A stretch of 64,000 bases of DNA from Petrimonas sp. IBARAKI (lineage in GTDB: Bacteria > Bacteroidota > Bacteroidia > Bacteroidales > Dysgonomonadaceae). The notes under the pieces were generated by a model. That model did no database searches, was not told where the DNA came from, and was given only the letters and a program-made list of their open reading frames with translations. The stretch covers positions 2,480,001-2,544,000 of the forward strand of contig AP018040.2 in the NCBI GenBank assembly GCA_002356435.2, read 5' to 3'. Each line of letters starts with the position of its first letter. Within the stretch, counting starts at the first letter, position 1. Positions 1-64,000 of the stretch are shown here, one piece after another. Position numbers and translations under genes: made by a program.

Positions 1-1544
1 ATACGATCCAGGAACCACCGGTCGTGCGAGATCACCACGGCACATCCGGCAAAGTTTTCCAGCCCTTCTTCCAGTGCACGGAGGGTATTCACGTCGATAT
101 CGTTGGTCGGCTCGTCGAGCAACAGTACGTTTGCCCCAGCTTTGAGTGTCAATGCCAGGTGTAGACGGTTTCGTTCACCGCCGGAAAGAACACCGCACAG
201 TTTTTCCTGGTCCGCTCCCGAGAAATTGAATCGCGACAGGTATGCCCGGGAGTTCACCTCTTTGCCCCCCACGCGTACAAACTCCAATCCACCGGACACC
301 ACCTGATAGACGGTCTTACCGGGATCGATGGCTTCGTGAGCCTGATCCACATAAGCCGTAACAACGGTCTCTCCCACCTCGAACGAGCCATTGTCCGGGG
401 TCTCCATTCCCTGTATCAATCGGAAAAGGGTGGTTTTTCCAGCACCGTTGGGGCCGATAACGCCAACGATCCCGTTGGGTGGAAGCATGAAGTTAAGGTT
501 GTCGAACAGCAGCTTGTCACCAAAGGCTTTCTTCACGTTTCTAGCTTCAATCACCTTGTTTCCTAACCGGGGGCCGTTGGGAATAAAAATCTCCAGTTTC
601 TCCTCACGCTCTTTCTGATCCTGGTTCAGGAGTTGCTCGTACGAGTTCAGACGTGCTTTTCCTTTGGCCTGGCGCGCCTTGGGCGCCAGGTTGATCCATT
701 CCAGCTCCCGTTCCAGCGTTTTGCGACGCTTGCTCACCTGCTTCTCTTCCTGTTCCATCCGTTTGGTTTTCTGCTCCAGCCACGAGGTGTAGTTCCCTTT
801 CCAGGGGATTCCCTCACCGCGGTCGAGTTCGAGGATCCAGCCCGCCACATGGTCGAGGAAGTAACGGTCGTGCGTGATACAGATCACCGTTCCCTTGTAC
901 TGCTGCAAATGCTGCTCCAGCCAGTCGATCGACTCGGCATCGAGGTGGTTGGTCGGCTCGTCGAGAAGCAACACGTCTGGCTCCTGCAGTAGCAGGCGGC
1001 ACAGTGCCACCCGGCGGCGTTCACCTCCTGAAAGTTCACGGACCGGCTGTTCTTCAGGCGGACAGCGAAGGGCATCCATCGCACGCTCCAGGCGATTATC
1101 GATGTTCCACGCGTCGACGGCATCCAGCTTGTCCTGCAATTCTGCCTGGCGGTCGAACAGCTTGTTCATCTTTTCCTCATCCTCGTAATATTCGGGCAAT
1201 CCGAACTTCAGGTTGATCTCTTCATATTCCGCCAGCAGGTCCATCACCGGCTGCACTCCTTCACGAACGATTTCGATCACCGATTTGTCTTCATCCAGTT
1301 TCGGGTCCTGTTCCAGGTATCCCACCGAGAAACTTTTATCGGAGACTACTTCGCCCTGGTACTCCTTTTCAATCCCAGCAATAATCTTCAGCAGGGTAGA
1401 TTTACCGGAACCGTTCAGCCCGATGATGCCAATCTTGGCACCGTAGAAGAAGGAGAGGTAGATATCCTTCAACACCTGTTTGTGGGGAGGGAACGTTTTA
1501 CTTACCCCCACCATGGAAAAAATAATCTTTTTATCGTCAGCCAT
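1..1544 (-). CDS. ettA: Energy-dependent translational throttle protein EttA (ABC-F), C-terminus cut by window edge
   Basis: Reverse translation from the ATG at 1544 gives 514 codons that run off the left edge. Two ABC ATPase domains are visible. The first has Walker A GLNGSGKST near residue 42, signature LSGGERRR and Walker B LLLDEPTNHLD. The second has GPNGAGKTT, LSGGERNR and LLLDEPTNDID. A charged linker rich in Lys/Glu/Arg lies between them, and there are no membrane segments, as in ABC-F factors. The start MADDKKIIFSM and the overall order match EttA, which binds the ribosomal E site and couples translation to ATP/ADP level. The gene is monocistronic here, with its own promoter at 1644-1676. 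Only the end of the second domain is missing. Assignment to EttA rather than another ABC-F paralogue rests on the N-terminus and linker. Confidence 0.93.
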   Translation of the reverse strand, partial: MADDKKIIFSMVGVSKTFPPHKQVLKDIYLSFFYGAKIGIIGLNGSGKSTLLKIIAGIEKEYQGEVVSDKSFSVGYLEQDPKLDEDKSVIEIVREGVQPVMDLLAEYEEINLKFGLPEYYEDEEKMNKLFDRQAELQDKLDAVDAWNIDNRLERAMDALRCPPEEQPVRELSGGERRRVALCRLLLQEPDVLLLDEPTNHLDAESIDWLEQHLQQYKGTVICITHDRYFLDHVAGWILELDRGEGIPWKGNYTSWLEQKTKRMEQEEKQVSKRRKTLERELEWINLAPKARQAKGKARLNSYEQLLNQDQKEREEKLEIFIPNGPRLGNKVIEARNVKKAFGDKLLFDNLNFMLPPNGIVGVIGPNGAGKTTLFRLIQGMETPDNGSFEVGETVVTAYVDQAHEAIDPGKTVYQVVSGGLEFVRVGGKEVNSRAYLSRFNFSGADQEKLCGVLSGGERNRLHLALTLKAGANVLLLDEPTNDIDVNTLRALEEGLENFAGCAVVISHDRWFLDR

Positions 1545-1643
1545 ATCTGTTTTTAGTCAGTTTATTCAATATTTTATCAATGTCCCGTCCCTCTAAGTCG
1601 ATATAAATCAACATTTTTCAACCCGACCTTTCGTAACGGAGCA

Positions 1644-1676
1644 CAAAGATAGTAAAAATGACGGAAAAAGGGCAAA
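1644..1676 (-). promoter_or_regulatory. Bacteroidetes-type promoter for ettA
   Basis: Read on the minus strand, TTTG (1673-1676), a 21-nt spacer and TATCTTTG (1644-1651) match the Bacteroidetes sigma-ABfr consensus TTTG / TAnnTTTG. The site lies about 100 nt upstream of the ettA ATG. Confidence 0.7.
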
Positions 1677-1781
1677 ACCAGAAGACAAGCATGAATGAAG
1701 AGGCCGTTTCCGTATGTTCGTTTAAAATTGTAATTTTACACGGTTTAAAATTCTGATTGCAGGAAGCGTTGGAATAACAGA

Positions 1782-2678
1782 ATGGAACGAATGGATTACA
1801 GGGACACCGTTTTTATTTCAGTGGTAGAAAACCTCAGTTTCTCGAAAGCAGCCGATGAGCTAAACATCAGTCAGCCTGCGGTAACAAGGCACATCAAAGA
1901 GTTGGAAGAGAGGTATCACACCAACCTTTTCGAACGTAAAGGCAACAAGATTTACCTGACGCGGGCAGGAGAGAAAGTATACCACACGTTTAAGCTGATC
2001 GACCGGCAGTACCGTGAGCTCGATTTTGAGGTAAGGGAACTGCAAAACACCGTTGCCGGCGAGTTCAGAATAGGTGCGAGCTCGACCATCGCACAATATG
2101 TGATACCCAAAGTGATCGCATCGTTTCATAAGCGGTATCCAACGATTAAAATCCATTTAATGAACGGGAATTCGTTTGAAATGGAGAAACAGTTGATGGA
2201 GAACAGCGTGGACATAGCGCTTGTAGAAAACACCTCATCCCAATCGGATATCCGGTATAAAAAGTTTCTCGACGATGAACTGATCGTGGTCACCGGCTCC
2301 GGAAGTGTTTATGCTAAACGGGAAACCATCACCCAAGACGAGCTGTCGCGACTCCCGATGGTGTTAAGGGAACAGGGTTCCGGCACACTGGAAGTCATAA
2401 AAGAGGCCTTTTCCCGGCACGGGATAGATAGTGAACACTTCCATACACCCATCCACCTGGGCAGCACGGAGTCCATAAAAAATTTCCTGCTCGATTTCGA
2501 TGGCGTGGCTATTGTATCGGAAAAAGCGGTCTCCGGCGAACTGCAACTGAAAACCCTTGTAAAATTAAAGGTTTCCGGATTTTCCATTCCTCGCCAATTC
2601 CGCATAGCCTACAAGCTGGGACATAAAAGCCGCCAGGTTGAACTGTTTGAAAATTTCCTCCTTAATTATAACATATAG
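1782..2678 (+). CDS. LysR-family transcriptional regulator
   Basis: 298 residues, a normal LysR length. Residues about 5-65 form the winged HTH (FSKAADELNISQPAVTRHIK, then LFERKGNKIYLTRAGE). The rest is the periplasmic-binding-protein-like effector domain (FRIGASSTIAQYVIPKVI..., VDIALVE). An ATG three codons further in (MDYRDTVF) is an equally plausible start. It sits 73 nt before a YeiH-type transporter gene on the same strand. LysR genes paired with yeiH-type exporters are common, so it probably controls that neighbour (inference). The inducer is not evident from sequence. Confidence 0.9.
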   Translation: MERMDYRDTVFISVVENLSFSKAADELNISQPAVTRHIKELEERYHTNLFERKGNKIYLTRAGEKVYHTFKLIDRQYRELDFEVRELQNTVAGEFRIGASSTIAQYVIPKVIASFHKRYPTIKIHLMNGNSFEMEKQLMENSVDIALVENTSSQSDIRYKKFLDDELIVVTGSGSVYAKRETITQDELSRLPMVLREQGSGTLEVIKEAFSRHGIDSEHFHTPIHLGSTESIKNFLLDFDGVAIVSEKAVSGELQLKTLVKLKVSGFSIPRQFRIAYKLGHKSRQVELFENFLLNYNI

Positions 2679-2683
2679 TTATA
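2667..2683 (+). promoter_or_regulatory. Inverted repeat at lysR stop, candidate LysR operator
   Basis: TATAAC-N5-GTTATA is a perfect inverted repeat overlapping the lysR stop codon. It lies about 19 nt before the -33 element of the downstream transporter promoter. The spacing and T...A ends resemble a LysR box (T-N11-A type). Confidence 0.45.
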
Positions 2684-2701
2684 CATTATAAGAATAAAGC
2701 A

Positions 2702-2733
2702 TTTGTTTATATTATACAACGATACTACTTTTG
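2702..2733 (+). promoter_or_regulatory. Promoter for the YeiH-type transporter
   Basis: TTTG (2702-2705), a 20-nt spacer and TACTTTTG (2726-2733) fit the Bacteroidetes promoter consensus. The downstream ATG is 19 nt after it, so the leader is very short. The transporter can therefore be transcribed separately from the LysR gene. Confidence 0.65.
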
Positions 2734-2751
2734 TCGCCTTAAAGTATCGGA

Positions 2752-3663
2752 ATGAATAATAAAAGTTGGCTTTATTGGGTGGTTATCTGTTTTTGTTTTC
2801 TACCTTTTGTTTCACCGGCGGTTGCACTCTGCATAGGCATTGTTTTTTCTTTTTTGGGAATCAGGCACGATTCCATTCACCGGTATACCTCAAGGGTTCT
2901 ACAGGTATCGATTGTTCTCCTGGGCTTCGGGATGGGACTGGAAGAAGTGATCACTGCGTCAAAAAGTGGCTTCGTACAGACGCTCATCTCAGTATCCCTG
3001 GTGATGACCGGCGGGATTGTCCTTGGCAGGCTCTTGAGGGTTGAAAAAAACACAACACTGCTGATTGCCGCGGGGACGGCAATTTGCGGAGGAAGTGCCA
3101 TTGCGGCTGTGGCACCCATCATCAAGAGTGAGAATTATCAAAATTCGTTTGCCCTGATCGTGGTGTTTGTCCTGAACGCCATAGCCCTGCTGCTTTTTCC
3201 CTTTATCGGGCAACGGCTCGGGTTGAGCCAGGAAGTTTTTGGCAACTGGGCAGCCATCGCCATACACGATACCAGCTCGGTAGTGGGAGCAGGAGCCATC
3301 TACGGAGAGAAGGCACTGCAGGTGGCCACTACGGTGAAGCTGATACGTGCCTTATGGATTATCCCGCTCTCCATCGTGCTGGCTTTTTTCAGCAAAAACG
3401 GCGACAAGCGTTCAATCAAATTCCCCTGGTTTATCCTGCTCTTTGTGGCAGCCATATTCTTTGCCAATATTTTTCCTGCTTTTGAGTCCAGCTATGCCCA
3501 TTTCAGCTGGCTGGGAAGAAGGGCAATGGTTGTCGCACTGTTTCTCATCGGTTCCAACATCACCCTCCATCAAATCAAACAGTCGGGAACCCGGTGTTTT
3601 CTGTTGGGCGTTACATTATGGGTGGTAACGGCAGCCTTCTCACTTTTTCTGTTAACGCGGTAA
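2752..3663 (+). CDS. YeiH/UPF0324-family putative sulfate (anion) exporter
   Basis: 303-residue integral membrane protein with about ten hydrophobic segments. The family hallmarks are visible: LGFGMGLEEV near residues 57-66, the glycine-rich AAGTAICGGSAIAAVAPII near 105-123, and IHDTSSVVGAGAIYGE near 167-182. The family (Cons_hypoth698, UPF0324) is annotated as a putative sulfate exporter, but the substrate is not proven for most members. The LysR gene just upstream and a private promoter suggest induced expression. The length is slightly shorter than E. coli YeiH (about 350). Confidence 0.82.
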   Translation: MNNKSWLYWVVICFCFLPFVSPAVALCIGIVFSFLGIRHDSIHRYTSRVLQVSIVLLGFGMGLEEVITASKSGFVQTLISVSLVMTGGIVLGRLLRVEKNTTLLIAAGTAICGGSAIAAVAPIIKSENYQNSFALIVVFVLNAIALLLFPFIGQRLGLSQEVFGNWAAIAIHDTSSVVGAGAIYGEKALQVATTVKLIRALWIIPLSIVLAFFSKNGDKRSIKFPWFILLFVAAIFFANIFPAFESSYAHFSWLGRRAMVVALFLIGSNITLHQIKQSGTRCFLLGVTLWVVTAAFSLFLLTR

Positions 3664-3767
3664 TCAGGCTTCTTGACTACAAGCAACGGTTACTCCACCG
3701 GAAGTAACGCATCAGTTTATTTCGACGATCTCAAAATCAAAAAATTACAGTTTTTTGATACAAATAA

Positions 3768-3799
3768 TTTCGTTAAAATAAAAACATTTCGTATTTTTG
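3768..3799 (+). promoter_or_regulatory. Probable gap promoter
   Basis: TATTTTTG at 3792-3799 is a good -7 element. TTTCG at 3768-3772, 19 nt upstream, is an imperfect -33. The start codon of gap lies 60 nt downstream. Confidence 0.5.
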
Positions 3800-3838
3800 C
3801 AACTTGATTAGAAAGATAGTATTTAGGAACATTCTTAA

Positions 3839-4864
<1,026 letters not shown>

Positions 4865-4883
4865 TCGTTTATTAACACATACG

Positions 4884-4919
4884 CAAAAAGCGCTACCCGA
4901 AAAGGTGGTGCTTTTTTTG
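4884..4919 (+). terminator. Rho-independent terminator of gap
   Basis: AGCGCTACC pairs with GGTGGTGCT through a short loop (with G-U pairs), followed by a run of seven T. It begins about 20 nt after the gap stop. Confidence 0.75.
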
Positions 4920-4930
4920 TTGCCGTTTCA

Positions 4931-4973
4931 CAAAAAAGAAAGGCCGGTCGGAGTATTCCGATCAGCCTTTTTA
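4931..4973 (-). terminator. Hairpin terminator of the ferredoxin gene (also faces gap)
   Basis: A 13-bp stem with two G-U pairs (4940-4952 with 4957-4969) and a tetraloop lies just downstream of the ferredoxin stop. T-rich tracts follow on both strands, so it can act bidirectionally in this convergent junction. Confidence 0.65.
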
Positions 4974-4991
4974 CCTCTTTTCCGGTATATG

Positions 4992-5159
4992 TTAAGCCGG
5001 ATGAATTGCTTCTGTAGGGCAAACTTCTGCACAAGTACCGCAATCGGTACAAACATCGGGATCAATCACGTAGATATCACCTTCAGAGATTGCCTCAACC
5101 GGGCATTCATCTATACAGGTTCCACAAGCAATACAATCTTCATTAATTACGTAAGCCAT
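4992..5159 (-). CDS. 2x[4Fe-4S] bacterial-type ferredoxin, 55 aa
   Basis: Minus-strand ORF of 56 codons from ATG at 5159 to TAA at 4992. It has two CxxCxxCxxxCP clusters (CIACGTCIDECP and CTDCGTCAEVCP), the classic small clostridial/bacteroidal ferredoxin with two cubane clusters. It carries low-potential electrons, for example from pyruvate:ferredoxin oxidoreductase. NfnAB, encoded at 21.9-24.2 kb, is a natural partner (inference). The TATCTTTG -7 element at 5217-5224 fits its promoter, and a hairpin terminator follows. Confidence 0.95.
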   Translation of the reverse strand: MAYVINEDCIACGTCIDECPVEAISEGDIYVIDPDVCTDCGTCAEVCPTEAIHPA

Positions 5160-5216
5160 AATAAATAATTTGTTAGTTAATGTTGTGTGATTATTTTATT
5201 TCCATAAAATTCTGCA

Positions 5217-5224
5217 CAAAGATA
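5217..5224 (-). promoter_or_regulatory. -7 element of ferredoxin promoter
   Basis: Minus-strand TATCTTTG about 58 nt upstream of the ferredoxin ATG. The best -33 candidate (TTG, 5241-5243) is only 16 nt away, so the -33 is weak. Confidence 0.45.
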
Positions 5225-5448
5225 CATAGTTTTTTAAAAACAAGAAACTTTGTTTTGCACTTAGTTTTGGACAAATATTTGTTCTTTTTATGGTTCAAAT
5301 CAAAAAAACAAGCTATCTAGCTGATTATCTATATCTTTATCGTTACTAACGAGGTGCTATTTTTACGATTTCTAAATAAGATACAATCCCGGGGAGATTT
5401 TTTTCATTCCGTTTATAATAACCTTGCTTTAAAATCGTTTAAATTGTA

Positions 5449-6153
5449 ATGAGAAAGATATTCCTTCTGGTTATTGTGCTTTCGGCCTTGTCTGACCCAA
5501 CATACGGGCAACAACAGAAACTGCAGAACCGGCCATACGCCGACCATAAGATCTTTCACCTGGGATTTACGATAGGGGTGCATACGCAAGACCTGATGCT
5601 GACACAATCGGGACACACGGATGAAAACGGCGAGGTATGGTTTTCAGAAATCCCGTCCTATTCACCGGGATTTAGCGTGGGAATCATTACCGATTTGTAC
5701 CTGAACCGCTTTATGAACCTGCGGGCAATCCCCACATTGCATCTGGGAAGCAAGAATCTTGTATTTAAGGAACAGGCTTCGGGCGAAACGTTTAAAACAG
5801 GCTTAAGGAACAATTATGTTACCCTGCCCCTGCAGGTGAAACTGGCGTCCACCCGCATTAACAATTACCGACCTTACCTTGTGGCGGGAACCTACGGTAG
5901 TATCGAGCTGGCCTCGCGAAAAAATCAACCAATCTTACTGAAACCCTACGATTACGGAGTTGAAATCGGTATAGGTTGCGATTTTTATTTGCCTTACTTC
6001 AACCTTTGCCCCGAGCTCAAATTCTGTTTCGGACTGAACGACATGCTCGAAAAGGACCGATCCGACCTGACCGACAAGGAATTGATAAAATACCCGCTTT
6101 CACTGGCCAGAGCCACGCAACGGATGATCGTACTGAGTTTTAATTTTGAGTGA
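5449..6153 (+). CDS. porT: PorT-type outer-membrane beta-barrel (type IX secretion)
   Basis: 234 residues with a signal peptide (MRKIFLLVIVLSALSDPTYG). The rest is dominated by alternating beta strands that end in an aromatic-terminal strand (MIVLSFNFE), as in outer-membrane barrels. The segment HLGFTIGVHTQDLML and the later NYVTLPLQVKLAS / PYLVAGTYGSIELASRK pattern match PorT, a small barrel needed for the type IX secretion system and gingipain export in Porphyromonas. No other T9SS genes are nearby, which is normal because por genes are scattered. Its 3' end overlaps the convergent glycosyltransferase gene by 14 bp. Confidence 0.75.
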   Translation: MRKIFLLVIVLSALSDPTYGQQQKLQNRPYADHKIFHLGFTIGVHTQDLMLTQSGHTDENGEVWFSEIPSYSPGFSVGIITDLYLNRFMNLRAIPTLHLGSKNLVFKEQASGETFKTGLRNNYVTLPLQVKLASTRINNYRPYLVAGTYGSIELASRKNQPILLKPYDYGVEIGIGCDFYLPYFNLCPELKFCFGLNDMLEKDRSDLTDKELIKYPLSLARATQRMIVLSFNFE

Positions 6154-7177
6154 CAGGAGTGAGTGGTAAGTCGCTATACGTTTTTTTTCTCTTCACGTAA
6201 TAATTCCACAAGATACTGCCTTTGAACTTTGTAGGAATATCGGTAACCAATCTTTGTTTTAAATTTTCGCGGCGATCGTGCCGGAAACCGGGCATCATCC
6301 TGAAGAAGTCCCTGTGTGCTTCAATAACCGATTTAGCATTGTCGAACTTTCCCATAGATAATAAATGCAAAAAAGCCAACGCATCTAAAATCAACCGGAC
6401 GGTAAAAACAACAAGCAGGCTCCTTATGCGGGCATTCTTGTACAACATCAACAAGTTGTTCCGGAAATTAAGGTAGGTTTTTCTCGGGTTCTCTTTCTCC
6501 AGCGATGCAGCACCCACATGATAAACCACCGATTGCGGCAGGCATTCGATTCTTTTTCCACGCGCATTCAGCCGCCAGCAAAGATCGATCTCTTCCATGT
6601 GCGCGAAAAACCGCGCATCGAGGCCACCTGCTTCGAAATAATCTTTCCGGCGGATACACAGGCAGGCTCCGGTGGCCCAAAACACCGGGATTACCGTATC
6701 GTACTGGCCCCTATCCTGCTCCACGTTGTCGAGGATCCTTCCCCGGCAAAAAGGATAACCGAACCTGTCCAGAAAACCGCCGCAAGCGCCGGCATATTCA
6801 AACCCGGTCTTGTTTCTTTGTGCCAGGATCTTGGGTTGGAGGGCAGAGACACCGGGGTGCTCATCCAGGTAGCTGATCATGGTTGAAAGCCAGTTTTCGG
6901 TAGTTTCTACGTCGGAATTCAGCAATACCACGTATTCCGCGTCAACCTGCCGCAATGCCTTGTTATACCCTTCCGCAAAGCCGTAATTCTTATCGAGGAC
7001 AATGAGTGGCACCTGCGGGAAACGGGTGTTTAGAAAATCAACCGAATCGTCGGAAGAGCCATTGTCGGCAACAACCACTTCGGTTTGGTGATCCAACGTG
7101 TGTTGCAACACCACCGGCAGGAACCGCTCCAGTAATTTGCGTCCGTTCCAGTTCAATATCACTACCGATGTCTTCAT
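6140..7177 (-). CDS. Glycosyltransferase family 2
   Basis: 345 residues from the ATG at 7177, chosen because it overlaps the upstream gene's stop as ATGA. GT-A fold signs are SVVILNWNGRKLLERFLP at the start, VVADNGSSDDSV, the nucleotide-sugar motif VVLLNSDVE (DxD-like) and the acceptor-site WRLNARGKRIECLPQSVVYH. A C-terminal amphipathic/hydrophobic helix (SLLVVFTVRLILDALAFLHLL) suggests membrane association. The family resembles rhamnosyl-type GT2 enzymes. Coupling to a lipid A acyltransferase suggests a lipopolysaccharide role (inference). The donor and acceptor cannot be read from sequence. Confidence 0.88.
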   Translation of the reverse strand: MKTSVVILNWNGRKLLERFLPVVLQHTLDHQTEVVVADNGSSDDSVDFLNTRFPQVPLIVLDKNYGFAEGYNKALRQVDAEYVVLLNSDVETTENWLSTMISYLDEHPGVSALQPKILAQRNKTGFEYAGACGGFLDRFGYPFCRGRILDNVEQDRGQYDTVIPVFWATGACLCIRRKDYFEAGGLDARFFAHMEEIDLCWRLNARGKRIECLPQSVVYHVGAASLEKENPRKTYLNFRNNLLMLYKNARIRSLLVVFTVRLILDALAFLHLLSMGKFDNAKSVIEAHRDFFRMMPGFRHDRRENLKQRLVTDIPTKFKGSILWNYYVKRKKTYSDLPLTPVTQN

Positions 7178-8076
7178 GCTTCTTGCTTTTTCGACCGGGA
7201 CCATTTATTATGCGACCATAAATAATATGCCGGATCGTTCAATATCGTTTCTTCCAGTTTCCGGGTATATTTCTCCGTTACAGTAAATTCTTCCTCGGCG
7301 CTTGCATCTGCCGTGATTACCGAAAAATTCCCCACATAATGCCCTCGCTCCACCTTTTTTATGTCGAGGTAGACCACTGCCAACCCTAGTTGGCGGGCAA
7401 TTCGTTCCATACCGGTCTGCAACAACGTATCCTGATTTAAAAATGTAGCCCAGTATTCGTTGTTGTGTTTTCGCGGCCGTTGATCCGTTAAAAATCCGAT
7501 AACCATAGCCTGACCCTCATTTCTCTTGCGAATGATGGTTCGGTAGGCCGTCTTCATCTCAATGGATAGAGGATTGAACCGGGAGCGGATCTTCAGAAAA
7601 AGCTCATCAAAAGCTTTTGACTTCAGGGTCTTGTACACCTGTCCCGGCTCTACTCCGGGCAACAGATACAACGCTATTGAGGGCACCCACTCCCAATTTC
7701 CGTAATGCCCCAAGCTTAATAGGCAGGTATTCCCGTCTTTGGTGAGCCGGTTGACAATCTCAGGGTTCTTAAAAACCATGCGCTTGCGAATTTCTTTTTC
7801 GGAGATACGCAAGGTTTTTACAGTTTCCACAAAGTAATCACACAGGTGTCGGTAAAATTTCTTCTCGATCTGCAGTATCTCTTCCTCTTTCTTTCGAGGA
7901 AAGGAACGCAGAAGGTTTTTTCGGACAATCTTTCTCCGGTAACCGACCAGATAATACACTACTATATAGAGAACATCGGAAAGGATATACAATACCCGGA
8001 ACGGAAGCATTGCCATAAGGTACGTTGCGCCGTAGAGTGGGTAAAACCCGATTCCTTTTCTGTTTTTCCCGGTCAT
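7174..8076 (-). CDS. Lipid A biosynthesis (LpxL/HtrB-family) acyltransferase
   Basis: 300 residues. An N-terminal membrane segment (residues about 12-45) is followed by the acyltransferase core with the catalytic H(x)4-type motif LSLGHYGNWEW (His near residue 123) and the downstream FLTDQRPRK. The family adds the secondary acyl chain to Kdo-lipid IVA at the inner-membrane cytoplasmic face. It starts 11 nt after mtaB and overlaps the following glycosyltransferase by 4 nt, so the three are probably one transcript. Bacteroidales usually carry a single such enzyme, which makes penta-acylated lipid A (family knowledge). Confidence 0.9.
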   Translation of the reverse strand: MTGKNRKGIGFYPLYGATYLMAMLPFRVLYILSDVLYIVVYYLVGYRRKIVRKNLLRSFPRKKEEEILQIEKKFYRHLCDYFVETVKTLRISEKEIRKRMVFKNPEIVNRLTKDGNTCLLSLGHYGNWEWVPSIALYLLPGVEPGQVYKTLKSKAFDELFLKIRSRFNPLSIEMKTAYRTIIRKRNEGQAMVIGFLTDQRPRKHNNEYWATFLNQDTLLQTGMERIARQLGLAVVYLDIKKVERGHYVGNFSVITADASAEEEFTVTEKYTRKLEETILNDPAYYLWSHNKWSRSKKQEA

Positions 8077-8087
8077 CCTTTTGCGAA

Positions 8088-9407
8088 TTATTCTCCAAAA
8101 ACAGCCTCCATAGCCATTTCGTCTTCGTTATACTCTCCTATTTTCACACCGGTTATCTTATTTACGAGCAACGGGTTATAATCCGCATACAACCTCACGT
8201 AATTCTCAGTGAATCCGTGCATCCTATTTCCGTGTCGCGTGTGTTCGAAAAGCACTTTTCTGAAACCGTCCTTTTGTGATTCGTAGAAACTACGCAACTT
8301 ACGGTCGGAGATGTCGTGCAGTTCCTTGCTCCGGTTGTGTTTGGTGCGCGGGTCTACGACGTGCCCAATTTCCAGGGCCTGCGTTCCGGAACGTTCGGAA
8401 TAAGTAAAGACGTGCAGCTGTGAGAAGTCGATCGACTCAATAAAATCCCGGCCTTCCTCGAAATACGCGTCCGTTTCACCGCGAAGCCCCACAATCACAT
8501 CCACACCGATGAACGCGTGCGGCATGGCAGATTTTATTCTTTCCACCTTGCGACGGAACAATGCCGTGTCGTATTTTCTCTTCATCAGTTTCAAAACGGC
8601 ATCGCTGCCAGCTTGCAGCGGAGTGTGGAAATGGGGTGCGAACCGTTTTGAGCCCGCCACAAAATCGATGATCTCATCCGTCAGCAGGTTGGGTTCGATG
8701 GATGAGATGCGAAACCGTTCGATGCCTTCCACTTCATCCAAGGCTTTTATCAAATCGAAAAATGTTTCACCGGTAGTATGTCCGAAGTCTCCGATATTAA
8801 CCCCGGTGAGCACGATCTCCTTTCCTCCCTGTACCACCACATCCTGTGCCTGTTTAACCAGATCGGCAATGGAGCCGTTGCGGCTCCTTCCCCTAGCGTA
8901 AGGGATGGTGCAAAATGAACAGAAGTAATCACATCCGTCCTGTACCTTCAAGAAATACCGCGTGCGGTCGTCGGCAGAGCAAGAGGGAACAAAAGTCCTG
9001 ATTCTATGTGTTTTAGACGTAACAACTTCTCCCTTGTCTTTTTTCTTCAAATCATCCAGATAACGGATAACATCCAGCTTCTGTTCCGACCCCAACACCA
9101 AATCCACACCGTCGATGGAGGCAACTTCATCGGGTTTGAGCTGGGCGTAACAACCGGTAACCACTACAAATGCGCCGGGATGGCTTTGAATCATTCTCCG
9201 AATGGCCTGACGCCCTTTCTTGTCGGCCAGTTCCGTAACGGAACAGGTATTTATGACACAAATATCAGCCTTCTGCCCTTTCCGGGCACGCAATACTCCG
9301 GCATGAAGCAATTGCTTGCCGATAGCAGACGTTTCCGCAAAATTCAGTTTGCAACCCAATGTATAATATGCAGCCGTTTTATTTTCAAAAACAGTTTGAT
9401 CGATCAT
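8088..9407 (-). CDS. mtaB: tRNA threonylcarbamoyladenosine methylthiotransferase MtaB
   Basis: 439 residues. The N-terminal UPF0004 domain contains three cluster cysteines (LGCKLN, NTCSVT, TGCYAQ). The radical SAM core has CDYFCSFCTIPYARGRSRNG, and a C-terminal TRAM-like segment follows (VLFEHTRHGNRMHGFTENYVRL). This layout and length fit MtaB (YqeV), which converts t6A37 to ms2t6A37 in tRNA. The LGCKLN form distinguishes it from MiaB and RimO. It is first in an operon-like run with the acyltransferase and glycosyltransferase. Confidence 0.92.
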   Translation of the reverse strand: MIDQTVFENKTAAYYTLGCKLNFAETSAIGKQLLHAGVLRARKGQKADICVINTCSVTELADKKGRQAIRRMIQSHPGAFVVVTGCYAQLKPDEVASIDGVDLVLGSEQKLDVIRYLDDLKKKDKGEVVTSKTHRIRTFVPSCSADDRTRYFLKVQDGCDYFCSFCTIPYARGRSRNGSIADLVKQAQDVVVQGGKEIVLTGVNIGDFGHTTGETFFDLIKALDEVEGIERFRISSIEPNLLTDEIIDFVAGSKRFAPHFHTPLQAGSDAVLKLMKRKYDTALFRRKVERIKSAMPHAFIGVDVIVGLRGETDAYFEEGRDFIESIDFSQLHVFTYSERSGTQALEIGHVVDPRTKHNRSKELHDISDRKLRSFYESQKDGFRKVLFEHTRHGNRMHGFTENYVRLYADYNPLLVNKITGVKIGEYNEDEMAMEAVFGE

Positions 9408-9568
9408 GAATAGAAATGTTTAAGTTTCGCTCGTGTTTATTGCCAATGTACAGCTTTAAACGATTTATCTGTTATCGTAACACACGCGAATATTGAATAT
9501 TTATATAAAAAGCCTCGTTTCCAAACCGCAAAAATACAAAATTTGCCTCAATTTAGCGGTAGTATTTC

Positions 9569-9599
9569 TTTGTCAATCTATAAATTCGTATTATTTTTG
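9569..9599 (+). promoter_or_regulatory. Promoter of the acyl-CoA synthetase gene
   Basis: TTTG (9569-9572), a 19-nt spacer and TATTTTTG (9592-9599) match the Bacteroidetes consensus exactly. The start codon follows 29 nt later. Confidence 0.75.
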
Positions 9600-9628
9600 C
9601 ACACAACTTAAATATTTGTGCAAAAATA

Positions 9629-11275
9629 ATGATACAACAGAACTTCATAAAGATTTACGAAGAAAGTTTTAAGACGAACTGGGAATTACCTGCGCTGTCC
9701 AACTACAAAGATCAGGAGACTTTATCCTACGGCCAATTAGCGGAAAAAATTGCACGGATTCATATCCTGTTTAAAGAGCTTGGAATAGAAGAAGGAGATA
9801 AGGTTGCGCTGATCGGAAAGAACCACACCAGCTGGTCGGTTATCTTTCTGGCTACTTTCACTTATGGAGCTGTCATCGTACCTATTTTGCACGAATTCAA
9901 TCCCGAGAGCATGGAGCATATCATTGCTCACAGTGAATCGAAATGTATCTTTATTAACGAAAATATTTGGGAGAACCTGGACAAAGGCAATATTAAGCTT
10001 CCTGTTTTTTCGCTTCCATCATTTAACTTGCTTCAAAGCGAAAATAAAAAAACAAGAAATCTTGCCGGCAAAATAGATGCTCTTTTTGCAAAAAAATACC
10101 CCGCCGGGTTTCACCCGGAAGATGTTGTTTATGCTGACGTGGACAACGATGATGTTATCTGTCTGAACTACACTTCGGGAACCACCGGGTTTAGCAAAGG
10201 GGTCATGCTCACTGCGAATAATTTTGCCGGGAACATCACCTATGCACATACCCTTGAGCTGCTTTTCCCGGGTGAAAGGGATTTGGCGTTCCTGCCAATG
10301 GCTCATGCTTACGGGTGCGCATTCGATTTTCTATATGCCCTTTCTACAGGTGTTCACGTTACGCTCCTTGATATTATTCCTTCGCCGCAAAATCTTATTA
10401 AGGCGTTTCAGGAAATCAAGCCGAACATCATTATTACTGTTCCACTTATTTTCGAAAAAATATACAAAAAGAGGATTCTTCCGATTGTCGACAAGCCCAT
10501 CATGAAAACACTGCTCCAAATCCCGGGAATAAACAACATGATCTACAGCAAAATAAGAAAATCGCTCATCGATTCCCTGGGTGGAAATTTCAGGGAGGTA
10601 ATCATTGGCGGAGCAGCTTTGGGAAAGGATATTGAAGCGTTTTTCTACAAAATAAAATTTCCCTTTACCGTAGGTTACGGAATGACAGAATGTGCCCCAC
10701 TGATCTCTTACGACCACCACTATGAATTTGTTCCCACCTCCTGCGGTTCTGTTCTGGCGGGCATCATGGAAGCGAGAATTGATTCTCCCGATCCGGAAAA
10801 TGTACCGGGAGAGATTCAGGTTCGTGGAGAAAATGTGATGAAGGGTTACTACAAAAACCCGGAAGCCACAAAAGCCGCATTCACCAAAGACGGATGGCTG
10901 AAAACGGGCGATTCCGGCATTATGAGAGGCAGAAGGCTCTTTATTAAAGGGCGCATCAAAACCATGATCCTCGGGCCAAGCGGACAGAACATCTATCCGG
11001 AAGAGATTGAGGCGAAGTTAAACAACCTCCCGTATGTAGCAGAAAGCCTCGTCGTTGAAAGAGAAAACAAACTGGTGGCGTTGGTTTATCCCGACTTTGC
11101 CGCCTTGGAAGCGAGCGGCCTTACTGCCGGTCAACTGCCGCAGATCATGGATGATAACAAAGGTGTTTTAAACAAACAGGTGGCCAATTACGAGAGGATC
11201 AGCTCTCTGATAATAGTTGAAAAAGAGTTTGAGAAAACTCCGAAAAAAAGCATTAAACGGTTTTTATATAACTGA
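9629..11275 (+). CDS. AMP-dependent long-chain acyl-CoA synthetase
   Basis: 548 residues with the adenylate-forming enzyme motifs in order. The P-loop-like LNYTSGTTGFSKGV lies near residue 178, GYGMTECAPLISYDHHY near 350, the hinge region WLKTGDSGIM near 423 and IKGRIKTMILGPSGQNIYPEEIE near 440. The C-terminal catalytic lysine region FEKTPKKSIKRFL is also present. It activates fatty acids to acyl-CoA through acyl-AMP. It stands alone behind its own promoter. The chain-length preference cannot be read from the sequence. Confidence 0.9.
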   Translation: MIQQNFIKIYEESFKTNWELPALSNYKDQETLSYGQLAEKIARIHILFKELGIEEGDKVALIGKNHTSWSVIFLATFTYGAVIVPILHEFNPESMEHIIAHSESKCIFINENIWENLDKGNIKLPVFSLPSFNLLQSENKKTRNLAGKIDALFAKKYPAGFHPEDVVYADVDNDDVICLNYTSGTTGFSKGVMLTANNFAGNITYAHTLELLFPGERDLAFLPMAHAYGCAFDFLYALSTGVHVTLLDIIPSPQNLIKAFQEIKPNIIITVPLIFEKIYKKRILPIVDKPIMKTLLQIPGINNMIYSKIRKSLIDSLGGNFREVIIGGAALGKDIEAFFYKIKFPFTVGYGMTECAPLISYDHHYEFVPTSCGSVLAGIMEARIDSPDPENVPGEIQVRGENVMKGYYKNPEATKAAFTKDGWLKTGDSGIMRGRRLFIKGRIKTMILGPSGQNIYPEEIEAKLNNLPYVAESLVVERENKLVALVYPDFAALEASGLTAGQLPQIMDDNKGVLNKQVANYERISSLIIVEKEFEKTPKKSIKRFLYN

Positions 11276-11431
11276 GAAACTGTTGCTTCCAAAAAGCCTG
11301 CTGTTACGTGAAAACCGCATCTGGAAAGGACTGTTCACGCCACGCAGGAAAAAGGACTGGAGCCTCATAACCATTGAACAAAACCGACCGACGATTTTTA
11401 ATATTATTTAACTATACTTTTTTCGATAAAC

Positions 11432-11445
11432 ATGTTATATAACAT
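11432..11445. promoter_or_regulatory. 14-bp perfect palindrome over the -33 region
   Basis: ATGTTATATAACAT is fully palindromic and lies 10 nt upstream of the TAACTTTG element of the small lipoprotein gene. There it replaces a recognisable -33 box. The position suits an operator. Confidence 0.4.
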
Positions 11446-11455
11446 AAAAACAATA

Positions 11456-11463
11456 TAACTTTG
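11456..11463 (+). promoter_or_regulatory. -7 element of the small lipoprotein gene
   Basis: TAACTTTG fits TAnnTTTG and precedes the ATG by 51 nt. No TTTG is seen at -33. A palindrome occupies that place. Confidence 0.5.
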
Positions 11464-11514
11464 CACAGTTTTTTTAAAACCAAGTATTATTGATCGTTTA
11501 AAATTATTGAAAAA

Positions 11515-11742
11515 ATGAAAAAAGTATTATTATTTGTAGCTTTGGTAGCTACCCTTGGATTTGCCTCTTGCACAAACAAACAAGCTGAAGCTGAAAAAGC
11601 CAGATTAGACAGCCTTGCTGAAGTGGCTAGATTAGATAGCATCGCCGCTGTAGAACAAGCTAAAGCTGACAGCATCGCTGCTGCCGCTGCCGCTGCTGCT
11701 GCCGACACTTTGGTTGAAGCTGCCGCTGCTGCCGTTAAGTAA
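11515..11742 (+). CDS. Small Ala-rich lipoprotein with coiled-coil body, 75 aa
   Basis: A lipoprotein signal peptide ends in GFASC (lipidated Cys near residue 19). The mature part of about 56 residues is a low-complexity helix with repeated ARLDS(L/I)A units, then an almost pure alanine tract. It has no aromatic residues and resembles in style the Lpp-like abundant small lipoproteins of Bacteroidetes, though homology to Braun lipoprotein is not claimed. It has its own promoter and a strong terminator, so it is a single-gene transcript, probably highly expressed. The function is unknown. Confidence 0.85.
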   Translation: MKKVLLFVALVATLGFASCTNKQAEAEKARLDSLAEVARLDSIAAVEQAKADSIAAAAAAAAADTLVEAAAAAVK

Positions 11743-11766
11743 GAAGGAGTTCGAAAAAATCACCTG

Positions 11767-11794
11767 AAGCCATCCTGAGCGGGATGGCTTTTTT
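11767..11794 (+). terminator. Terminator of the small lipoprotein gene
   Basis: GCCATCC / GGATGGC stem (11769-11775 with 11782-11788) followed directly by six T. Confidence 0.85.
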
Positions 11795-11795
11795 A

Positions 11796-11826
11796 TTTGC
11801 AGTTCTCTCAAAACAGCTTAACTTTG
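11796..11826 (+). promoter_or_regulatory. Promoter of the GH29 fucosidase gene
   Basis: TTTG (11796-11799), 19-nt spacer, TAACTTTG (11819-11826). It starts right after the preceding terminator. It also fixes the fucosidase start at 11857, since an in-frame start at 11797 would lie upstream of transcription. Confidence 0.75.
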
Positions 11827-11856
11827 TGGATATTTCAAAAAACGGATTATACAGAT

Positions 11857-13656
11857 ATGAAAAAAACAGTTTTTGTCGCTTTACTTATTTTCGCCGTGTT
11901 TTCCTCGTGCGTTTCTAAAGACAAAAAGTACTTCGTAAAAGAACTGGCTTTCCCCGAAAATATTACACCCGAACAGAAAATAAAACTGGCGGCCCACCTC
12001 ACTCCAACCGACCAGCAATACGAGTGGCAACAGCTGGAACTGACAGCATTCATTCACTTCGGGATGAACACTTTTACTGGCCGTGAATGGGGTGAAGGAA
12101 AAGAAGATCCGGTTCTTTTTAACCCGACAGATTTTAACGCGGAACAGTGGGTTGTTTCCCTTCAGGAAGCCGGATTCAAGATGATTATTCTCACGGCCAA
12201 ACATCACGACGGGTTCTGTCTCTGGCCCACGGCAACCACCAGGCACTCCGTACGGTCATCGCTGTGGAGAGACGGGAACGGCGATGTTGTCCGCGAAGTA
12301 AAGAATGCCTGTGACAAGTACGGAATGAAGTTCGGGGTTTATCTCTCACCGTGGGACAGAAACGCCGAAAGTTACGGTGATTCCCCACGATACAATGCGA
12401 TGTTTGTGGAACAGTTGAAAGAATTACTGAACAATTATGGTGAAGTTCACGAAGTCTGGTTCGACGGTGCTAACGGCGAAGGCCCGAACGGAAAACGCCA
12501 GGTTTACGATTGGACGCGTTTTTACCAGGTGATAGACAGTCTTCAGCCCAAAGCAGTGAAAGCCATTATGGGCAACGATGTCCGTTGGGTTGGAAATGAA
12601 TCGGGGCTGGGACGCGAAACGGAGTGGAGCGTAACCCCTCTGAACCCGGACATTAACGAGGCCGTTGTCGCAGAAAACAACCGGCTGGACATCAACCCCA
12701 TGTCCAAGGATTTAGGTAGCCGCAACCTTATTGGCGAAGCTAAAAAACTCTATTGGTACCCTTCGGAAGTGGATGTTTCCATTCGTCCGGGATGGTTTTA
12801 TCATCCTGAGCAGGACCACCAGGTGAAGACGCTGCAGCAGCTGGTCGATATCTATTATCAATCGGTTGGGATGAATTCGGTCCTCCTGCTGAATATTCCT
12901 CCCGACAAACGCGGCTTACTGCACGAAGCGGATGTGGCTAGGCTGAAAGAATTTGGCGCATACATCAGGAGTACTTTTGAAAACAACAGGATAAATACCG
13001 GAAACACTGCCTGGACCGCCAACAACGGAGAATTCAGGGAATTTACCGTAACCGGCGACACCGTCAACACCGTGATGTTGCAGGAAGACATTAAAAAAGG
13101 TCAACGCGTGGAGGTGTTTAAAGTGGAAGGATTTATTCACAATGAATGGAAAAAACTGGCAGAAGGGACTACCATCGGATACAAGCGATTGCTTAAATTT
13201 GATGATTGCGCTCCTTCCAGGATCCGGGTAACCGTCACCGAGACCCGCGAAAAAGCTCATATCCTTGCCGTAGGTGCTTATCGCGCCCCTCAGATTTCAG
13301 AAACATCCGGCGAATTGAAGCTGAGCGACGTGTCCAAAGAAAAATGGACCGTCAAAAGCCACAGCCCGTTGATTGTGGATATGGGCGAGGTTGTTTCCGT
13401 TAAAGGCTTCACCTACAAACCCATCAGTGAAAAAGAAGCGGTCTTCAACTATGCTTTCAGCATGAGCGACGATGGAAAGACATGGACCGGATTGAAAAAA
13501 GGTGAGTTCAGCAACATCAAAAACAATCCTATTCCACAATTTGTAAGGTTCGATAATGACCTGAAGGCAAGGTTTTTCCGGTTCGAAACCATTATCGGGA
13601 CAGAAGGTGGAAAACCAGGTGTATCCATTGATCAAATAGGTATTCTCACTCAATAA
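11857..13656 (+). CDS. GH29 alpha-L-fucosidase lipoprotein with C-terminal discoidin-like domain
   Basis: 599 residues from ATG 11857. The lipoprotein signal ends FAVFSSC. The (beta/alpha)8 GH29 core shows TAFIHFGMNTFTGREWG, TAKHHDGFCLWPT, GVYLSPWDRN and the nucleophile region EVWFDGANG (Asp near residue 203). After about residue 380 there are beta-rich segments. The last part (FVRFDNDLKARFFRFETI) resembles an F5/8 type C/discoidin carbohydrate-binding module. It probably removes terminal fucose from glycans at the cell surface. It forms a two-gene unit with the DUF3256 gene (6-nt gap) rather than belonging to the SusC/D operon 1.3 kb away. Linkage specificity is unknown. Confidence 0.92.
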   Translation: MKKTVFVALLIFAVFSSCVSKDKKYFVKELAFPENITPEQKIKLAAHLTPTDQQYEWQQLELTAFIHFGMNTFTGREWGEGKEDPVLFNPTDFNAEQWVVSLQEAGFKMIILTAKHHDGFCLWPTATTRHSVRSSLWRDGNGDVVREVKNACDKYGMKFGVYLSPWDRNAESYGDSPRYNAMFVEQLKELLNNYGEVHEVWFDGANGEGPNGKRQVYDWTRFYQVIDSLQPKAVKAIMGNDVRWVGNESGLGRETEWSVTPLNPDINEAVVAENNRLDINPMSKDLGSRNLIGEAKKLYWYPSEVDVSIRPGWFYHPEQDHQVKTLQQLVDIYYQSVGMNSVLLLNIPPDKRGLLHEADVARLKEFGAYIRSTFENNRINTGNTAWTANNGEFREFTVTGDTVNTVMLQEDIKKGQRVEVFKVEGFIHNEWKKLAEGTTIGYKRLLKFDDCAPSRIRVTVTETREKAHILAVGAYRAPQISETSGELKLSDVSKEKWTVKSHSPLIVDMGEVVSVKGFTYKPISEKEAVFNYAFSMSDDGKTWTGLKKGEFSNIKNNPIPQFVRFDNDLKARFFRFETIIGTEGGKPGVSIDQIGILTQ

Positions 13657-13662
13657 CATCCA

Positions 13663-14277
13663 ATGAAAAAAATAGTTACCGTATTATTTATTTTTATCGC
13701 CGCCTCTGCATTTCCGCAGAAAATAGACGATGTTTTTAAAACAATGCCCAACTCCATCTTACCGGGATTATCGGACGGCAACAGGACCATGCTTCTGGTG
13801 GATACCGGAAAAACGGTCATCCCCTACTCCCTTGGGGAAATAGAGAAACTGGCTTATGCACCGGATTTTTTAAAAATAAAAACTTCCGGAATTGGCTCAA
13901 CGCAACTGAAACTATTACCGCTGATCAACGACACCCAGATTATTTGCGTCATTAGAACCGTTTGTGGAAAAGCATGCGACAGCAACATCCGGTTTTACTC
14001 TACCGATTGGAAAGAATTGGAAGCAAAAACGCTTTTATCGCATATTTCTGCAGCATCTTTTTTCGATTCATCAAAAAAAGATTCCGAAAATTATAAATTT
14101 GCACTATCTTTGCCGGATATTTATCCCGTTTCGGCTGAATTTGAAAACGGCTCAAACGCGTTAACACTGAAACTCGATCTGGAGGGATACCTTTCTGATG
14201 AGCAACTAGCAGAGGTTAAGCCGTTTATAAAAAGTGAAACAATCACGCTGAACTGGAACAATATTTCTTTCAGGTAA
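13663..14277 (+). CDS. DUF3256 family secreted protein
   Basis: 204 residues with a signal peptide (MKKIVTVLFIFIAASAFPQ). The sequence ...VFKTMPNSILPGLSDGNRTMLLVD... is typical of DUF3256, a Bacteroidales-specific family of unknown function. A conserved pair of cysteines near residues 104-108 (VCGKAC) could form a disulfide. It follows the fucosidase by 6 nt, so they are likely co-transcribed. No enzymatic motif is visible. Confidence 0.8.
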   Translation: MKKIVTVLFIFIAASAFPQKIDDVFKTMPNSILPGLSDGNRTMLLVDTGKTVIPYSLGEIEKLAYAPDFLKIKTSGIGSTQLKLLPLINDTQIICVIRTVCGKACDSNIRFYSTDWKELEAKTLLSHISAASFFDSSKKDSENYKFALSLPDIYPVSAEFENGSNALTLKLDLEGYLSDEQLAEVKPFIKSETITLNWNNISFR

Positions 14278-14282
14278 TTTCT

Positions 14283-14354
14283 GCACCCGTAGTTCAATGG
14301 ATAGAATATCGGATTCCGGTTCCGACGATGCGAGTTCGAATCTCGCCGGGTGTA
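14283..14354 (+). tRNA. tRNA-Arg (anticodon CCG)
   Basis: A 72-nt cloverleaf without encoded CCA. The acceptor GCACCCG pairs with CGGGTGT. The D-arm contains AGTTCAATGGAT. The anticodon stem TCGGA/TCCGA encloses loop TTCCGGT, giving anticodon CCG (codon CGG). The T-arm GCGAG-TTCGAAT-CTCGC is perfect, with discriminator A. Confidence 0.95.
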
Positions 14355-14572
14355 CTCTCAAAAAAAACACATCACTGATATACAACCTATTGCCACTAAC
14401 CCTTTAAACATATCCACGATTGATACCACGAATTTATTTGCACAGCTACACAATCGTTTTCTTCGTGTGAAATACTTCAACAACAACAATATTTTTTTAG
14501 ACTCATAAGTTAAAAAAATTCCCCTAAAGAAAAAATACACAATTGACACCAAAAACATTATATCAATGATAT

Positions 14573-14602
14573 TTTGTAAATAAAAAAAATGTTTTACCTT
14601 TG
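14573..14602 (+). promoter_or_regulatory. Promoter of the SusC-SusD-TlpA operon
   Basis: TTTG (14573-14576), 18-nt spacer, TACCTTTG (14595-14602). Transcription would begin near 14608-14610, about 350 nt before the susC ATG. Confidence 0.65.
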
Positions 14603-14615
14603 TATTGTCAAAAAA

Positions 14616-14700
14616 CAGATAATCGTGAATATCCATCAAATCAACAATAAAAAAACGTTCAAGTTGCACGAAACTTCGTGCTGTTGTTGTAGGTTATCTG
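14616..14700 (+). ncRNA. Candidate structured 5' leader element before susC
   Basis: Three complementary pairs are nested in order: CAGATAA (14616-14622) with TTATCTG (14694-14700), CAACAA (14642-14647) with TTGTTG (14684-14689), and GCACG (14666-14670) with CGTGC (14677-14681). They make one long arm beginning almost at the predicted transcript 5' end. I do not recognise a known riboswitch class. It could be a cis-regulatory leader or a site for a trans-acting RNA. Confidence 0.45.
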
Positions 14701-14957
14701 TATTCTCCCGAATGTGTCTCTGACAATTCTCCCCTACCCCTTATTTATTCTCAAACTTTGTCGTGCCTAATCAGGCATAACTTATTGGTAAATATCTATT
14801 ATAGAAGTATTTATCATCGTAATTACTAAAAAAAATAAAACATAAATAAATTAAAATTAAAGATATATGGATGATAAAATCTTAATAATTGTAATGTAAG
14901 CTTATAGAAAACTTTGTGTCAAATAAAACATTTTAAAAATCATTTAAAACAAAAAGG

Positions 14958-17900
14958 ATGAAAAGCAATCAAATTCTTACAATCAAGAATACCCTTACGT
15001 TGTTGTTTGGTATTCTTGTCTTATCTATTTCTGCTCAGAATAACACGATAAGAGGTACTGTAACGTACGCAACATCCGGTGATCCCGTTATTGGGGCTAC
15101 TGTGCGTTTACAAAGCGAAACAGGCTCAGGTACGGTAACCGATGTTGATGGAAATTATGTATTGAACAATGCTCCTTCAAACGGAACATTAGAGTTTAGT
15201 TATGTTGGAATGAAAACGCAGTCGGTTCAAGTCAATGGCCGTACAGTTATTGATGTTGTCATGGCAGAAGACAGTGAATTATTGGACGAACTGGTGGTTA
15301 CTGCGCTGGGGATCAAAAGAGATAAAAAAGCTTTGGGATATGCAGTCCAGGGTGTATCAAGCGATGTGTTCAAAACACGCCCTACCAATACGTTGAGCGC
15401 GCTGGCAGGTGTTGTATCCGGTCTTCAGGTAATTTCAAGCGGAGGCAATATGGGTGGATCGTCGCGCGTTACATTGCGAGGAATCAACTCAATTACGGGT
15501 AACAACCAGCCTCTTTATGTTATTGATGGCGTACCGCTCGACAATACCGATTTGAACACCTCGTTAACCATTAACGGAAGCGCGGGAAAAGATGTGGGAA
15601 GTACCATTCAGGATATCAATCCCGATGATGTTGCCGAAGTAAGCGTATTGAAAGGGCCTTCCGCTGCGGCCTTGTACGGTTCCAGAGCTGCTAACGGAGT
15701 AATACTCATTACTACCAAAAGAGGAACAACCGAACAAGGGAAGATAAATATTGAACTGAACACCGGAATAGAATTCGAGAATATCGCACGTTTGCCCGAG
15801 CGCCAGAAGCTTTACGGAGGAGGTTACAATACAACTTTTTCTACAGCAACGATTGATGGGCGGGAATACAAAATTGTGGATTATGCTTCAGACGAAAGCT
15901 GGGGGCCAAAATTAGACGGTACGCCTGTATTGCATTGGTATAATCTTGATCCGGAATATCCAAGCGATTATTTAAAACCTGAACCTTGGGTTTATCCAAA
16001 GCACGATGTGACGTATTTCTTTAAAACCGGCGTTTCCAATACCAACAACATTTCACTGTCACAGTCTTCCGACAAGCACTCCATTCGTTTGTCGTTGACA
16101 AACAGGAATGTAACCGGAACGGTTCCCAATTCATCTTTAGACAGAAACTCGGTAAATATTTCGGGTTCAACCAATGGAAAGTATGTGTCGTTCTTTGGTA
16201 CTTTTAATTATTTAAAAAACAAGTCACTGGGGCGTCCGTGGACAGGAGCTTCCAACCGAAACATCATACTTGAAGCATACCAGTGGGGAATGGTACAAAT
16301 TGATTATAAAAAGTTACAGGAATATAAGCGTCCCGATGGCACACCTCGTGCATGGAACCGAACCGGATACAGAAACACCGTTGAAGATGAACGGACAAAG
16401 TATATCGATAATCCGTATTGGTCGGCATATGAAAGTTATCTGGAAGAAGATCGCGACAGGTTGTACGGTAATGTAGGGATAGAAATTACGCCCTCGGATT
16501 GGTTATCTGTTACCGGACGAATTAATGGCGACGTATATCAATACAACTCACAAGACCGTATCGCCGTTTATTCGCGTTCTCAATCATCCTATTCTGAGTA
16601 CAGTCAAAAGTACAACGAGTTTAATTATGAATTATTGGCTACAATAACAAAAAACTGGGGCGACCATTCGCTTGTTTCCAATATCGGAACAAATTACTTG
16701 CAGAGAAAGAGAAGAATAAGCGACGTGGTAACTTCGGGTGGATTGATCGTGCCGAATTTCTACAGCTTAACCAACGCTACGTCAACTATCATTAATCCTA
16801 TAACCGGTTTTTACGACAAAGCTCTCGCTTCAGTTTACGGCAGCGCTTCATATGGGTGGCGAAGCACAGTTTATGTAGAAGGAACTTTGCGAAACGATTG
16901 GTCATCTACCTTGCCTAAGGGAAACAACTCCTATTTATATCCTTCTCTAACCTCTTCCGTTATTTTGAGTGAGTTATCGGGATTGAAAAACAGCAATTGG
17001 CTTTCGTTTGCAAAACTTCGATTGGGTTGGGCACAGGTAGGTAACGATACTGATCCTTATCAACTGTATAAAGTTTACGAATCGCTTCCTGCCATAAACG
17101 GAAATATAGCTTATACGTTACCGAGCCAGTTGAATAATCTGAACCTGAAACCCGAAATTACGTCGTCGGTTGAAACAGGATTACAGTTGCAGTTTCTCGG
17201 GAATCTGATCGGACTGGACGTTACGTATTATAACAACACAAGCCGCAACCAGATTATTTCACTTCCTACTTCCGACGCGTTTGGCTACACAACGAAACTG
17301 ATCAATGCCGGTGAGATAAATAACCGGGGCTTCGAAGTGACACTTACAGCAAATCCTGTACAAACAAAGAATTTCGGCTGGAGCTCGATCATTAATTTCT
17401 CAAAAAATAAAAACAAAATTGTCAAGCTTTCCGATGCTGTTTCAAAGCTAGACTTAAGTACCACCCTGGTTAGTTTGTCTGCGCAAGAAGGTGAAAGTTA
17501 CGGACAATTATTCGGTTACGACTTCGTGTTTGCACCCGATGGACGAAAAGTCGTAGGTTCGGATGGTCTTTACATGCGCACCCAACAATTACAACCCCTA
17601 GGAAGCGTTTTGCCGAATTATCTTTGGGGTTTTCAAAATCAGTTCAGATTCAAGAATTTCAATCTAGGTTTTCTCATCGATTCGCGTGTGGGCGGAAAAT
17701 TCTTTTCTCAAACCTATAAAGTTGCCATGTATTCCGGCATATTGCCTGAAACTGCTGCAAACGGCATTCGCGAAACCGGTGTGATAATAGACGGAGTCAA
17801 AGCTGATGTGGCATTCAATGCCGACGGAACATACACAGTTTCGAACATGGCAGAAAACACCACAAAAGTATCGGCACAAGCTTGGGCACGAAATCATTAT

Positions 17901-18167
17901 AACGGCCCGACCACGTTCGACATTTTCGATGCAACATTTATTAAATTCAGGGAGTTAACGTTGGGTTATGACTTTAAATTACCACAAGGAAGTTTCATAC
18001 AAAACATCAATGCATCGCTTTACGCACGCAATCTGTTTTATATATACAGAACAAGCAAGATCATTGATCCCGAGCTGACTAACAGCGGTGGAAACGTACA
18101 AGGTATTGAAGGTGGAAACCTGCCAACCCCCATCACTTATGGTTTGAACTTAAATTTTAGATTCTGA
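14958..18167 (+). CDS. SusC/RagA-family TonB-dependent outer-membrane transporter
   Basis: 1069 residues. A signal peptide (to about residue 26, ...LSISAQ) is followed by a carboxypeptidase-regulatory-like domain (NTIRGTVTYATSGDPVIGATV..., residues about 30-110). The TonB box region follows (DELVVTALG near 113), then the plug (LRGINSITGNNQPLYVIDGVPLDN; VLKGPSAAALYGSRAANGVILITTKRG) and a 22-strand barrel ending in aromatic GLNLNFRF. Such proteins pair with the following SusD to import glycans or peptides across the outer membrane. The operon has no hydrolase, so the substrate class cannot be read off. Carbohydrate, peptide and other ligands are all possible. Confidence 0.95.
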   Translation: MKSNQILTIKNTLTLLFGILVLSISAQNNTIRGTVTYATSGDPVIGATVRLQSETGSGTVTDVDGNYVLNNAPSNGTLEFSYVGMKTQSVQVNGRTVIDVVMAEDSELLDELVVTALGIKRDKKALGYAVQGVSSDVFKTRPTNTLSALAGVVSGLQVISSGGNMGGSSRVTLRGINSITGNNQPLYVIDGVPLDNTDLNTSLTINGSAGKDVGSTIQDINPDDVAEVSVLKGPSAAALYGSRAANGVILITTKRGTTEQGKINIELNTGIEFENIARLPERQKLYGGGYNTTFSTATIDGREYKIVDYASDESWGPKLDGTPVLHWYNLDPEYPSDYLKPEPWVYPKHDVTYFFKTGVSNTNNISLSQSSDKHSIRLSLTNRNVTGTVPNSSLDRNSVNISGSTNGKYVSFFGTFNYLKNKSLGRPWTGASNRNIILEAYQWGMVQIDYKKLQEYKRPDGTPRAWNRTGYRNTVEDERTKYIDNPYWSAYESYLEEDRDRLYGNVGIEITPSDWLSVTGRINGDVYQYNSQDRIAVYSRSQSSYSEYSQKYNEFNYELLATITKNWGDHSLVSNIGTNYLQRKRRISDVVTSGGLIVPNFYSLTNATSTIINPITGFYDKALASVYGSASYGWRSTVYVEGTLRNDWSSTLPKGNNSYLYPSLTSSVILSELSGLKNSNWLSFAKLRLGWAQVGNDTDPYQLYKVYESLPAINGNIAYTLPSQLNNLNLKPEITSSVETGLQLQFLGNLIGLDVTYYNNTSRNQIISLPTSDAFGYTTKLINAGEINNRGFEVTLTANPVQTKNFGWSSIINFSKNKNKIVKLSDAVSKLDLSTTLVSLSAQEGESYGQLFGYDFVFAPDGRKVVGSDGLYMRTQQLQPLGSVLPNYLWGFQNQFRFKNFNLGFLIDSRVGGKFFSQTYKVAMYSGILPETAANGIRETGVIIDGVKADVAFNADGTYTVSNMAENTTKVSAQAWARNHYNGPTTFDIFDATFIKFRELTLGYDFKLPQGSFIQNINASLYARNLFYIYRTSKIIDPELTNSGGNVQGIEGGNLPTPITYGLNLNFRF

Positions 18168-18193
18168 TTTCTAACGAAAAAATAACTATTGAT

Positions 18194-19798
18194 ATGAAAC
18201 GAGCATCAAAATTATTTACACCCAAGAACACGATTAAAAGTGAGTCACATACGATACCTTTGAAAGTAACAAAAATATATTCTGTTATAACAGGGTTGAT
18301 CTTGATTGTTTTAACGTCGTGTATCAACGAGGATTTAAACATCGATCCCAATCGTCCTACTTTTGTGCCAACAACATCGTTGATTGTAACTGCAGAAAAA
18401 AAATTAGTGGATAATCTTCGAAACGAAAGTGTTTCGTTGCGTGGTTCGGCACTGTTTGTTCAGCAATTAAGTCAAAACACCTATACAAGTCAATCAAGAT
18501 ACGATATTCCTTTTGGTTATTCGGCCGAATATTGGAGTGAATTGTATAAAGTACTGAATAATTTACAGGAGATTATAGATTTGAACACCGATCCATCTAC
18601 GAAAGATATTGTAACTGCCAGCGGAGCCGGACGAAACGCTAATCAAATTGCGATTAGCCGCATCCTGAAATCGTATGCGTATTATGCCTTAACCGATGTT
18701 TTTGGAAATATTCCATACAATTCTTATGGAAATAACGACCCCGACTTTCAGGCGTTGCAACAAAATCCCGATAATATTACGCCCAAATATGCTTCTCAGG
18801 AAAAAATTTATCCGGATATCTTGAACGAATTAAAACAAGCCGCAGACACATTACTCAAGTATTCAAATGAAGTAACTTTTGGTAAATCAGATATAATATA
18901 TGCCGGAAATAATGGTAAGTGGGCAAAATTTGCGAATTCGCTTCGTCTTCGTTTCTCTACCCGGCTAAAGGCTAAAAATCCGGATCTGTATCAGTCGCAT
19001 TTTTCCGATGCGTTGAACAAGGGGGTGTTCACCTCGAATGACGATAACGCCGTTTATAAATACTCCACTGTCGCTCCGAACGAAGCTCCGTTATATAGAG
19101 CAACCGTTACCGCAAATCGGAAAGATTTTGCTATTTCTCACATTTTTGTCAATTTGTTGAAAGGGGAAAATTCCCAACTGCCAGTAGCTGATCCGCGATT
19201 AAGCGTTTATGCACTAAAAAACAGTGCCGGTAATTTTGTAGGGCTACCTTACGGAATGACTGAAGCCCAGGCAGGTAAATTCTCGGCTCAAAACATAAGT
19301 TTGCCGGGCGCGTTGTACAACGCAGCAAACTACGGGGAAGTTTTGCAGGAATACAGCGAAGTTGCTTTTCTGATTTCAGAATTTAATGAATGGAGTCAAT
19401 CCGACTATGAGAAAGCGGTTAAGGCATCGTTGGAAAAATGGGGAATACCGTCGGCAGATATCCAAAATTATGTAAATGCATTACCTGCGGCAAATCAGCA
19501 AAACGTATTAAACCAGAAGTATATAGCACTGTTTACTCAATTTTTGGAAAGTTGGAGCGAATATCGCCGTACGGGGTATCCGAATTTTCTGGTTAAAAGA
19601 AATGACGTAGTATTCAACGGAATCGTCGAAGGTGAAAATGTTTCTTACACTTTTAATCCGTTGTTTGGAGATGGGGGTGTGCCTTCGCGATTGTATTACC
19701 CGGTAAAGGAACAAACTGTAAATAAAGAAAGTTATCAGGACGCCATTGCTTCACAAGGCGGAGATGTGATTGAAACCAAATTATGGATATTTAAGTAA
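18194..19798 (+). CDS. SusD/RagB-like surface lipoprotein
   Basis: 534 residues. The signal is unusual: about 30 residues with many Lys/Thr precede the hydrophobic stretch, and lipidation is expected at Cys near residue 43 (LIVLTSC). No internal Met offers a shorter start. The body has SusD-like helical TPR features (SRILKSYAYYALTDVFGNIPY, YPDILNELKQAADTL) and ends WSEYRRTGYPNFL. The type resembles the SusD/RagB-2 subfamily. It forms the lid of the SusC transporter. It sits 26 nt after susC, with the TlpA-like gene 11 nt downstream. Confidence 0.92.
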   Translation: MKRASKLFTPKNTIKSESHTIPLKVTKIYSVITGLILIVLTSCINEDLNIDPNRPTFVPTTSLIVTAEKKLVDNLRNESVSLRGSALFVQQLSQNTYTSQSRYDIPFGYSAEYWSELYKVLNNLQEIIDLNTDPSTKDIVTASGAGRNANQIAISRILKSYAYYALTDVFGNIPYNSYGNNDPDFQALQQNPDNITPKYASQEKIYPDILNELKQAADTLLKYSNEVTFGKSDIIYAGNNGKWAKFANSLRLRFSTRLKAKNPDLYQSHFSDALNKGVFTSNDDNAVYKYSTVAPNEAPLYRATVTANRKDFAISHIFVNLLKGENSQLPVADPRLSVYALKNSAGNFVGLPYGMTEAQAGKFSAQNISLPGALYNAANYGEVLQEYSEVAFLISEFNEWSQSDYEKAVKASLEKWGIPSADIQNYVNALPAANQQNVLNQKYIALFTQFLESWSEYRRTGYPNFLVKRNDVVFNGIVEGENVSYTFNPLFGDGGVPSRLYYPVKEQTVNKESYQDAIASQGGDVIETKLWIFK

Positions 19799-19809
19799 AA
19801 CTGAAGATT

Positions 19810-21036
19810 ATGCGAAGATTAATAGTAATAACAATTGTAATCAGCACGTTGATTGCATCGTGCACATTACAAGACACTCCAAAATTAAAGGAGGGAGTCT
19901 GGAGAGGTGAATTGGCTGTACAGGATAAATGGACGCCGTTTATTTTCGAAGTAAAAACGATGGGGAATGACTCTGTCGCGGTAGTTCTTAGGAATGGGGA
20001 TGAAAGAGTTGAACTTTCTAATGTTACTTTCTCCAACGATTCAGTAACCATTCCGATTGAGGCATACGACGCTTTTATCAGGGCAAAACTAAATGGAAAG
20101 AATCTCGAAGGAAAATTTCTGAAAAATTACATTGAAAATGATCAGGGTGTCCCTTTTAAAGCAGAGTTTAATCAGACAGACAGATTCCCGGTTGTCTCCA
20201 ATCCGTCTGAAATTAGAATTGATGGTAAATGGGATATCCATTTTGTTGACGAGAAAAGCGATACCACACGCAATGTTGGTGTATTCAAGACCGATAATAA
20301 CACAGTAACCGGTTCAGTTCTGACAAACGCAGGAGACTTGCGTTTTCTGGAAGGGAATTATACCGATACTGGCGTCCAACTTTCGGCGTTTAGCGGTTTA
20401 AGTCCTTATTTGATTGAAATTTCTTTTCGTGATAACGATAATTTTGATGGCCAGTTTTACACAACACGCGGTATTACGAAATTGATTGGAGTAAGAAATG
20501 ACCAAGCGTCTTTAGCAGACCCCTATACGCTTACTAACATGAAGCCTGGCTATGAATCATTACATTTTTCACTTCCAAATCTCGATGGAGAACTGGTTTC
20601 TGTAGATGATAACCGCTATAAAGACAAAGTAGTTATTGTTTCTATTTTAGGTAGCTGGTGCCCAAACTGTCTTGATGAAATGGAATACTTGTCTCCCTGG
20701 TATACGGAAAATAAAAACCGTGGAGTGGAAATCATCGGACTTGCATTTGAGCGTAAAGATGATTTGAATTACGCGAAAAGCACGCTCTCCCGATTGATAA
20801 ATAAATACAATGTTGATTATGAAATTCTCTTCGCCGGACAATTGGGGGATGCCACGGTTCAAAAAGTTCTTCCCGAGATTGATAAACTCTCCAGTTATCC
20901 CACGACTTTTTTTATCGACAAAAAAGGAAAAGTCCGTAAAATACATACCGGATTTACCGGGCCGGCCACCGGTTTATTTTACGAAGAATTCAAGAAAGAT
21001 TTCAATTCGCTAATCGATAGTTTACTTTTGGAATAA
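19810..21036 (+). CDS. TlpA-like thioredoxin-fold lipoprotein with two N-terminal beta modules
   Basis: 408 residues. Lipoprotein signal MRRLIVITIVISTLIASC. Residues about 25-115 and 130-240 look like two copies of the same beta-rich module (WRGELAVQDKWTPFIFEVK... and GKWDIHFVDEKSDTTRNVGVFK...). Each ends in a GKF/GQFY-type strand. Residues about 255-400 form a TlpA/AhpC-TSA thioredoxin domain with catalytic GSWCPNC and the cis-Pro loop SSYPTTFF. It likely acts as a thiol-disulfide oxidoreductase or reductase at the envelope. Its place in the SusC/SusD operon suggests thiol chemistry on the imported ligand or on the transporter (inference). A terminator follows. Confidence 0.88.
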   Translation: MRRLIVITIVISTLIASCTLQDTPKLKEGVWRGELAVQDKWTPFIFEVKTMGNDSVAVVLRNGDERVELSNVTFSNDSVTIPIEAYDAFIRAKLNGKNLEGKFLKNYIENDQGVPFKAEFNQTDRFPVVSNPSEIRIDGKWDIHFVDEKSDTTRNVGVFKTDNNTVTGSVLTNAGDLRFLEGNYTDTGVQLSAFSGLSPYLIEISFRDNDNFDGQFYTTRGITKLIGVRNDQASLADPYTLTNMKPGYESLHFSLPNLDGELVSVDDNRYKDKVVIVSILGSWCPNCLDEMEYLSPWYTENKNRGVEIIGLAFERKDDLNYAKSTLSRLINKYNVDYEILFAGQLGDATVQKVLPEIDKLSSYPTTFFIDKKGKVRKIHTGFTGPATGLFYEEFKKDFNSLIDSLLLE

Positions 21037-21061
21037 TAGCAGAGTTGCTTTTATAGAAAAC

Positions 21062-21100
21062 AAAAAGTCCTGATAATCAATAATTATCAGGACTTTTCTT
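21062..21100 (+). terminator. Terminator of the SusC-SusD-TlpA operon
   Basis: A 15-bp perfect stem (AAGTCCTGATAAT-type arm, 21063-21077 with 21083-21097), loop of about 5 nt, then a T-rich tail. It lies about 25 nt after the stop. Confidence 0.85.
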
Positions 21101-21120
21101 GATTTTACTCAATTTCTCAG

Positions 21121-21520
21121 TGGACCTGGAGGGATTCGAACCCTCGTCCAAACGAGGAATTAATTTGCTTTCTACATGCTTAGTCTCATTTTAATTGTAG
21201 GGAAAGAGCGCGACTGAAACCACCAAACTCCATCCTTAGCTTTTTAATTTCGGAAAGGAGCCAAAGCTTCTCCCCTCCTATCTCCGATTTGCCTGCACCA
21301 CCTGATCGGCACGCTTCGAAGCCACAGCTTCCGGGTGATGTCCTGTCCCGGCACCTTGGCCGGGATTAAGCGATTAACCTACTGTACTTCGGTTACGCAG
21401 CAAGAGCGTAATTGTTATTATTGCCAGTTATAGCTTTGAAGATTGATATTAAAGTGCAAACCAACAACGCACTGCATGCTTACAAACCACTTCTGCCCGC
21501 TGTCAAAACCGGTCAAGCCC
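21121..21520 (-). ncRNA. ssrA: Transfer-messenger RNA (tmRNA)
   Basis: The 400-nt minus-strand RNA has a tRNA-like end: 5' GGGCTTG pairs with 3' CAGGTCC, and the T-arm is GAGGG-TTCGAAT-CCCTC with discriminator A and no encoded CCA. The tag frame on the minus strand (21425 to 21393) reads GNNNNYALAA then TAA, close to the GENNYALAA tags known in Bacteroides. tmRNA rescues stalled ribosomes and tags the product for proteolysis. The pseudoknot-forming GC-rich segments downstream of the tag are visible around 21240-21370. Confidence 0.95.
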
Positions 21521-21859
21521 ATAATTGAATCGTGTAATTCGACACAAAGTTAATGAATTGGTTTAAAACGAACAAATTTTTCTTTTCAGTGTATAATGCC
21601 CCGCAAATACGCATGTACTTATCACATATATACACAGTAAATATTAGACACGTAAAGGTTTTACGGGATTCTCCGTACGGTGAAACAAGGACAGCAAACA
21701 TCCAACTTCAGTGAACGGTTTAGCGATTTTTATAACACCTGTATAAGTTCAAGCATGCAAGGGAAAGAGGAGTTGCCACATTTTCGACCACAATTTGAAG
21801 GGTAATCTCCTCGTTTTTTGAATTAAAATCTATATTTTTGTAAAAAATTACCAGATCGA
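21521..21859. other. Divergent intergenic region between ssrA and nfnA
   Basis: 339 nt without a credible gene. It contains the ssrA promoter (21545-21576) on the minus strand and a TATTTTTG element at 21833-21840 for nfnA, which lacks a clear -33. Nothing else was recognised. Confidence 0.6.
21545..21576 (-). promoter_or_regulatory. ssrA promoter
   Basis: On the minus strand TTTG (21573-21576), 20-nt spacer, TAACTTTG (21545-21552). The tmRNA 5' end lies 25 nt downstream, which implies a short precursor leader that is trimmed off. Confidence 0.7.
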
Positions 21860-22642
21860 ATGAACAAAATTATAGCGAAGGAGAATTTTTCCGACAAAGT
21901 TGTCAAGTTTGAGATTGAAGCCCCGTTGATTGCCAGAAGCCGTAAAGCCGGTCACTTTGTGATGGTCAGGGTGGGCAAGAAAGGGGAAAGGGTGCCTTAC
22001 ACCATCGCCTCATCAGACCCCGTGAAAGGTACCATAACCCTGGTGATTCAGCGGGTTGGAAAATCTTCAGAAAAAGTTTGCCAACTGGAGCCGGGAGACT
22101 ATATTACGGATTTGGTCGGCCCGTTGGGAAAGGCCACGCACATTGAAAATTTCGGTACGGTCCTTTGTGCCGGAGGAGGTGTGGGTGTTGCCCCCATGCT
22201 TCCGATAATTGAAGCCATGAAAAATGCGGGCAACCGGGTAATTACCGTCCTTGCCGCCAGAAACAAAGACCTGATCATCCTGGAAGATCAGGTACGAAAA
22301 TTTTCAGACGAAGTGATCGTTATGACCGACGACGGCTCATACGGACAAAAGGGATTGATCACTGCCGGAGTGGAGCAGGTAATTCTGCGCGAACCGGTTG
22401 ACCTGTGCGTTACTATCGGCCCGGCAATCATGATGAAGTTCGTATCGGAGCTGACGAAAAAATACAGTGTGCCCACCGTTGCCTCACTCAACACGATTAT
22501 GGTTGACGGCACCGGGATGTGCGGCGCCTGCCGGGTGACGGTGGGTGGGGTCACCAAGTTCGTCTGCGTGGACGGGCCGGAGTTTGACGCCCATCAAGTA
22601 GATTTCGATGAGATGCTGATGCGGCTGAAAGCGTATAATTGA
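21860..22642 (+). CDS. nfnA: NfnA: NADH-dependent ferredoxin:NADP+ oxidoreductase, small subunit
   Basis: 260 residues. A ferredoxin-reductase fold has FAD-site VPYTIASSDP and NAD-site GGGVGVAPMLPIIEAM. The C-terminal [2Fe-2S] site is DGTGMCGACRVTVGG...FVCVDGPEFD. The protein is also annotated as sulfide dehydrogenase subunit beta. With NfnB it forms the electron-bifurcating complex linking NADH, reduced ferredoxin and NADP+ in the cytoplasm of anaerobes. The adjacent nfnB gene (44-nt gap) supports this over a dihydroorotate dehydrogenase electron-transfer subunit. Confidence 0.88.
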   Translation: MNKIIAKENFSDKVVKFEIEAPLIARSRKAGHFVMVRVGKKGERVPYTIASSDPVKGTITLVIQRVGKSSEKVCQLEPGDYITDLVGPLGKATHIENFGTVLCAGGGVGVAPMLPIIEAMKNAGNRVITVLAARNKDLIILEDQVRKFSDEVIVMTDDGSYGQKGLITAGVEQVILREPVDLCVTIGPAIMMKFVSELTKKYSVPTVASLNTIMVDGTGMCGACRVTVGGVTKFVCVDGPEFDAHQVDFDEMLMRLKAYN

Positions 22643-22686
22643 TCAGAACAAAGAACAAGTAACAAAGAGCAAAGAACAGAGAATAA

Positions 22687-24153
22687 ATGCCTACACAAGA
22701 ATATCTGCAAGCAGAAAGAGCACAGTTGTGGCGCGAAGAGTTGCGCAAAACGCTAAAAAACAAGGAGAGAACCAACCTCGTTCGCGTAAAAATGCCGGAA
22801 GTGGATGCGACAATCAGAAGCCGCACATACGATGAGGTCAATCTGGGACTGACTCCGGAACAAGCGCAAGCCGAATCTCAACGGTGCCTCGACTGCGTTA
22901 ATCCCACCTGTATTACCGGTTGTCCGGTTGAAATAAACATCCCCAAGTTCATCAAGAACATCGAACGTGGAGAGGTGCTGGAAGCGGCTAAAGCGCTAAA
23001 AGAGACCAGCGCCTTACCTGCGGTTTGCGGTAGGGTTTGTCCACAGGAAAGGCAGTGTGAAAGCCAATGTTTTTACACCCTGAAACTGGGCAAGGAGCCT
23101 GTAGCTATTGGTCATCTGGAACGGTTTGCCGCTGACTTTGAACGCAAAAGCGGCAACATTTCCATTCCCGAGATTGCTCCGGCAAACGGTATAAAGATTG
23201 CCGTCGTGGGATCCGGCCCTGCCGGGCTGGCTTTTGCCGGCGACATGATTAAACTGGGTTACGACGTTACGGTTTTTGAAGCATTGCATGAACTGGGGGG
23301 CGTTCTCCGCTACGGGATCCCCGAGTTTCGCCTGCCCAACGATATCGTGGATATAGAGATTGATGTTTTGAAAAAAATGGGTGTTAAGTTCATCACCAAC
23401 TGCATCATCGGGAAAACCATTTCACAGGAAGAGTTGAAAGCCGACGGCTATCGGGGTATCTTCATCGGAAGCGGTGCGGGATTGCCGAATTTCATGAATA
23501 TTCCGGGCGAAAATCTGATCGGAGTGATGTCGTGTAACGAATACCTCACGCGGGTAAACCTGATGCAAGCAGCAGACCCCGAAAGCGATACCCCCGTACA
23601 AATGGGGAAAAAAGTCGCCGTTATCGGAGGAGGCAATACCGCGATGGATGCCGTACGAACAGCTCGCCGGCTGGGTGCGGAAAAAGCAATGATTGTTTAC
23701 CGCCGTTCGGAAGAAGAGATGCCTGCACGTCTGGAAGAAGTGAAGCATGCCAAAGAAGAAGGAATAGATTTCCTGACATTACACAATCCTATTCGTTACG
23801 AAGGGGACGAGCGAGGACATGTACAGCGGATGCTGCTGCAACGGATGAAGTTGGGTGACCCCGATTCTTCCGGCAGGAGAAAGCCGGTGGTGATCGAAGG
23901 GGATACGGTCTGGGTGGACGTAGACGAAGTTATCGTGAGTGTGGGAGTATCGCCCAACCCACTGATCCCATCCTCTTTTTCGGGCCTGGAGATCACTTCG
24001 TGGGGAACCGTTGTGGTAAATTCAGACACCATGCAAACTGCCGATGAGACCATTTTTGCCGGCGGCGATATTGTCCGGGGCGGAGCAACAGTGATCCTTG
24101 CCATGGGTGACGGCAGAAAAGCAGCCAAGGCGATGCACGCATCAATGAGCTGA
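22687..24153 (+). CDS. nfnB: NfnB: NADPH-binding large subunit (GltA/GltD-like)
   Basis: 488 residues. The N-terminal domain has two [4Fe-4S] cysteine sets (CLDCVNPTCITGCP; CGRVCPQERQCESQC). Two dinucleotide folds follow: FAD site VVGSGPAGLAFAGDM and NADPH site VIGGGNTAMDAVRTARRLGA. It ends with GGDIVRGGATVILAMGDGRKAAKAMH. It resembles the glutamate synthase small chain and is often misnamed as such. The nfnA neighbour and absence of a glutamate synthase large subunit support NfnB. The 3' end overlaps the convergent TolC gene by 12 bp. Confidence 0.88.
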   Translation: MPTQEYLQAERAQLWREELRKTLKNKERTNLVRVKMPEVDATIRSRTYDEVNLGLTPEQAQAESQRCLDCVNPTCITGCPVEINIPKFIKNIERGEVLEAAKALKETSALPAVCGRVCPQERQCESQCFYTLKLGKEPVAIGHLERFAADFERKSGNISIPEIAPANGIKIAVVGSGPAGLAFAGDMIKLGYDVTVFEALHELGGVLRYGIPEFRLPNDIVDIEIDVLKKMGVKFITNCIIGKTISQEELKADGYRGIFIGSGAGLPNFMNIPGENLIGVMSCNEYLTRVNLMQAADPESDTPVQMGKKVAVIGGGNTAMDAVRTARRLGAEKAMIVYRRSEEEMPARLEEVKHAKEEGIDFLTLHNPIRYEGDERGHVQRMLLQRMKLGDPDSSGRRKPVVIEGDTVWVDVDEVIVSVGVSPNPLIPSSFSGLEITSWGTVVVNSDTMQTADETIFAGGDIVRGGATVILAMGDGRKAAKAMHASMS

Positions 24154-25476
24154 TAAATACTCCCCTATCCTTCCGCTGATCTGTAACAATGAAATTTCGT
24201 AAAGTTTGGTGCGGTACTGTGCGGTGAGTAATCGCTGCTCGGCCTGAAGAAGGCTTACCTGTGCTTCACGCAACAGAATTCCCGAAAGGTCGCCCAGCTT
24301 GTACCTGTCCATCGCAATCTCGTAGTTGATCTGCGCATTTTCCAGGCTTTCCTTTTCGAGGTTAGTGAGTTGTATATTGTTTTGATAGGCAAGCCACATA
24401 TTGGCAAAATCGCTTTGCAGCATAAGCTTCTGCCTTTCCACCTGAAGTTCTCGGTTGTCTATCCGGATCCGTGCATTTTTCTGTTCACGACTCCTATTAA
24501 ACCCGTCGAAAATGGTAAAACCAAGCGTAACCCCTACCGTAGGGCCCCAGGTCCGCTGCTTGTCGAAATTCCCTTTGGTGTAGTCGTAGTGTGTGAATCC
24601 GTATCCGCCGTTCAGCCTCAGGTAAGGATAATTCTGGCTTTGCAGCGTTTTCAAATCGAGTTCACTCAGCACCTTGTTTTTTTCGGTCAGGAGCAGTGCG
24701 GTATTTACTTTCATCATGTTGTCGTAAAGTGCCGGTTTAGATAGCATCGGGTCAAACGAGATGGTTGTATCGGCAGCCATAAAATGCTGTTCAACATTAC
24801 CTGTACCCATCATCTCATTCAACAGAATGCGCGAACTGTGCAAAACCTCGTATTGCTGAATCAATTGCGAGCTGTCGGCATTAAAATCCACGCGCGCCTG
24901 CTGCAGGTCGAGCCGGGAGAGTGAACCTATCTGGTAACGCGCTTCCACTATTCGCAGCCGCTCACGTGACAGGTTCAGCGCCTGGCGTAAATTCCGCATG
25001 CGTAACGTTTGCTGAACATAGTTGTAGTATTCAGCCGAAATATCGGCAATAAAGTTCTCCACCGCCAGCTGAGTATTCAGTTCGCCCACCGATTTCAGTT
25101 CCTGCAGGCGTTTATAGTTTGTCTGGACCTTGAATCCTTCAAAAATGGTCCAGTTCAGGTTTAATCCGGCATCAAGCGTTTGTGTCACGGAGTTTCTTGT
25201 CGTGACTGCCTCGCCTCCACCGGCCGGAAACTGATCGGAGCTGTTTTCCCGTACACTATACCCTGAATTCAGTCCCACTGAAGGAAGGAATCCGGCATTA
25301 CCCAACGTCAGGTTGTTGTCGGAAATCTGTTGTTCGTTCCTGCTGATTTTCAGGTCGTAGTTGTTCTCCAACCCGATACGTATCACTTCATTTAAATCTA
25401 TAACTGCCTGTGCAGCCGATAAAAAAGGGAGCAGAAGCACAATAGCCGGAAGAGCGAATCTCTTTAATTTAAACAT
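24142..25476 (-). CDS. TolC-family outer-membrane efflux channel
   Basis: 444 residues from ATG 25476, which overlaps the stop of the RND gene (ATGTTTAA). Signal peptide MFKLKRFALPAIVLLLPFLSAAQA. Two outer-membrane-efflux repeats follow, with long helices (EVIRIGLENNYDLKISRNEQQIS...; ENAQINYEIAMDRYKLGDLSGILLREAQVSLLQAEQRLLTAQYRTKLYEISLL split by barrel strands). It forms the outer-membrane duct for the adaptor and pump encoded just upstream. The length is normal. Confidence 0.92.
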   Translation of the reverse strand: MFKLKRFALPAIVLLLPFLSAAQAVIDLNEVIRIGLENNYDLKISRNEQQISDNNLTLGNAGFLPSVGLNSGYSVRENSSDQFPAGGGEAVTTRNSVTQTLDAGLNLNWTIFEGFKVQTNYKRLQELKSVGELNTQLAVENFIADISAEYYNYVQQTLRMRNLRQALNLSRERLRIVEARYQIGSLSRLDLQQARVDFNADSSQLIQQYEVLHSSRILLNEMMGTGNVEQHFMAADTTISFDPMLSKPALYDNMMKVNTALLLTEKNKVLSELDLKTLQSQNYPYLRLNGGYGFTHYDYTKGNFDKQRTWGPTVGVTLGFTIFDGFNRSREQKNARIRIDNRELQVERQKLMLQSDFANMWLAYQNNIQLTNLEKESLENAQINYEIAMDRYKLGDLSGILLREAQVSLLQAEQRLLTAQYRTKLYEISLLQISGRIGEYLSAH

Positions 25477-28400
25477 GTTGAACTTCGATGTTTTCTTTTG
25501 TTTTCGATTTTCTACTGGTGGATAAATACATGTACATGGCCGGAACGACAAACAACGTTAACAGTGTGGAAATAAGCATACCGCCAACTACGGCAACACC
25601 CATTGCAATACGTCCGTTGGCTCCTTCTCCGGTAGCCATTGCCAGCGGCAACAACCCCAGTATCGTGGATATACTTGTCATTAATATCGGGCGTAAACGC
25701 TGGATGGAGGCGCCCATCACCGCGTCGTACTTGTTCATTCCCGCTGCCTGGCGCTGGTTGGAAAACTCAACGATAAGGATTCCGTTCTTGGCGACCAAAC
25801 CGATCAACATAATGATCCCGATCTGGCTGTAAATATTCATGGTAACCCCAAACAACCACATAAAGAGCAAGGCGCCAAAAACAGCTAACGGAACGGTAAG
25901 CATAATTACGAACGGGTCTTTGAAACTCTCGAATTGTGCGGCCAATACCAAGAAAATAAGTATAATGGCCAGCCCGAAAGCGAAAAGCAAACTGGAAGAG
26001 CTTTCACGAAAGTTTCTCGATTCGCCTTCCAGCGCCGTCCGAAAGGTTTCGTCCAGCACTTCTGCCGCGATCCTGTCCATCTCTTCCAACCCTTCGCCCA
26101 GCGAATACCCTTGTGCCAAGCCGGCTGAAACGGTTGCTGAGTTAAACCGGTTGTATCGGTACAACTGCGGGGGAGCAACGGTTTCTTCGAGTTTGACCAG
26201 GTTGTCCATTTGGATCATCTGTCCCGAGGAATTTTTCAGGTAGATGGTTTTCAGATCAAGCGGTGTGTTCCGTTGCTGGCGGTTTATTTCTCCCAGCACC
26301 TGATATTGTTTTCCGTTCATGTAAAAGTAACCCATGCGCTGGCCGCTTAATGCATATTGCAAGGTTTGCCCGATATCGCGGGTGCTTACGCCCAGCAAAG
26401 CTGCCTTATCCCTATCGATCACGATTCGGGTTTCGGGCTTGGTGAACTTCAGGTTGACGTCGGCCATCTGAAAATAAGGGCTTTGATTCACCTTTTCCAT
26501 AAATGGAGGGATAAACTCCTGAAGTTTTTCGATGTTGGGCGCTTGCAAGATATACTGGATAGGCATCCCGCCACGACGGCCGCCAAAAGTGGACTGCTGC
26601 TGCACAAACGCACGGGCTGCCGTCTGGTTTCTAACCGCAGCAGACAACGCATCGGCCACTTCCATCTGGCTTCTTTCGCGCTCCTTAATGTCCGGTAAAA
26701 CAAGCCGGACCATTCCGAAAGTACCCCTGATCATGGTAATGTTTGATTCTCTTTCCCAGGCCACGGAATCTGCAATTCGTGAAATACCTTCGGTATAATC
26801 TCTTGTAAACTCAAAAGTCGCCCCTTCTGGGGTAGAAGTCCGGATCATAATTTGTGATCGGTCTTCCAGGGGAGCCATCTCGGCCGGAATGGTATTCCAC
26901 AAAACCACAATAAGTACCAATGCCACCCCAATAACCGGATAAATCAACCACCTGCGGTGAAGAAACGCCTTCAGCGACCTATTGTAAAAAGCATTTATTC
27001 CCTGGAAGAACTTCTCGGTCTTTTCATAGATCCTATCGTGTTTTTCTTTCTTTTTCAGCAGTTTCGACGAGAGCATCGGAACAAAGGACAGTGCAACAAA
27101 AGACGAAATTATTACCGCTCCCGAAATAACGATACTGAACTCCCTGAACAAGCGTCCCGTCATTCCTTCCAGGAAGATTATCGGAAAGAATATGGCGACC
27201 AGCGTAATAGTCGTGGATATAACGGCAAAAAATATCTCTTTCGAACCTTCCACAGCCGCATCCCTGGGAGACATTCCCTGTTCCACTTTCGCATAAATGT
27301 TTTCTACTACCACGATGGCATCGTCCACCACCAGTCCCACGGAAAGCACCACCGCAAGCATGGAAAGCACGTTGATGGAAAATCCCGCCAAATACATGAT
27401 AAAGAATGTCCCGATAAGCGAGATGGGGATAACCAGTGTGGGAATAAGCGTTACACGGGTATTTCTCAGGAAGAGGAAGATTACCAGCACCACCAGCACA
27501 AAAGCAACCAAAACCGTCGTTTGCACTTCGGAGATGGACGCACGGATAAACCGTGTATTATCGAAAGCGACATCGAGCTTAATATCTTCAGGCAAGTCCT
27601 TGCGCATCTGATCTATTCTCAATGCAGCCTCGTTGGCAATCACAATCTGATTGGCCCCGGGTTGCGGAATGATCACACAGCTGACCATAGGTATACCGTT
27701 ACGCCTGAGGATATTTTTCCGGTTTTCCGTATCCAGTTCTGCCGTTCCGATATCGCCAAACCTTACGATCCGGTAATCGTCCTCGATAATCACCATGTTG
27801 TTAAACTCTTCAGGGGTCTGCATCAGCCCCATGGTGCGGATAGATTGCTCAATATGGTCTCCCTCGATGCTTCCGGCCGGCAGTTCAATATTTTCCCTGT
27901 CCAGGGCATTTTTCACATCCATGGGGGTAATGTTATAGGATGCCATTCTTACCGGATCGAGCCACAAGCGCATCGAATACCGGTTTTCTCCCCAAATCTC
28001 CACCGCACTCACGTTGGAGATGGTCTGCAAACGTTCCTTCACGGTAAGCTCGGCTATTTCGGACAATTGCAACAGCGAGCGTGTGGGGCTTTCGACCGTA
28101 ACCTGCATAATCGGGTCGGCATCGGCATCGGCTTTGGCAACCGTTGGAGGATCCGCATCACGAGGCAAATATCGCATAGCCCTGGAAACCTTGTCGCGTA
28201 CATCGTTGGCCGCCGTTTCCAAATCAACACTCAATTCAAACTCAACAGTTATTCTCGAGTTTCCCTGGCTGCTTTGGCTCATCAGCGAGCGAATACCAGG
28301 GATCCCGTTGATGTTTTGTTCCAACGGCTCTGTAATCTGGTTCTCGATCACTTCGGCATTTGCACCGGGATACCCCACGGATACCGTAATGATGGGATTA

Positions 28401-28522
28401 TCCACGTTGGGATACTCGCGTACGGCCAGGCTGGTATATCCGATCACCCCGAAAATGATGATGATCAGCACCAACACCGTGGCTAAAACCGGACGATTTA
28501 TACTGAGTTCGGATAAGGTCAT
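25469..28522 (-). CDS. RND efflux pump permease (HAE1/AcrB-MexF type)
   Basis: 1017 residues, twelve-TM RND layout with two large periplasmic loops. The start LSELSINRPVLATVLVLIIIIFG, the proton-relay region VVLSVGLVVDDAIVVVENIY (TM4 Asp pair) and the C-terminal IGLVAKNGILIVEFSNQ are hallmarks. It exports drugs or other amphiphiles using the proton gradient. It lies 4 nt after the adaptor gene and overlaps the TolC gene, so all three are translationally linked. No local regulator gene is present. The substrate range cannot be inferred. Confidence 0.95.
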   Translation of the reverse strand: MTLSELSINRPVLATVLVLIIIIFGVIGYTSLAVREYPNVDNPIITVSVGYPGANAEVIENQITEPLEQNINGIPGIRSLMSQSSQGNSRITVEFELSVDLETAANDVRDKVSRAMRYLPRDADPPTVAKADADADPIMQVTVESPTRSLLQLSEIAELTVKERLQTISNVSAVEIWGENRYSMRLWLDPVRMASYNITPMDVKNALDRENIELPAGSIEGDHIEQSIRTMGLMQTPEEFNNMVIIEDDYRIVRFGDIGTAELDTENRKNILRRNGIPMVSCVIIPQPGANQIVIANEAALRIDQMRKDLPEDIKLDVAFDNTRFIRASISEVQTTVLVAFVLVVLVIFLFLRNTRVTLIPTLVIPISLIGTFFIMYLAGFSINVLSMLAVVLSVGLVVDDAIVVVENIYAKVEQGMSPRDAAVEGSKEIFFAVISTTITLVAIFFPIIFLEGMTGRLFREFSIVISGAVIISSFVALSFVPMLSSKLLKKKEKHDRIYEKTEKFFQGINAFYNRSLKAFLHRRWLIYPVIGVALVLIVVLWNTIPAEMAPLEDRSQIMIRTSTPEGATFEFTRDYTEGISRIADSVAWERESNITMIRGTFGMVRLVLPDIKERERSQMEVADALSAAVRNQTAARAFVQQQSTFGGRRGGMPIQYILQAPNIEKLQEFIPPFMEKVNQSPYFQMADVNLKFTKPETRIVIDRDKAALLGVSTRDIGQTLQYALSGQRMGYFYMNGKQYQVLGEINRQQRNTPLDLKTIYLKNSSGQMIQMDNLVKLEETVAPPQLYRYNRFNSATVSAGLAQGYSLGEGLEEMDRIAAEVLDETFRTALEGESRNFRESSSSLLFAFGLAIILIFLVLAAQFESFKDPFVIMLTVPLAVFGALLFMWLFGVTMNIYSQIGIIMLIGLVAKNGILIVEFSNQRQAAGMNKYDAVMGASIQRLRPILMTSISTILGLLPLAMATGEGANGRIAMGVAVVGGMLISTLLTLFVVPAMYMYLSTSRKSKTKENIEVQHV

Positions 28523-28526
28523 ACTG

Positions 28527-29645
28527 TTAGTCCGTTGGTTTGGAAATTATTTCTGAAATTTTTACCGGCAATCCATTTCTCAACTGCATCACACCGGTTG
28601 TAAGTAATGTATCTCCGGCAGATAGTCCGGAAAGCACCTGTACGGAAGATGCTGTCCGGTACCCTTTGGTTATCTCTACTTCCTGTGCCTGCCCGTTTTT
28701 ATAAATGTAGGCAATATCCCTTCCCATTTCGGTAATGCTTGAGATGCTCGGAATAACTATGGCATCGGGAATTTCGCTTATTAATGTCTGAATGGAGGCA
28801 GAAATGCCCGGTTTCAGCTTTCCGCCCGGATTAGCATAGCGTGCGCGGGCTTTCAACGTCAGCGTCTTGGGATCCAACTGCGATTCCACGGCATATACCT
28901 CAGCCTCATATGTCGTTAGGTCGTTGGCTACCGTAAAGGTTATTTTTGCTCCGGGAGGTATCTGACTGACTTGATTTTCGTTCATGGAGAATTCCAGCTT
29001 CAACGGCGAAATTTTCGTCAGTTTTGAAACGATCACTGCAGGTGATGCATATGCTCCCACACTTACCTGGCGCAATCCGATAACTCCGCTGAACGGCGCC
29101 CTTAACTCGGTTTGAGCAATTCTAGATTCAATCAGGTCGATATCGGCCTTCAACTTTTCCAGTTCAGTGGTTACCGTCTGATACGTCTCCTGGCTGATGG
29201 CATCTTTTTCGAGCAGTGTCCCCTGCCTGTAAACCCGATCCTGCGCCAAAGGAAGCTGCGTCTGAAGTTTTCTTAATTCGGCTTGTAAAGGGGCATCGTT
29301 TACCTTGGCGAGCAAGGCTCCCTGAGTAACAAACGACCCTTCTCGAAAATAAATATGGGTAATCTTACCGGAGGTTTCAAAAGTGAGGTCAACTTCTTCC
29401 TCGGGCAATAAAATGCCCCGGGCAATATAGAGATCACTTCGCAGGACCTGCGGTTGTAAGACCATGGCAGTCACACTCAACTGCTGCCTTCCTGCTCCTC
29501 CTCCGCCACCCCCTCTAGGCGGTCCCTGATTTTCTGTTTGTGGATTACCGGAAGAAAAAAGCGATTTTATTTTCGGGAAAAAAGCCATTCCCAAAATCAG
29601 TAAACCAATAACTGTAAATAGTGAAATTTTGGCGTTTTTTTTCAT
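28527..29645 (-). CDS. RND efflux periplasmic adaptor subunit (MFP/HlyD family)
   Basis: 372 residues. An N-terminal hydrophobic anchor (residues about 8-27) is followed by a Gly-rich low-complexity linker (PPRGGGGGGAGR). Next come the lipoyl half-motifs (SGKITHIYFREGSFVTQGALLAKV ... LRAPFSGVIGLRQVSVGAYASP), a helical hairpin between them, and beta-barrel/MP domains. It bridges pump and TolC. First gene of the three-gene operon. Confidence 0.92.
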   Translation of the reverse strand: MKKNAKISLFTVIGLLILGMAFFPKIKSLFSSGNPQTENQGPPRGGGGGGAGRQQLSVTAMVLQPQVLRSDLYIARGILLPEEEVDLTFETSGKITHIYFREGSFVTQGALLAKVNDAPLQAELRKLQTQLPLAQDRVYRQGTLLEKDAISQETYQTVTTELEKLKADIDLIESRIAQTELRAPFSGVIGLRQVSVGAYASPAVIVSKLTKISPLKLEFSMNENQVSQIPPGAKITFTVANDLTTYEAEVYAVESQLDPKTLTLKARARYANPGGKLKPGISASIQTLISEIPDAIVIPSISSITEMGRDIAYIYKNGQAQEVEITKGYRTASSVQVLSGLSAGDTLLTTGVMQLRNGLPVKISEIISKPTD

Positions 29646-29653
29646 TTTTCAGT

Positions 29654-29672
29654 CCAAATTTGGCCAAATTTA
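29654..29672 (-). promoter_or_regulatory. Candidate promoter/operator of the efflux operon
   Basis: Minus-strand TAAATTTG (29665-29672) fits a -7 box. It overlaps a tandem CCAAATTT repeat whose first copy forms the palindrome CCAAATTTGG (29654-29663). No good -33 was found. Confidence 0.35.
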
Positions 29673-29790
29673 GCGATTAAAAGCCACAACAAGAGGAAGC
29701 GGACGTTCTTTTTAGTCTTTTTTAAAATTCAAAATCGACAGACCGGACAAATCCATCGACGAAAATCAATAAATCAAACTCGAGAGCCCG

Positions 29791-29913
29791 CTAAATTTTC
29801 CTGGGTTTACAGGCTTGTTTTTCCTTCTTAACCTTTGCTCCACATTTCTTACAAACGTATTTCGGCTCTTTGGCTTCTTCAAAATCTTTTTCTTTGCAAG
29901 CAGTCTTGCCCAT
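29791..29913 (-). CDS. 40-residue Cys/Lys-rich mini-protein, possible zinc-ribbon half
   Basis: ATG 29913 to TAG 29791 gives 40 residues with cysteines at 6, 21, 24 and 35. The central YVCKKCGAKVKK is a rubredoxin-knuckle-like CxxCG and the rest is highly basic. Two pairs of thiols could bind one zinc. The reading frame is short, but the motif is strong and the Lys/Cys composition is unlike noise. It stands alone between the efflux operon and a lipoprotein gene. The function is unknown. A nucleic-acid or ribosome-associated role is only a guess. Confidence 0.6.
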   Translation of the reverse strand: MGKTACKEKDFEEAKEPKYVCKKCGAKVKKEKQACKPRKI

Positions 29914-30070
29914 ACAGATATTTTTTTACCCGATAAAACAGCCCAAAACCTGTTTTTGTTTTGAAAACCGAAATAATTAAGTTTTATCGGACAGCATATC
30001 CGAATCATGCCTGTTTTAGAACACAGTCTCTCCACAAGACATTTACAGATCTCATATTTAGCTGTATATA

Positions 30071-31351
30071 CTATTGATCAACAATAAACACATAAGCAGT
30101 AGCATCGGGTATACCCATCGCACCGTAATAAGTACCAATTTTTCCTTTTATTTTTACCTCTTTGCCCAGATTTCCCGGATTTGTTTTCAGATTCAAGTTA
30201 TCTCTGATTTCTCCCAAAGGAAGGGATACAGGAAATGTCTTTGCACCGATCGTTTCACCGGGTGATTCGGCTAAAGCGAGTGAAGTATCTTTAACTTTGG
30301 TGTTATTCGTCAGGTCGTTGGTAAAAGTACCGACGGTAGTGCCGGCATAACCACCCGCGATAAATCCTTTTACCCAAACCCCGCTTGACGGTGATACATT
30401 TCGGGCATCTTCAAGGGTATATGGATTTTCCAAGGTTCCCTCCCCCACGGGTTTATAGACCTTAAAATCTTTTGACACCGTTGCCGTTTCACCTGGCACA
30501 TCCAGCCAATTGGCGATGGTGGCCGTTGCGCTGAGCGGATAACGTGTATCCAACTCAATCGTATAGGTGTATTTATATCCCGACTTGAATGAGGTGATGA
30601 TTGTTGAGCTGTTCAAATCATAAACATAACCATATTCCCCGTTAATGATCTCCAGGGTTGCATCCGCCAGGCTTTCAGCAGGCAAGACAATGGCTTCGGC
30701 TGATGCTCCGTCGTCACTCATTCTCATTGCAATATCTCCTTTTGCTGAAGCTGTTTGCGACTTGTCCGCCAGGGAGAACACTCCCTGGGTATTGGTTCCT
30801 TTTATCGTTACTGCAGTGTTCATCAAAGCCGATCCGTCAATGGTTTTAAGATAAACGACCAGCTTCGATAACTGATGAGTGAAAGAGAGATCGACGGATG
30901 GAGAGTTCTTATTTAAATCTGTGGCATTGTCTGCATACAACAAGTCAATCGCAGACGGGTCAGTCTGATCAGTCACATCGACTGCATATTCAAAAGCCGC
31001 GCTAACAGTTCCGTGGGGGTAATAGGCAATAAAATCCACGTTTGTCCCGTCAATTGGAAACTTCACATCGTGTGAAACGGCAATAGGGTTGAAAGTTCCG
31101 TCGCCCTCCGTTACGTATTTCGCATTTTTTGCTCGAACGGATCCTTCGGTAAGCCCATTTCCGGCCGTAACCATATAAATCCCGATAGCATCCCCTTCAG
31201 TCCAGGTATCGTTAGAAACCCGTGTCCTCACGCCGTCAATGCAGGCATTCACCCTGATGCTTCTGTTTATGATTGAAAAATCGATTCTTTCGCCTTCACA
31301 GGCAAGTAAAAACGGAAGCATAAGAAATAAGAGCAGATGATTTGTTTTCAT
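30071..31351 (-). CDS. Fimbrillin-like (Mfa-like) lipoprotein with extra C-terminal DUF6359-like domain
   Basis: 426 residues. The lipoprotein signal ends FLLAC (Cys near 18). The region to about residue 290 looks like the fimbrillin-like fold (DGVRTRVSNDTWTEGDAIGIYM..., FIAYYPHGT, LSFTHQLSKLVVYLK, ATIANWLDVPG). The C-terminal 120 residues (GTLENPYTLEDARN...GVWVKGFIAGGYAG...EVKIKGKIGTYYGAMGIPD) look like an OB-fold-type DUF6359 module. An Arg site (VRTR, residue 44) lies where fimbrillins are cut. It stands alone, 9 kb from the fimbrial operon, so it may be an orphan surface adhesin. Confidence 0.75.
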   Translation of the reverse strand: MKTNHLLLFLMLPFLLACEGERIDFSIINRSIRVNACIDGVRTRVSNDTWTEGDAIGIYMVTAGNGLTEGSVRAKNAKYVTEGDGTFNPIAVSHDVKFPIDGTNVDFIAYYPHGTVSAAFEYAVDVTDQTDPSAIDLLYADNATDLNKNSPSVDLSFTHQLSKLVVYLKTIDGSALMNTAVTIKGTNTQGVFSLADKSQTASAKGDIAMRMSDDGASAEAIVLPAESLADATLEIINGEYGYVYDLNSSTIITSFKSGYKYTYTIELDTRYPLSATATIANWLDVPGETATVSKDFKVYKPVGEGTLENPYTLEDARNVSPSSGVWVKGFIAGGYAGTTVGTFTNDLTNNTKVKDTSLALAESPGETIGAKTFPVSLPLGEIRDNLNLKTNPGNLGKEVKIKGKIGTYYGAMGIPDATAYVFIVDQ

Positions 31352-31467
31352 AATTCTAAATACTTAAGTATTAAAGCAACAAGATAATAAGAGAAAGTGT
31401 TATTTCCAAAAAATGACCGCAATTTCTTTTGATTCAGGGAACAGAAAAAAATTTTACTTTTTTTGCT

Positions 31468-31475
31468 TATCTTTG
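31468..31475 (+). promoter_or_regulatory. -7 element of the ffh promoter
   Basis: TATCTTTG 25 nt before the ffh start. No clear -33 was found. Confidence 0.45.
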
Positions 31476-31500
31476 TATCCCAATAAAAAAAACAGGATAA

Positions 31501-32832
31501 ATGGCTATGTTCGAAAATTTAAGTGACAGACTGGAAAGGTCGTTTAAGATACTCAAAGGTGAAGGAAAGATCACCGAAATTAACGTTGCTGAAACGTTGA
31601 AAGATGTTCGCCGTGCCCTGCTCGATGCCGACGTAAACTACAAGACCGCCAAGGAGTTTACTGAAAGTGTCCGTCAAAAAGCCCTTGGGCAGGACGTGCT
31701 GACAGCAGTGAAGCCGCATCAGTTGATGGTAAAGATCGTTCACGATGAATTGGCCCTTTTAATGGGTGAAACCGCTATCGACATCAACATCAAAGGCAGT
31801 CCGGCTATCATTTTGATGTCTGGACTACAGGGTTCCGGAAAAACCACTTTCTCGGGGAAGCTTGCCAGCTTGCTGAAATCGAAACGGGGAAAAAATCCGC
31901 TTTTGGTTGCCGGCGACGTATATCGCCCTGCTGCCATTCAACAGTTGAAGATACTGGGAGAACAAATCGGCGTGCCGGTTTATTCCGAAGAAGAGAATAA
32001 GAATCCGGTTAAGATTGCTCAGAACGCCGTTCAGTATGCCAAACAACACGGTAAAGACCTGGTGATCATAGATACCGCTGGCCGGCTGGCTATAGATGAG
32101 GCGATGATGACGGAAATTACCGCCATCAAAAATGCAGTAAATCCGCAAGAGATACTGTTCGTGGTAGATGCCATGACCGGTCAGGACGCCGTGAATACGG
32201 CAAAAGAATTCAACGACCGGTTGGATTTCAACGGCGTTGTCCTTACCAAGCTCGACGGAGACACTCGCGGAGGTGCAGCCTTATCCATCCGTTCGGTGGT
32301 AAACAAACCCATCAAATTTGTAGGAACGGGAGAAAAACTGGATGCTATTGATGTTTTCCATCCGGAACGTATGGCCGATAGGATTCTCGGTATGGGTGAT
32401 ATTGTTTCGTTGGTTGAAAAAGCGCAGGAGCAATACGACGAAGAAGAAGCCCGCCGCTTGCAAAAGAAAATCGCCAAAAATCAGTTCGACTTCAACGATT
32501 TTATCGCACAGATTCAACAGATCAAAAAGATGGGCAACCTGAAAGACCTGGCTTCGATGATCCCGGGTGTAGGAAAACAGATAAAGGACCTGGATATCGA
32601 TGACGACGCTTTCAAAAACATCGAAGCCATCATCCGCTCCATGACTCCTCAAGAAAGGACCAATCCTGAGATTCTGAACGGAAGCCGTAGAGCACGTATA
32701 GCTAAAGGGAGCGGGACTAACGTGCAGGAGGTCAACAACCTACTCAAGCAGTTCGACCAGACCCGGAAGATGATGCGTGCAATGACATCAGGCGGAGGAA
32801 AGGCGATGATGAGAAACATGAGAAGAAGATAA
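31501..32832 (+). CDS. ffh: Signal recognition particle protein Ffh (SRP54)
   Basis: 443 residues. N-domain, then GTPase G-domain with [18 protein letters not shown] (G1), [20 protein letters not shown] (G3) and [15 protein letters not shown] (G4/G5). The Met-rich M-domain ends in [20 protein letters not shown]. It binds 4.5S RNA and signal peptides co-translationally. folD follows 21 nt later. The start [16 protein letters not shown] is canonical. Confidence 0.97.
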
Positions 32833-32853
32833 AAGTCAAGGGACACAGGAGAT

Positions 32854-33732
32854 ATGCAATTAATTGACGGAAGAGCCGTAGCGGCACAAATCAAAAAAGA
32901 GATCGCCGAAGAGGTGGCACGGATCAAGGCACAAGGCGGAAAAACACCTCATTTGGCAGCGGTATTGGTTGGACATGATGGGGGCAGTGAAACCTATGTG
33001 GCCAGTAAAGTCCGCGCTTGCGAAGAAGTAGGGTTTCAATCGACCCTGATTCGTTACGAGGATGATGTTACCGAAGAAGAACTGCTCGCGTGCGTAGATC
33101 AGCTTAATAACGATGCCGATGTGGATGGATTTATTGTTCAGCTGCCGTTACCCGGCCATATTTCGGAAGGCAGGATCACGGAAGCCATCGATTACCGTAA
33201 GGATGTGGATGGATTCCACCCGGTCAATGTAGGCCGTATGGCCATCGGGCTCCCCTGCTTTCTTTCGGCTACCCCTTCGGGAATAATGGAACTCCTTAAG
33301 CGGTACGAAATTGAAACCAGGGGTAAGCATTGTGTAATTTTGGGCAGAAGCAATATCGTGGGCAAACCGGCCGCATTATTAATGATGCAAAAGGGATATC
33401 CCGGCGATTGTACAGTAACCGTGTGCCATAGCCGCACAAAAAACATCAAAGAAATATGTCTCCAGGCGGACATTATTATCGCGGCACTGGGTGTCCCCGA
33501 ATTTTTAAAAGCCGATATGGTGAAAGAAGGGGCTGTGGTTATTGATGTGGGTACAACCCGTGTTCCGAGTGACAAAACCAAATCGGGATTTAAACTTACC
33601 GGCGATGTTGCTTTCCATGAGGTAGCTCCCAAGTGCAGTTATATCACACCGGTGCCGGGGGGAGTCGGGCCGATGACCATTGTTTCCCTGTTAAAAAACA
33701 CCCTTCTAGCTGGAAAGAAAACGATAGTGTAA
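32854..33732 (+). CDS. folD: Bifunctional methylenetetrahydrofolate dehydrogenase / methenyl-THF cyclohydrolase
   Basis: 292 residues. Substrate-site [14 protein letters not shown] (catalytic Lys near 54), [12 protein letters not shown], the NADP-binding [17 protein letters not shown] and the C-terminal [20 protein letters not shown] are typical of FolD, which interconverts one-carbon folate states. Directly downstream of ffh, it is likely on the same transcript. Confidence 0.96.
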
Positions 33733-33818
33733 TGCGGTTAATATTTCACCCATTATCATTTTTTTCATTAAACTCAAAAAAAATAACAAAAAAAGGACAA
33801 TTTATTAAATATTTAAGC

Positions 33819-33826
33819 TATATTTG
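33819..33826 (+). promoter_or_regulatory. -7 element before the hybrid regulator gene
   Basis: TATATTTG about 118 nt upstream of the regulator ATG. The -33 is not clear. Confidence 0.4.
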
Positions 33827-33943
33827 CAGGTCGACAAGAATTGAAATAGTAAAATCACGGTTTGATCGTTGTTGGGTTGTTTAGGAATCAGCGTCTCTCA
33901 GTTACTGTACGTACTTTCAGTTTAACTCTAAGTAAGTGATATT

Positions 33944-36490
33944 ATGTCAATTATTCGCCTCTCATATCTCAGCTCATGCCTTATCGTCCTTTTGGCGGTT
34001 CTGAGCTCCTGCTACCAGGGGTCGGATTCGAAAAATAATTTCGATGTCAATCGACTTTCACTTCAGGATTCCATTAGCAAAATCAACCTGTCCATCAAAA
34101 AAATAAGAAACGACTCCAACAGCCTCCAGACTACATTGGAGCAGAGCCTGTCTTCAAACGACAAGATCAATCAATTGGTGCTCTACCGAAGCTTGGGAGA
34201 TCTTCACCTTAAAAATTTCCATTTTACAAGCGCTATCAAAAACCACGGGGAGTACCTTAAACTATCGGAAGAACTTGCCGACTCCCTTCAGATAGTAAAA
34301 GCACTGAACGTATTGGCCATCGATTACAGGAAATCCTACCAGATGGATAATGCCATACGGTATTCTTTTCGCGCACGAAAAACGGCCGACAACCTGCAAA
34401 ATTCGGACACCACGGTCCTCAGGGAAAAAGCCCTCTCGCTTAATGGAATTGGCTGGATATATTCCATGCTGGAATATCCTGACGAAGCCCTGAACTCCTT
34501 CAGGCAATCGCATCAATACGCCGAAAGGGCAAACCACACAGAACTGCTAGCCGACGGCTTAATGGGAATCGGCGTTGCATACCGGGATAAAAAGATGTAT
34601 GATTCGGCCAGGGTTTATTTCAATAAATCAGCCGATTTATTTATTGAAATAAATTCCAGGACAGGCCTTGGTTTAACATTTTTCTGCTTTGGACAGCTAA
34701 GTGCGAAGCAGGGCAGTTATCAGGAAGCACTCATTTTCCTGAACAATGCATACAACACATTGAAAGAAACAAGTGACAAATTAAACTGGATGGAGGTATG
34801 TTTTACTCTAGGAAATACATATAAAAAACTTTCCCAATACGCCGAAGCTGAAAAGTACCTTGTGGAAGGACTGGAAATTGCCAAACAGCTGAACCTGCCC
34901 TTTTACCTGAAGAATGCTTACTCCGATTTATCAGAGCTCTACTATTTACAAAACAGGCCGGCACTTGCCCAACAATACCATGTTGTATCGCACAGTTTCG
35001 ACAACCTGATTAACCGAAACGAAACACAAACCATTCTGTTCAATGCTTTTGCCGATTATGAAAAAGCGGAGAGCAAAAAACAACTCACAGGCCTGAAAAC
35101 GGTGTTTGATGCCAAAACGAATCAGCAAAGAATTCTCATTGTCGCCTTTATCGTAATAATTATACTGTTGATCCTCATTTTTCTGATTCACAACCGCTAC
35201 ACAACGATGAAAAAACAGAAAGAGAAATCGTTGGTGGAAATAACAAAATTGAAGTCCGACTTTTACACGAACATTACCCATGAATTTAAAACGCCCATAA
35301 GCATCATTATCGGGCTGGCCGAGAAACTGAAGAAAACGATAGGAGAAAGCAAATCGGCCCACAACCTGATAGACCTGGATATAATTGGAAGGCAATCCGA
35401 GAATCTCTTGTTTCTTGTTAACGAGATACTTACTGTTTCTAAAATTCAAACCCGGAACAGTATTCATTGGGTGAATGGGAACATCGTGAGTCATTTAAGG
35501 TATCTACACAGCTGTTATGTTGATTTTGCCGAGACAAAAAAAATAACCTACCTCTTCCACAGCAGTACGGATGAAATTATCATGGATTACTCCCGTGAAC
35601 AAATCAGGGTGATTGTCAACAACCTGCTGACGAACGCCATCAAGCATTGCACTGCCGGGAACAAGATACTCCTGATGGTAAGGGAAGACAAAAAACAAAA
35701 GAAATGCATTATTGAAGTGGCAGATAACGGCGAAGGCATAACCGCCAAAGACCTACCACACATATTTAAAACTTTCTATCAGGGAGAATCCGACCTGCGG
35801 GAGCAAATGGGGGTAGGAATCGGGCTTGCCTTCACAAAACAGGTCGTGGAAAGCCTGGAAGGAAAAATACAGGTACGCAGCGTACCCTTTAAAGAAACCG
35901 TTTTCACGGTAGAGATTCCTATTATCAACCATCACCGTGCATCGGGGAACCCGTTAGCAGAAGAAACGGTACCTCTGCCGCGTCGTTTCGAATACGACCC
36001 CTTGGAGTTAGAAGAAGAGAAGGAGGACTCCAGCAAGCCGTTGATTCTGATTGCAGAAGATAATCGCGACATGATCTTTTACCTGACTACCGTCCTTCGC
36101 GATGAATTCAATATAGTAGTGGCGCACGACGGCCAGCAAGCGATGGATTTCGCGGAAGAAAAAATTCCCGACCTCATCATTTCCGATTTAATGATGCCCC
36201 TAGTAGATGGCAATAAACTCTGCTCCCACACCAAAAATTCTGTTATGACCAGCCACATTCCTATAATCGTGCTTACAGCCAAAGCTTCTGATGAAGACAG
36301 AATTCAATTAACTAAAGCGGGAGCAGATGCCTATATGACTAAACCGTTCATTGAGGAAGAGCTTAAAGCGAAAATCAACCAACTCTTAAAAAGCAGGAAA
36401 GAATTAAGGGAAAAATACGGCCAGGTTGTTTTAGACAGTCAAAACGCCTCACCTGAACTGACAAACGATTCCAATTTCGAATTTTTGTAA
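33944..36490 (+). pseudogene. Hybrid two-component regulator (HTCS), 5' fragment truncated by IS21 insertion
   Basis: 848 codons remain. A signal-like hydrophobic start (LLAVLSSC) is followed by TPR-like helical repeats (about 55-390), one TM segment (about 396-418), and HisKA with ITHEFKTP (His near 446). Next are HATPase (N-box NLLTNAIKH near 560, VADNGEGI) and a receiver (LILIAEDNRDM near 700, phospho-Asp in ISDLMMP near 747, TKPF). In an intact HTCS an AraC-type HTH would follow. Here the frame meets a stop five bases into the IS element (…EFL-stop). The matching HTH lies beyond the element at 39105-39424. Restoring the frame gives 953 residues. The fragment could still make a kinase-receiver protein without DNA binding. 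Confidence 0.9.
36480..36485 (+). repeat. Left target-site duplication of the IS21-family element
   Basis: AATTTT, repeated immediately after the right end of the element at 39099-39104. A 6-bp duplication is within the range for IS21. Confidence 0.85.
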
Positions 36491-36504
36491 ACAGGAATCA
36501 AAAA

Positions 36505-36579
36505 TACAGTGAAAATGGGAATCCGACTACAGTAAAAACGGGAACAATTATACAGTGAAAATGGGAACAAAAGTACAGT
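36505..36579 (+). repeat. Left-end transposase-site array (period 23 bp)
   Basis: Four TACAGT units begin at 36505, 36528, 36551 and 36574, exactly 23 bp apart. The first three continue as (G/A)AAAA(T/C)GGGAA and the fourth is partial. Confidence 0.8.
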
Positions 36580-36613
36580 AATAAGTTGTATTAATTTTAT
36601 TAACCAGCGTATC

Positions 36614-38236
36614 TTGGCAGTCAAAACTAAAAAGGTTACAGCCATGGACGCAAAAAAGAAAGGACTTATTATTATGTATCACCAGATTCATTCACTTCGC
36701 AAAAACGAGGGCTTTTCCATTCAGCGGATTGCCGATTATCTTCAGATTAATTTCCGCACAGCAAGGAAGCTGCTCACCATGAGCGAGGAAGAGTTCGACA
36801 ATTTTATGGATAAGAAGTTTTCCAAACCCTGTCTGTTAGACCCTTATAAAGAATTTATCATTCGTTACCTGAAACAGTTTGAAGATGCTCCTGCATCCGT
36901 AGTTCACGATCGTATAAAAGAGCATTTTCCCTTGTTTCCAACTGTTGACCCCAAAACCGTGTACAATTACGTAATGCATCTGCGCAGGCAGCTGAACATC
37001 CCAAAGGTTACAGCCAGTGAGCGTCAATACTCGCCGGTACCTGATCTTGCACCGGGCGAACAGGCGCAGGTCGATTTTGGAGAGAAGAAGTTACGTACAA
37101 GTAATGGTGAATGGGTGAAAGTATATTTTTTCATTATGTTGCTTTGTTATAGCCGGCAAAAGTTTGTACTGTTTCGTGATTCTGCGTTTACATCCGATAG
37201 TGCCGCAATGGCACACGAACTGGCTTTCTCCTACTTTAAAGGGATCCCTCAGGAGATTGTTTATGATCAGGACAGCGTATTTTTGCATCGTGAGAATCTG
37301 GGTGATTATGTAATGACGGAAACCTTCAATAGCTACCAGTCCTCCCGTCCCTTCCGGGTTGTGTTCTGTCGTGCGGCAGATCCCCAGAGTAAAGGTAAAG
37401 TCGAGAATACGGTAAGGTATGTAAAGAATAATTTTTTGTTCCATCGCACCTTTGTTGACGTTAATCACCTGAATACCGAGGTTCTGAACTGGCTGGAGCG
37501 TACCGGCAATGCAATGGTACATAACACTACCAGACGGATTCCCCGGGAGCTATGGACAAGGGAACAACCCTACCTTATGACATGGTATCCGTTATTTCCA
37601 CAGACAAGAGAAGAAGGCCACCGGGTTTTAAAGACCAATACGGTTAAATATCGTGGCAACAGCTATTCCGTACCCTTTGGAACCTACAGGAACGATGAAA
37701 CCCGTGTACATCTCAAGGAAGATGGTTCCCTGTTAATCATCTCGGACCAAGGCGGACAAACCATTGCCAGGCATCAGGTGCCAGCCGGGGTTGGAAACAA
37801 TGTCATCAACAGCAATCATCGCCGGGACACATCTATCAAGCTGGACCAGTTACGTTCCAGGGTAAAGGACTTTTTTATGCACAGTTCGGCCATTCTTTGT
37901 TTTGTAGATCGTATTGATCAACGTTATCCCCGTTATGTGCGGGATCAACTCTGCACCTTGTTGGCATTGGCTGAAAGTTATGGAGCCGCAGCATCCGAAA
38001 AAGCCCTGGACTTTTGTGTTCGCAACGAATTGTTTAGTGCCAATGATTTCAAATCTCTGTTAGAAAGTACCAATAAAGTAAAAAAGACACCTGAAAAGGC
38101 CACCTTTAAACCACTTGGAGGGACGCAAACTCAACTACTGGCAAACATGGAGCCTGACAAGTCAAGGATCAGCGAATATGAATTAATCTTTAACCAGAAC
38201 ATCAGCAGCCATGAGCCAGTACATACCACAAATTAA
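36614..38236 (+). CDS. istA: IS21-family transposase IstA
   Basis: 540 residues (an internal ATG at 36644 is an alternative start). An N-terminal HTH (FSIQRIADYLQINFRTARKLL) precedes an rve/DDE integrase core. The acidic residues are seen in QAQVDFGEK, IVYDQDSVF and SKGKVENTVRYVKNNF. It catalyses strand transfer. It overlaps istB by 26 nt, the usual arrangement. Confidence 0.93.
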   Translation: MAVKTKKVTAMDAKKKGLIIMYHQIHSLRKNEGFSIQRIADYLQINFRTARKLLTMSEEEFDNFMDKKFSKPCLLDPYKEFIIRYLKQFEDAPASVVHDRIKEHFPLFPTVDPKTVYNYVMHLRRQLNIPKVTASERQYSPVPDLAPGEQAQVDFGEKKLRTSNGEWVKVYFFIMLLCYSRQKFVLFRDSAFTSDSAAMAHELAFSYFKGIPQEIVYDQDSVFLHRENLGDYVMTETFNSYQSSRPFRVVFCRAADPQSKGKVENTVRYVKNNFLFHRTFVDVNHLNTEVLNWLERTGNAMVHNTTRRIPRELWTREQPYLMTWYPLFPQTREEGHRVLKTNTVKYRGNSYSVPFGTYRNDETRVHLKEDGSLLIISDQGGQTIARHQVPAGVGNNVINSNHRRDTSIKLDQLRSRVKDFFMHSSAILCFVDRIDQRYPRYVRDQLCTLLALAESYGAAASEKALDFCVRNELFSANDFKSLLESTNKVKKTPEKATFKPLGGTQTQLLANMEPDKSRISEYELIFNQNISSHEPVHTTN

Positions 38237-38972
38237 GAAGCATGCCACACGTCTGCGCCTGTCGGGTATCGGTAGTAATATCACCAACTTGCTACTTGAG
38301 GCACAGAACGACGCCCCCAGCTACGACGAGTTTGTGTTCAAGCTGTTTTCCCACGAAGTCAAGGAGCGCGAAGCCAAACAGCAGCTGCTACGAATGAAAT
38401 TAGCCAGACTGCCCGTCAACCACGATCTGGAACAGTACGACCACTCTTTTACCAGTGGCCTGAATCCCACTCAGCTCAATCAGTTGCGTGAATTGAACTG
38501 GTTGGATCAATGTTACAACATCATGCTAACCGGACCTTCGGGAACAGGAAAGACCTATATCTCGGCGGGCTTGGGCTTTGATGCCGTACAGCGTGGTTAC
38601 AAGGCATATTTTAGAAATATCAGTGATATTCTGTCAACCTTACGCTTAAAGGATGTATCTCAAAATGCAGCCAAAGAGTTCAAACGATTAGCGGAGGCCC
38701 AGTTGATCATTATTGATGACGTGATGACACTTCCGGTAAACCGCGAAGATGGTAACCGGTTCTTTGTATTTATCAATCAGGTATATGAAACCACCTCGTT
38801 TATTATCACAACCAACAAATCACCCGCCGAGTGGGCCAGATCGCTTGATGATGAAACTCTGGCTACCGCATTATTAGACCGTTTCCTGTATAAATGTCAA
38901 CTAATACAACTAAAAGGAAAAAGCTATCGTATGCAAAACAGAAAAACAATTTTTGAAAATGAAAAAAACTAA
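38211..38972 (+). CDS. istB: IS21-family helper ATPase IstB
   Basis: 253 residues, AAA+ of the DnaC/IstB type, with Walker A LTGPSGTGKTYISAGLG (near 105), Walker B LIIIDDVMTLP (near 168) and the sensor region FIITTNKSPAEW. It selects targets and activates IstA. The length is typical. Confidence 0.94.
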   Translation: MSQYIPQIKKHATRLRLSGIGSNITNLLLEAQNDAPSYDEFVFKLFSHEVKEREAKQQLLRMKLARLPVNHDLEQYDHSFTSGLNPTQLNQLRELNWLDQCYNIMLTGPSGTGKTYISAGLGFDAVQRGYKAYFRNISDILSTLRLKDVSQNAAKEFKRLAEAQLIIIDDVMTLPVNREDGNRFFVFINQVYETTSFIITTNKSPAEWARSLDDETLATALLDRFLYKCQLIQLKGKSYRMQNRKTIFENEKN

Positions 38973-39002
38973 CGAAAATATCTTTATTTTTGCTCAGAAT
39001 TT

Positions 39003-39079
39003 ACTGTATTCCTGTTCCCGAAAATACTGTAGGTAATGTTCCCAAAAACACTGTACAGGATTTTCCCATTTTCACTGTA
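39003..39079 (-). repeat. Right-end transposase-site array
   Basis: Mirror-image TACAGT units (plus-strand ACTGTA) at 39003-39008, 39026-39031, 39050-39055 and 39074-39079, spaced 23-24 bp. Each of the outer three is linked to GGGAA, matching the left array. Confidence 0.8.
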
Positions 39080-39098
39080 TTTTTAATTCCTGTTTACA

Positions 39099-39424
39099 AA
39101 TTTTTGCAAAAGGTTACCGATGTTATTTACCGGGAGATGAAAAATATCGATTATTTTCCACAGGGACTGGCCTCAGAAATGTGTGTGAGTCCTTCTCAGC
39201 TTAATCGGAAAATCAAATCCATATCGGGATTGAATGCCACAAATTACATCCTGAAGGTACGGCTGAACCGTGCCAAAAAACTGCTGACTACTTCCCAGAA
39301 ACCTATCGGAGAAATTGCGATGGACTGTGGGTTCAATGATTTTGCCTATTTCTCAAGAACATTTAAAAAGGAATTTGGAATCACCCCTTCCAAATATCAG
39401 CGCATGCCCCACCTATCAAATTAA
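39099..39424 (+). pseudogene. 3' fragment of the split HTCS: AraC-type DNA-binding domain
   Basis: Starts with the right AATTTT duplication and continues QKVTDVIYREM...SEMCVSPSQLNRKIKSISG...IGEIAMDCGFNDFAYFSRTFKKEFGITPSKYQ, a complete AraC-type two-HTH domain of HTCS proteins. It is in the same frame as the upstream fragment when the element and one duplication are removed. An ORF from 38990 runs into it from the IS end, but no promoter for it was seen. Confidence 0.9.
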
Positions 39425-39884
39425 ATTTCATTCATAATCCTTAAAAGAATACCGGTTTTCTATTTTTCTGAAGAAAAAGATTGAAATACTAACACCGTAA
39501 CTATTCTTAAATGGAACGCTTCGAAGACGCTAAAAATTACACCAGATCAATGTGATCTGAGGCAAGGAATATTGCAAAGCTATTGTTTAACCTCAATGTA
39601 TACTTTAACTCTTTTAAGCTAGCACAGGAAAGAAAAAAACCATATAAACACTTTATATACAGTTTCTTGACCACTCGTTCGATTTATTGACTGGTCTGGT
39701 TTAAACCGAACAGAAAATTGAATAATAAATTTAACAAAGAACTTATTGAATCAACAACTATGCTACATGACTCGAAACTATATTTTTAACTAACTTTTGG
39801 TCTAATATTTTTAGATATTTATAAAGACAGTATTTCCCCGTAGTTGAATTAGAGGAAACAGTTTTTAGCCGAAATTTAAACAGA
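39425..39884. other. 460-nt gene-free stretch after the HTCS
   Basis: AT-rich with no supported ORF. It has a GGTTTAAACC palindrome near 39709 and nothing else recognisable. It may hold the 3' untranslated regions of two convergent genes. Confidence 0.5.
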
Positions 39885-39918
39885 GAGCGAACTGTCGTGT
39901 GGGACAGTTCGCTCTTTT
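39885..39918. terminator. Bidirectional-looking hairpin at convergent junction
   Basis: A 12-bp perfect stem (39885-39896 with 39903-39914) with a 6-nt loop, followed on the plus strand by TTTT. It abuts the stop of the minus-strand AraC-like gene. Confidence 0.65.
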
Positions 39919-40418
39919 CATTTATCAAGTTTTCTTATTTTCTCGGGCGGCAAGCCGATTTTTTTGAGACAGAAATCGCGCAGGTGTGATACATTGGAAA
40001 AACCCAAAAGGGATGCAATTTTTTTTAACGGGTAATCGGTATTCTCCAAGTAATCGATGACTTCATTCTTTCGGATTGACAACTGCCATTGTTTGGGAGT
40101 GGTGTTGAATTTTTGCTTGAAATGGCGCGTGAATGTTTTGGTAGATTTGTAATCACACCGGATTGCCAGGTCGTCAAGTGACGTGGCCTCCTTGTAGTGT
40201 TTCAATACCAGCTCCACAAATCCCTGTTCGGTCTTATTGTAGCTTACCACGTTCACTGCAAGCAGATCATTCGGGTTTTCGTTTGTGATAACTTTGTACT
40301 TACCGTTGCTGAAATGAAGCACACATTGCGCGACACCGTTATAATAATCGGCAGCAATCTCTTTAGTATCAATTATTTTATTACTGTCTGGTGAAAAGTA
40401 ATTATTTAATTTATTCAT
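39918..40418 (-). CDS. Short AraC-type HTH protein, 166 aa
   Basis: The C-terminal 95 residues carry the two AraC HTHs (SLDDLAIRCDYKSTKTFTRHFKQKF; YPLKKIASLLGFSNVSHLRDFCLKKIGLPP). The N-terminal 70 residues are too short for a cupin and contain no recognised sensor. It lies 290 nt beyond the last fimbrial gene on the same strand and next to the disrupted regulator. Whether it controls either is unknown. It may be a complete small regulator, since no frame remnant of a longer N-terminus was found upstream. Confidence 0.75.
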   Translation of the reverse strand: MNKLNNYFSPDSNKIIDTKEIAADYYNGVAQCVLHFSNGKYKVITNENPNDLLAVNVVSYNKTEQGFVELVLKHYKEATSLDDLAIRCDYKSTKTFTRHFKQKFNTTPKQWQLSIRKNEVIDYLENTDYPLKKIASLLGFSNVSHLRDFCLKKIGLPPEKIRKLDK

Positions 40419-40708
40419 ACGTTAGTATAATTTGTACCTCTGATCGTCGGATATTCGGAGAAAAATTGTTTTTCCCCGAATATTCCAAACAAACGATTTG
40501 AGCAGTAGATTTTCCTATTAAAGACTCTTGATCGAACAATATTTGTTTAGATATGAGCCCAATAGTGATTCTTTGTTTTTTTGTTGCGTCCAACATACAT
40601 TACTATCTCTTTCATAATTCACTTTTGTAGTTGCTGTTTCTCAATACATCTTATTTTCGGGAAACTACACCTTGTTCACTTTCAATAAGTGATAGAAGAA
40701 CAATTTGC

Positions 40709-43087
40709 TTATTGTTGTAATAGTAAACTACTGTCTGTTTTCAATTGAGTTATAGTTTTTATTTGCTCATAATTGGTGCTATTTCTTCGATATCTAAATG
40801 TGACTGATTGTGAATTATTTGTCGATGCGGTTACCGTGTAACGGTAATTCCCTGTTGATGTCATTTCGATACTACCGGGGCCTGAACTGATGCTTACAGT
40901 GCCATCGGAAGGGACATCGCGCCAACTACTACTCCGGTAGTGTTTTATCGTTCCTTCAAATATTAAGTCTGTCAATACCATCAGAATGGTTCCGTCATTT
41001 CTTAAATTACCAATAGTGGTAGTGACGCTATATTTTTCTTTGTAGTTGCTGTTTACCTGTTTTTCGTAAGTGAATGTCACGGAAGTATTGTTGTTGTAAG
41101 AAGCCGGCGGTGTATAAATGAATGAGCCCGTTGAATTTACCTGAATACTTCCCGTTGACGCAACTATTCCTACACCGGAATGCATGGGTGTTCCCGGGAG
41201 AACAGAACCATTTCCACCATAGGTGATTGAGCCTAGAAACCCTAATATCGTCACACTATTCAGATGGATATTGGTTGAGTTGTTGGGAGTGAATGTGCTA
41301 CTATACCTACTATATGTGAAGCCTTCCGTTATTTCAAAACTCACCGTTTGAGATTGGCCTGCCGATGTTGAACTAATCGCCCAAATATATTTGCCATCTT
41401 CATTCGTAGGCATGTAGAGGGTGCCGGAAGTCACGGACAGGTTGTTTCGCAGTGCGTAAGGTACCGGTTTGGAAGAGCTGCCGTAGGTTAAGTTCCCTGT
41501 CCTGTATATTAAATTATATCCTACCATTCCATCAGTAAAATAATCGGCTTTTAATATAACACTTTCTGCATTCCCCGATAGATTGGTCTTGAAGTGGATC
41601 GTTTGTTCTCCTTTTTGCTCTGCCCGGTAGATGTAATGGATCTGACGGTCACCTTCCACAACCATTTCCAACCCGCTTGCCGCCGGATAGAGCCCATTCG
41701 CATGAATTTGTATCGGGAGTGGAAAAAGGTCTTCAGGAAAGTCATCAGGAATGGTAAAACGTAAGGAGACATTGCTGCTTTGAGCATTCCCAACTGTTCC
41801 GGGATTCGCGTTATTGATCGTTATCGGATCAAACTGGAAAGGAGTCCTAAACACCACGCGGATGGTACGTGCCAATTCGCCTTTCGATACCCTGATCAGG
41901 GCTACTCCCGGTTCTTGGGGAAATGCTCCAAGACTTACCCCGGAAATAATTCCTGTTGTTGGATTGAAGTTAAGGGAAGCGGCATTAATCGCGGAGTTTC
42001 CGGTTTGTAAGGAGACCGTTACTCCCGTGTTATTCACTTCATCGCTGCTGATATCGGGAAAATACTTTGCCCATACTTGAAAGGTCTGGTTGGGTTGAGT
42101 GAGTATTACCAACGTTTTTTCCACCTCCAGCTTGCTGTTCCCGTCGGAGATCATGGGATATTTCTCGATCACCGGATCAAGGGCTGTGTTGTTGTGCGAG
42201 GCACCTGCCAGAGCATCGTTAAAACTGCTGAATCCTGCCCTTGTGACCGATTGAATTTTTACTACATAATGGTAGTTTCTTTCGATGTTATAACGGTTTT
42301 TATTGTTATCAATTAAATCGATCTTATAGTAGTAGGATTCTCCTTCGTACGTACCCCGTACAATTACCGTGGTGATATTGGATGCCGATGCATTTTTACG
42401 TTCAAACAAGTACTTTTCTCCTGTTGAGATTCCGGACAACAAGGCAGGAAGTAACGTCACCCCCGATGGTTCGCTAACTGTTCCTTCAAGAAATCCCGTA
42501 GCTGCGCTATAGGGAGCTATGGTTCCCTGTTGGGGTGCGTTGTGAATAACAAAGCCGTTATAGGTGAAATTGGAAGCTTCGTTGATCACACTTATTTTGG
42601 CCTGGTTGCGAAGTAGCTGTACTGTTATCCCGTTGAAACTTGTAGCGGATATTCCGCTGTTCAACTCAACCCGTGACCAGAATGTGGTGCTTGTCGTGCT
42701 CAGTAGCGCGACCACTGTAGCTTCGTTCACCCCAGGAGAATCGTTGAACGCTTCTTCTCCGAGGTTTGAAATAAAATGTACAATGCGCCGTTTGCTGCTC
42801 GACGGTAGGGAAGCCGTAAAAGTTCCGCCTGTCTCCGATTGATTGGTGAGAGAGGCTTTCTTTCTCACGATAAAACTGCCGTTCTCGTCAAAGACCAACA
42901 GGTACATATCGTTCACACCGCCGGTTGCTCTGGTATTTACTGTTTTAAAATCCGGGATAGAGGCCGAGAAAGACACTGTAACATCGATTCCTTCATTCAA
43001 TTGCTGTTCGGATTTCCATACACCCTCATCTACGCAGCCTGAGAGAGCTATCAACAAACCGAATAGACTGTATATTATCTTTTTCAT
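40709..43087 (-). CDS. Fimbrial tip/accessory lipoprotein, DUF4906-like, with C-terminal repeats
   Basis: 792 residues. Lipoprotein signal LLIALSGC (Cys 18). The Mfa/fimbrillin-like N-terminal domain (VSFSASIPDFKTVNTRATGGVNDMYLLVFDENG) carries a Thr-Arg site at residue 53. The middle is beta-rich with a BACON-like stretch (TFQVWAKYFPD...). The last ~230 residues contain three related modules with the pattern TG.(F/Y).Y......N..SVTF.Y. As the last gene of the operon and the largest subunit it is the best candidate for the tip adhesin (FimE/Mfa5-like position). Ligand unknown. Confidence 0.75.
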   Translation of the reverse strand: MKKIIYSLFGLLIALSGCVDEGVWKSEQQLNEGIDVTVSFSASIPDFKTVNTRATGGVNDMYLLVFDENGSFIVRKKASLTNQSETGGTFTASLPSSSKRRIVHFISNLGEEAFNDSPGVNEATVVALLSTTSTTFWSRVELNSGISATSFNGITVQLLRNQAKISVINEASNFTYNGFVIHNAPQQGTIAPYSAATGFLEGTVSEPSGVTLLPALLSGISTGEKYLFERKNASASNITTVIVRGTYEGESYYYKIDLIDNNKNRYNIERNYHYVVKIQSVTRAGFSSFNDALAGASHNNTALDPVIEKYPMISDGNSKLEVEKTLVILTQPNQTFQVWAKYFPDISSDEVNNTGVTVSLQTGNSAINAASLNFNPTTGIISGVSLGAFPQEPGVALIRVSKGELARTIRVVFRTPFQFDPITINNANPGTVGNAQSSNVSLRFTIPDDFPEDLFPLPIQIHANGLYPAASGLEMVVEGDRQIHYIYRAEQKGEQTIHFKTNLSGNAESVILKADYFTDGMVGYNLIYRTGNLTYGSSSKPVPYALRNNLSVTSGTLYMPTNEDGKYIWAISSTSAGQSQTVSFEITEGFTYSRYSSTFTPNNSTNIHLNSVTILGFLGSITYGGNGSVLPGTPMHSGVGIVASTGSIQVNSTGSFIYTPPASYNNNTSVTFTYEKQVNSNYKEKYSVTTTIGNLRNDGTILMVLTDLIFEGTIKHYRSSSWRDVPSDGTVSISSGPGSIEMTSTGNYRYTVTASTNNSQSVTFRYRRNSTNYEQIKTITQLKTDSSLLLQQ

Positions 43088-43108
43088 ATCTTTTGGTCTA
43101 TAGTTTAA

Positions 43109-45106
43109 TTAATCTTTAATATCACGGATACAACGTACATGAGCGCTGCTGTAAGTGGCCCCTGAATTCCAGTTGTAAGTGTCGTCTGTTCTTACAAAAG
43201 GCAGGTTTTCTCGCATCCGGTAAGCACCATAGTAGCCCGATTGCCCATTGGCATTTTTTGTCGGATACTGGCTCCAGTTACTCCAGTAATAGGGGCCTCT
43301 CATCACATATTTGGTAGGAGCTGTTTGCTGAAGAACATCGATATAATAAATCTCAGCTGCTGTGGGAAGGCGCCAGCCTGTTTTTGTAGTGCCATCTTCT
43401 GAAGTTTCGCTATACCCTCTACATTGAGTTTGCGCATCGGAATAAGATTTTGGAACGCTCGCTCCAAACTGTGATGCCATTTCAAATTTAGGAGAGACCA
43501 TTTTTGAAACCTCTTCACTGTTGATGGTTTGTCCTTGGCTGTCAACAGGTGGAAAACCCCATATGATATCGCCTTTAGGAGCCAATGTTGTAATGGCATA
43601 CATATACGGATTATTATTGCCGGACGGTAATGAATAGCGGGTACCTTCACCGGGCATATAGGAACGGACTCCTTTTGTAACTGAAAAATAGGTTGCCGGT
43701 AACTGTCGTATTTTTACCGTTTCCGTCAGCTGTCCGTTGGTAACTTGAAATTCGATATCTTTCGGAATGTAATTTTCCGGGATGGCGCTGGTGATGATGA
43801 TCGTACCGGAAGCCACACCTGACTGTACCTGTACCGATGGCACTTGGCCTCCAGTAACGTTTTCTGTGACCGGTGACGATGCCCCGGCCGGTACATAGGT
43901 GTAAGTTGCTTTTAACGAATTGGGCACGAGCATGACGTTGGCTACAGATGAGTTAAAGTTGAGGGTGTATGAACTTATATTTGGCATCACCACGTTGCGT
44001 TCTGACACTACCAGGTAGTGTGAACCCGTGATGGTTACCAGTATTTCCTGGGTGCTCCAATCCTTGATGGTATAGTTGCCCTGAATATCCACCGGAGGTT
44101 CATCCCTGCTTCCCAATATCTTTACTGTCACACCAATATCATACAGGAAATTGCGCTGAACCTTGTTCATGTATTGCTGATCATCACCGGTCAGTCCATA
44201 CGGAGTCACGGGGACACGATACTTGTAATAGCCTATATCATTGCCTGTATTTTCCTTTAACGGAATAAGGAGTTCGAGATAGGTTTCCTTGGTGAAATCG
44301 GAGCTCCAGTCGTTGGCATAGGTGTAGAAAGGAGCTGCTGTGGTGTTGATGTTGCCAGAAAGAGTTTTTGTTAATTCCTTGTATCCGGTATCTTTCCAGT
44401 CAGCACTGCCCGGAACAAATGTTGTGCCGTCATCCATCAATACCGACCGGTCGGTGAAGTGCACCAGTCTCGCCAGTGCCGTTCCTTCCTGAACATATCC
44501 CGGAACGTTCACTTCGATTAGCTGGAGCCGTATCTTTGAAGCTGCCCTTTTCAGGTGGACCATCCCCAAGTCGGGAGTGTTCAGGTTCACTATTTGTGAA
44601 ATCATTCCATCCATGACGAAAGAGGATTGAGCAACAGCTCCCCCATCGGACACGAAACTTGCTGTCTGGAAAACCAGGTCCTTCAACGTTTGCAAGTTAT
44701 TCTCTTCTTCAGTGATAGAACTTAGGTCGGCAGTATTGTTCGCCACTACATAGACGTCGTAGGTAGTTGTGGTGTTGTTCTCGAACAAAGCCCGTTTAGT
44801 TGCTACGACCGGAATGGTTGTCTTCTGTGTTCCGGCGTCATACGAAAGGTTGTTCACACGCCATTTGAGGGTAGTTCCCTGATAAAAAAAGATGTCGAGT
44901 CTGTCGATTTTCTTCTCGTTATAACTCCCGTCGTTATCGCTCTCTTCCGTAGTTAGGGCACGGGTAGAAATATCACCCATCGACAAACTAAGTGTAAGGT
45001 GGCCGTCTTCGGCGGGAAATTTTTCTGTCACCTCAGATGTGCAGGCGGTCGCCATAATCAGCATAACCGCAATCAGTGAAACAAAAGGGTATATTCTTTT
45101 CTTCAT
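43109..45106 (-). CDS. Fimbrial accessory/tip lipoprotein with lectin-like C-terminus
   Basis: 665 residues. Signal with Cys near 22 (MATAC). The fimbrillin-type N-terminal domain has the processing-like site STRALTTEE (Arg 49). A BACON-like beta segment (HYLVVSERNVVMPNISSYTLNFNSS...) follows in the middle. The C-terminal ~180 residues (GWRLPTAAEIYYIDVLQQ..., YYWSNWSQYP, YSSAHVRCIRDI) resemble a C-type-lectin/FGE-like fold used in Bacteroidales surface proteins. Gene spacing to neighbours is 16-21 nt. It corresponds in position to FimD/Mfa4-type subunits. Confidence 0.78.
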   Translation of the reverse strand: MKKRIYPFVSLIAVMLIMATACTSEVTEKFPAEDGHLTLSLSMGDISTRALTTEESDNDGSYNEKKIDRLDIFFYQGTTLKWRVNNLSYDAGTQKTTIPVVATKRALFENNTTTTYDVYVVANNTADLSSITEEENNLQTLKDLVFQTASFVSDGGAVAQSSFVMDGMISQIVNLNTPDLGMVHLKRAASKIRLQLIEVNVPGYVQEGTALARLVHFTDRSVLMDDGTTFVPGSADWKDTGYKELTKTLSGNINTTAAPFYTYANDWSSDFTKETYLELLIPLKENTGNDIGYYKYRVPVTPYGLTGDDQQYMNKVQRNFLYDIGVTVKILGSRDEPPVDIQGNYTIKDWSTQEILVTITGSHYLVVSERNVVMPNISSYTLNFNSSVANVMLVPNSLKATYTYVPAGASSPVTENVTGGQVPSVQVQSGVASGTIIITSAIPENYIPKDIEFQVTNGQLTETVKIRQLPATYFSVTKGVRSYMPGEGTRYSLPSGNNNPYMYAITTLAPKGDIIWGFPPVDSQGQTINSEEVSKMVSPKFEMASQFGASVPKSYSDAQTQCRGYSETSEDGTTKTGWRLPTAAEIYYIDVLQQTAPTKYVMRGPYYWSNWSQYPTKNANGQSGYYGAYRMRENLPFVRTDDTYNWNSGATYSSAHVRCIRDIKD

Positions 45107-45122
45107 AATTCATTCTCCATTT

Positions 45123-46505
45123 TTACGGGTTTGCGGATTGTTTGATTAATACCCTGTTACCGGGGCCTACCAAAGGACTACCGCTGAGCAGCGGTATCTC
45201 CGATGAGTTTCCACCGTACAGCACATTAATATAGAACTCTGTCGTGCGTTCTTCTGCACCCGGAAAGTTTGTTGCCTTTACGGTTAGGGTCACCTCGTCG
45301 TTTCTACCTCCCTGGTATAGTCCTTCGAATTCAAAATCAGTGGGATTGGTGAGATTCGCTACCCATGTGGCGTCGATCGGGTTGGTCAGTTTAAACGTAA
45401 AGCTGATTTTTCCATTCTCGTTTACACTATACGTGAAATTATTGGATGTAGGTTTGGGGAATAGTGTGAACGTCCTATCAAACAATAAGCTTGACGGTAA
45501 ATAATTCCAGGGAAGCACACGGGAGAAAATTGTCAGCCCATCGAATTCGCCGATATTTTTAACGGTACCGATGAGTTGGTACGCATGATTTCTTTTCAGG
45601 GAGTAGAGGTGGTCACCGGGGGTGGTGACCGACGAGGAGGGGTCGCCCGCGTTAATCACGGAAGAAACGTTCTCGTTGAGATAAACCCGGTATTTTGTGG
45701 GTACGTTATTGTACAAGGCTTCCACTTCCAGTTGCGTGGCGAGTGACTTAACACCGCCTGTAAGGTTCTCGTATACGTAAATGTTCTCGTATCCGCTGAT
45801 GGCAGTAGCAGTAGTGCTCAAATCGATGGCAGTGGGCAAGGCATGCGTCCAATTCCAGTAGGTCTGATCAGAAATGCTTGCACCTCCTGCCCAGATGGCA
45901 GTTTTTTCTGTATTGTTCAACAGGCTCACCCTAGTAATTTTCACTTCGGCATCCGTATCTTTTTTCAAGGTCAGGCTTATTTTTGCCGCTACCCGTGTAA
46001 GGGTGACGGAAGTATTGTTTCTTAAGGGATCCTCTATGTTGGCAACCGACACACCCACAGATTTTCCAGTCATCAAAAGTGGAAGTGTCAGCGGTGCGCT
46101 GATCTGATCGCCAAGTATTTCCATGAGTCCGGCTTTGGTGGTGATGGATTCCAACACAGGAGTCAGTGCATTACTCTCATTGGCCACTACATAAACCTCT
46201 TTGTTGCCCGTGGCTACTTCCAACACGAAAGGATTAATAAAATCACTGTTTCCGGATGCATAAAACTTGTTTTTCTCAACGTATTCACCTGCGAATACAA
46301 AGACACGCACCTTATCGATAGCTTGATCGCCGGTAAAGAGGGGATCGCCAGCTGCACGAGTTGTCACTCCATCAAGTGACACGACTATAACACCCGGTTC
46401 TTCGTTGACCGTCAGATCGTCGGAGAGGCATGATGTCAATAAGGCCATAAGTACTGTTATAGCGACAATTGCCTTTAAGCTGAATGGATATGCTGTTTTT
46501 TTCAT
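45123..46505 (-). CDS. Fimbrillin-family accessory subunit
   Basis: 460 residues. Lipoprotein signal ends MALLTSC (Cys 26). The N-terminal domain contains SLDGVTTRAAGDP with Arg 50, then the familiar fimbrillin pattern IDKVRVFVFAGEY, NKEVYVVANES, VTLTRVAAKISLTL and YSLKRNHAYQLIGTVKNIG. It belongs to the FimA/Mfa1-like superfamily and sits after the anchor gene, as FimC/Mfa3-type subunits do. The extended C-terminal beta region (residues 340-450) may supply the donor strand. Confidence 0.8.
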   Translation of the reverse strand: MKKTAYPFSLKAIVAITVLMALLTSCLSDDLTVNEEPGVIVVSLDGVTTRAAGDPLFTGDQAIDKVRVFVFAGEYVEKNKFYASGNSDFINPFVLEVATGNKEVYVVANESNALTPVLESITTKAGLMEILGDQISAPLTLPLLMTGKSVGVSVANIEDPLRNNTSVTLTRVAAKISLTLKKDTDAEVKITRVSLLNNTEKTAIWAGGASISDQTYWNWTHALPTAIDLSTTATAISGYENIYVYENLTGGVKSLATQLEVEALYNNVPTKYRVYLNENVSSVINAGDPSSSVTTPGDHLYSLKRNHAYQLIGTVKNIGEFDGLTIFSRVLPWNYLPSSLLFDRTFTLFPKPTSNNFTYSVNENGKISFTFKLTNPIDATWVANLTNPTDFEFEGLYQGGRNDEVTLTVKATNFPGAEERTTEFYINVLYGGNSSEIPLLSGSPLVGPGNRVLIKQSANP

Positions 46506-46515
46506 TGTCTCGAAT

Positions 46516-47442
46516 TTATAGATATTCTACGTACTGGAAGACCTGATTCCAAGGAGTGACATTGACATTGATGCTTAATGTTGCCTTGAAATCGATAAGG
46601 ATGTTCAGTGTCCGGCCTACCTCCGCATTGAACGGTTTCCCCTTGCTGTCCCTGTCGGCCGTGAAGATTACCTCCCCATTATAAAGAATGTCCACCACTA
46701 TCGATTTTCCAAATGCAGCAGGAAAAATATAGAAAATGGGCGCCACGAAGTTGCCGTTTTTGTTAAATGTTGCCGGCGGCGAGTAAAAAGAACGAGTTCC
46801 TGTCAGGTTGCCGTTCATGTCATAGGTATCGAGCGATTCGCGCACTGAATAGGAGTAGGAGCCTTCCCCGTTGCCGTTCCATTGCTTCAAGTTTAGGGAG
46901 GTAATGGTTACTCCTGCGGTTTTTCGGGTGATTTCCAACACATGCGATGTGCCGGATGTTGTTCCTCCATACTCTACCGGTACGCTGATGGTTCCGTAGA
47001 AAAGATCACTGGGCGAATACGCCATGCGTTGATCTGTTTGTTCGGAATCCGCTGATCTCAGCCTCACGTAGAGGTCTTTCAGTTCTTTTACGTCGCTTAT
47101 ATTCGAATAGTCGACGTTTTCATCCAGGTTGCCCCAAGCGACAAACTTGAGTAAAGAGTGGCCGGGATAATCCATCACAATCTGCAATGCCTTACGCTGT
47201 TTCACCTCGCTGGCGGAGAGATAGAAGCTCTTGAATATCTTTTCCTCCTCGTCGAACACAAACATAATTACTTGCTCCACATCTCCCGATTCAGTGATGT
47301 CATTTCCGTCGGCATCCACTACCTTAACAGTTATCTGGAACGGGCGTGGACATACCGACAAGTCTTCTTTCAGGCAACTGCTCAGCATTACTGTCAGCAA
47401 TACTGCTACAAGTATAAAGCTGTATTTGTTCGTGCTATTCAT
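46516..47442 (-). CDS. FimB/Mfa2-family fimbrial anchor protein
   Basis: 308 residues from ATG 47442 (an upstream ATG at 47478 would add 12 polar residues before the signal). The lipoprotein signal MNSTNKYSFILVAVLLTVMLSSC precedes LKEDLSVCPRPFQITVKVVD, a typical Mfa2/FimB start with a second cysteine. The body has two transthyretin-like domains (MFVFDEEEKIF, KFVAWGNLDENVDY, LEITRKTAGVTITS, FPAAFGKSIVVDILYNG). Unlike the other subunits it has no Thr-Arg cleavage site near residues 45-55, in keeping with its role as uncleaved cell-proximal anchor that sets fimbria length. Confidence 0.85.
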   Translation of the reverse strand: MNSTNKYSFILVAVLLTVMLSSCLKEDLSVCPRPFQITVKVVDADGNDITESGDVEQVIMFVFDEEEKIFKSFYLSASEVKQRKALQIVMDYPGHSLLKFVAWGNLDENVDYSNISDVKELKDLYVRLRSADSEQTDQRMAYSPSDLFYGTISVPVEYGGTTSGTSHVLEITRKTAGVTITSLNLKQWNGNGEGSYSYSVRESLDTYDMNGNLTGTRSFYSPPATFNKNGNFVAPIFYIFPAAFGKSIVVDILYNGEVIFTADRDSKGKPFNAEVGRTLNILIDFKATLSINVNVTPWNQVFQYVEYL

Positions 47443-47537
47443 CTTTTGTTGTTTTATAGTTTCTTCTTGTTCCCGCAACAGGTATCACTCCTGCCGCGGG
47501 TATGTTTTGCGGGCACAGTGTGGTTACTGTGGATAGT

Positions 47538-48737
47538 TTACCAGATTACGCCTTGTCCAACAACTTTCCAGTCCTCTACTGCCACTGCTACGTCCAGCCA
47601 TGCTTTGTCAACCGGATCGATATTGGGATTACCCAATCCTTTGATGGTAAGGGAAATGTTGTATTGGGTATTGCGCTTGATCGTTCCGTCAGCCACATAA
47701 CCTTGGTCGTAAGAATATCCTTTGTCTGCAGCGTTTATCCAAATGGGATAATAAGTGTACCCTTCGTTATCGGTATACAACTCTTTCACGGTTTCAACAA
47801 CAGCATTATTTTTGTATACTTTTGCACGCAGCACGATAAACATCTTGTCGGTTCCATTGCTTTCGTTTACATAGTAATAGGGAGCATTGGTAACAACCAC
47901 CGGAAGTGCGCCGGTTACAGCGTCAGTCAAAGAGGCTGTGGCGACTGCAGAAGCATCGGCAGATCCCACATAAGTGCTTAGCGGTGAAGTCCATTTTGCA
48001 CCAAACAGATAGTTCTCGTTCTTAGCCAAATCGCTGCCAAACAGTTTTGTTTCTTTCGGGACGTTAAACATGGCCACTTCCACATCTTTCAAAGCATCGA
48101 ATACCACTTTCTGGTTAGCTGGTACACTTGCCAGATCCAACACAGCACTAACAATTGCTACGCGGGCATTGACACGGGTGATTGGAAGAGGTTTTTTGTT
48201 ATCGTTCAAATGGTTTTTATTTTCGCCGGTTTTAGCAGCTACTTCTGCATCCGTATAACCGTAATAGTTATTGCCTTTTACAAGAGTTACATCAAACGGT
48301 TCTGCCGTCATGACCAATCCTTTTCCAGCAACATCAGCCGGCAACCCCTTGATTGTCGCAAGAAGTTCTGCTTTCGAGTTCTTTTGTCCAATCTCTGCAT
48401 TGGCCACAACCACCACTGTGCGGGCTCCGATGCGGGCTTCAATTTCAGTTACTTCAGCTGCGGCAGCACTCTTATAGGCGTCTAATACATCGCCTTTGAA
48501 GATCCATACCTCCAAGGATTTGATCGCGCTCTCTTGAGCCAATCCTTTTGCCAGAACACCGTCACCGTTCAAATTGCCGGTAGAACGTAGTAAAGAGCCG
48601 TTGCTGGAAGGTAATACCTTGATCGAGATGGTAGCTTCCTTTTCACCGGACAGTTCCGGTACGTCGTCGTTGTTACATCCTGTAAGCCCTAATCCCAAGG
48701 CTACAATTCCTGCTAAAAATAATTTTCCGATTTTCAT
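47538..48737 (-). CDS. Major fimbrillin (FimA/Mfa1-like shaft subunit)
   Basis: 399 residues. Lipoprotein signal LALGL-type ending LGLTGC (Cys 21). Cleavage-like Arg at 51 (GSLLRSTGNLN). Fimbrillin core IKSLEVWIFKGDVLDAYKS, TVVVVANAEIGQ, PITRVNARVAIVSAVLD. The last residues (WLDVAVAVEDWKVVGQGVIW) match the C-terminal strand of shaft fimbrillins that completes the neighbouring subunit. Base composition is richer in GCT/GTT-type Ala/Val codons than the neighbours, suggesting high expression. It is followed by anchor and accessory genes, as in Porphyromonas and Bacteroides clusters. Confidence 0.85.
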   Translation of the reverse strand: MKIGKLFLAGIVALGLGLTGCNNDDVPELSGEKEATISIKVLPSSNGSLLRSTGNLNGDGVLAKGLAQESAIKSLEVWIFKGDVLDAYKSAAAAEVTEIEARIGARTVVVVANAEIGQKNSKAELLATIKGLPADVAGKGLVMTAEPFDVTLVKGNNYYGYTDAEVAAKTGENKNHLNDNKKPLPITRVNARVAIVSAVLDLASVPANQKVVFDALKDVEVAMFNVPKETKLFGSDLAKNENYLFGAKWTSPLSTYVGSADASAVATASLTDAVTGALPVVVTNAPYYYVNESNGTDKMFIVLRAKVYKNNAVVETVKELYTDNEGYTYYPIWINAADKGYSYDQGYVADGTIKRNTQYNISLTIKGLGNPNIDPVDKAWLDVAVAVEDWKVVGQGVIW

Positions 48738-48839
48738 AAGTTGATAATTTAAAAAGTGAATAATTTAGTTTAATTTGATCTGTTTAATACGTTTGTTTAC
48801 TTTTAATGTTTATTCTTAAGACTCTCATCTTCAAGCTCT

Positions 48840-50318
48840 CTACAAGTTATCTTCTATATATTGTTGGAGTTGTTTTGCGTTGTACTCTGCATCGGCATTG
48901 CCTGCCTGAATAGCTCTGTTGAAGTATTGTTTGGCTCGGGCAGTATCTCTTTTTTGGGCATATGCGACCCCCATCAGATTCATTGCTGCAGGGCTCTCGT
49001 TATACTGCTCCAGATAGGCCAAGGCTGCGTCGGGCCTGTTTGCACGTAACTCACCTACAGCAGCGTTTAAGCAGGCAACTTCGGCATCGGGAAAAGTTCG
49101 ACAGGCAATATCAAATACTTCCCTGTATTGCGGGCTATCTGCTGGATAGGTATTTGCCACCAGATACATCTCATTGATACTTAACATCTTAGGTTTTGTT
49201 TTAATAAGTTCTTTGGCTTCCTCAACGTTAAACGTACGTGAAACGAACGTCACCTCATAATCGTTGCGGCGAAGCGGTGGAAAATACTCCCTGAGCATGA
49301 GCCTGTAGGTTGAACCGCCGTTCAACTCCATGAGTCGTTTTTCGCGGCCCTCGTTTATACCTACGTTGTCGATAATGTCAAGGACAGCTTCTTTATCGGT
49401 CAAAGAGGAACCTTCAACAGCTTTCCGTAATCCTTCCCAGTCTTCGCCGAACCACTGTACGTTAAACCGGTCCCGTGCATAGCCGTATTTCTTCTCCATA
49501 TAACGGGCAAACGTTTCAGCACGGCGTTGAGAGAGGAGCATATTGCGCTCGTACGTGTCTTCAGGGGAAGCATAGCCGGAGATAGTGAAATTAGTAATGG
49601 AGAGATCAGAATCGGCTTTCAGTGCATGAACTACACTGTCTACTCTGGCCAGTTGCTCAGCATTGTTCTGGAAGTCCGGGAGTAAATCGTAACGTCCCAC
49701 GATGTAGTTGAGGTGTGCGCTGAATATTTCGCTTCGCACTTTTACTTCTTCCACTTCGGGTACGATATACGACATGCGGAAGTCGGGAATGAACTTGTCG
49801 GCCAGGATCCTCTGCGAAACCAATTTATCGGGTTGCATGTCCGAGCAATCGGCACAACCCACTACTTCCGTTCTCAGTAGCAACCGTGCATTTCGTTGCC
49901 AGTCCGAATATGGCAGGGTGGCGGTATAATGCATCGACTGGGCCGTACCGTTCCGGCGCACCAATTGTTTTTCCACCGGCATGGAAAGGTGTGTTTTCCC
50001 ATTCCACTCAAACGGCCTTTGGAGCACTTTATTCCGTAGTGTCCCTTTCACGGCTATAGATTCTAATTCTACTTCATTTTGATTGGAGACTATTACAGGT
50101 GTGATAATCAGCATATCATTTTTGTTGAGCCTCAAGTTGTCGAGGTTCATATCCATGGTCACGCTTGTTACGCCCCCTTTCTTAGATATAGCCTGGTTTT
50201 CAATAACTATCTGATCCGTGTAGTTGACTTGAGCCGTTACTACCTCATGGCTTACGAACAAGGCAGTCATCGTGACAAGCAATCTGTATATACTTTTCCG
50301 TTTCATACGTACTTCCAT
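48840..50318 (-). CDS. DUF3868 protein with OmpA-like and TPR regions
   Basis: 492 residues (a second ATG at 50306 gives a cleaner signal peptide, MKRKSIYRLLVTMTALFVSHEVVTAQ). The N-terminal DUF3868 beta domain (residues about 30-180) contains a CADC pair. An OmpA-like peptidoglycan-binding segment follows (SGYASPEDTYERNMLLSQRRAETFARYM), then TPR-like C-terminal helices (AMNLMGVAYAQKRDTARAKQYFNRA). Such genes precede fimbrillin genes in many Bacteroidales and probably help anchor or assemble the fimbria in the envelope (inference). It is 4 nt after the DUF3575 gene. Confidence 0.85.
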   Translation of the reverse strand: MEVRMKRKSIYRLLVTMTALFVSHEVVTAQVNYTDQIVIENQAISKKGGVTSVTMDMNLDNLRLNKNDMLIITPVIVSNQNEVELESIAVKGTLRNKVLQRPFEWNGKTHLSMPVEKQLVRRNGTAQSMHYTATLPYSDWQRNARLLLRTEVVGCADCSDMQPDKLVSQRILADKFIPDFRMSYIVPEVEEVKVRSEIFSAHLNYIVGRYDLLPDFQNNAEQLARVDSVVHALKADSDLSITNFTISGYASPEDTYERNMLLSQRRAETFARYMEKKYGYARDRFNVQWFGEDWEGLRKAVEGSSLTDKEAVLDIIDNVGINEGREKRLMELNGGSTYRLMLREYFPPLRRNDYEVTFVSRTFNVEEAKELIKTKPKMLSINEMYLVANTYPADSPQYREVFDIACRTFPDAEVACLNAAVGELRANRPDAALAYLEQYNESPAAMNLMGVAYAQKRDTARAKQYFNRAIQAGNADAEYNAKQLQQYIEDNL

Positions 50319-50322
50319 TTTT

Positions 50323-50901
50323 TTATTTGATAAGATAAATAAGGGATATTGCCGCTTTAGTTACACCCAAATAGTTTTGGGTATCGCTGGATATTTTGCT
50401 TCCGCACTTCACACAGGTAAACTTGTCGTACGTCAGGTAAGCATAGCCTGCGCCGATGCTGAGCTCAAAATTCCACCTGGGTGAGATTAACCACTGATGC
50501 CCGTAACTGATGCCAGCTCCGTAAGCAAAACCTTCGTAGCGGAATTCGTTTAAATTGGATAAACGACCTACTGGAATATCTATTCCGCCGATGTTGTATT
50601 CGCCTGCCAATGCATGCAATCCGAAAAAATGGCCATTGAAACTTTCGCAAAGCCAATACCTCAGCTCAGGCTGAACAATCCAGTGTTTTGCTTTTTTGTT
50701 GTCGTTAAATACAAAAGGGTTGAATCCTCCTCCTACTTCGAGTGTGTACTTACGATTAAGGGCAAATTCTAAACCAACATTTGGTGTACCTGCTGCCGCC
50801 CAATGAGCGAAATTGGTTTTGACTCCAACAGTCTGGGCATGTAATTGATACGTTCCCAGTATCAATACTATAATCAGAATTAATTTATTATGCTTGAGCA
50901 T
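50323..50901 (-). CDS. DUF3575 outer-membrane barrel-like protein
   Basis: 192 residues from ATG 50901, the start that gives a normal signal peptide (MLKHNKLILIIVLILGTYQLHAQ). An ATG at 50976 would add 25 residues. TVGVKTNFAHWAAAGTPNVGLEFAL and the regular beta strands, ending in SLIYLIK, fit DUF3575, a small predicted outer-membrane barrel found upstream of DUF3868 and fimbrillin genes. A CVKC pair is present near residue 165. First gene of the fimbrial operon. Confidence 0.85.
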   Translation of the reverse strand: MLKHNKLILIIVLILGTYQLHAQTVGVKTNFAHWAAAGTPNVGLEFALNRKYTLEVGGGFNPFVFNDNKKAKHWIVQPELRYWLCESFNGHFFGLHALAGEYNIGGIDIPVGRLSNLNEFRYEGFAYGAGISYGHQWLISPRWNFELSIGAGYAYLTYDKFTCVKCGSKISSDTQNYLGVTKAAISLIYLIK

Positions 50902-50992
50902 TTTATTTGTAATATTGGGTTTGTAAATGTGTGAAACTGCAAAAAACAGACACAAAGTTGTATTTTTCGGACTCATAAATGACTGATAAATC

Positions 50993-51010
50993 TCCTATTT
51001 TATAAAATAG
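50993..51010. repeat. Palindromic operator candidate, copy 1
   Basis: CTATTTTATAAAATAG (50995-51010) is a perfect 16-bp palindrome. With two preceding bases, 17 nt of it recur with one change at 51454-51470. Confidence 0.5.
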
Positions 51011-51068
51011 TGTATCTTTTCCACATTTTTTTCTCATAAATGAACCCTTTTAGTCACCTTATTTTTTA

Positions 51069-51084
51069 CCTTTATGAATAAAGG
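51069..51084. repeat. Inverted repeat CCTTTAT-GA-ATAAAGG
   Basis: Perfect 7-bp arms with a 2-nt centre in the divergent control region. Too tight for an RNA hairpin, so more likely a protein site. Confidence 0.35.
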
Positions 51085-51453
51085 CGGGAAAGGTCTAAAT
51101 AATTTTTAATAGGGTTTTTTATTGAGAATTCATTTTTTTGTTGATGCAAAATTAGGATAGCCCAAAAGAAAAAGTTATAACTAAAACGACTTTTTTTTGC
51201 ACTTTTGAGACACTTGAGGAAGTTAAATTTGGACTAAACGAGCATGATGAAAAAATCATACTTCTGATAATGACAAGGTTAAAAAGGAACTTTTTATACA
51301 AATCCGATAACGAAAAAAAGTCAAAATATTTAATAAAAAGGACACATTCGAGAAAATCAGCGAAAATGACCGTTAAAACACAACTGTTTATATATTAGAT
51401 TCTTGATGTTTTTTCTTCATAATTGACAGCTTTTTTTGAAGACAATCTTTTTT

Positions 51454-51470
51454 TCCTATTTCATAAAATA
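51454..51470. repeat. Operator candidate, copy 2 (16 of 17 identical to copy 1)
   Basis: TCCTATTTCATAAAATA lies about 60 nt upstream of the -33 box of the regulator gene, and copy 1 lies near the fimbrial operon start. Confidence 0.5.
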
Positions 51471-51531
51471 TTCCCAAATCGTCAAAAAAATTCTCATACG
51501 GTAAAAAATAAAAGAATAAAAGGAGATGAAA

Positions 51532-51563
51532 TTTGCAGCAGATAGATTCTTTTTTTAATTTTG
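51532..51563 (+). promoter_or_regulatory. Promoter of the membrane AraC-type regulator
   Basis: TTTG (51532-51535), 20-nt spacer, TAATTTTG (51556-51563). The ATG at 51580 is only 16 nt beyond, so the transcript would be nearly leaderless. Confidence 0.7.
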
Positions 51564-51579
51564 TCCTAAATTTGTTGCC

Positions 51580-52785
51580 ATGTTATACCCTATTTTTTCT
51601 ATCCTGCCCGCAGTTGTATGTGTGTTTTGGATATTTTTACTGCTCGTTGATAAGCAAAAAAACAGGTCGAAAAAGTTTTTTATCCTACTGCTGATCTTTA
51701 TACTGGTCAACTTTATTGCTCATGCCGCTTTTTTCAATCATAAATATGAATTATATACCGTGCTAGACAGCATATGGGTGTTTACTTCATTGCTTATCTT
51801 TCCACTGTACTACTATTACATAAGGATATTGACGACGGATCCGGCGATACAGTATAAGTGGTCCTGGCTTGCTTTACCATCCTTTCTGCTGGCCATATAC
51901 AGCGCAGTGATCTACCTGTTGATGACACCGGCAGAAATGGAATCATTTATACAGGGTATTATGTATCAAAAAAGTGGATACGAGCCTTACTCCCGGTTAG
52001 TACGTTTGCAGATTTTGCGTGAATACCTCTTTAAAATCCTGTTTTCAGTTCAGGTCATTTTATCGGTTTATTTTGGTTTCAGGCTTATCAATAAGTACAA
52101 CAAAAAAGTAAAGACGTTTTACTCGAACCTCGGAGGAAAAGATTTAACTCCCCTAAAATGGGCTGTTGTTGCATTACTCCTAGCATCACTGGTTTCGGTG
52201 GTGGCGAACAGTATTGGAAATAGCTACTTTATTGCACGTCCCCGGCTTATTTATATATCTTTCGCTATTTATTCTGTCTGTATTTTTTTCAGTGCTTATA
52301 TGAGCTACATGCAACGATTTACCATTGAACATTTTTCTCAAAATGTAAAAGAGTATGAATCAAGCAAGGTCTTTACGGGTAAAAAAACCGTTGCTCATTA
52401 TTATATTCCCGGTATGGACAACCAGAAGTCATTGCGGGACCGTTTGATCTATTTGTTGGAGAAAATAGAGATTTTTAAAAATCCAGAACTAAAGATTTCC
52501 GACGTTTCTTTGTTGTTAAAAACCAACCGTACTTACGTATCAAAGGTAGTTAATGAAGAACTCAACACCAACTTTTGTGATTTGGTGAACAGTTACCGGG
52601 TCAATTATGCCGAAGAATTGCTTTGTTCACCGGAACAAGCTAATTCACTTTCGATCGCAGAAATTGCGGAAATGTCGGGATTTTCAAGTGAAAGTTCCTT
52701 CTACCGGGTGTTTAAAAATAAAAAAGGTATTTCTCCAGGTGTTTATAAACAGCATAGATGTAATGTTTTAGCCGTTAATGGCTAA
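51580..52785 (+). CDS. Membrane-bound AraC-family regulator
   Basis: 401 residues. About seven hydrophobic helices in residues 1-230 (MLYPIFSILPAVVCVFWIF, FFILLLIFILVNFIAHAAFF, WVFTSLLIFPLYYYYI, ...). A cytoplasmic AraC-type domain lies in the last 100 (ISDVSLLLKTNRTYVSKVVNEELN; SIAEIAEMSGFSSESSFYRVFKNKKGISPGVY). The layout suggests that it senses a membrane or envelope signal and acts directly on DNA. It is divergent from the fimbrial operon and flanked by repeated operator-like sites, so it is the likely fimbrial regulator (inference). Its stop codon is embedded in the following terminator. Confidence 0.85.
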   Translation: MLYPIFSILPAVVCVFWIFLLLVDKQKNRSKKFFILLLIFILVNFIAHAAFFNHKYELYTVLDSIWVFTSLLIFPLYYYYIRILTTDPAIQYKWSWLALPSFLLAIYSAVIYLLMTPAEMESFIQGIMYQKSGYEPYSRLVRLQILREYLFKILFSVQVILSVYFGFRLINKYNKKVKTFYSNLGGKDLTPLKWAVVALLLASLVSVVANSIGNSYFIARPRLIYISFAIYSVCIFFSAYMSYMQRFTIEHFSQNVKEYESSKVFTGKKTVAHYYIPGMDNQKSLRDRLIYLLEKIEIFKNPELKISDVSLLLKTNRTYVSKVVNEELNTNFCDLVNSYRVNYAEELLCSPEQANSLSIAEIAEMSGFSSESSFYRVFKNKKGISPGVYKQHRCNVLAVNG

Positions 52786-52830
52786 AAGACAAAGATAAGG
52801 CGGCACGGCTCCGCCTTATCTTTGTCTTTT
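52784..52830. terminator. Strong bidirectional terminator, 20-bp perfect stem
   Basis: Arms 52784-52803 and 52811-52830 pair perfectly around a 7-nt loop. The outer AAAA/TTTT supplies a T tract on both strands. It serves the regulator (plus) and the convergent lipoprotein gene (minus). Confidence 0.9.
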
Positions 52831-52843
52831 AATACATACCTCA

Positions 52844-53815
52844 TCACTCCATACAATCCACAACACGCTGCACGTCTAAGTGAATTCCGTAATATGCATA
52901 TGCATCAACTATTACGGTTGTCTCGTTGCCTTTATACGTAGTAAACAGGCCGGGGGCCGGGTTACCGCTGGGAGCCGTTTCGTATCCCTGAATTTTTACC
53001 GACTCTGCAACACCCTGCAACCGGGCTCCGTTAAGCGCGGCAAGAGTGATGGTTACTTTACCATCCACCACTTCGGAAAAAGTTACGGTTCCAACCAAGT
53101 AGTTTTGACCGGCAAAAACATTAACGGGAGTATTGCCTACATAAGGAGTATAGGTAGCCCAGTTACCTTGTGCTACGTAACGGGAACCTGCAGCCCAAGC
53201 TGTTTCGTCCTGATAACACACCTCTACCGGCGGTTCATCTTCACAAACGGCTATGCAATATTCAAATTTCATAAACCAGTTTTTACCCACTTTTCCGCCT
53301 TCTCCAAAGGCTGTTTCACTTTGAACTATTTCGCCGTCAACCACTTTAACCACTTCGGCATGAGCGGCAACACATACACAGCCTTCGGGCAGTGTGTCCA
53401 GTGGAATTTCAACATAATAGAAGGTTTGCAAGCCGTTAAATTCAACTTTATAGGGGAATTGTCCCGGAACAAGATTGCCTTGTTTGTTCACCGGTAACTT
53501 GTCGCAAGCGCCCACAAAAAGATGAATTGCTTTCATTTTCCATTCCCCGGTAGTTTCGTAAGCAACATACAATTTTTCTTTGTTGTTAACTACATATACT
53601 TTCCCGGCTTCGTAATGTTGTCCAGCCATGAGGCGAACTTCTTGTACATCACGGCAGGGATCTACGCAAGCGGGAACTTCTACTGCGCGGGTACCGGCAG
53701 TAACGGAAACAACACTTTCTTCCTCAGCAAGATTCAAGTCATTGGAACAGGAAGAGTAAGTGATGGCCATTGCCGACACGACAATGACTGCGAAAAATAA
53801 AACAATTTTTCTCAT
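52844..53815 (-). CDS. Cys-rich surface lipoprotein with two related modules
   Basis: 323 residues from ATG 53815 (an ATG two codons upstream is also possible). Lipoprotein signal ends AITYSSC (Cys 23). A fimbrillin-like Thr-Arg site follows (TAGTRAVEVP, Arg 43). Two modules share the order AGQ.Y..G.V then GN..PG.F: residues about 64-110 (AGQHYEAGKVYV ... GNLVPGQFPYK) and about 235-300 (AGQNYLVGTVTF ... SGNPAPGLFTTYK). About ten mature cysteines suggest disulfides. I do not recognise a named family with certainty. It lies convergent to the fimbrial regulator, so a link to fimbriae is possible. Confidence 0.75.
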   Translation of the reverse strand: MRKIVLFFAVIVVSAMAITYSSCSNDLNLAEEESVVSVTAGTRAVEVPACVDPCRDVQEVRLMAGQHYEAGKVYVVNNKEKLYVAYETTGEWKMKAIHLFVGACDKLPVNKQGNLVPGQFPYKVEFNGLQTFYYVEIPLDTLPEGCVCVAAHAEVVKVVDGEIVQSETAFGEGGKVGKNWFMKFEYCIAVCEDEPPVEVCYQDETAWAAGSRYVAQGNWATYTPYVGNTPVNVFAGQNYLVGTVTFSEVVDGKVTITLAALNGARLQGVAESVKIQGYETAPSGNPAPGLFTTYKGNETTVIVDAYAYYGIHLDVQRVVDCME

Positions 53816-54185
53816 AAACAATGATTTTAAAATGATTAAACATTATGATGAAGAAAACGCATTTCTTCTACCTTCAAAAATATATGGGATTCAGTTTTTT
53901 GGTTATAACTAAACGGACAATTTTTTGGACAATAGGAACATTAACATTTGTGAATTATGACTCTGCAGGCATTTTTAATCATTATCTACAATATAACCAA
54001 TGTGTTAATAAATAATTTGAGTCTATTTTATTTATGTTGTTTCTTCAGATAAGATTTAACCTGTTTGTTAATGGGGCGGGGAAATTCTATGACTTTCTAC
54101 AATATGCTTCTCTAGCAACGGTAAACATCAAATCTCGCAGACTTTTGCTACTGGTAGACTGCCTGGGCATCAATTTAGATAAGCA
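53816..54185. other. Gene-free stretch upstream of the Cys-rich lipoprotein
   Basis: About 370 nt. A minus-strand TATTTTTG at 53875-53882 could be the -7 box of the lipoprotein gene (no good -33). The 73-codon plus-strand ORF at 54034 has no start context and no recognisable features. Confidence 0.4.
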
Positions 54186-54216
54186 GAAAAAAAGCCGAAT
54201 CACTACGATTCGGCCA
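54186..54216 (-). terminator. Terminator of the 114-aa lipoprotein gene
   Basis: GCCGAATC (54194-54201) pairs with GATTCGGC (54207-54214). On the minus strand a run of eight T follows. Confidence 0.8.
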
Positions 54217-54238
54217 AGTAATTTTTGGGAACAACTAT

Positions 54239-54583
54239 TTACTTTCTTTGAGTGAAATAGTATTTATCACCATAAGAGTCAGAAAGGATCAACGTATTCT
54301 CCATTACTTCATAGATGAATGTGTTCCCTTCGGAAGTAAGGGTTCCCGTTTTTAATGATGAATCGAAAGTGTAGTTGAATGACATTGTTAAAACACCGGC
54401 AGTCATTGTGGCCTCTGTGTTAGATATAACTTTAACAACAACCATGCCATTATAGTAATCCAACATTACACCAATCCATTCTGTGTTTGTCAAGGATCTT
54501 AATTCGTACGCGGATACAACAGTATCGTCTTTTTCACAGGCGAATAATACCGCCAATAGGGATAATAAAATTACTTTTTTCAT
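54239..54583 (-). CDS. Small lipoprotein, 114 aa, lipocalin-like beta body
   Basis: Signal MKKVILLSLLAVLFAC (Cys 16). The mature part of 98 residues alternates short beta strands (TEWIGVMLDYYNGMVVVKVIS; TMSFNYTFDSSLKTGTLTSEGNTFIYEVMENTLILSD; DKYYFTQRK), like the small lipocalin-type lipoproteins common in Bacteroidales. There are no cysteines apart from the lipidated one. It follows the 53-aa ORF by 65 nt and has its own terminator. Function unknown. Confidence 0.75.
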   Translation of the reverse strand: MKKVILLSLLAVLFACEKDDTVVSAYELRSLTNTEWIGVMLDYYNGMVVVKVISNTEATMTAGVLTMSFNYTFDSSLKTGTLTSEGNTFIYEVMENTLILSDSYGDKYYFTQRK

Positions 54584-54648
54584 TTGCTTTTAGTGTTAAA
54601 ATAAGTTGTTTCATGATTTCACATTTTCTTGCAAGTTTATACATTTTT

Positions 54649-54810
54649 TCAAAGTACTAAGCAGTGGGCACGGAGAACAACGGCCTGTTTAATGGAACAG
54701 GTTGCTCCTTCGAACGAAAAACGGTTGTTGCCCGCAAGCCCTACATCCATTTCGGCACAGCTAGTCAATAGAAAAGCCACCGCTAAAAGCACAAATAAAA
54801 TCTTTTTCAT
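54649..54810 (-). CDS. Very short lipoprotein, 53 aa, possibly a decayed gene
   Basis: ATG 54810 to TGA 54649. A clear lipoprotein signal MKKILFVLLAVAFLLTSC is followed by only 35 residues (AEMDVGLAGNNRFSFEGATCSIKQAVV...) that stop abruptly. The body looks like the start of a larger surface protein. Either it is a genuine mini-lipoprotein or a remnant of a truncated gene. A promoter-like TAATTTTG lies at 55004-55011. Confidence 0.5.
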   Translation of the reverse strand: MKKILFVLLAVAFLLTSCAEMDVGLAGNNRFSFEGATCSIKQAVVLRAHCLVL

Positions 54811-55237
54811 TTTTTCCATTTTTATAGTTTACAGATTGTGTAGATTAATTATCCGGCATGAATCAATTATGTGTTCAAGCCGGATAATACTTCCAATTTT
54901 TTGTTAAAAAAGCCTTTATAGAAAAAGGACACTTTATTATCCTTTTAGGATACCAAAATCTTTTACTTTACGCAACAATATTTACTTTATGTCCGTTTTT
55001 TGTCAAAATTATTCTAATTTTTTTATTTAGCAAGATTTATCGGTTTTTTTTGGACATTTTTTCAAAAAAAAAGTCTTTTAACGAAAATTGGGGGTATTTT
55101 TTTTAAAAAAAGAAGGAAAAGAATTAAATTATAGCTTGTTACAAGCATATATTACAAAAAAAGGACACAAAAAGGACCTGACAAACCCTGTCAAAGCGAT
55201 AGTGTTTGAAAGAAAGGAAGGGAAAACAGACGGGTAT
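54811..55237. other. AT-rich gene-free stretch
   Basis: About 430 nt. It carries a minus-strand promoter candidate: TTG (55031-55033), 19-nt spacer, TAATTTTG (55004-55011), which would give a leader of about 190 nt for the small lipoproteins. A plus-strand ORF from 55088 runs antisense into tsaB and is not believed. Confidence 0.45.
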
Positions 55238-55924
55238 TTAGATTATTTTGTTCTTAGGAACAGTAGCAACAAACTCTTTCAGGTAAAAAGGCTCAAAATA
55301 GGCAGAGTCAACAAAATCAGCGGCGGCAAACGCATTTTCAGCCAAGGCAGTCATGGCTTCTGCCTTTGGTTTTACAGCCGGAATAAACGAAGCGTTCGGA
55401 TGCAGGATAATACCTTTACATTTTTCGGCACCGTTGCCAAAAAACAGGATTTTTTGATTTTTCAGTAACTCGGCATAACTCTCTTTATCCACGATATCTG
55501 CCGAGGTGGCACGAATAACCTCCAAGTTCGCGTTGAAGATGGTAGCATAGACCTCCATTCGCCGGGCATCAATCATAGGGCAGAGCAAGTGGTCAGGTTC
55601 AATTCCCGTTCTCATCATCCAAGCCATAATCTTGTGGGTGGGAATAGCAATAAGGGGGACTTCCAATCCATAGCTCAATCCTTTGGCTTCCGATACTCCG
55701 ATGCGTAATCCGGTATAAGAACCGGGGCCGCTACTTACCGACACAGCATCGATCTTCATACCGTTATCGCGGACAAACTGTATCATTTCTTCCACAAAAA
55801 CGCCCAAGGACGTAGCGTGCGATTGTCCGTTCAGGTTTTCCCTGTTCAGCAAAACTTTTCCTCCGGACGATAAAGCACATGAACAAACTTCTGTAGCTGT
55901 TTCTATATGTATGATAGTAGGCAT
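55238..55924 (-). CDS. tsaB: tRNA threonylcarbamoyladenosine biosynthesis protein TsaB (YeaZ)
   Basis: 228 residues. ASKHA-like N-terminus (IIHIETATEVCSCALSSGGKVL), then SVSSGPGSYTGLRIGVSEAKGLSYGLEVPLIAIPTH, the hallmark of TsaB. It forms the TsaBDE complex for t6A37 synthesis on ANN-decoding tRNAs. MtaB, encoded at 8-9.4 kb, then modifies the same base. Length is normal. Confidence 0.95.
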   Translation of the reverse strand: MPTIIHIETATEVCSCALSSGGKVLLNRENLNGQSHATSLGVFVEEMIQFVRDNGMKIDAVSVSSGPGSYTGLRIGVSEAKGLSYGLEVPLIAIPTHKIMAWMMRTGIEPDHLLCPMIDARRMEVYATIFNANLEVIRATSADIVDKESYAELLKNQKILFFGNGAEKCKGIILHPNASFIPAVKPKAEAMTALAENAFAAADFVDSAYFEPFYLKEFVATVPKNKII

Positions 55925-55981
55925 AGGGGTTGTGAGTTTATAAACTGCCTGGTATAACGCTTAATGATAGCAATGGTTCAT

Positions 55982-56012
55982 AAAAAAAGACTGCACATAA
56001 ACGCGCAGTCTC
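55982..56012 (-). terminator. Terminator of the RRM gene
   Basis: AGACTGC (55988-55994) with GCAGTCT (56005-56011), then seven T on the minus strand, 26 nt after the RRM stop. Confidence 0.8.
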
Positions 56013-56037
56013 CTTTTCTTTGACCTATTGAGAAATA

Positions 56038-56352
56038 TCAATATCTTCTTTCACGATTTCCGTAACCGCCTCTGTTACCACCGCCTCTATTGCTACGTTG
56101 ATTATCTCCTTCGGCACGGGGACGAGCTTCTGATACTGACAGTGTACGACCGTCGTATTCAGCTCCGTTCAATTCTTCAATAGCGCGCTGACCATCTTCG
56201 TCAGCCATTTCAACAAAACCGTAACCTTTCGATCTGCGTGTTTCTCTGTCAGTAATAATTTTAGCTGAGGTAATCTCTCCGTATTCCTCAAACAGTTCTT
56301 TTAAATCGGCGTCGTTAATTTGATAACTCAAGCCTGCAACAAAAATGTTCAT
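56038..56352 (-). CDS. RRM-type RNA-binding protein, 104 aa
   Basis: One RNA recognition motif: RNP2 IFVAGL (residues 3-8) and RNP1 KGYGFVEM (near 42-49). A Gly/Arg-rich tail follows (SNRGGGNRGGYGNRERRY). Such small RRM proteins are abundant in Bacteroidetes, which often lack Hfq, and act as RNA chaperones or global post-transcriptional regulators (family knowledge). It stands alone with a ~140-nt U-rich leader. Confidence 0.93.
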   Translation of the reverse strand: MNIFVAGLSYQINDADLKELFEEYGEITSAKIITDRETRRSKGYGFVEMADEDGQRAIEELNGAEYDGRTLSVSEARPRAEGDNQRSNRGGGNRGGYGNRERRY

Positions 56353-56494
56353 GTAAAAATAAAAATAAAATAAATAAAAAATTAATTGGTGCAGAAGATA
56401 TTGTATAAAAGATAAGGTTAAAGAATTGATTTGCCCCTGAGAAGGAAGAAAATAACCAAATACCCGTTTCTGCTATAAAAAACTTTTGCAGCAA

Positions 56495-56524
56495 CAAAGG
56501 TAGGAATAAATTTGTTGTGACAAA
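56495..56524 (-). promoter_or_regulatory. Promoter of the RRM gene
   Basis: Minus strand: TTTG (56521-56524), 18-nt spacer, TACCTTTG (56495-56502). It predicts a leader of about 135-140 nt rich in U. Confidence 0.6.
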
Positions 56525-56548
56525 ACAAATTAGCAAAAAAACTAAAAA

Positions 56549-56593
56549 AAATTTAACCTTCGGCGATTTACTCTTTCGCCGAAGGTTAAATTT
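56549..56593. terminator. Strong terminator of the gyrB-to-dcp run
   Basis: An 18-bp perfect stem (56549-56566 with 56576-56593) around a 9-nt loop, ending in eight T on the minus strand. It begins inside the dcp stop codon. Confidence 0.9.
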
Positions 56594-58689
56594 TACTGTT
56601 TCACTCCGTTTCTTTCTAATAGGGCACCAACGGTAGGTTCGTGCCCTCGAAAGCGTTTGTACAGTGTCATTGGCTCTTCGGTGTTTCCTCTTTCCAGAAT
56701 ATTTACCCGGAACGACTGAGCTGTTTTCTTATCAAAGATTCCGTTTTCCTTAAAGGCCGCGAAAGCATCTGCATCTAGTACCTCTGCCCATTTATAGCTG
56801 TAGTATCCGGCAGCATACCCTCCGGAGAATATATGTCCAAACGCTGTCGACATGCTTGTTTCAGGCACAACCGGAAGTAATTGCACCGGACGCATCGCTT
56901 TTTGTTCAAATTCACGGACATCTCCGTCAAACGGTTGCTGTAATGTGTGCCACGCCATATCCAGGTATCCGAACGAAAGCTGGCGAAGTGTCAAGTAGCC
57001 GGTATTGTAATTGGCGGCATCGATGATTTTCTGCACTAACTGCGCAGGCATTTTTTCACCCGTTTGATAATGGAATGCAAATTTATCGAGGTATTCTTTT
57101 TCTACTAACCAATTTTCCATAATTTGTGACGGAAGTTCCACAAAATCACGATAAACACTTGTTCCCGACAAGGTTTCATACGTCGATTTTGCCAACATGC
57201 CGTGTAAGGCATGTCCGAACTCGTGCAGAAATGTTTCCACTTCGTCGAAAGTGAGCAGTGCTGGCTTTGTTTCGGTGGGGCGGGTGAAGTTCATCACGAT
57301 GGTGATGTGCGGACGGCTATCCACTCCGTTCTTCACGAATTGCGACTTAAACGACGACATCCAGGCACCCGAACGTTTTCCCTCTCTCGGATGAAAATCA
57401 GTAAACAGGACAGCAAGAAAATCGCCGTTGGCATCCATCACGTCGAACGCCTCGACTTCGGGATGATAGACCGGTGTGCTAGGATTTTTCACGAAAGTGA
57501 TTCCATAAAGGTCGGTTGCCAGTCCGAAAACGCCTTTTTTTACGTTTTCGAGTTCAAAGTAGGGACGCGTCATCTCATCATTCAGGTCGAAACGATCGTC
57601 TTTCAGTTTGTCGGAATAGTAACTCCAGTCCCACGGCTGAATTTCAATCGGTTTACCTTCCATTCTGGCAGCAAAGGCTTCCACATCCTTCACCTCCTGA
57701 CGGGCTGTTTCACTGTAAGCCCGGGTCAGTTGGTCGAGCAGGTTATAAACCCCCTCTTCATTCTTCGCCATCCTATTTTTTAAGGCATAACCGGCATAAT
57801 TCCCGTATCCTAATAAATGGGCAATCTGCAGGCGCAGGTTTACGATCTTCTGAATGTTTTCTTTATTGTCAAACTCGCCACCCATAACGCTTTTGGTATT
57901 GTATGCCATGTAGAGTTTCTCGCGCAGGTCACGACGGGTAGAATATTTCATAAAACCGATGTAGCTGGGAGCCGACAAATCGAACATCCATCCTTCTTTT
58001 CCTTTCGATTTTGCCTTGGCAACAGCTGCCTCCAGAATGCTCACGGGCAATCCGGCCAGATCGGCTTCATCGGTAAGCAGCATTTCAAACCTGTTAGTTT
58101 CTTTCAGGTTGTTTTGCCCAAAATCGAGGGTTGTTTTGCTCAGCTCCATCGACAGCTTCCGGTAGGTTTCCTTGTCTTCAGCAGAAAGTGTTGCGCCGCT
58201 ATTCTCGAACTGTTCATAGTATTTTTCCACCAAACGGATCTGTTCAGGGAATAAACCCGAAGTCAGGCGGTTATCGTAAACTGTTTTTACCCGGGCAAAT
58301 AATTTTTCATTCAAGTTGATGTTGTTGGAATGCTCCGATAATTTCGGACTCAACCGCTGCGAAATCATCATCATCTCATCGTTACTTTCAGCACTCAGTA
58401 AATTGAAGAAAACACCGCTCACACGGTTCAACATTTCGCCTGAATATTCCATTGCAGCAATGGTATTCTGAAAAGTCGGCGCAAACGGATTAGCAGCAAT
58501 GGTTTCAATTTCAACCTTGTGCTGCCGGATAGCTTCATCGAAAGCCGGCTCATAATGCTCAATCTTGATTTTATCGAACGGTGGCGTGCCGTATGGAGTA
58601 TCGTACGGTTTAAAAAAAGGATTTTCATCCGCCATTGAAGCGGTGGTCATAGTCGTCATAAATAATAATAAGAATAAGAGTTGTTTCAT
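56593..58689 (-). CDS. dcp: M3-family peptidyl-dipeptidase Dcp
   Basis: 698 residues from ATG 58689, which gives a signal peptide (MKQLLFLLLFMTTMTTASMA). The longer ORF start at 58755 would hide it. Zinc motif FLHEFGHALHG (HEFGH near residue 489), preceded by the M3 core (RDLREKLYMAYNTKS, ELPSQIMENW). It removes C-terminal dipeptides. The signal indicates a periplasmic enzyme. It is last in a run beginning at gyrB, 22 nt after sufE, and next to the glutaminyl cyclase. Confidence 0.93.
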   Translation of the reverse strand: MKQLLFLLLFMTTMTTASMADENPFFKPYDTPYGTPPFDKIKIEHYEPAFDEAIRQHKVEIETIAANPFAPTFQNTIAAMEYSGEMLNRVSGVFFNLLSAESNDEMMMISQRLSPKLSEHSNNINLNEKLFARVKTVYDNRLTSGLFPEQIRLVEKYYEQFENSGATLSAEDKETYRKLSMELSKTTLDFGQNNLKETNRFEMLLTDEADLAGLPVSILEAAVAKAKSKGKEGWMFDLSAPSYIGFMKYSTRRDLREKLYMAYNTKSVMGGEFDNKENIQKIVNLRLQIAHLLGYGNYAGYALKNRMAKNEEGVYNLLDQLTRAYSETARQEVKDVEAFAARMEGKPIEIQPWDWSYYSDKLKDDRFDLNDEMTRPYFELENVKKGVFGLATDLYGITFVKNPSTPVYHPEVEAFDVMDANGDFLAVLFTDFHPREGKRSGAWMSSFKSQFVKNGVDSRPHITIVMNFTRPTETKPALLTFDEVETFLHEFGHALHGMLAKSTYETLSGTSVYRDFVELPSQIMENWLVEKEYLDKFAFHYQTGEKMPAQLVQKIIDAANYNTGYLTLRQLSFGYLDMAWHTLQQPFDGDVREFEQKAMRPVQLLPVVPETSMSTAFGHIFSGGYAAGYYSYKWAEVLDADAFAAFKENGIFDKKTAQSFRVNILERGNTEEPMTLYKRFRGHEPTVGALLERNGVKQ

Positions 58690-58711
58690 ATATTGGGTTT
58701 TGAGGGTTGAG

Positions 58712-59146
58712 TCATCTTTTTTCCGAATCGCTCTTTGCTTTATATGCCATAGCATAAAACCGGATTTGTTTGATCACGGAAAGCAACCCATTCGACCGGG
58801 TAGGAGAAAGGTGTTCAGTAAGTCCGATTTCCTTCATAAAGCAGAGGTCGGAAGCAAGGATTTCGTCGGGAGTACGGTGATTAAACACACGCAATACCAA
58901 CGCTAACAAGCCTTTCACAATTACAGCGTCGCTTTCTGCCTGGAGGTACAATCTCCCGTCCCGGTAGTCAGTCTGCAGCCAAACACGACTCTGACAGCCT
59001 TGAATAATATTTTCGGGCACCTTGTACTTCTCGTCAAGTGGTGCCAGTTGATTTCCCTGCTCAATGATATAAGCGTATTTATCCATCCAGTCATCGTAGA
59101 TGCTGAATTCATCGATAATCTCTTGTTCTGTTTCGTTGATTGTCAT
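58712..59146 (-). CDS. sufE: SufE-family cysteine desulfurase sulfur acceptor
   Basis: 144 residues. The SufE motif VPENIIQGCQSRVWLQ carries the acceptor Cys (near 51), and the C-terminal half (SDAVIVKGLLALVLRVFNHRTPDEIL) is typical. It takes persulfide from SufS for Fe-S cluster assembly. The ATG overlaps the glutaminyl cyclase stop as ATGA, so translation is coupled. No other suf genes are present in the window. Confidence 0.93.
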   Translation of the reverse strand: MTINETEQEIIDEFSIYDDWMDKYAYIIEQGNQLAPLDEKYKVPENIIQGCQSRVWLQTDYRDGRLYLQAESDAVIVKGLLALVLRVFNHRTPDEILASDLCFMKEIGLTEHLSPTRSNGLLSVIKQIRFYAMAYKAKSDSEKR

Positions 59147-60168
59147 ATGTTGTTTTCGTCTAATTCCCGGTAAACCACTTCCAGCACTGTTTGTCCGGTA
59201 GCCTGGAGCGTTGCCTTACTGATGTTGCGCATATCGTCGTTGTGCGTGTGCCAGTGTGGCGCAAAGCCATTGTCAGTATCCTTTAAATTAATGATGTTTG
59301 CACACGGAATACCCCGTTTCTCAATTACCGGCACGTGATCGTCGGTGATATAACTGCCGTTCCGTTGTACGAAAAATTTCCCGTATCCCATGTGGGAAGC
59401 GATGCTCCATATCTTTGACACGACATTCGACGCATACTGCATTGAATAGCCTTCGCGCAAGAATGTAGCGTTTGCTGCACCCACCATATCGAGTAAAATT
59501 CCGTACGAAGCCTTGTAATTGTCTTTGTGTGGATTTTCCGACCAATACCTGGATCCCACACACCACCATTCACCCGAAAGATAATTTTTATCGAATGCGG
59601 GCTGCCCCCAGTCTTCCAAATCAAAAAAGATGATGTCAACTCCTATCCCGGGAGGCTGCAGCTGCAGTTGGCGGGCAATCTCCAAAAGCACCCCTACTCC
59701 ACTTGCTCCGTCGTCTGCACCGGGAATAGGTCTATTTTGTGTATCGGGATCCGGTTCCTCGTCGGCAAACGGGCGACTGTCCCAATGGGCAAACAATAAA
59801 ATACGTTTCTCTTTTTCGGGCTGAAAACTCCCGATAATGTTACGGATCTGAATGTTCTGTCCGTTATAATGCGTTACGTGGGCTTTTTGTTCAAAAATAT
59901 CCGCACCGAAGGCAGCCAGTTTTTCCGATAGGTAGTCACCGCAAGCTTTATGTGCGGTCGTTCCTGGAACCCGCGGTCCGAAGCTGACTTGCTTTTCAAC
60001 AAAACGGTATGCGCTGTCGGAATTAAAATCGGGGGATACTTTTGCATATGCGATTGCTGGCATTTCTTTACCTGCGTTCTTCTGTGACTGGCAAGAGTTG
60101 CACGATGCAGAAAAAACAAGGCCAACTCCCACTAGCAACACGATGAACAGTGAGTTTAATTTTTCCAT
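59143..60168 (-). CDS. Glutaminyl-peptide cyclotransferase (M28-fold, type II)
   Basis: 341 residues. Lipoprotein-like signal (LVFSASC, Cys near 23). M28 metal-site motifs: LLFAHWDSRPFADE, PGADDGASGVGVLLEIA, FFDLEDWGQ, ITDDHVPV and the final WHTHNDD. The ladder closely follows the Porphyromonas gingivalis glutaminyl cyclase (GPR.PGT..H.ACGD.L, WC.GS.YWS.NPH, GIPC..IIN). It converts N-terminal Gln of exported proteins to pyroglutamate, which is frequent after type I signal cleavage in this group. It overlaps the antiporter stop by 1 nt (TGATG) and the sufE start by 4 nt. Confidence 0.85.
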   Translation of the reverse strand: MEKLNSLFIVLLVGVGLVFSASCNSCQSQKNAGKEMPAIAYAKVSPDFNSDSAYRFVEKQVSFGPRVPGTTAHKACGDYLSEKLAAFGADIFEQKAHVTHYNGQNIQIRNIIGSFQPEKEKRILLFAHWDSRPFADEEPDPDTQNRPIPGADDGASGVGVLLEIARQLQLQPPGIGVDIIFFDLEDWGQPAFDKNYLSGEWWCVGSRYWSENPHKDNYKASYGILLDMVGAANATFLREGYSMQYASNVVSKIWSIASHMGYGKFFVQRNGSYITDDHVPVIEKRGIPCANIINLKDTDNGFAPHWHTHNDDMRNISKATLQATGQTVLEVVYRELDENNI

Positions 60169-61682
60169 CAGTCGTTTTTCTGATAGGTGAAGTTGGAAAT
60201 TCCGATGTTCTTGTACGTTTCTTTCAGCGCCTCCTCATCGTCCGAAATAACCAACAGCTTATCTCCATCCATGAGAGCCGTTTGTCCGGTAGGGACAAAA
60301 AACCGTTCACCTCTCTTCACCATCACCGCCAGCGTATTGTCGGGCAACGGCATCTCCATAAGGTTCTTGCCGTGTTTTAGCGTCTCTTCAGTAATGCTGA
60401 TCTCAGTCATGGCCGATTTTATTTCTTCGGAGAACTCAACATCGAAATCCTCAAAACTTTTGTACTTGCTCGGCTTTTCCGCCAGCCCAAGCCATTTGGC
60501 CACTATGGGAAGTGAAGTACCCTGATACAACAAGGAAACGATGGTAATCACAAAGACGATATTAAACACTGTTCTTGCCCCGGGCACTCCTGCTGCCAAC
60601 GGCAATATGGCAAAAATAATAGGTACGGCTCCGCGTAATCCCACCCATGAAATGTAGGCTTTGTCGCGAAATGAAATTCTTTTGAAAGGAATAAGGCAGA
60701 GGTAAACCGTGATGGGACGCGCAATAAAGATCATAAAAAGGGCAATGATAATGCCCGGAATCAACACCGGCACCAATTCACTGGGATTAACCAACAATCC
60801 CAGCGTCAGGAACAGGAGGATCTGACTCATCCAGGCAAATCCATCCATAAAACTCATCGATGTGCGTTTATGTGCAAACTTTGAGTTCCCGATGACCAAC
60901 CCCGCGATATAAACCGCCAGGTATCCGTTGCCTTTCAGGTAGTAGGTCACTGCAAAAATAAATATTCCGGTAATAAGGAGCAAGACCGGATAGAGCGAAG
61001 TATTGTCCATTCGGATACGGTTGATGATGACTACCGAAAATCTCCCAAGGAAGTATCCCAGCAACGCTCCAACCACAAGCTGAACAACGATATTGACGGC
61101 TACCATCACATAATTGGGGTCGTTGCCCGAATTGATAAGACTGATAAAGGTAACCGTCAGCATATAAGCCATAGGGTCGTTACTCCCACTTTCCAACTCA
61201 AGTAACGGACGAAGATTATTCTTCAGCATAAGTCCTTTAGAACGGAGAATGCCGAAAACGGACGCAGAATCGGTAGAAGAAACCGTGGAAGCCAGCAACA
61301 TAGCTGTTAAAAAACCCACTCCCAATCCTGTGTAAACCTGATCAGACAGCCACCAGGTAAAAATACCCGTAATAATGGCCGTAATAAATACGCCCAGCGT
61401 AGCCAAAACAACCCCAGGCTGAATAACCGGTTTTATTTCTCTGAACTTTGTGTCCAAGCCTCCGGAAAAAAGGATAATTGTCAAACAAACGGTTCCGATG
61501 GCCTGTGCTATTTGAATGTTCTCGAAATTAAGTCCGAATCCATCCCCTCCGAAAATCATTCCTACCAACAGGAAGAGTAGCAAAACCGGAACACCGAATT
61601 TATGCCCGGCTTTTCCCACCAGCATACTTACGAAAAAAAGAAAAGAACCAATAAGCAATATAAGTTCAGTTGAAACCTCCAT
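60168..61682 (-). CDS. K+/H+ antiporter, CPA1/NhaP2 (CvrA) type
   Basis: 504 residues. Twelve to thirteen TM segments (residues 1-390) include LLEL-ESGSNDPMAYMLTV, the ion-path Asp region, and SWVGLRGAVPIIFAILPL. A cytoplasmic RCK_C/TrkA-C domain lies near 405-490 (SITEETLKHGKNLMEMPLPDNTLAVMVKRGERFFVPTG). It exchanges cytoplasmic K+ for H+ and is involved in pH or osmotic homeostasis. It follows the LD-carboxypeptidase by 9 nt. Confidence 0.92.
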   Translation of the reverse strand: MEVSTELILLIGSFLFFVSMLVGKAGHKFGVPVLLLFLLVGMIFGGDGFGLNFENIQIAQAIGTVCLTIILFSGGLDTKFREIKPVIQPGVVLATLGVFITAIITGIFTWWLSDQVYTGLGVGFLTAMLLASTVSSTDSASVFGILRSKGLMLKNNLRPLLELESGSNDPMAYMLTVTFISLINSGNDPNYVMVAVNIVVQLVVGALLGYFLGRFSVVIINRIRMDNTSLYPVLLLITGIFIFAVTYYLKGNGYLAVYIAGLVIGNSKFAHKRTSMSFMDGFAWMSQILLFLTLGLLVNPSELVPVLIPGIIIALFMIFIARPITVYLCLIPFKRISFRDKAYISWVGLRGAVPIIFAILPLAAGVPGARTVFNIVFVITIVSLLYQGTSLPIVAKWLGLAEKPSKYKSFEDFDVEFSEEIKSAMTEISITEETLKHGKNLMEMPLPDNTLAVMVKRGERFFVPTGQTALMDGDKLLVISDDEEALKETYKNIGISNFTYQKND

Positions 61683-61691
61683 CTTTTTGCT

Positions 61692-62600
61692 TTAAGATTG
61701 TTTGAATATAAGTTGATCCTCTTTGACAACAAGCTTTGCCGTCTTTCCCATCACAAGCGGGAAGTTGTGCTTCACGTGTCCTGCCGGGAAGTCGAAACAA
61801 ACCGGAAAATCATATCCCGTCACAACGGATGCGATGGATTCGTAAAGCGCTGAATACATATCGTTGTCTTCGGTATAATCGCTGAACTGACCTACGATCA
61901 ATCCCGATATCCGGTCGAAGATACCTGCAAGTTTAAGTTGATTGATGTACCGGTCGATCTTGTAAGGCTCTTCGCCAATATCCTCGATAAACAAAATGCC
62001 GTTTTTGGGTAAATAGGCAAATCGTGTACCTAGAATACCGCAAAAAACCGAAAGGTTTCCGCCAAATAACCTTCCGGAGGCTTTGCCTTTCCGGTTGAGG
62101 TAAGCATACTTTGCGACGGGAATATCGTAGAAAACGGGTTCTCCGGCAAGTATGGTTTTGGTGAAACGAACAGAAATGTCACCCGGGCCTTCCTCGGCAA
62201 AATGCTTGGCCATAGGCCCGTGGACAGACATAATCCCATGTTGCTGCAACGTTGCATGCAAAACGGTAATATCGCTATAACCGACAACCCATTTCGGGTA
62301 CTGTCTTATACCTGTAAAGTCGAGTTTATCCAACAGATGTACAGTTCCGTATCCTCCGCGCGAACAGAAAATCAACTTCACCTCAGGGTCGTCCATGGCT
62401 CGCTGCAGGTCTGCTAGCCGTTGCTCCACGAAGCCGCTGAAACGTCCGGTCCTGCACAATGCATTTTCGGAAATCTCCACCCCCAATCCCCAATCACAAA
62501 GTAAGTCTGCTGCCTTTGCCACCAGCCCGGCATCTATCTTCCCGGCAGGTGAAAGGATAACTGCCTTATCACCGGTTTGTAATATTGGGGGTTGGAGCAT
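61692..62600 (-). CDS. LD-carboxypeptidase (peptidase S66 family)
   Basis: 302 residues. S66 landmarks: LIFCSRGGYGTVHLLDKLDF, the nucleophile VGYSDITVLHATL (Ser near 108), GGNLSVFCGILGTRF, catalytic Glu FIEDIGEEPYKIDR and His GHVKHNFPLVMG. It removes the terminal D-Ala from murein tetrapeptides during recycling. An MccF-type self-immunity role is possible, but the housekeeping context argues against it. There is a 12-nt gap after gyrB. Confidence 0.92.
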   Translation of the reverse strand: MLQPPILQTGDKAVILSPAGKIDAGLVAKAADLLCDWGLGVEISENALCRTGRFSGFVEQRLADLQRAMDDPEVKLIFCSRGGYGTVHLLDKLDFTGIRQYPKWVVGYSDITVLHATLQQHGIMSVHGPMAKHFAEEGPGDISVRFTKTILAGEPVFYDIPVAKYAYLNRKGKASGRLFGGNLSVFCGILGTRFAYLPKNGILFIEDIGEEPYKIDRYINQLKLAGIFDRISGLIVGQFSDYTEDNDMYSALYESIASVVTGYDFPVCFDFPAGHVKHNFPLVMGKTAKLVVKEDQLIFKQS

Positions 62601-62612
62601 ACAATCCCAGTT

Positions 62613-64000
62613 TTATGCGTCAATGTGCGCGTAAGTAGCATTCTCTTCGATAAACTCCCGGCGTGGAGCAACATCTTCACCCATCAGCATGGAGAAGATT
62701 ATATCGGCATCCGCCGCATTTTCGATGGTTACCTGACGGAGCGTACGTTTTTCGGGATTCATTGTTGTTTCCCAAAGCTGCTCGGCATTCATCTCTCCCA
62801 ACCCTTTGTATCGTTGAGAATGAACTGCGTTCTCATTTCCATCGGCATATTTATCGATAAATGCCTGGCGTTGACGGTCATCCCAGCAATACTCTTCGAT
62901 TTTACCTTTCTTGCACAGGTAAAGTGGCGGAGTGGCAATATAGACGTAACCGTTCTCGATAAGCGGTTTCATATACCGGAAAAAGAAAGTCAGGATAAGT
63001 GTGGCAATGTGGCTTCCGTCCACGTCGGCATCGGTCATGATTACCACCTTATGGTACCGGAGTTTTTCGATATTCAACGCTTTGGAATCTTCTTCCGTTC
63101 CGATAGTTACCCCCAAGGCAGTATATATGTTCCGGATCTCTTCATTTTCGAAAACCCGGTGGGTCATCACCTTCTCCACGTTTAGGATTTTTCCACGTAA
63201 CGGAAGGATGGCCTGAAACATACGGTCTCGGCCCTGTTTAGCTGTTCCCCCTGCAGAATCTCCTTCGACGATAAAAATTTCGCATTTCTCAGCATCCTTG
63301 TCGGAACAGTCGGCCAGTTTTCCGGGAAGTCCTCCACCCGACAACGGTGATTTCCGCTGAATCAACTCGCGTGCCTTACGTGCAGCGTGGCGTGCCGTAG
63401 CAGCAAGAATAACCTTTTCCACAATAATTTTTGCTTCTTTTGGGTGCTCCTCCAGGTAATTGTTCAATGCTTCTCCAGTAGCCTGATCTACAGCACCGAT
63501 CACCTCACTATTTCCCAGTTTGGTTTTTGTTTGCCCCTCGAATTGTGGTTCGGCTACTTTTACCGACAACACGGCTGTAAGCCCTTCACGAAAGTCATCA
63601 CCGCTGATTTCCACCTTTACCTTTTCCAGCATCTTGGAATCCTCGGCATATTTCTTCAGTGTGCGCGAAAGTCCTCTTCTGAAGCCGGTAAGGTGTGTAC
63701 CTCCTTCGATGGTGTTGATGTTATTTACGTAAGAGAATATGTTTTCGTTGTACGTAGAATTGTACGTCATCGCTATTTCGATGGGAATGCCCTGTTTTTC
63801 GGTTACAATGTGAATGGGCTCCGAAATGAGCGGCTCCTTGGCCTTGTCGATATAACGAACAAACTCTTCCAACCCGTTTTCAGAATAGAAACGTTCTGTC
63901 TTGAAAGTACCGTCTTCGCGGGGCGTTCTCTTGTCGGTAAGGGTAAGCGTTACCCCGGCATTCAAAAAAGCCAGTTCACGAAGTCGTGTCGCCAGAATGT
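62613..64000 (-). CDS. gyrB: DNA gyrase subunit B, 3' part (N-terminus beyond window)
   Basis: 462 codons enter from the right edge in frame (…ILATRLRELAFLNAGVTLTLTDKR…). They include the second transducer half, the TOPRIM domain (CEIFIVEGDSAGGTAKQGRDR; VVIMTDADVDGSHIATLILTFFFRY) and the C-terminal QRYKGLGEMNAEQLWETTMNPEKR...GEDVAPRREFIEENA. The ending is that of Bacteroidales GyrB. The first ~190 residues with the ATPase site are outside the window. Confidence 0.95.
   Translation of the reverse strand, partial: ILATRLRELAFLNAGVTLTLTDKRTPREDGTFKTERFYSENGLEEFVRYIDKAKEPLISEPIHIVTEKQGIPIEIAMTYNSTYNENIFSYVNNINTIEGGTHLTGFRRGLSRTLKKYAEDSKMLEKVKVEISGDDFREGLTAVLSVKVAEPQFEGQTKTKLGNSEVIGAVDQATGEALNNYLEEHPKEAKIIVEKVILAATARHAARKARELIQRKSPLSGGGLPGKLADCSDKDAEKCEIFIVEGDSAGGTAKQGRDRMFQAILPLRGKILNVEKVMTHRVFENEEIRNIYTALGVTIGTEEDSKALNIEKLRYHKVVIMTDADVDGSHIATLILTFFFRYMKPLIENGYVYIATPPLYLCKKGKIEEYCWDDRQRQAFIDKYADGNENAVHSQRYKGLGEMNAEQLWETTMNPEKRTLRQVTIENAADADIIFSMLMGEDVAPRREFIEENATYAHIDA

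Follow-up and report, generated by a model that had tools for sequence, protein, structure and literature searches.

A hybrid two-component regulator gene of Petrimonas sp. IBARAKI carries an IS21-family element between its receiver and DNA-binding parts, which raises the questions of how old the interruption is and what it does to the genes that the regulator normally controls. The window analyzed here, a stretch of 64,000 nucleotides (positions 2,480,001 to 2,544,000 of contig AP018040.2), lies in a single-contig genome of 3,693,233 bases that is 99.99% complete. Disruption of regulators by insertion sequences is common, and the event itself is an ordinary IS21 insertion. The added value of this case is an unusually clean intact allele in the same species together with a plausible fimbrial target. 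A title-level literature search returned no paper title on this locus or on an IS in this regulator. We consider it highly probable that a recent insertion of the element in the linker of the hybrid regulator leaves a kinase-receiver protein without its DNA-binding part, so that a fimbrial operon would lose its signal.

Table 1. Features of the interrupted regulator locus (positions in the window).
Feature	Position	Strand	Remarks
Regulator 5' part, 848 aa	33944..36490	+	TPR_12, HisKA, HATPase_c, Response_reg; stop from IS
Target-site duplication AATTTT, left copy	36480..36485	.	sequence
IS21-family element	36486..39098	+	2,613 bp; terminal inverted repeats 36 bp, 35/36 matching
istA, IS21 transposase, 540 aa from TTG	36614..38236	+	NF033546; rve domain
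istB, helper ATPase, 253 aa	38211..38972	+	NF038214; PF01695
Target-site duplication AATTTT, right copy	39099..39104	.	sequence
Regulator 3' part, AraC-type HTH (HTH_18)	39105..39424	+	open frame extends left to 38963 within the IS
Small AraC-type HTH protein, 166 aa	39918..40418	-	domain match
Mfa/Fim-type fimbrial gene cluster, predicted target	40709..50976	-	read as one operon

Structure of the insertion site

An earlier sequence-only reading had described a regulator split by an IS21 element. The element boundaries that it gave, 36486-39098, are correct, as is AATTTT on both sides, identical in the assembly. It had placed the start of the element in a TTG codon, and this could be made more precise: the first base of the IS is the second T of this leucine codon. 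Codon 848 of the left open reading frame consists of T(36485) and TG from the element, and the TAA that follows is also supplied by the element. Removal of the element and one duplication gives 848 + 105 = 953 aa, so the frame is restored as that reading had proposed.

The kinase, receiver and AraC HTH that it had recognized are all found by Pfam in the two halves. The left half contains TPR_12, HisKA (residues 437-503), HATPase_c (552-660) and Response_reg (701-811), with the motifs THEF at 445, ISDLMMP at 746 and MTKPF at 798. By eye, it also shows two hydrophobic regions, one signal-like at the N-terminus and one TM-like near residue 400. The element cuts the linker between receiver and HTH. 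HisKA, HATPase, receiver and AraC HTH, separated by the IS in the window, lie in one open frame in four of the five genus relatives with an orthologue, as expected for a hybrid two-component system.

Identity and copies of the element

The IS21 assignment of the sequence-only reading holds for both genes, since istA scored 183.6 bits against NCBIfam NF033546 (cut-off 160) and istB 235 bits against NF038214 (cut-off 200). An alternative istA start is the ATG at 36644. IS21 elements have terminal inverted repeats ending in TG...CA and produce a short target duplication. Here the ends are TG...CA, the 36-bp repeats contain one mismatch, and duplications of 5-6 bp were present at all five full copies examined in the own genome, G009 and G002. 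The element shares with the family an rve-domain istA, an IstB ATPase, overlap of the two genes, and an end motif that is repeated further inside; no difference sets it apart as a kind.

A search for further copies in the genome, suggested by the same reading, returned three full copies, 100% identical over 2,613 bp, and a fourth place reduced to 115 bp from the right end. The duplications of the three full copies are AATTTT, CAGGAG and CAAGG, each exactly at the element ends. Among the ten genus genomes searched (own included), three contain a full element. The single copies in G009 (five differences, duplication AAATG) and G002 (two differences, duplication TAAAT) are at sites elsewhere than the regulator. 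Since the three identical copies, and also those in G009 and G002, each have their own duplication, AATTTT cannot be taken for a chance 6-mer. The presence of identical copies at several sites agrees with transposition of the element. Outside the genus, scoring of two candidates per genome in 101 family genomes gave no near-identical copy, only pieces with 63-93% identity. Carriage on plasmids was considered as well, and no megablast match was found among 72,556 plasmid records.

Two of the other places in the own genome can be described further. The identical copy at G000:C1:992267-994879, with duplication CAAGG, splits a gene of the phage-integrase (tyrosine recombinase) type. The 115-bp right-end remnant is followed on its inner side by 224 bp of non-IS sequence, and this combination is 99.4% common to G000:C1:2409658-2409997 and G006:C125 (1-339). 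The similarity runs to the contig end in G006 and stops exactly at the IS terminus, with different outer flanks; a second IS end was not found in the 20-kb stretch examined near the G000 remnant. By this comparison, remnant and inner sequence may together form a unit that has an IS end on one side and occurs at different sites.

Empty sites and age of the insertion

Regulator orthologues in the genus share 95% (G009), 92% (G006), 82% (G002), 70% (G001) and 54% (G004) identity with the window protein. No match was found at E 1e-30 in G003, G007 and G008, and the best match in G005 (33%), regarded as a paralogue, did not enter the empty-site comparison. When the window flanks were joined (121 bp), they aligned without gaps to the empty site in all five orthologues, over 121/121 bp in G009, G002, G001 and G006 and over 119/121 bp in G004. 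Identity was 100% with G006, 90% with G009, 87% with G004 (119 bp), 80% with G002 and 78% with G001. A split shared by all relatives, which the sequence-only reading had named as evidence against a recent event, is thus excluded.

That reading had also proposed to look for an uninterrupted allele in relatives. Such an allele is present in G009, which belongs to the same species as the window genome and encodes an uninterrupted regulator of 955 aa. Together with the orthologues of G001 (954 aa), G002 (954 aa) and G004 (974 aa), all read from their own DNA, four of the five orthologues read through. The proposed recent date of the insertion, known from one sequenced strain, is supported by the intact allele in the same species, the five empty sites and the three identical IS copies.

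The fifth orthologue, in G006, has lost 23 bp of the receiver sequence, and the resulting frameshift terminates the protein at 791 aa. As read from this metagenome assembly, the deletion is independent of the IS insertion in the window. Counting the own genome, four of the six genus orthologues are intact and two are broken.

Substitution rates against G009 were low at nonsynonymous sites in both halves. For the kinase half, dN was 0.0125 and dS 0.164 after codon 60, and 0.0255 and 0.192 with the first 60 codons included; for the HTH half, dN was 0.012 and dS 0.291. From these values both halves of the regulator look constrained, and most of the divergence from G009 may predate the insertion. 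The divergence is unevenly distributed, as the gene start (33944-34240) and the surroundings of the receiver (35890-36340) are less similar to G009 than the nearly identical middle. Mismatches counted per 150 bases suggest a mosaic gene.

Relation to known regulators

The intact relatives have kinase, receiver and AraC HTH fused in a single polypeptide, an arrangement shared with the hybrid two-component systems of Bacteroidota. The well-known sugar-sensing members of that group carry a propeller sensor, whereas the regulator in the window has a TPR sensor and adjoins fimbrial genes.

These two features are shared with FimS-FimR of Porphyromonas gingivalis, in which a TPR sensor with kinase is encoded near a Fim/Mfa-type fimbrial operon. 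The FimS model NF053520, an equivalog, aligns over residues 48-658, covering TPR and kinase, with 93.7 bits against a cut-off of 600. On this score the window regulator appears to resemble FimS without belonging to it, and a FimS-like mode of working is the most that we would propose. In P. gingivalis, FimS has a periplasmic TPR sensor, and disruption of either fimS or fimR gives afimbriate cells (PMC11053733). FimR is there a separate regulator, whereas kinase, receiver and AraC-type HTH are fused in the window family (PMC11053733).

The fimbrial neighborhood

The cluster next to the regulator encodes DUF3575, OmpA/DUF3868, a FimA-like pilin, an Mfa2 anchor, a second FimA-like subunit, a FimD tip adhesin and a large accessory protein. 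The tip adhesin scored 543.6 bits against NF052322 (cut-off 170). Cluster and regulator are convergently oriented in the window genome (G000), G009 and G006; the G006 cluster was found by tblastn, and the contig ends inside it. A few kb beyond the G002 regulator there are relatives of DUF3575 and OmpA (43 and 30% identity). Comparison of 40709-48737 with G009 showed that four fimbrial subunit or tip genes are highly divergent (42, 43, 62 and 43% identity), with 99.6% identity for the Mfa2 anchor, 99.4% for OmpA/DUF3868 and 98.6% for DUF3575. This divergence of surface subunits within the species looks like allelic replacement. A second FimA/Mfa2 cluster lies outside the window, at G000:C1:2448623-2453456.

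Matches to the kinase half at E <= 1e-90 define a regulator family of 43 members in 29 of the 101 family genomes. Nine members (G000, G009, G001, G087, G100, G052, G067:C78, G072:C19 and G071:C203) have FimA (PF06321) or Mfa2 (PF08842) on their own contig at a distance of no more than 10 kb. The fimbrial density of the genomes themselves predicts 0.34 such cases, a value that treats related genomes as independent. With many contigs being short, nine is a floor. The link in G001 is a weak one, consisting of one weak fimbrillin-like gene beside the orthologue with no FimA hit. In G087, G100, G052 and G072, the regulator is followed in each case by DUF3575, OmpA/DUF3868, pilin and Mfa2 genes in the same direction; these four were picked because they are linked and add no evidence for the linkage itself. 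A small AraC gene, similar to that at 39918 in the window, closes the fimbrial run in G087 and G052.

For the other 34 members, many of them on short contigs, neither of these domains lies within 10 kb. A distance of at least about 175 kb separates fimbrial genes from the members in G051 (a genome of two contigs) and G053 (one contig) and from the second members in G000, G009 (two), G001 and G052, and the wider family as a whole is therefore not fimbrial. Because of the enrichment beside FimA/Mfa2 genes, the adjacent operon is the likely uncoupled regulon, and gene neighborhood suggests that the regulator normally controls it. On the other hand, the regulator could have another target, given the 34 of 43 unlinked members and the G001 orthologue. 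The convergent orientation in G000, G009 and G006 also counts against the fimbrial reading.

Six members that looked short were inspected for breaks between receiver and HTH, and none was counted as such. Four of them (G083, G071:C203, G067:C78 and G068:C312) are truncated by contig ends, the G013 member stays in frame but is about 180 residues shorter in the TPR region, and the G059 member matches only from residue 402.

Consequences of the split

In the most probable course of events, the IS21 element, with both genes open, entered the linker and produced a 6-bp target duplication. Since then, the strain would have made no more than a kinase-receiver protein, open to phosphorylation but lacking a DNA-binding part. 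Because the protein from the left half has no output domain, the fimbrial operon would stop answering the signal. Going by what the loss of FimS or FimR does in P. gingivalis, expression of this operon is most likely reduced. The sequence-only reading had called the regulon uncoupled, which may mean silent or unregulated, because the HTH may still be translated.

Translation of the HTH would allow a different outcome, in which transcription of istAB continues into the 3' fragment and gives an HTH-only protein acting without receiver control. This protein could have 95 aa, from the in-frame ATG at 39137 upstream of the complete HTH_18, or be fused to IS sequence from TTG 38990, as the frame is open from 38963 across the IS end to 39424. 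Moreover, istA, istB and the 3' fragment all have the same direction. A hairpin terminator at the right end of the IS was looked for and not found, since the scan of 38900-39424 gave no terminator-like site on the plus strand and the fold of 38960-39140 does not stand out (z -1.33). Against such rewiring, inspection by eye showed no convincing ribosome site for TTG 38990, and the same 38900-39424 region has no sigma-70-like site on the plus strand in a scan for promoter types other than those of Bacteroidota. Isolated AraC HTH domains, furthermore, often bind weakly. We regard rewiring as improbable, with silence the likelier state of the operon and a free HTH from istAB read-through the less likely one. 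A phase switch working through precise excision of the element was considered as well and set aside.

The break may also matter little, if neither the habitat nor growth in culture requires the gene and it is decaying through drift or selection for loss. The independent frameshifting deletion in G006, which brings the broken genus orthologues to two, speaks for this, but it was read from a metagenome assembly, the low dN/dS indicates constraint, mostly before the break, and the majority of the orthologues are intact. Dispensability is thus a possibility that we hold to be rather unlikely, though less so than rewiring. The chance that the split is an assembly artefact or is old and fixed is negligible: in a single-contig genome of this completeness, the duplications are exact and different for each copy, an intact allele exists in the same species and all five sites compared are empty, and both explanations were rejected.

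With the loss of signal to the fimbrial operon as the preferred reading, a wider and doubtful proposal is that Fim/Mfa fimbriae in some of the Dysgonomonadaceae are governed by a fused, single-protein counterpart of FimS-FimR, which has been inactivated more than once in Petrimonas, so that losing or rewiring it would switch fimbriation. The proposal would include the IS described here, the 23-bp deletion in G006, and the severed HTH as a possible third cistron of istAB. The split allele and its intact counterpart in the same species, beside a fimbrial operon, form a natural pair for testing the targets of a TPR-type hybrid regulator, and the pair would also allow testing whether the DNA-binding domain works without the receiver.
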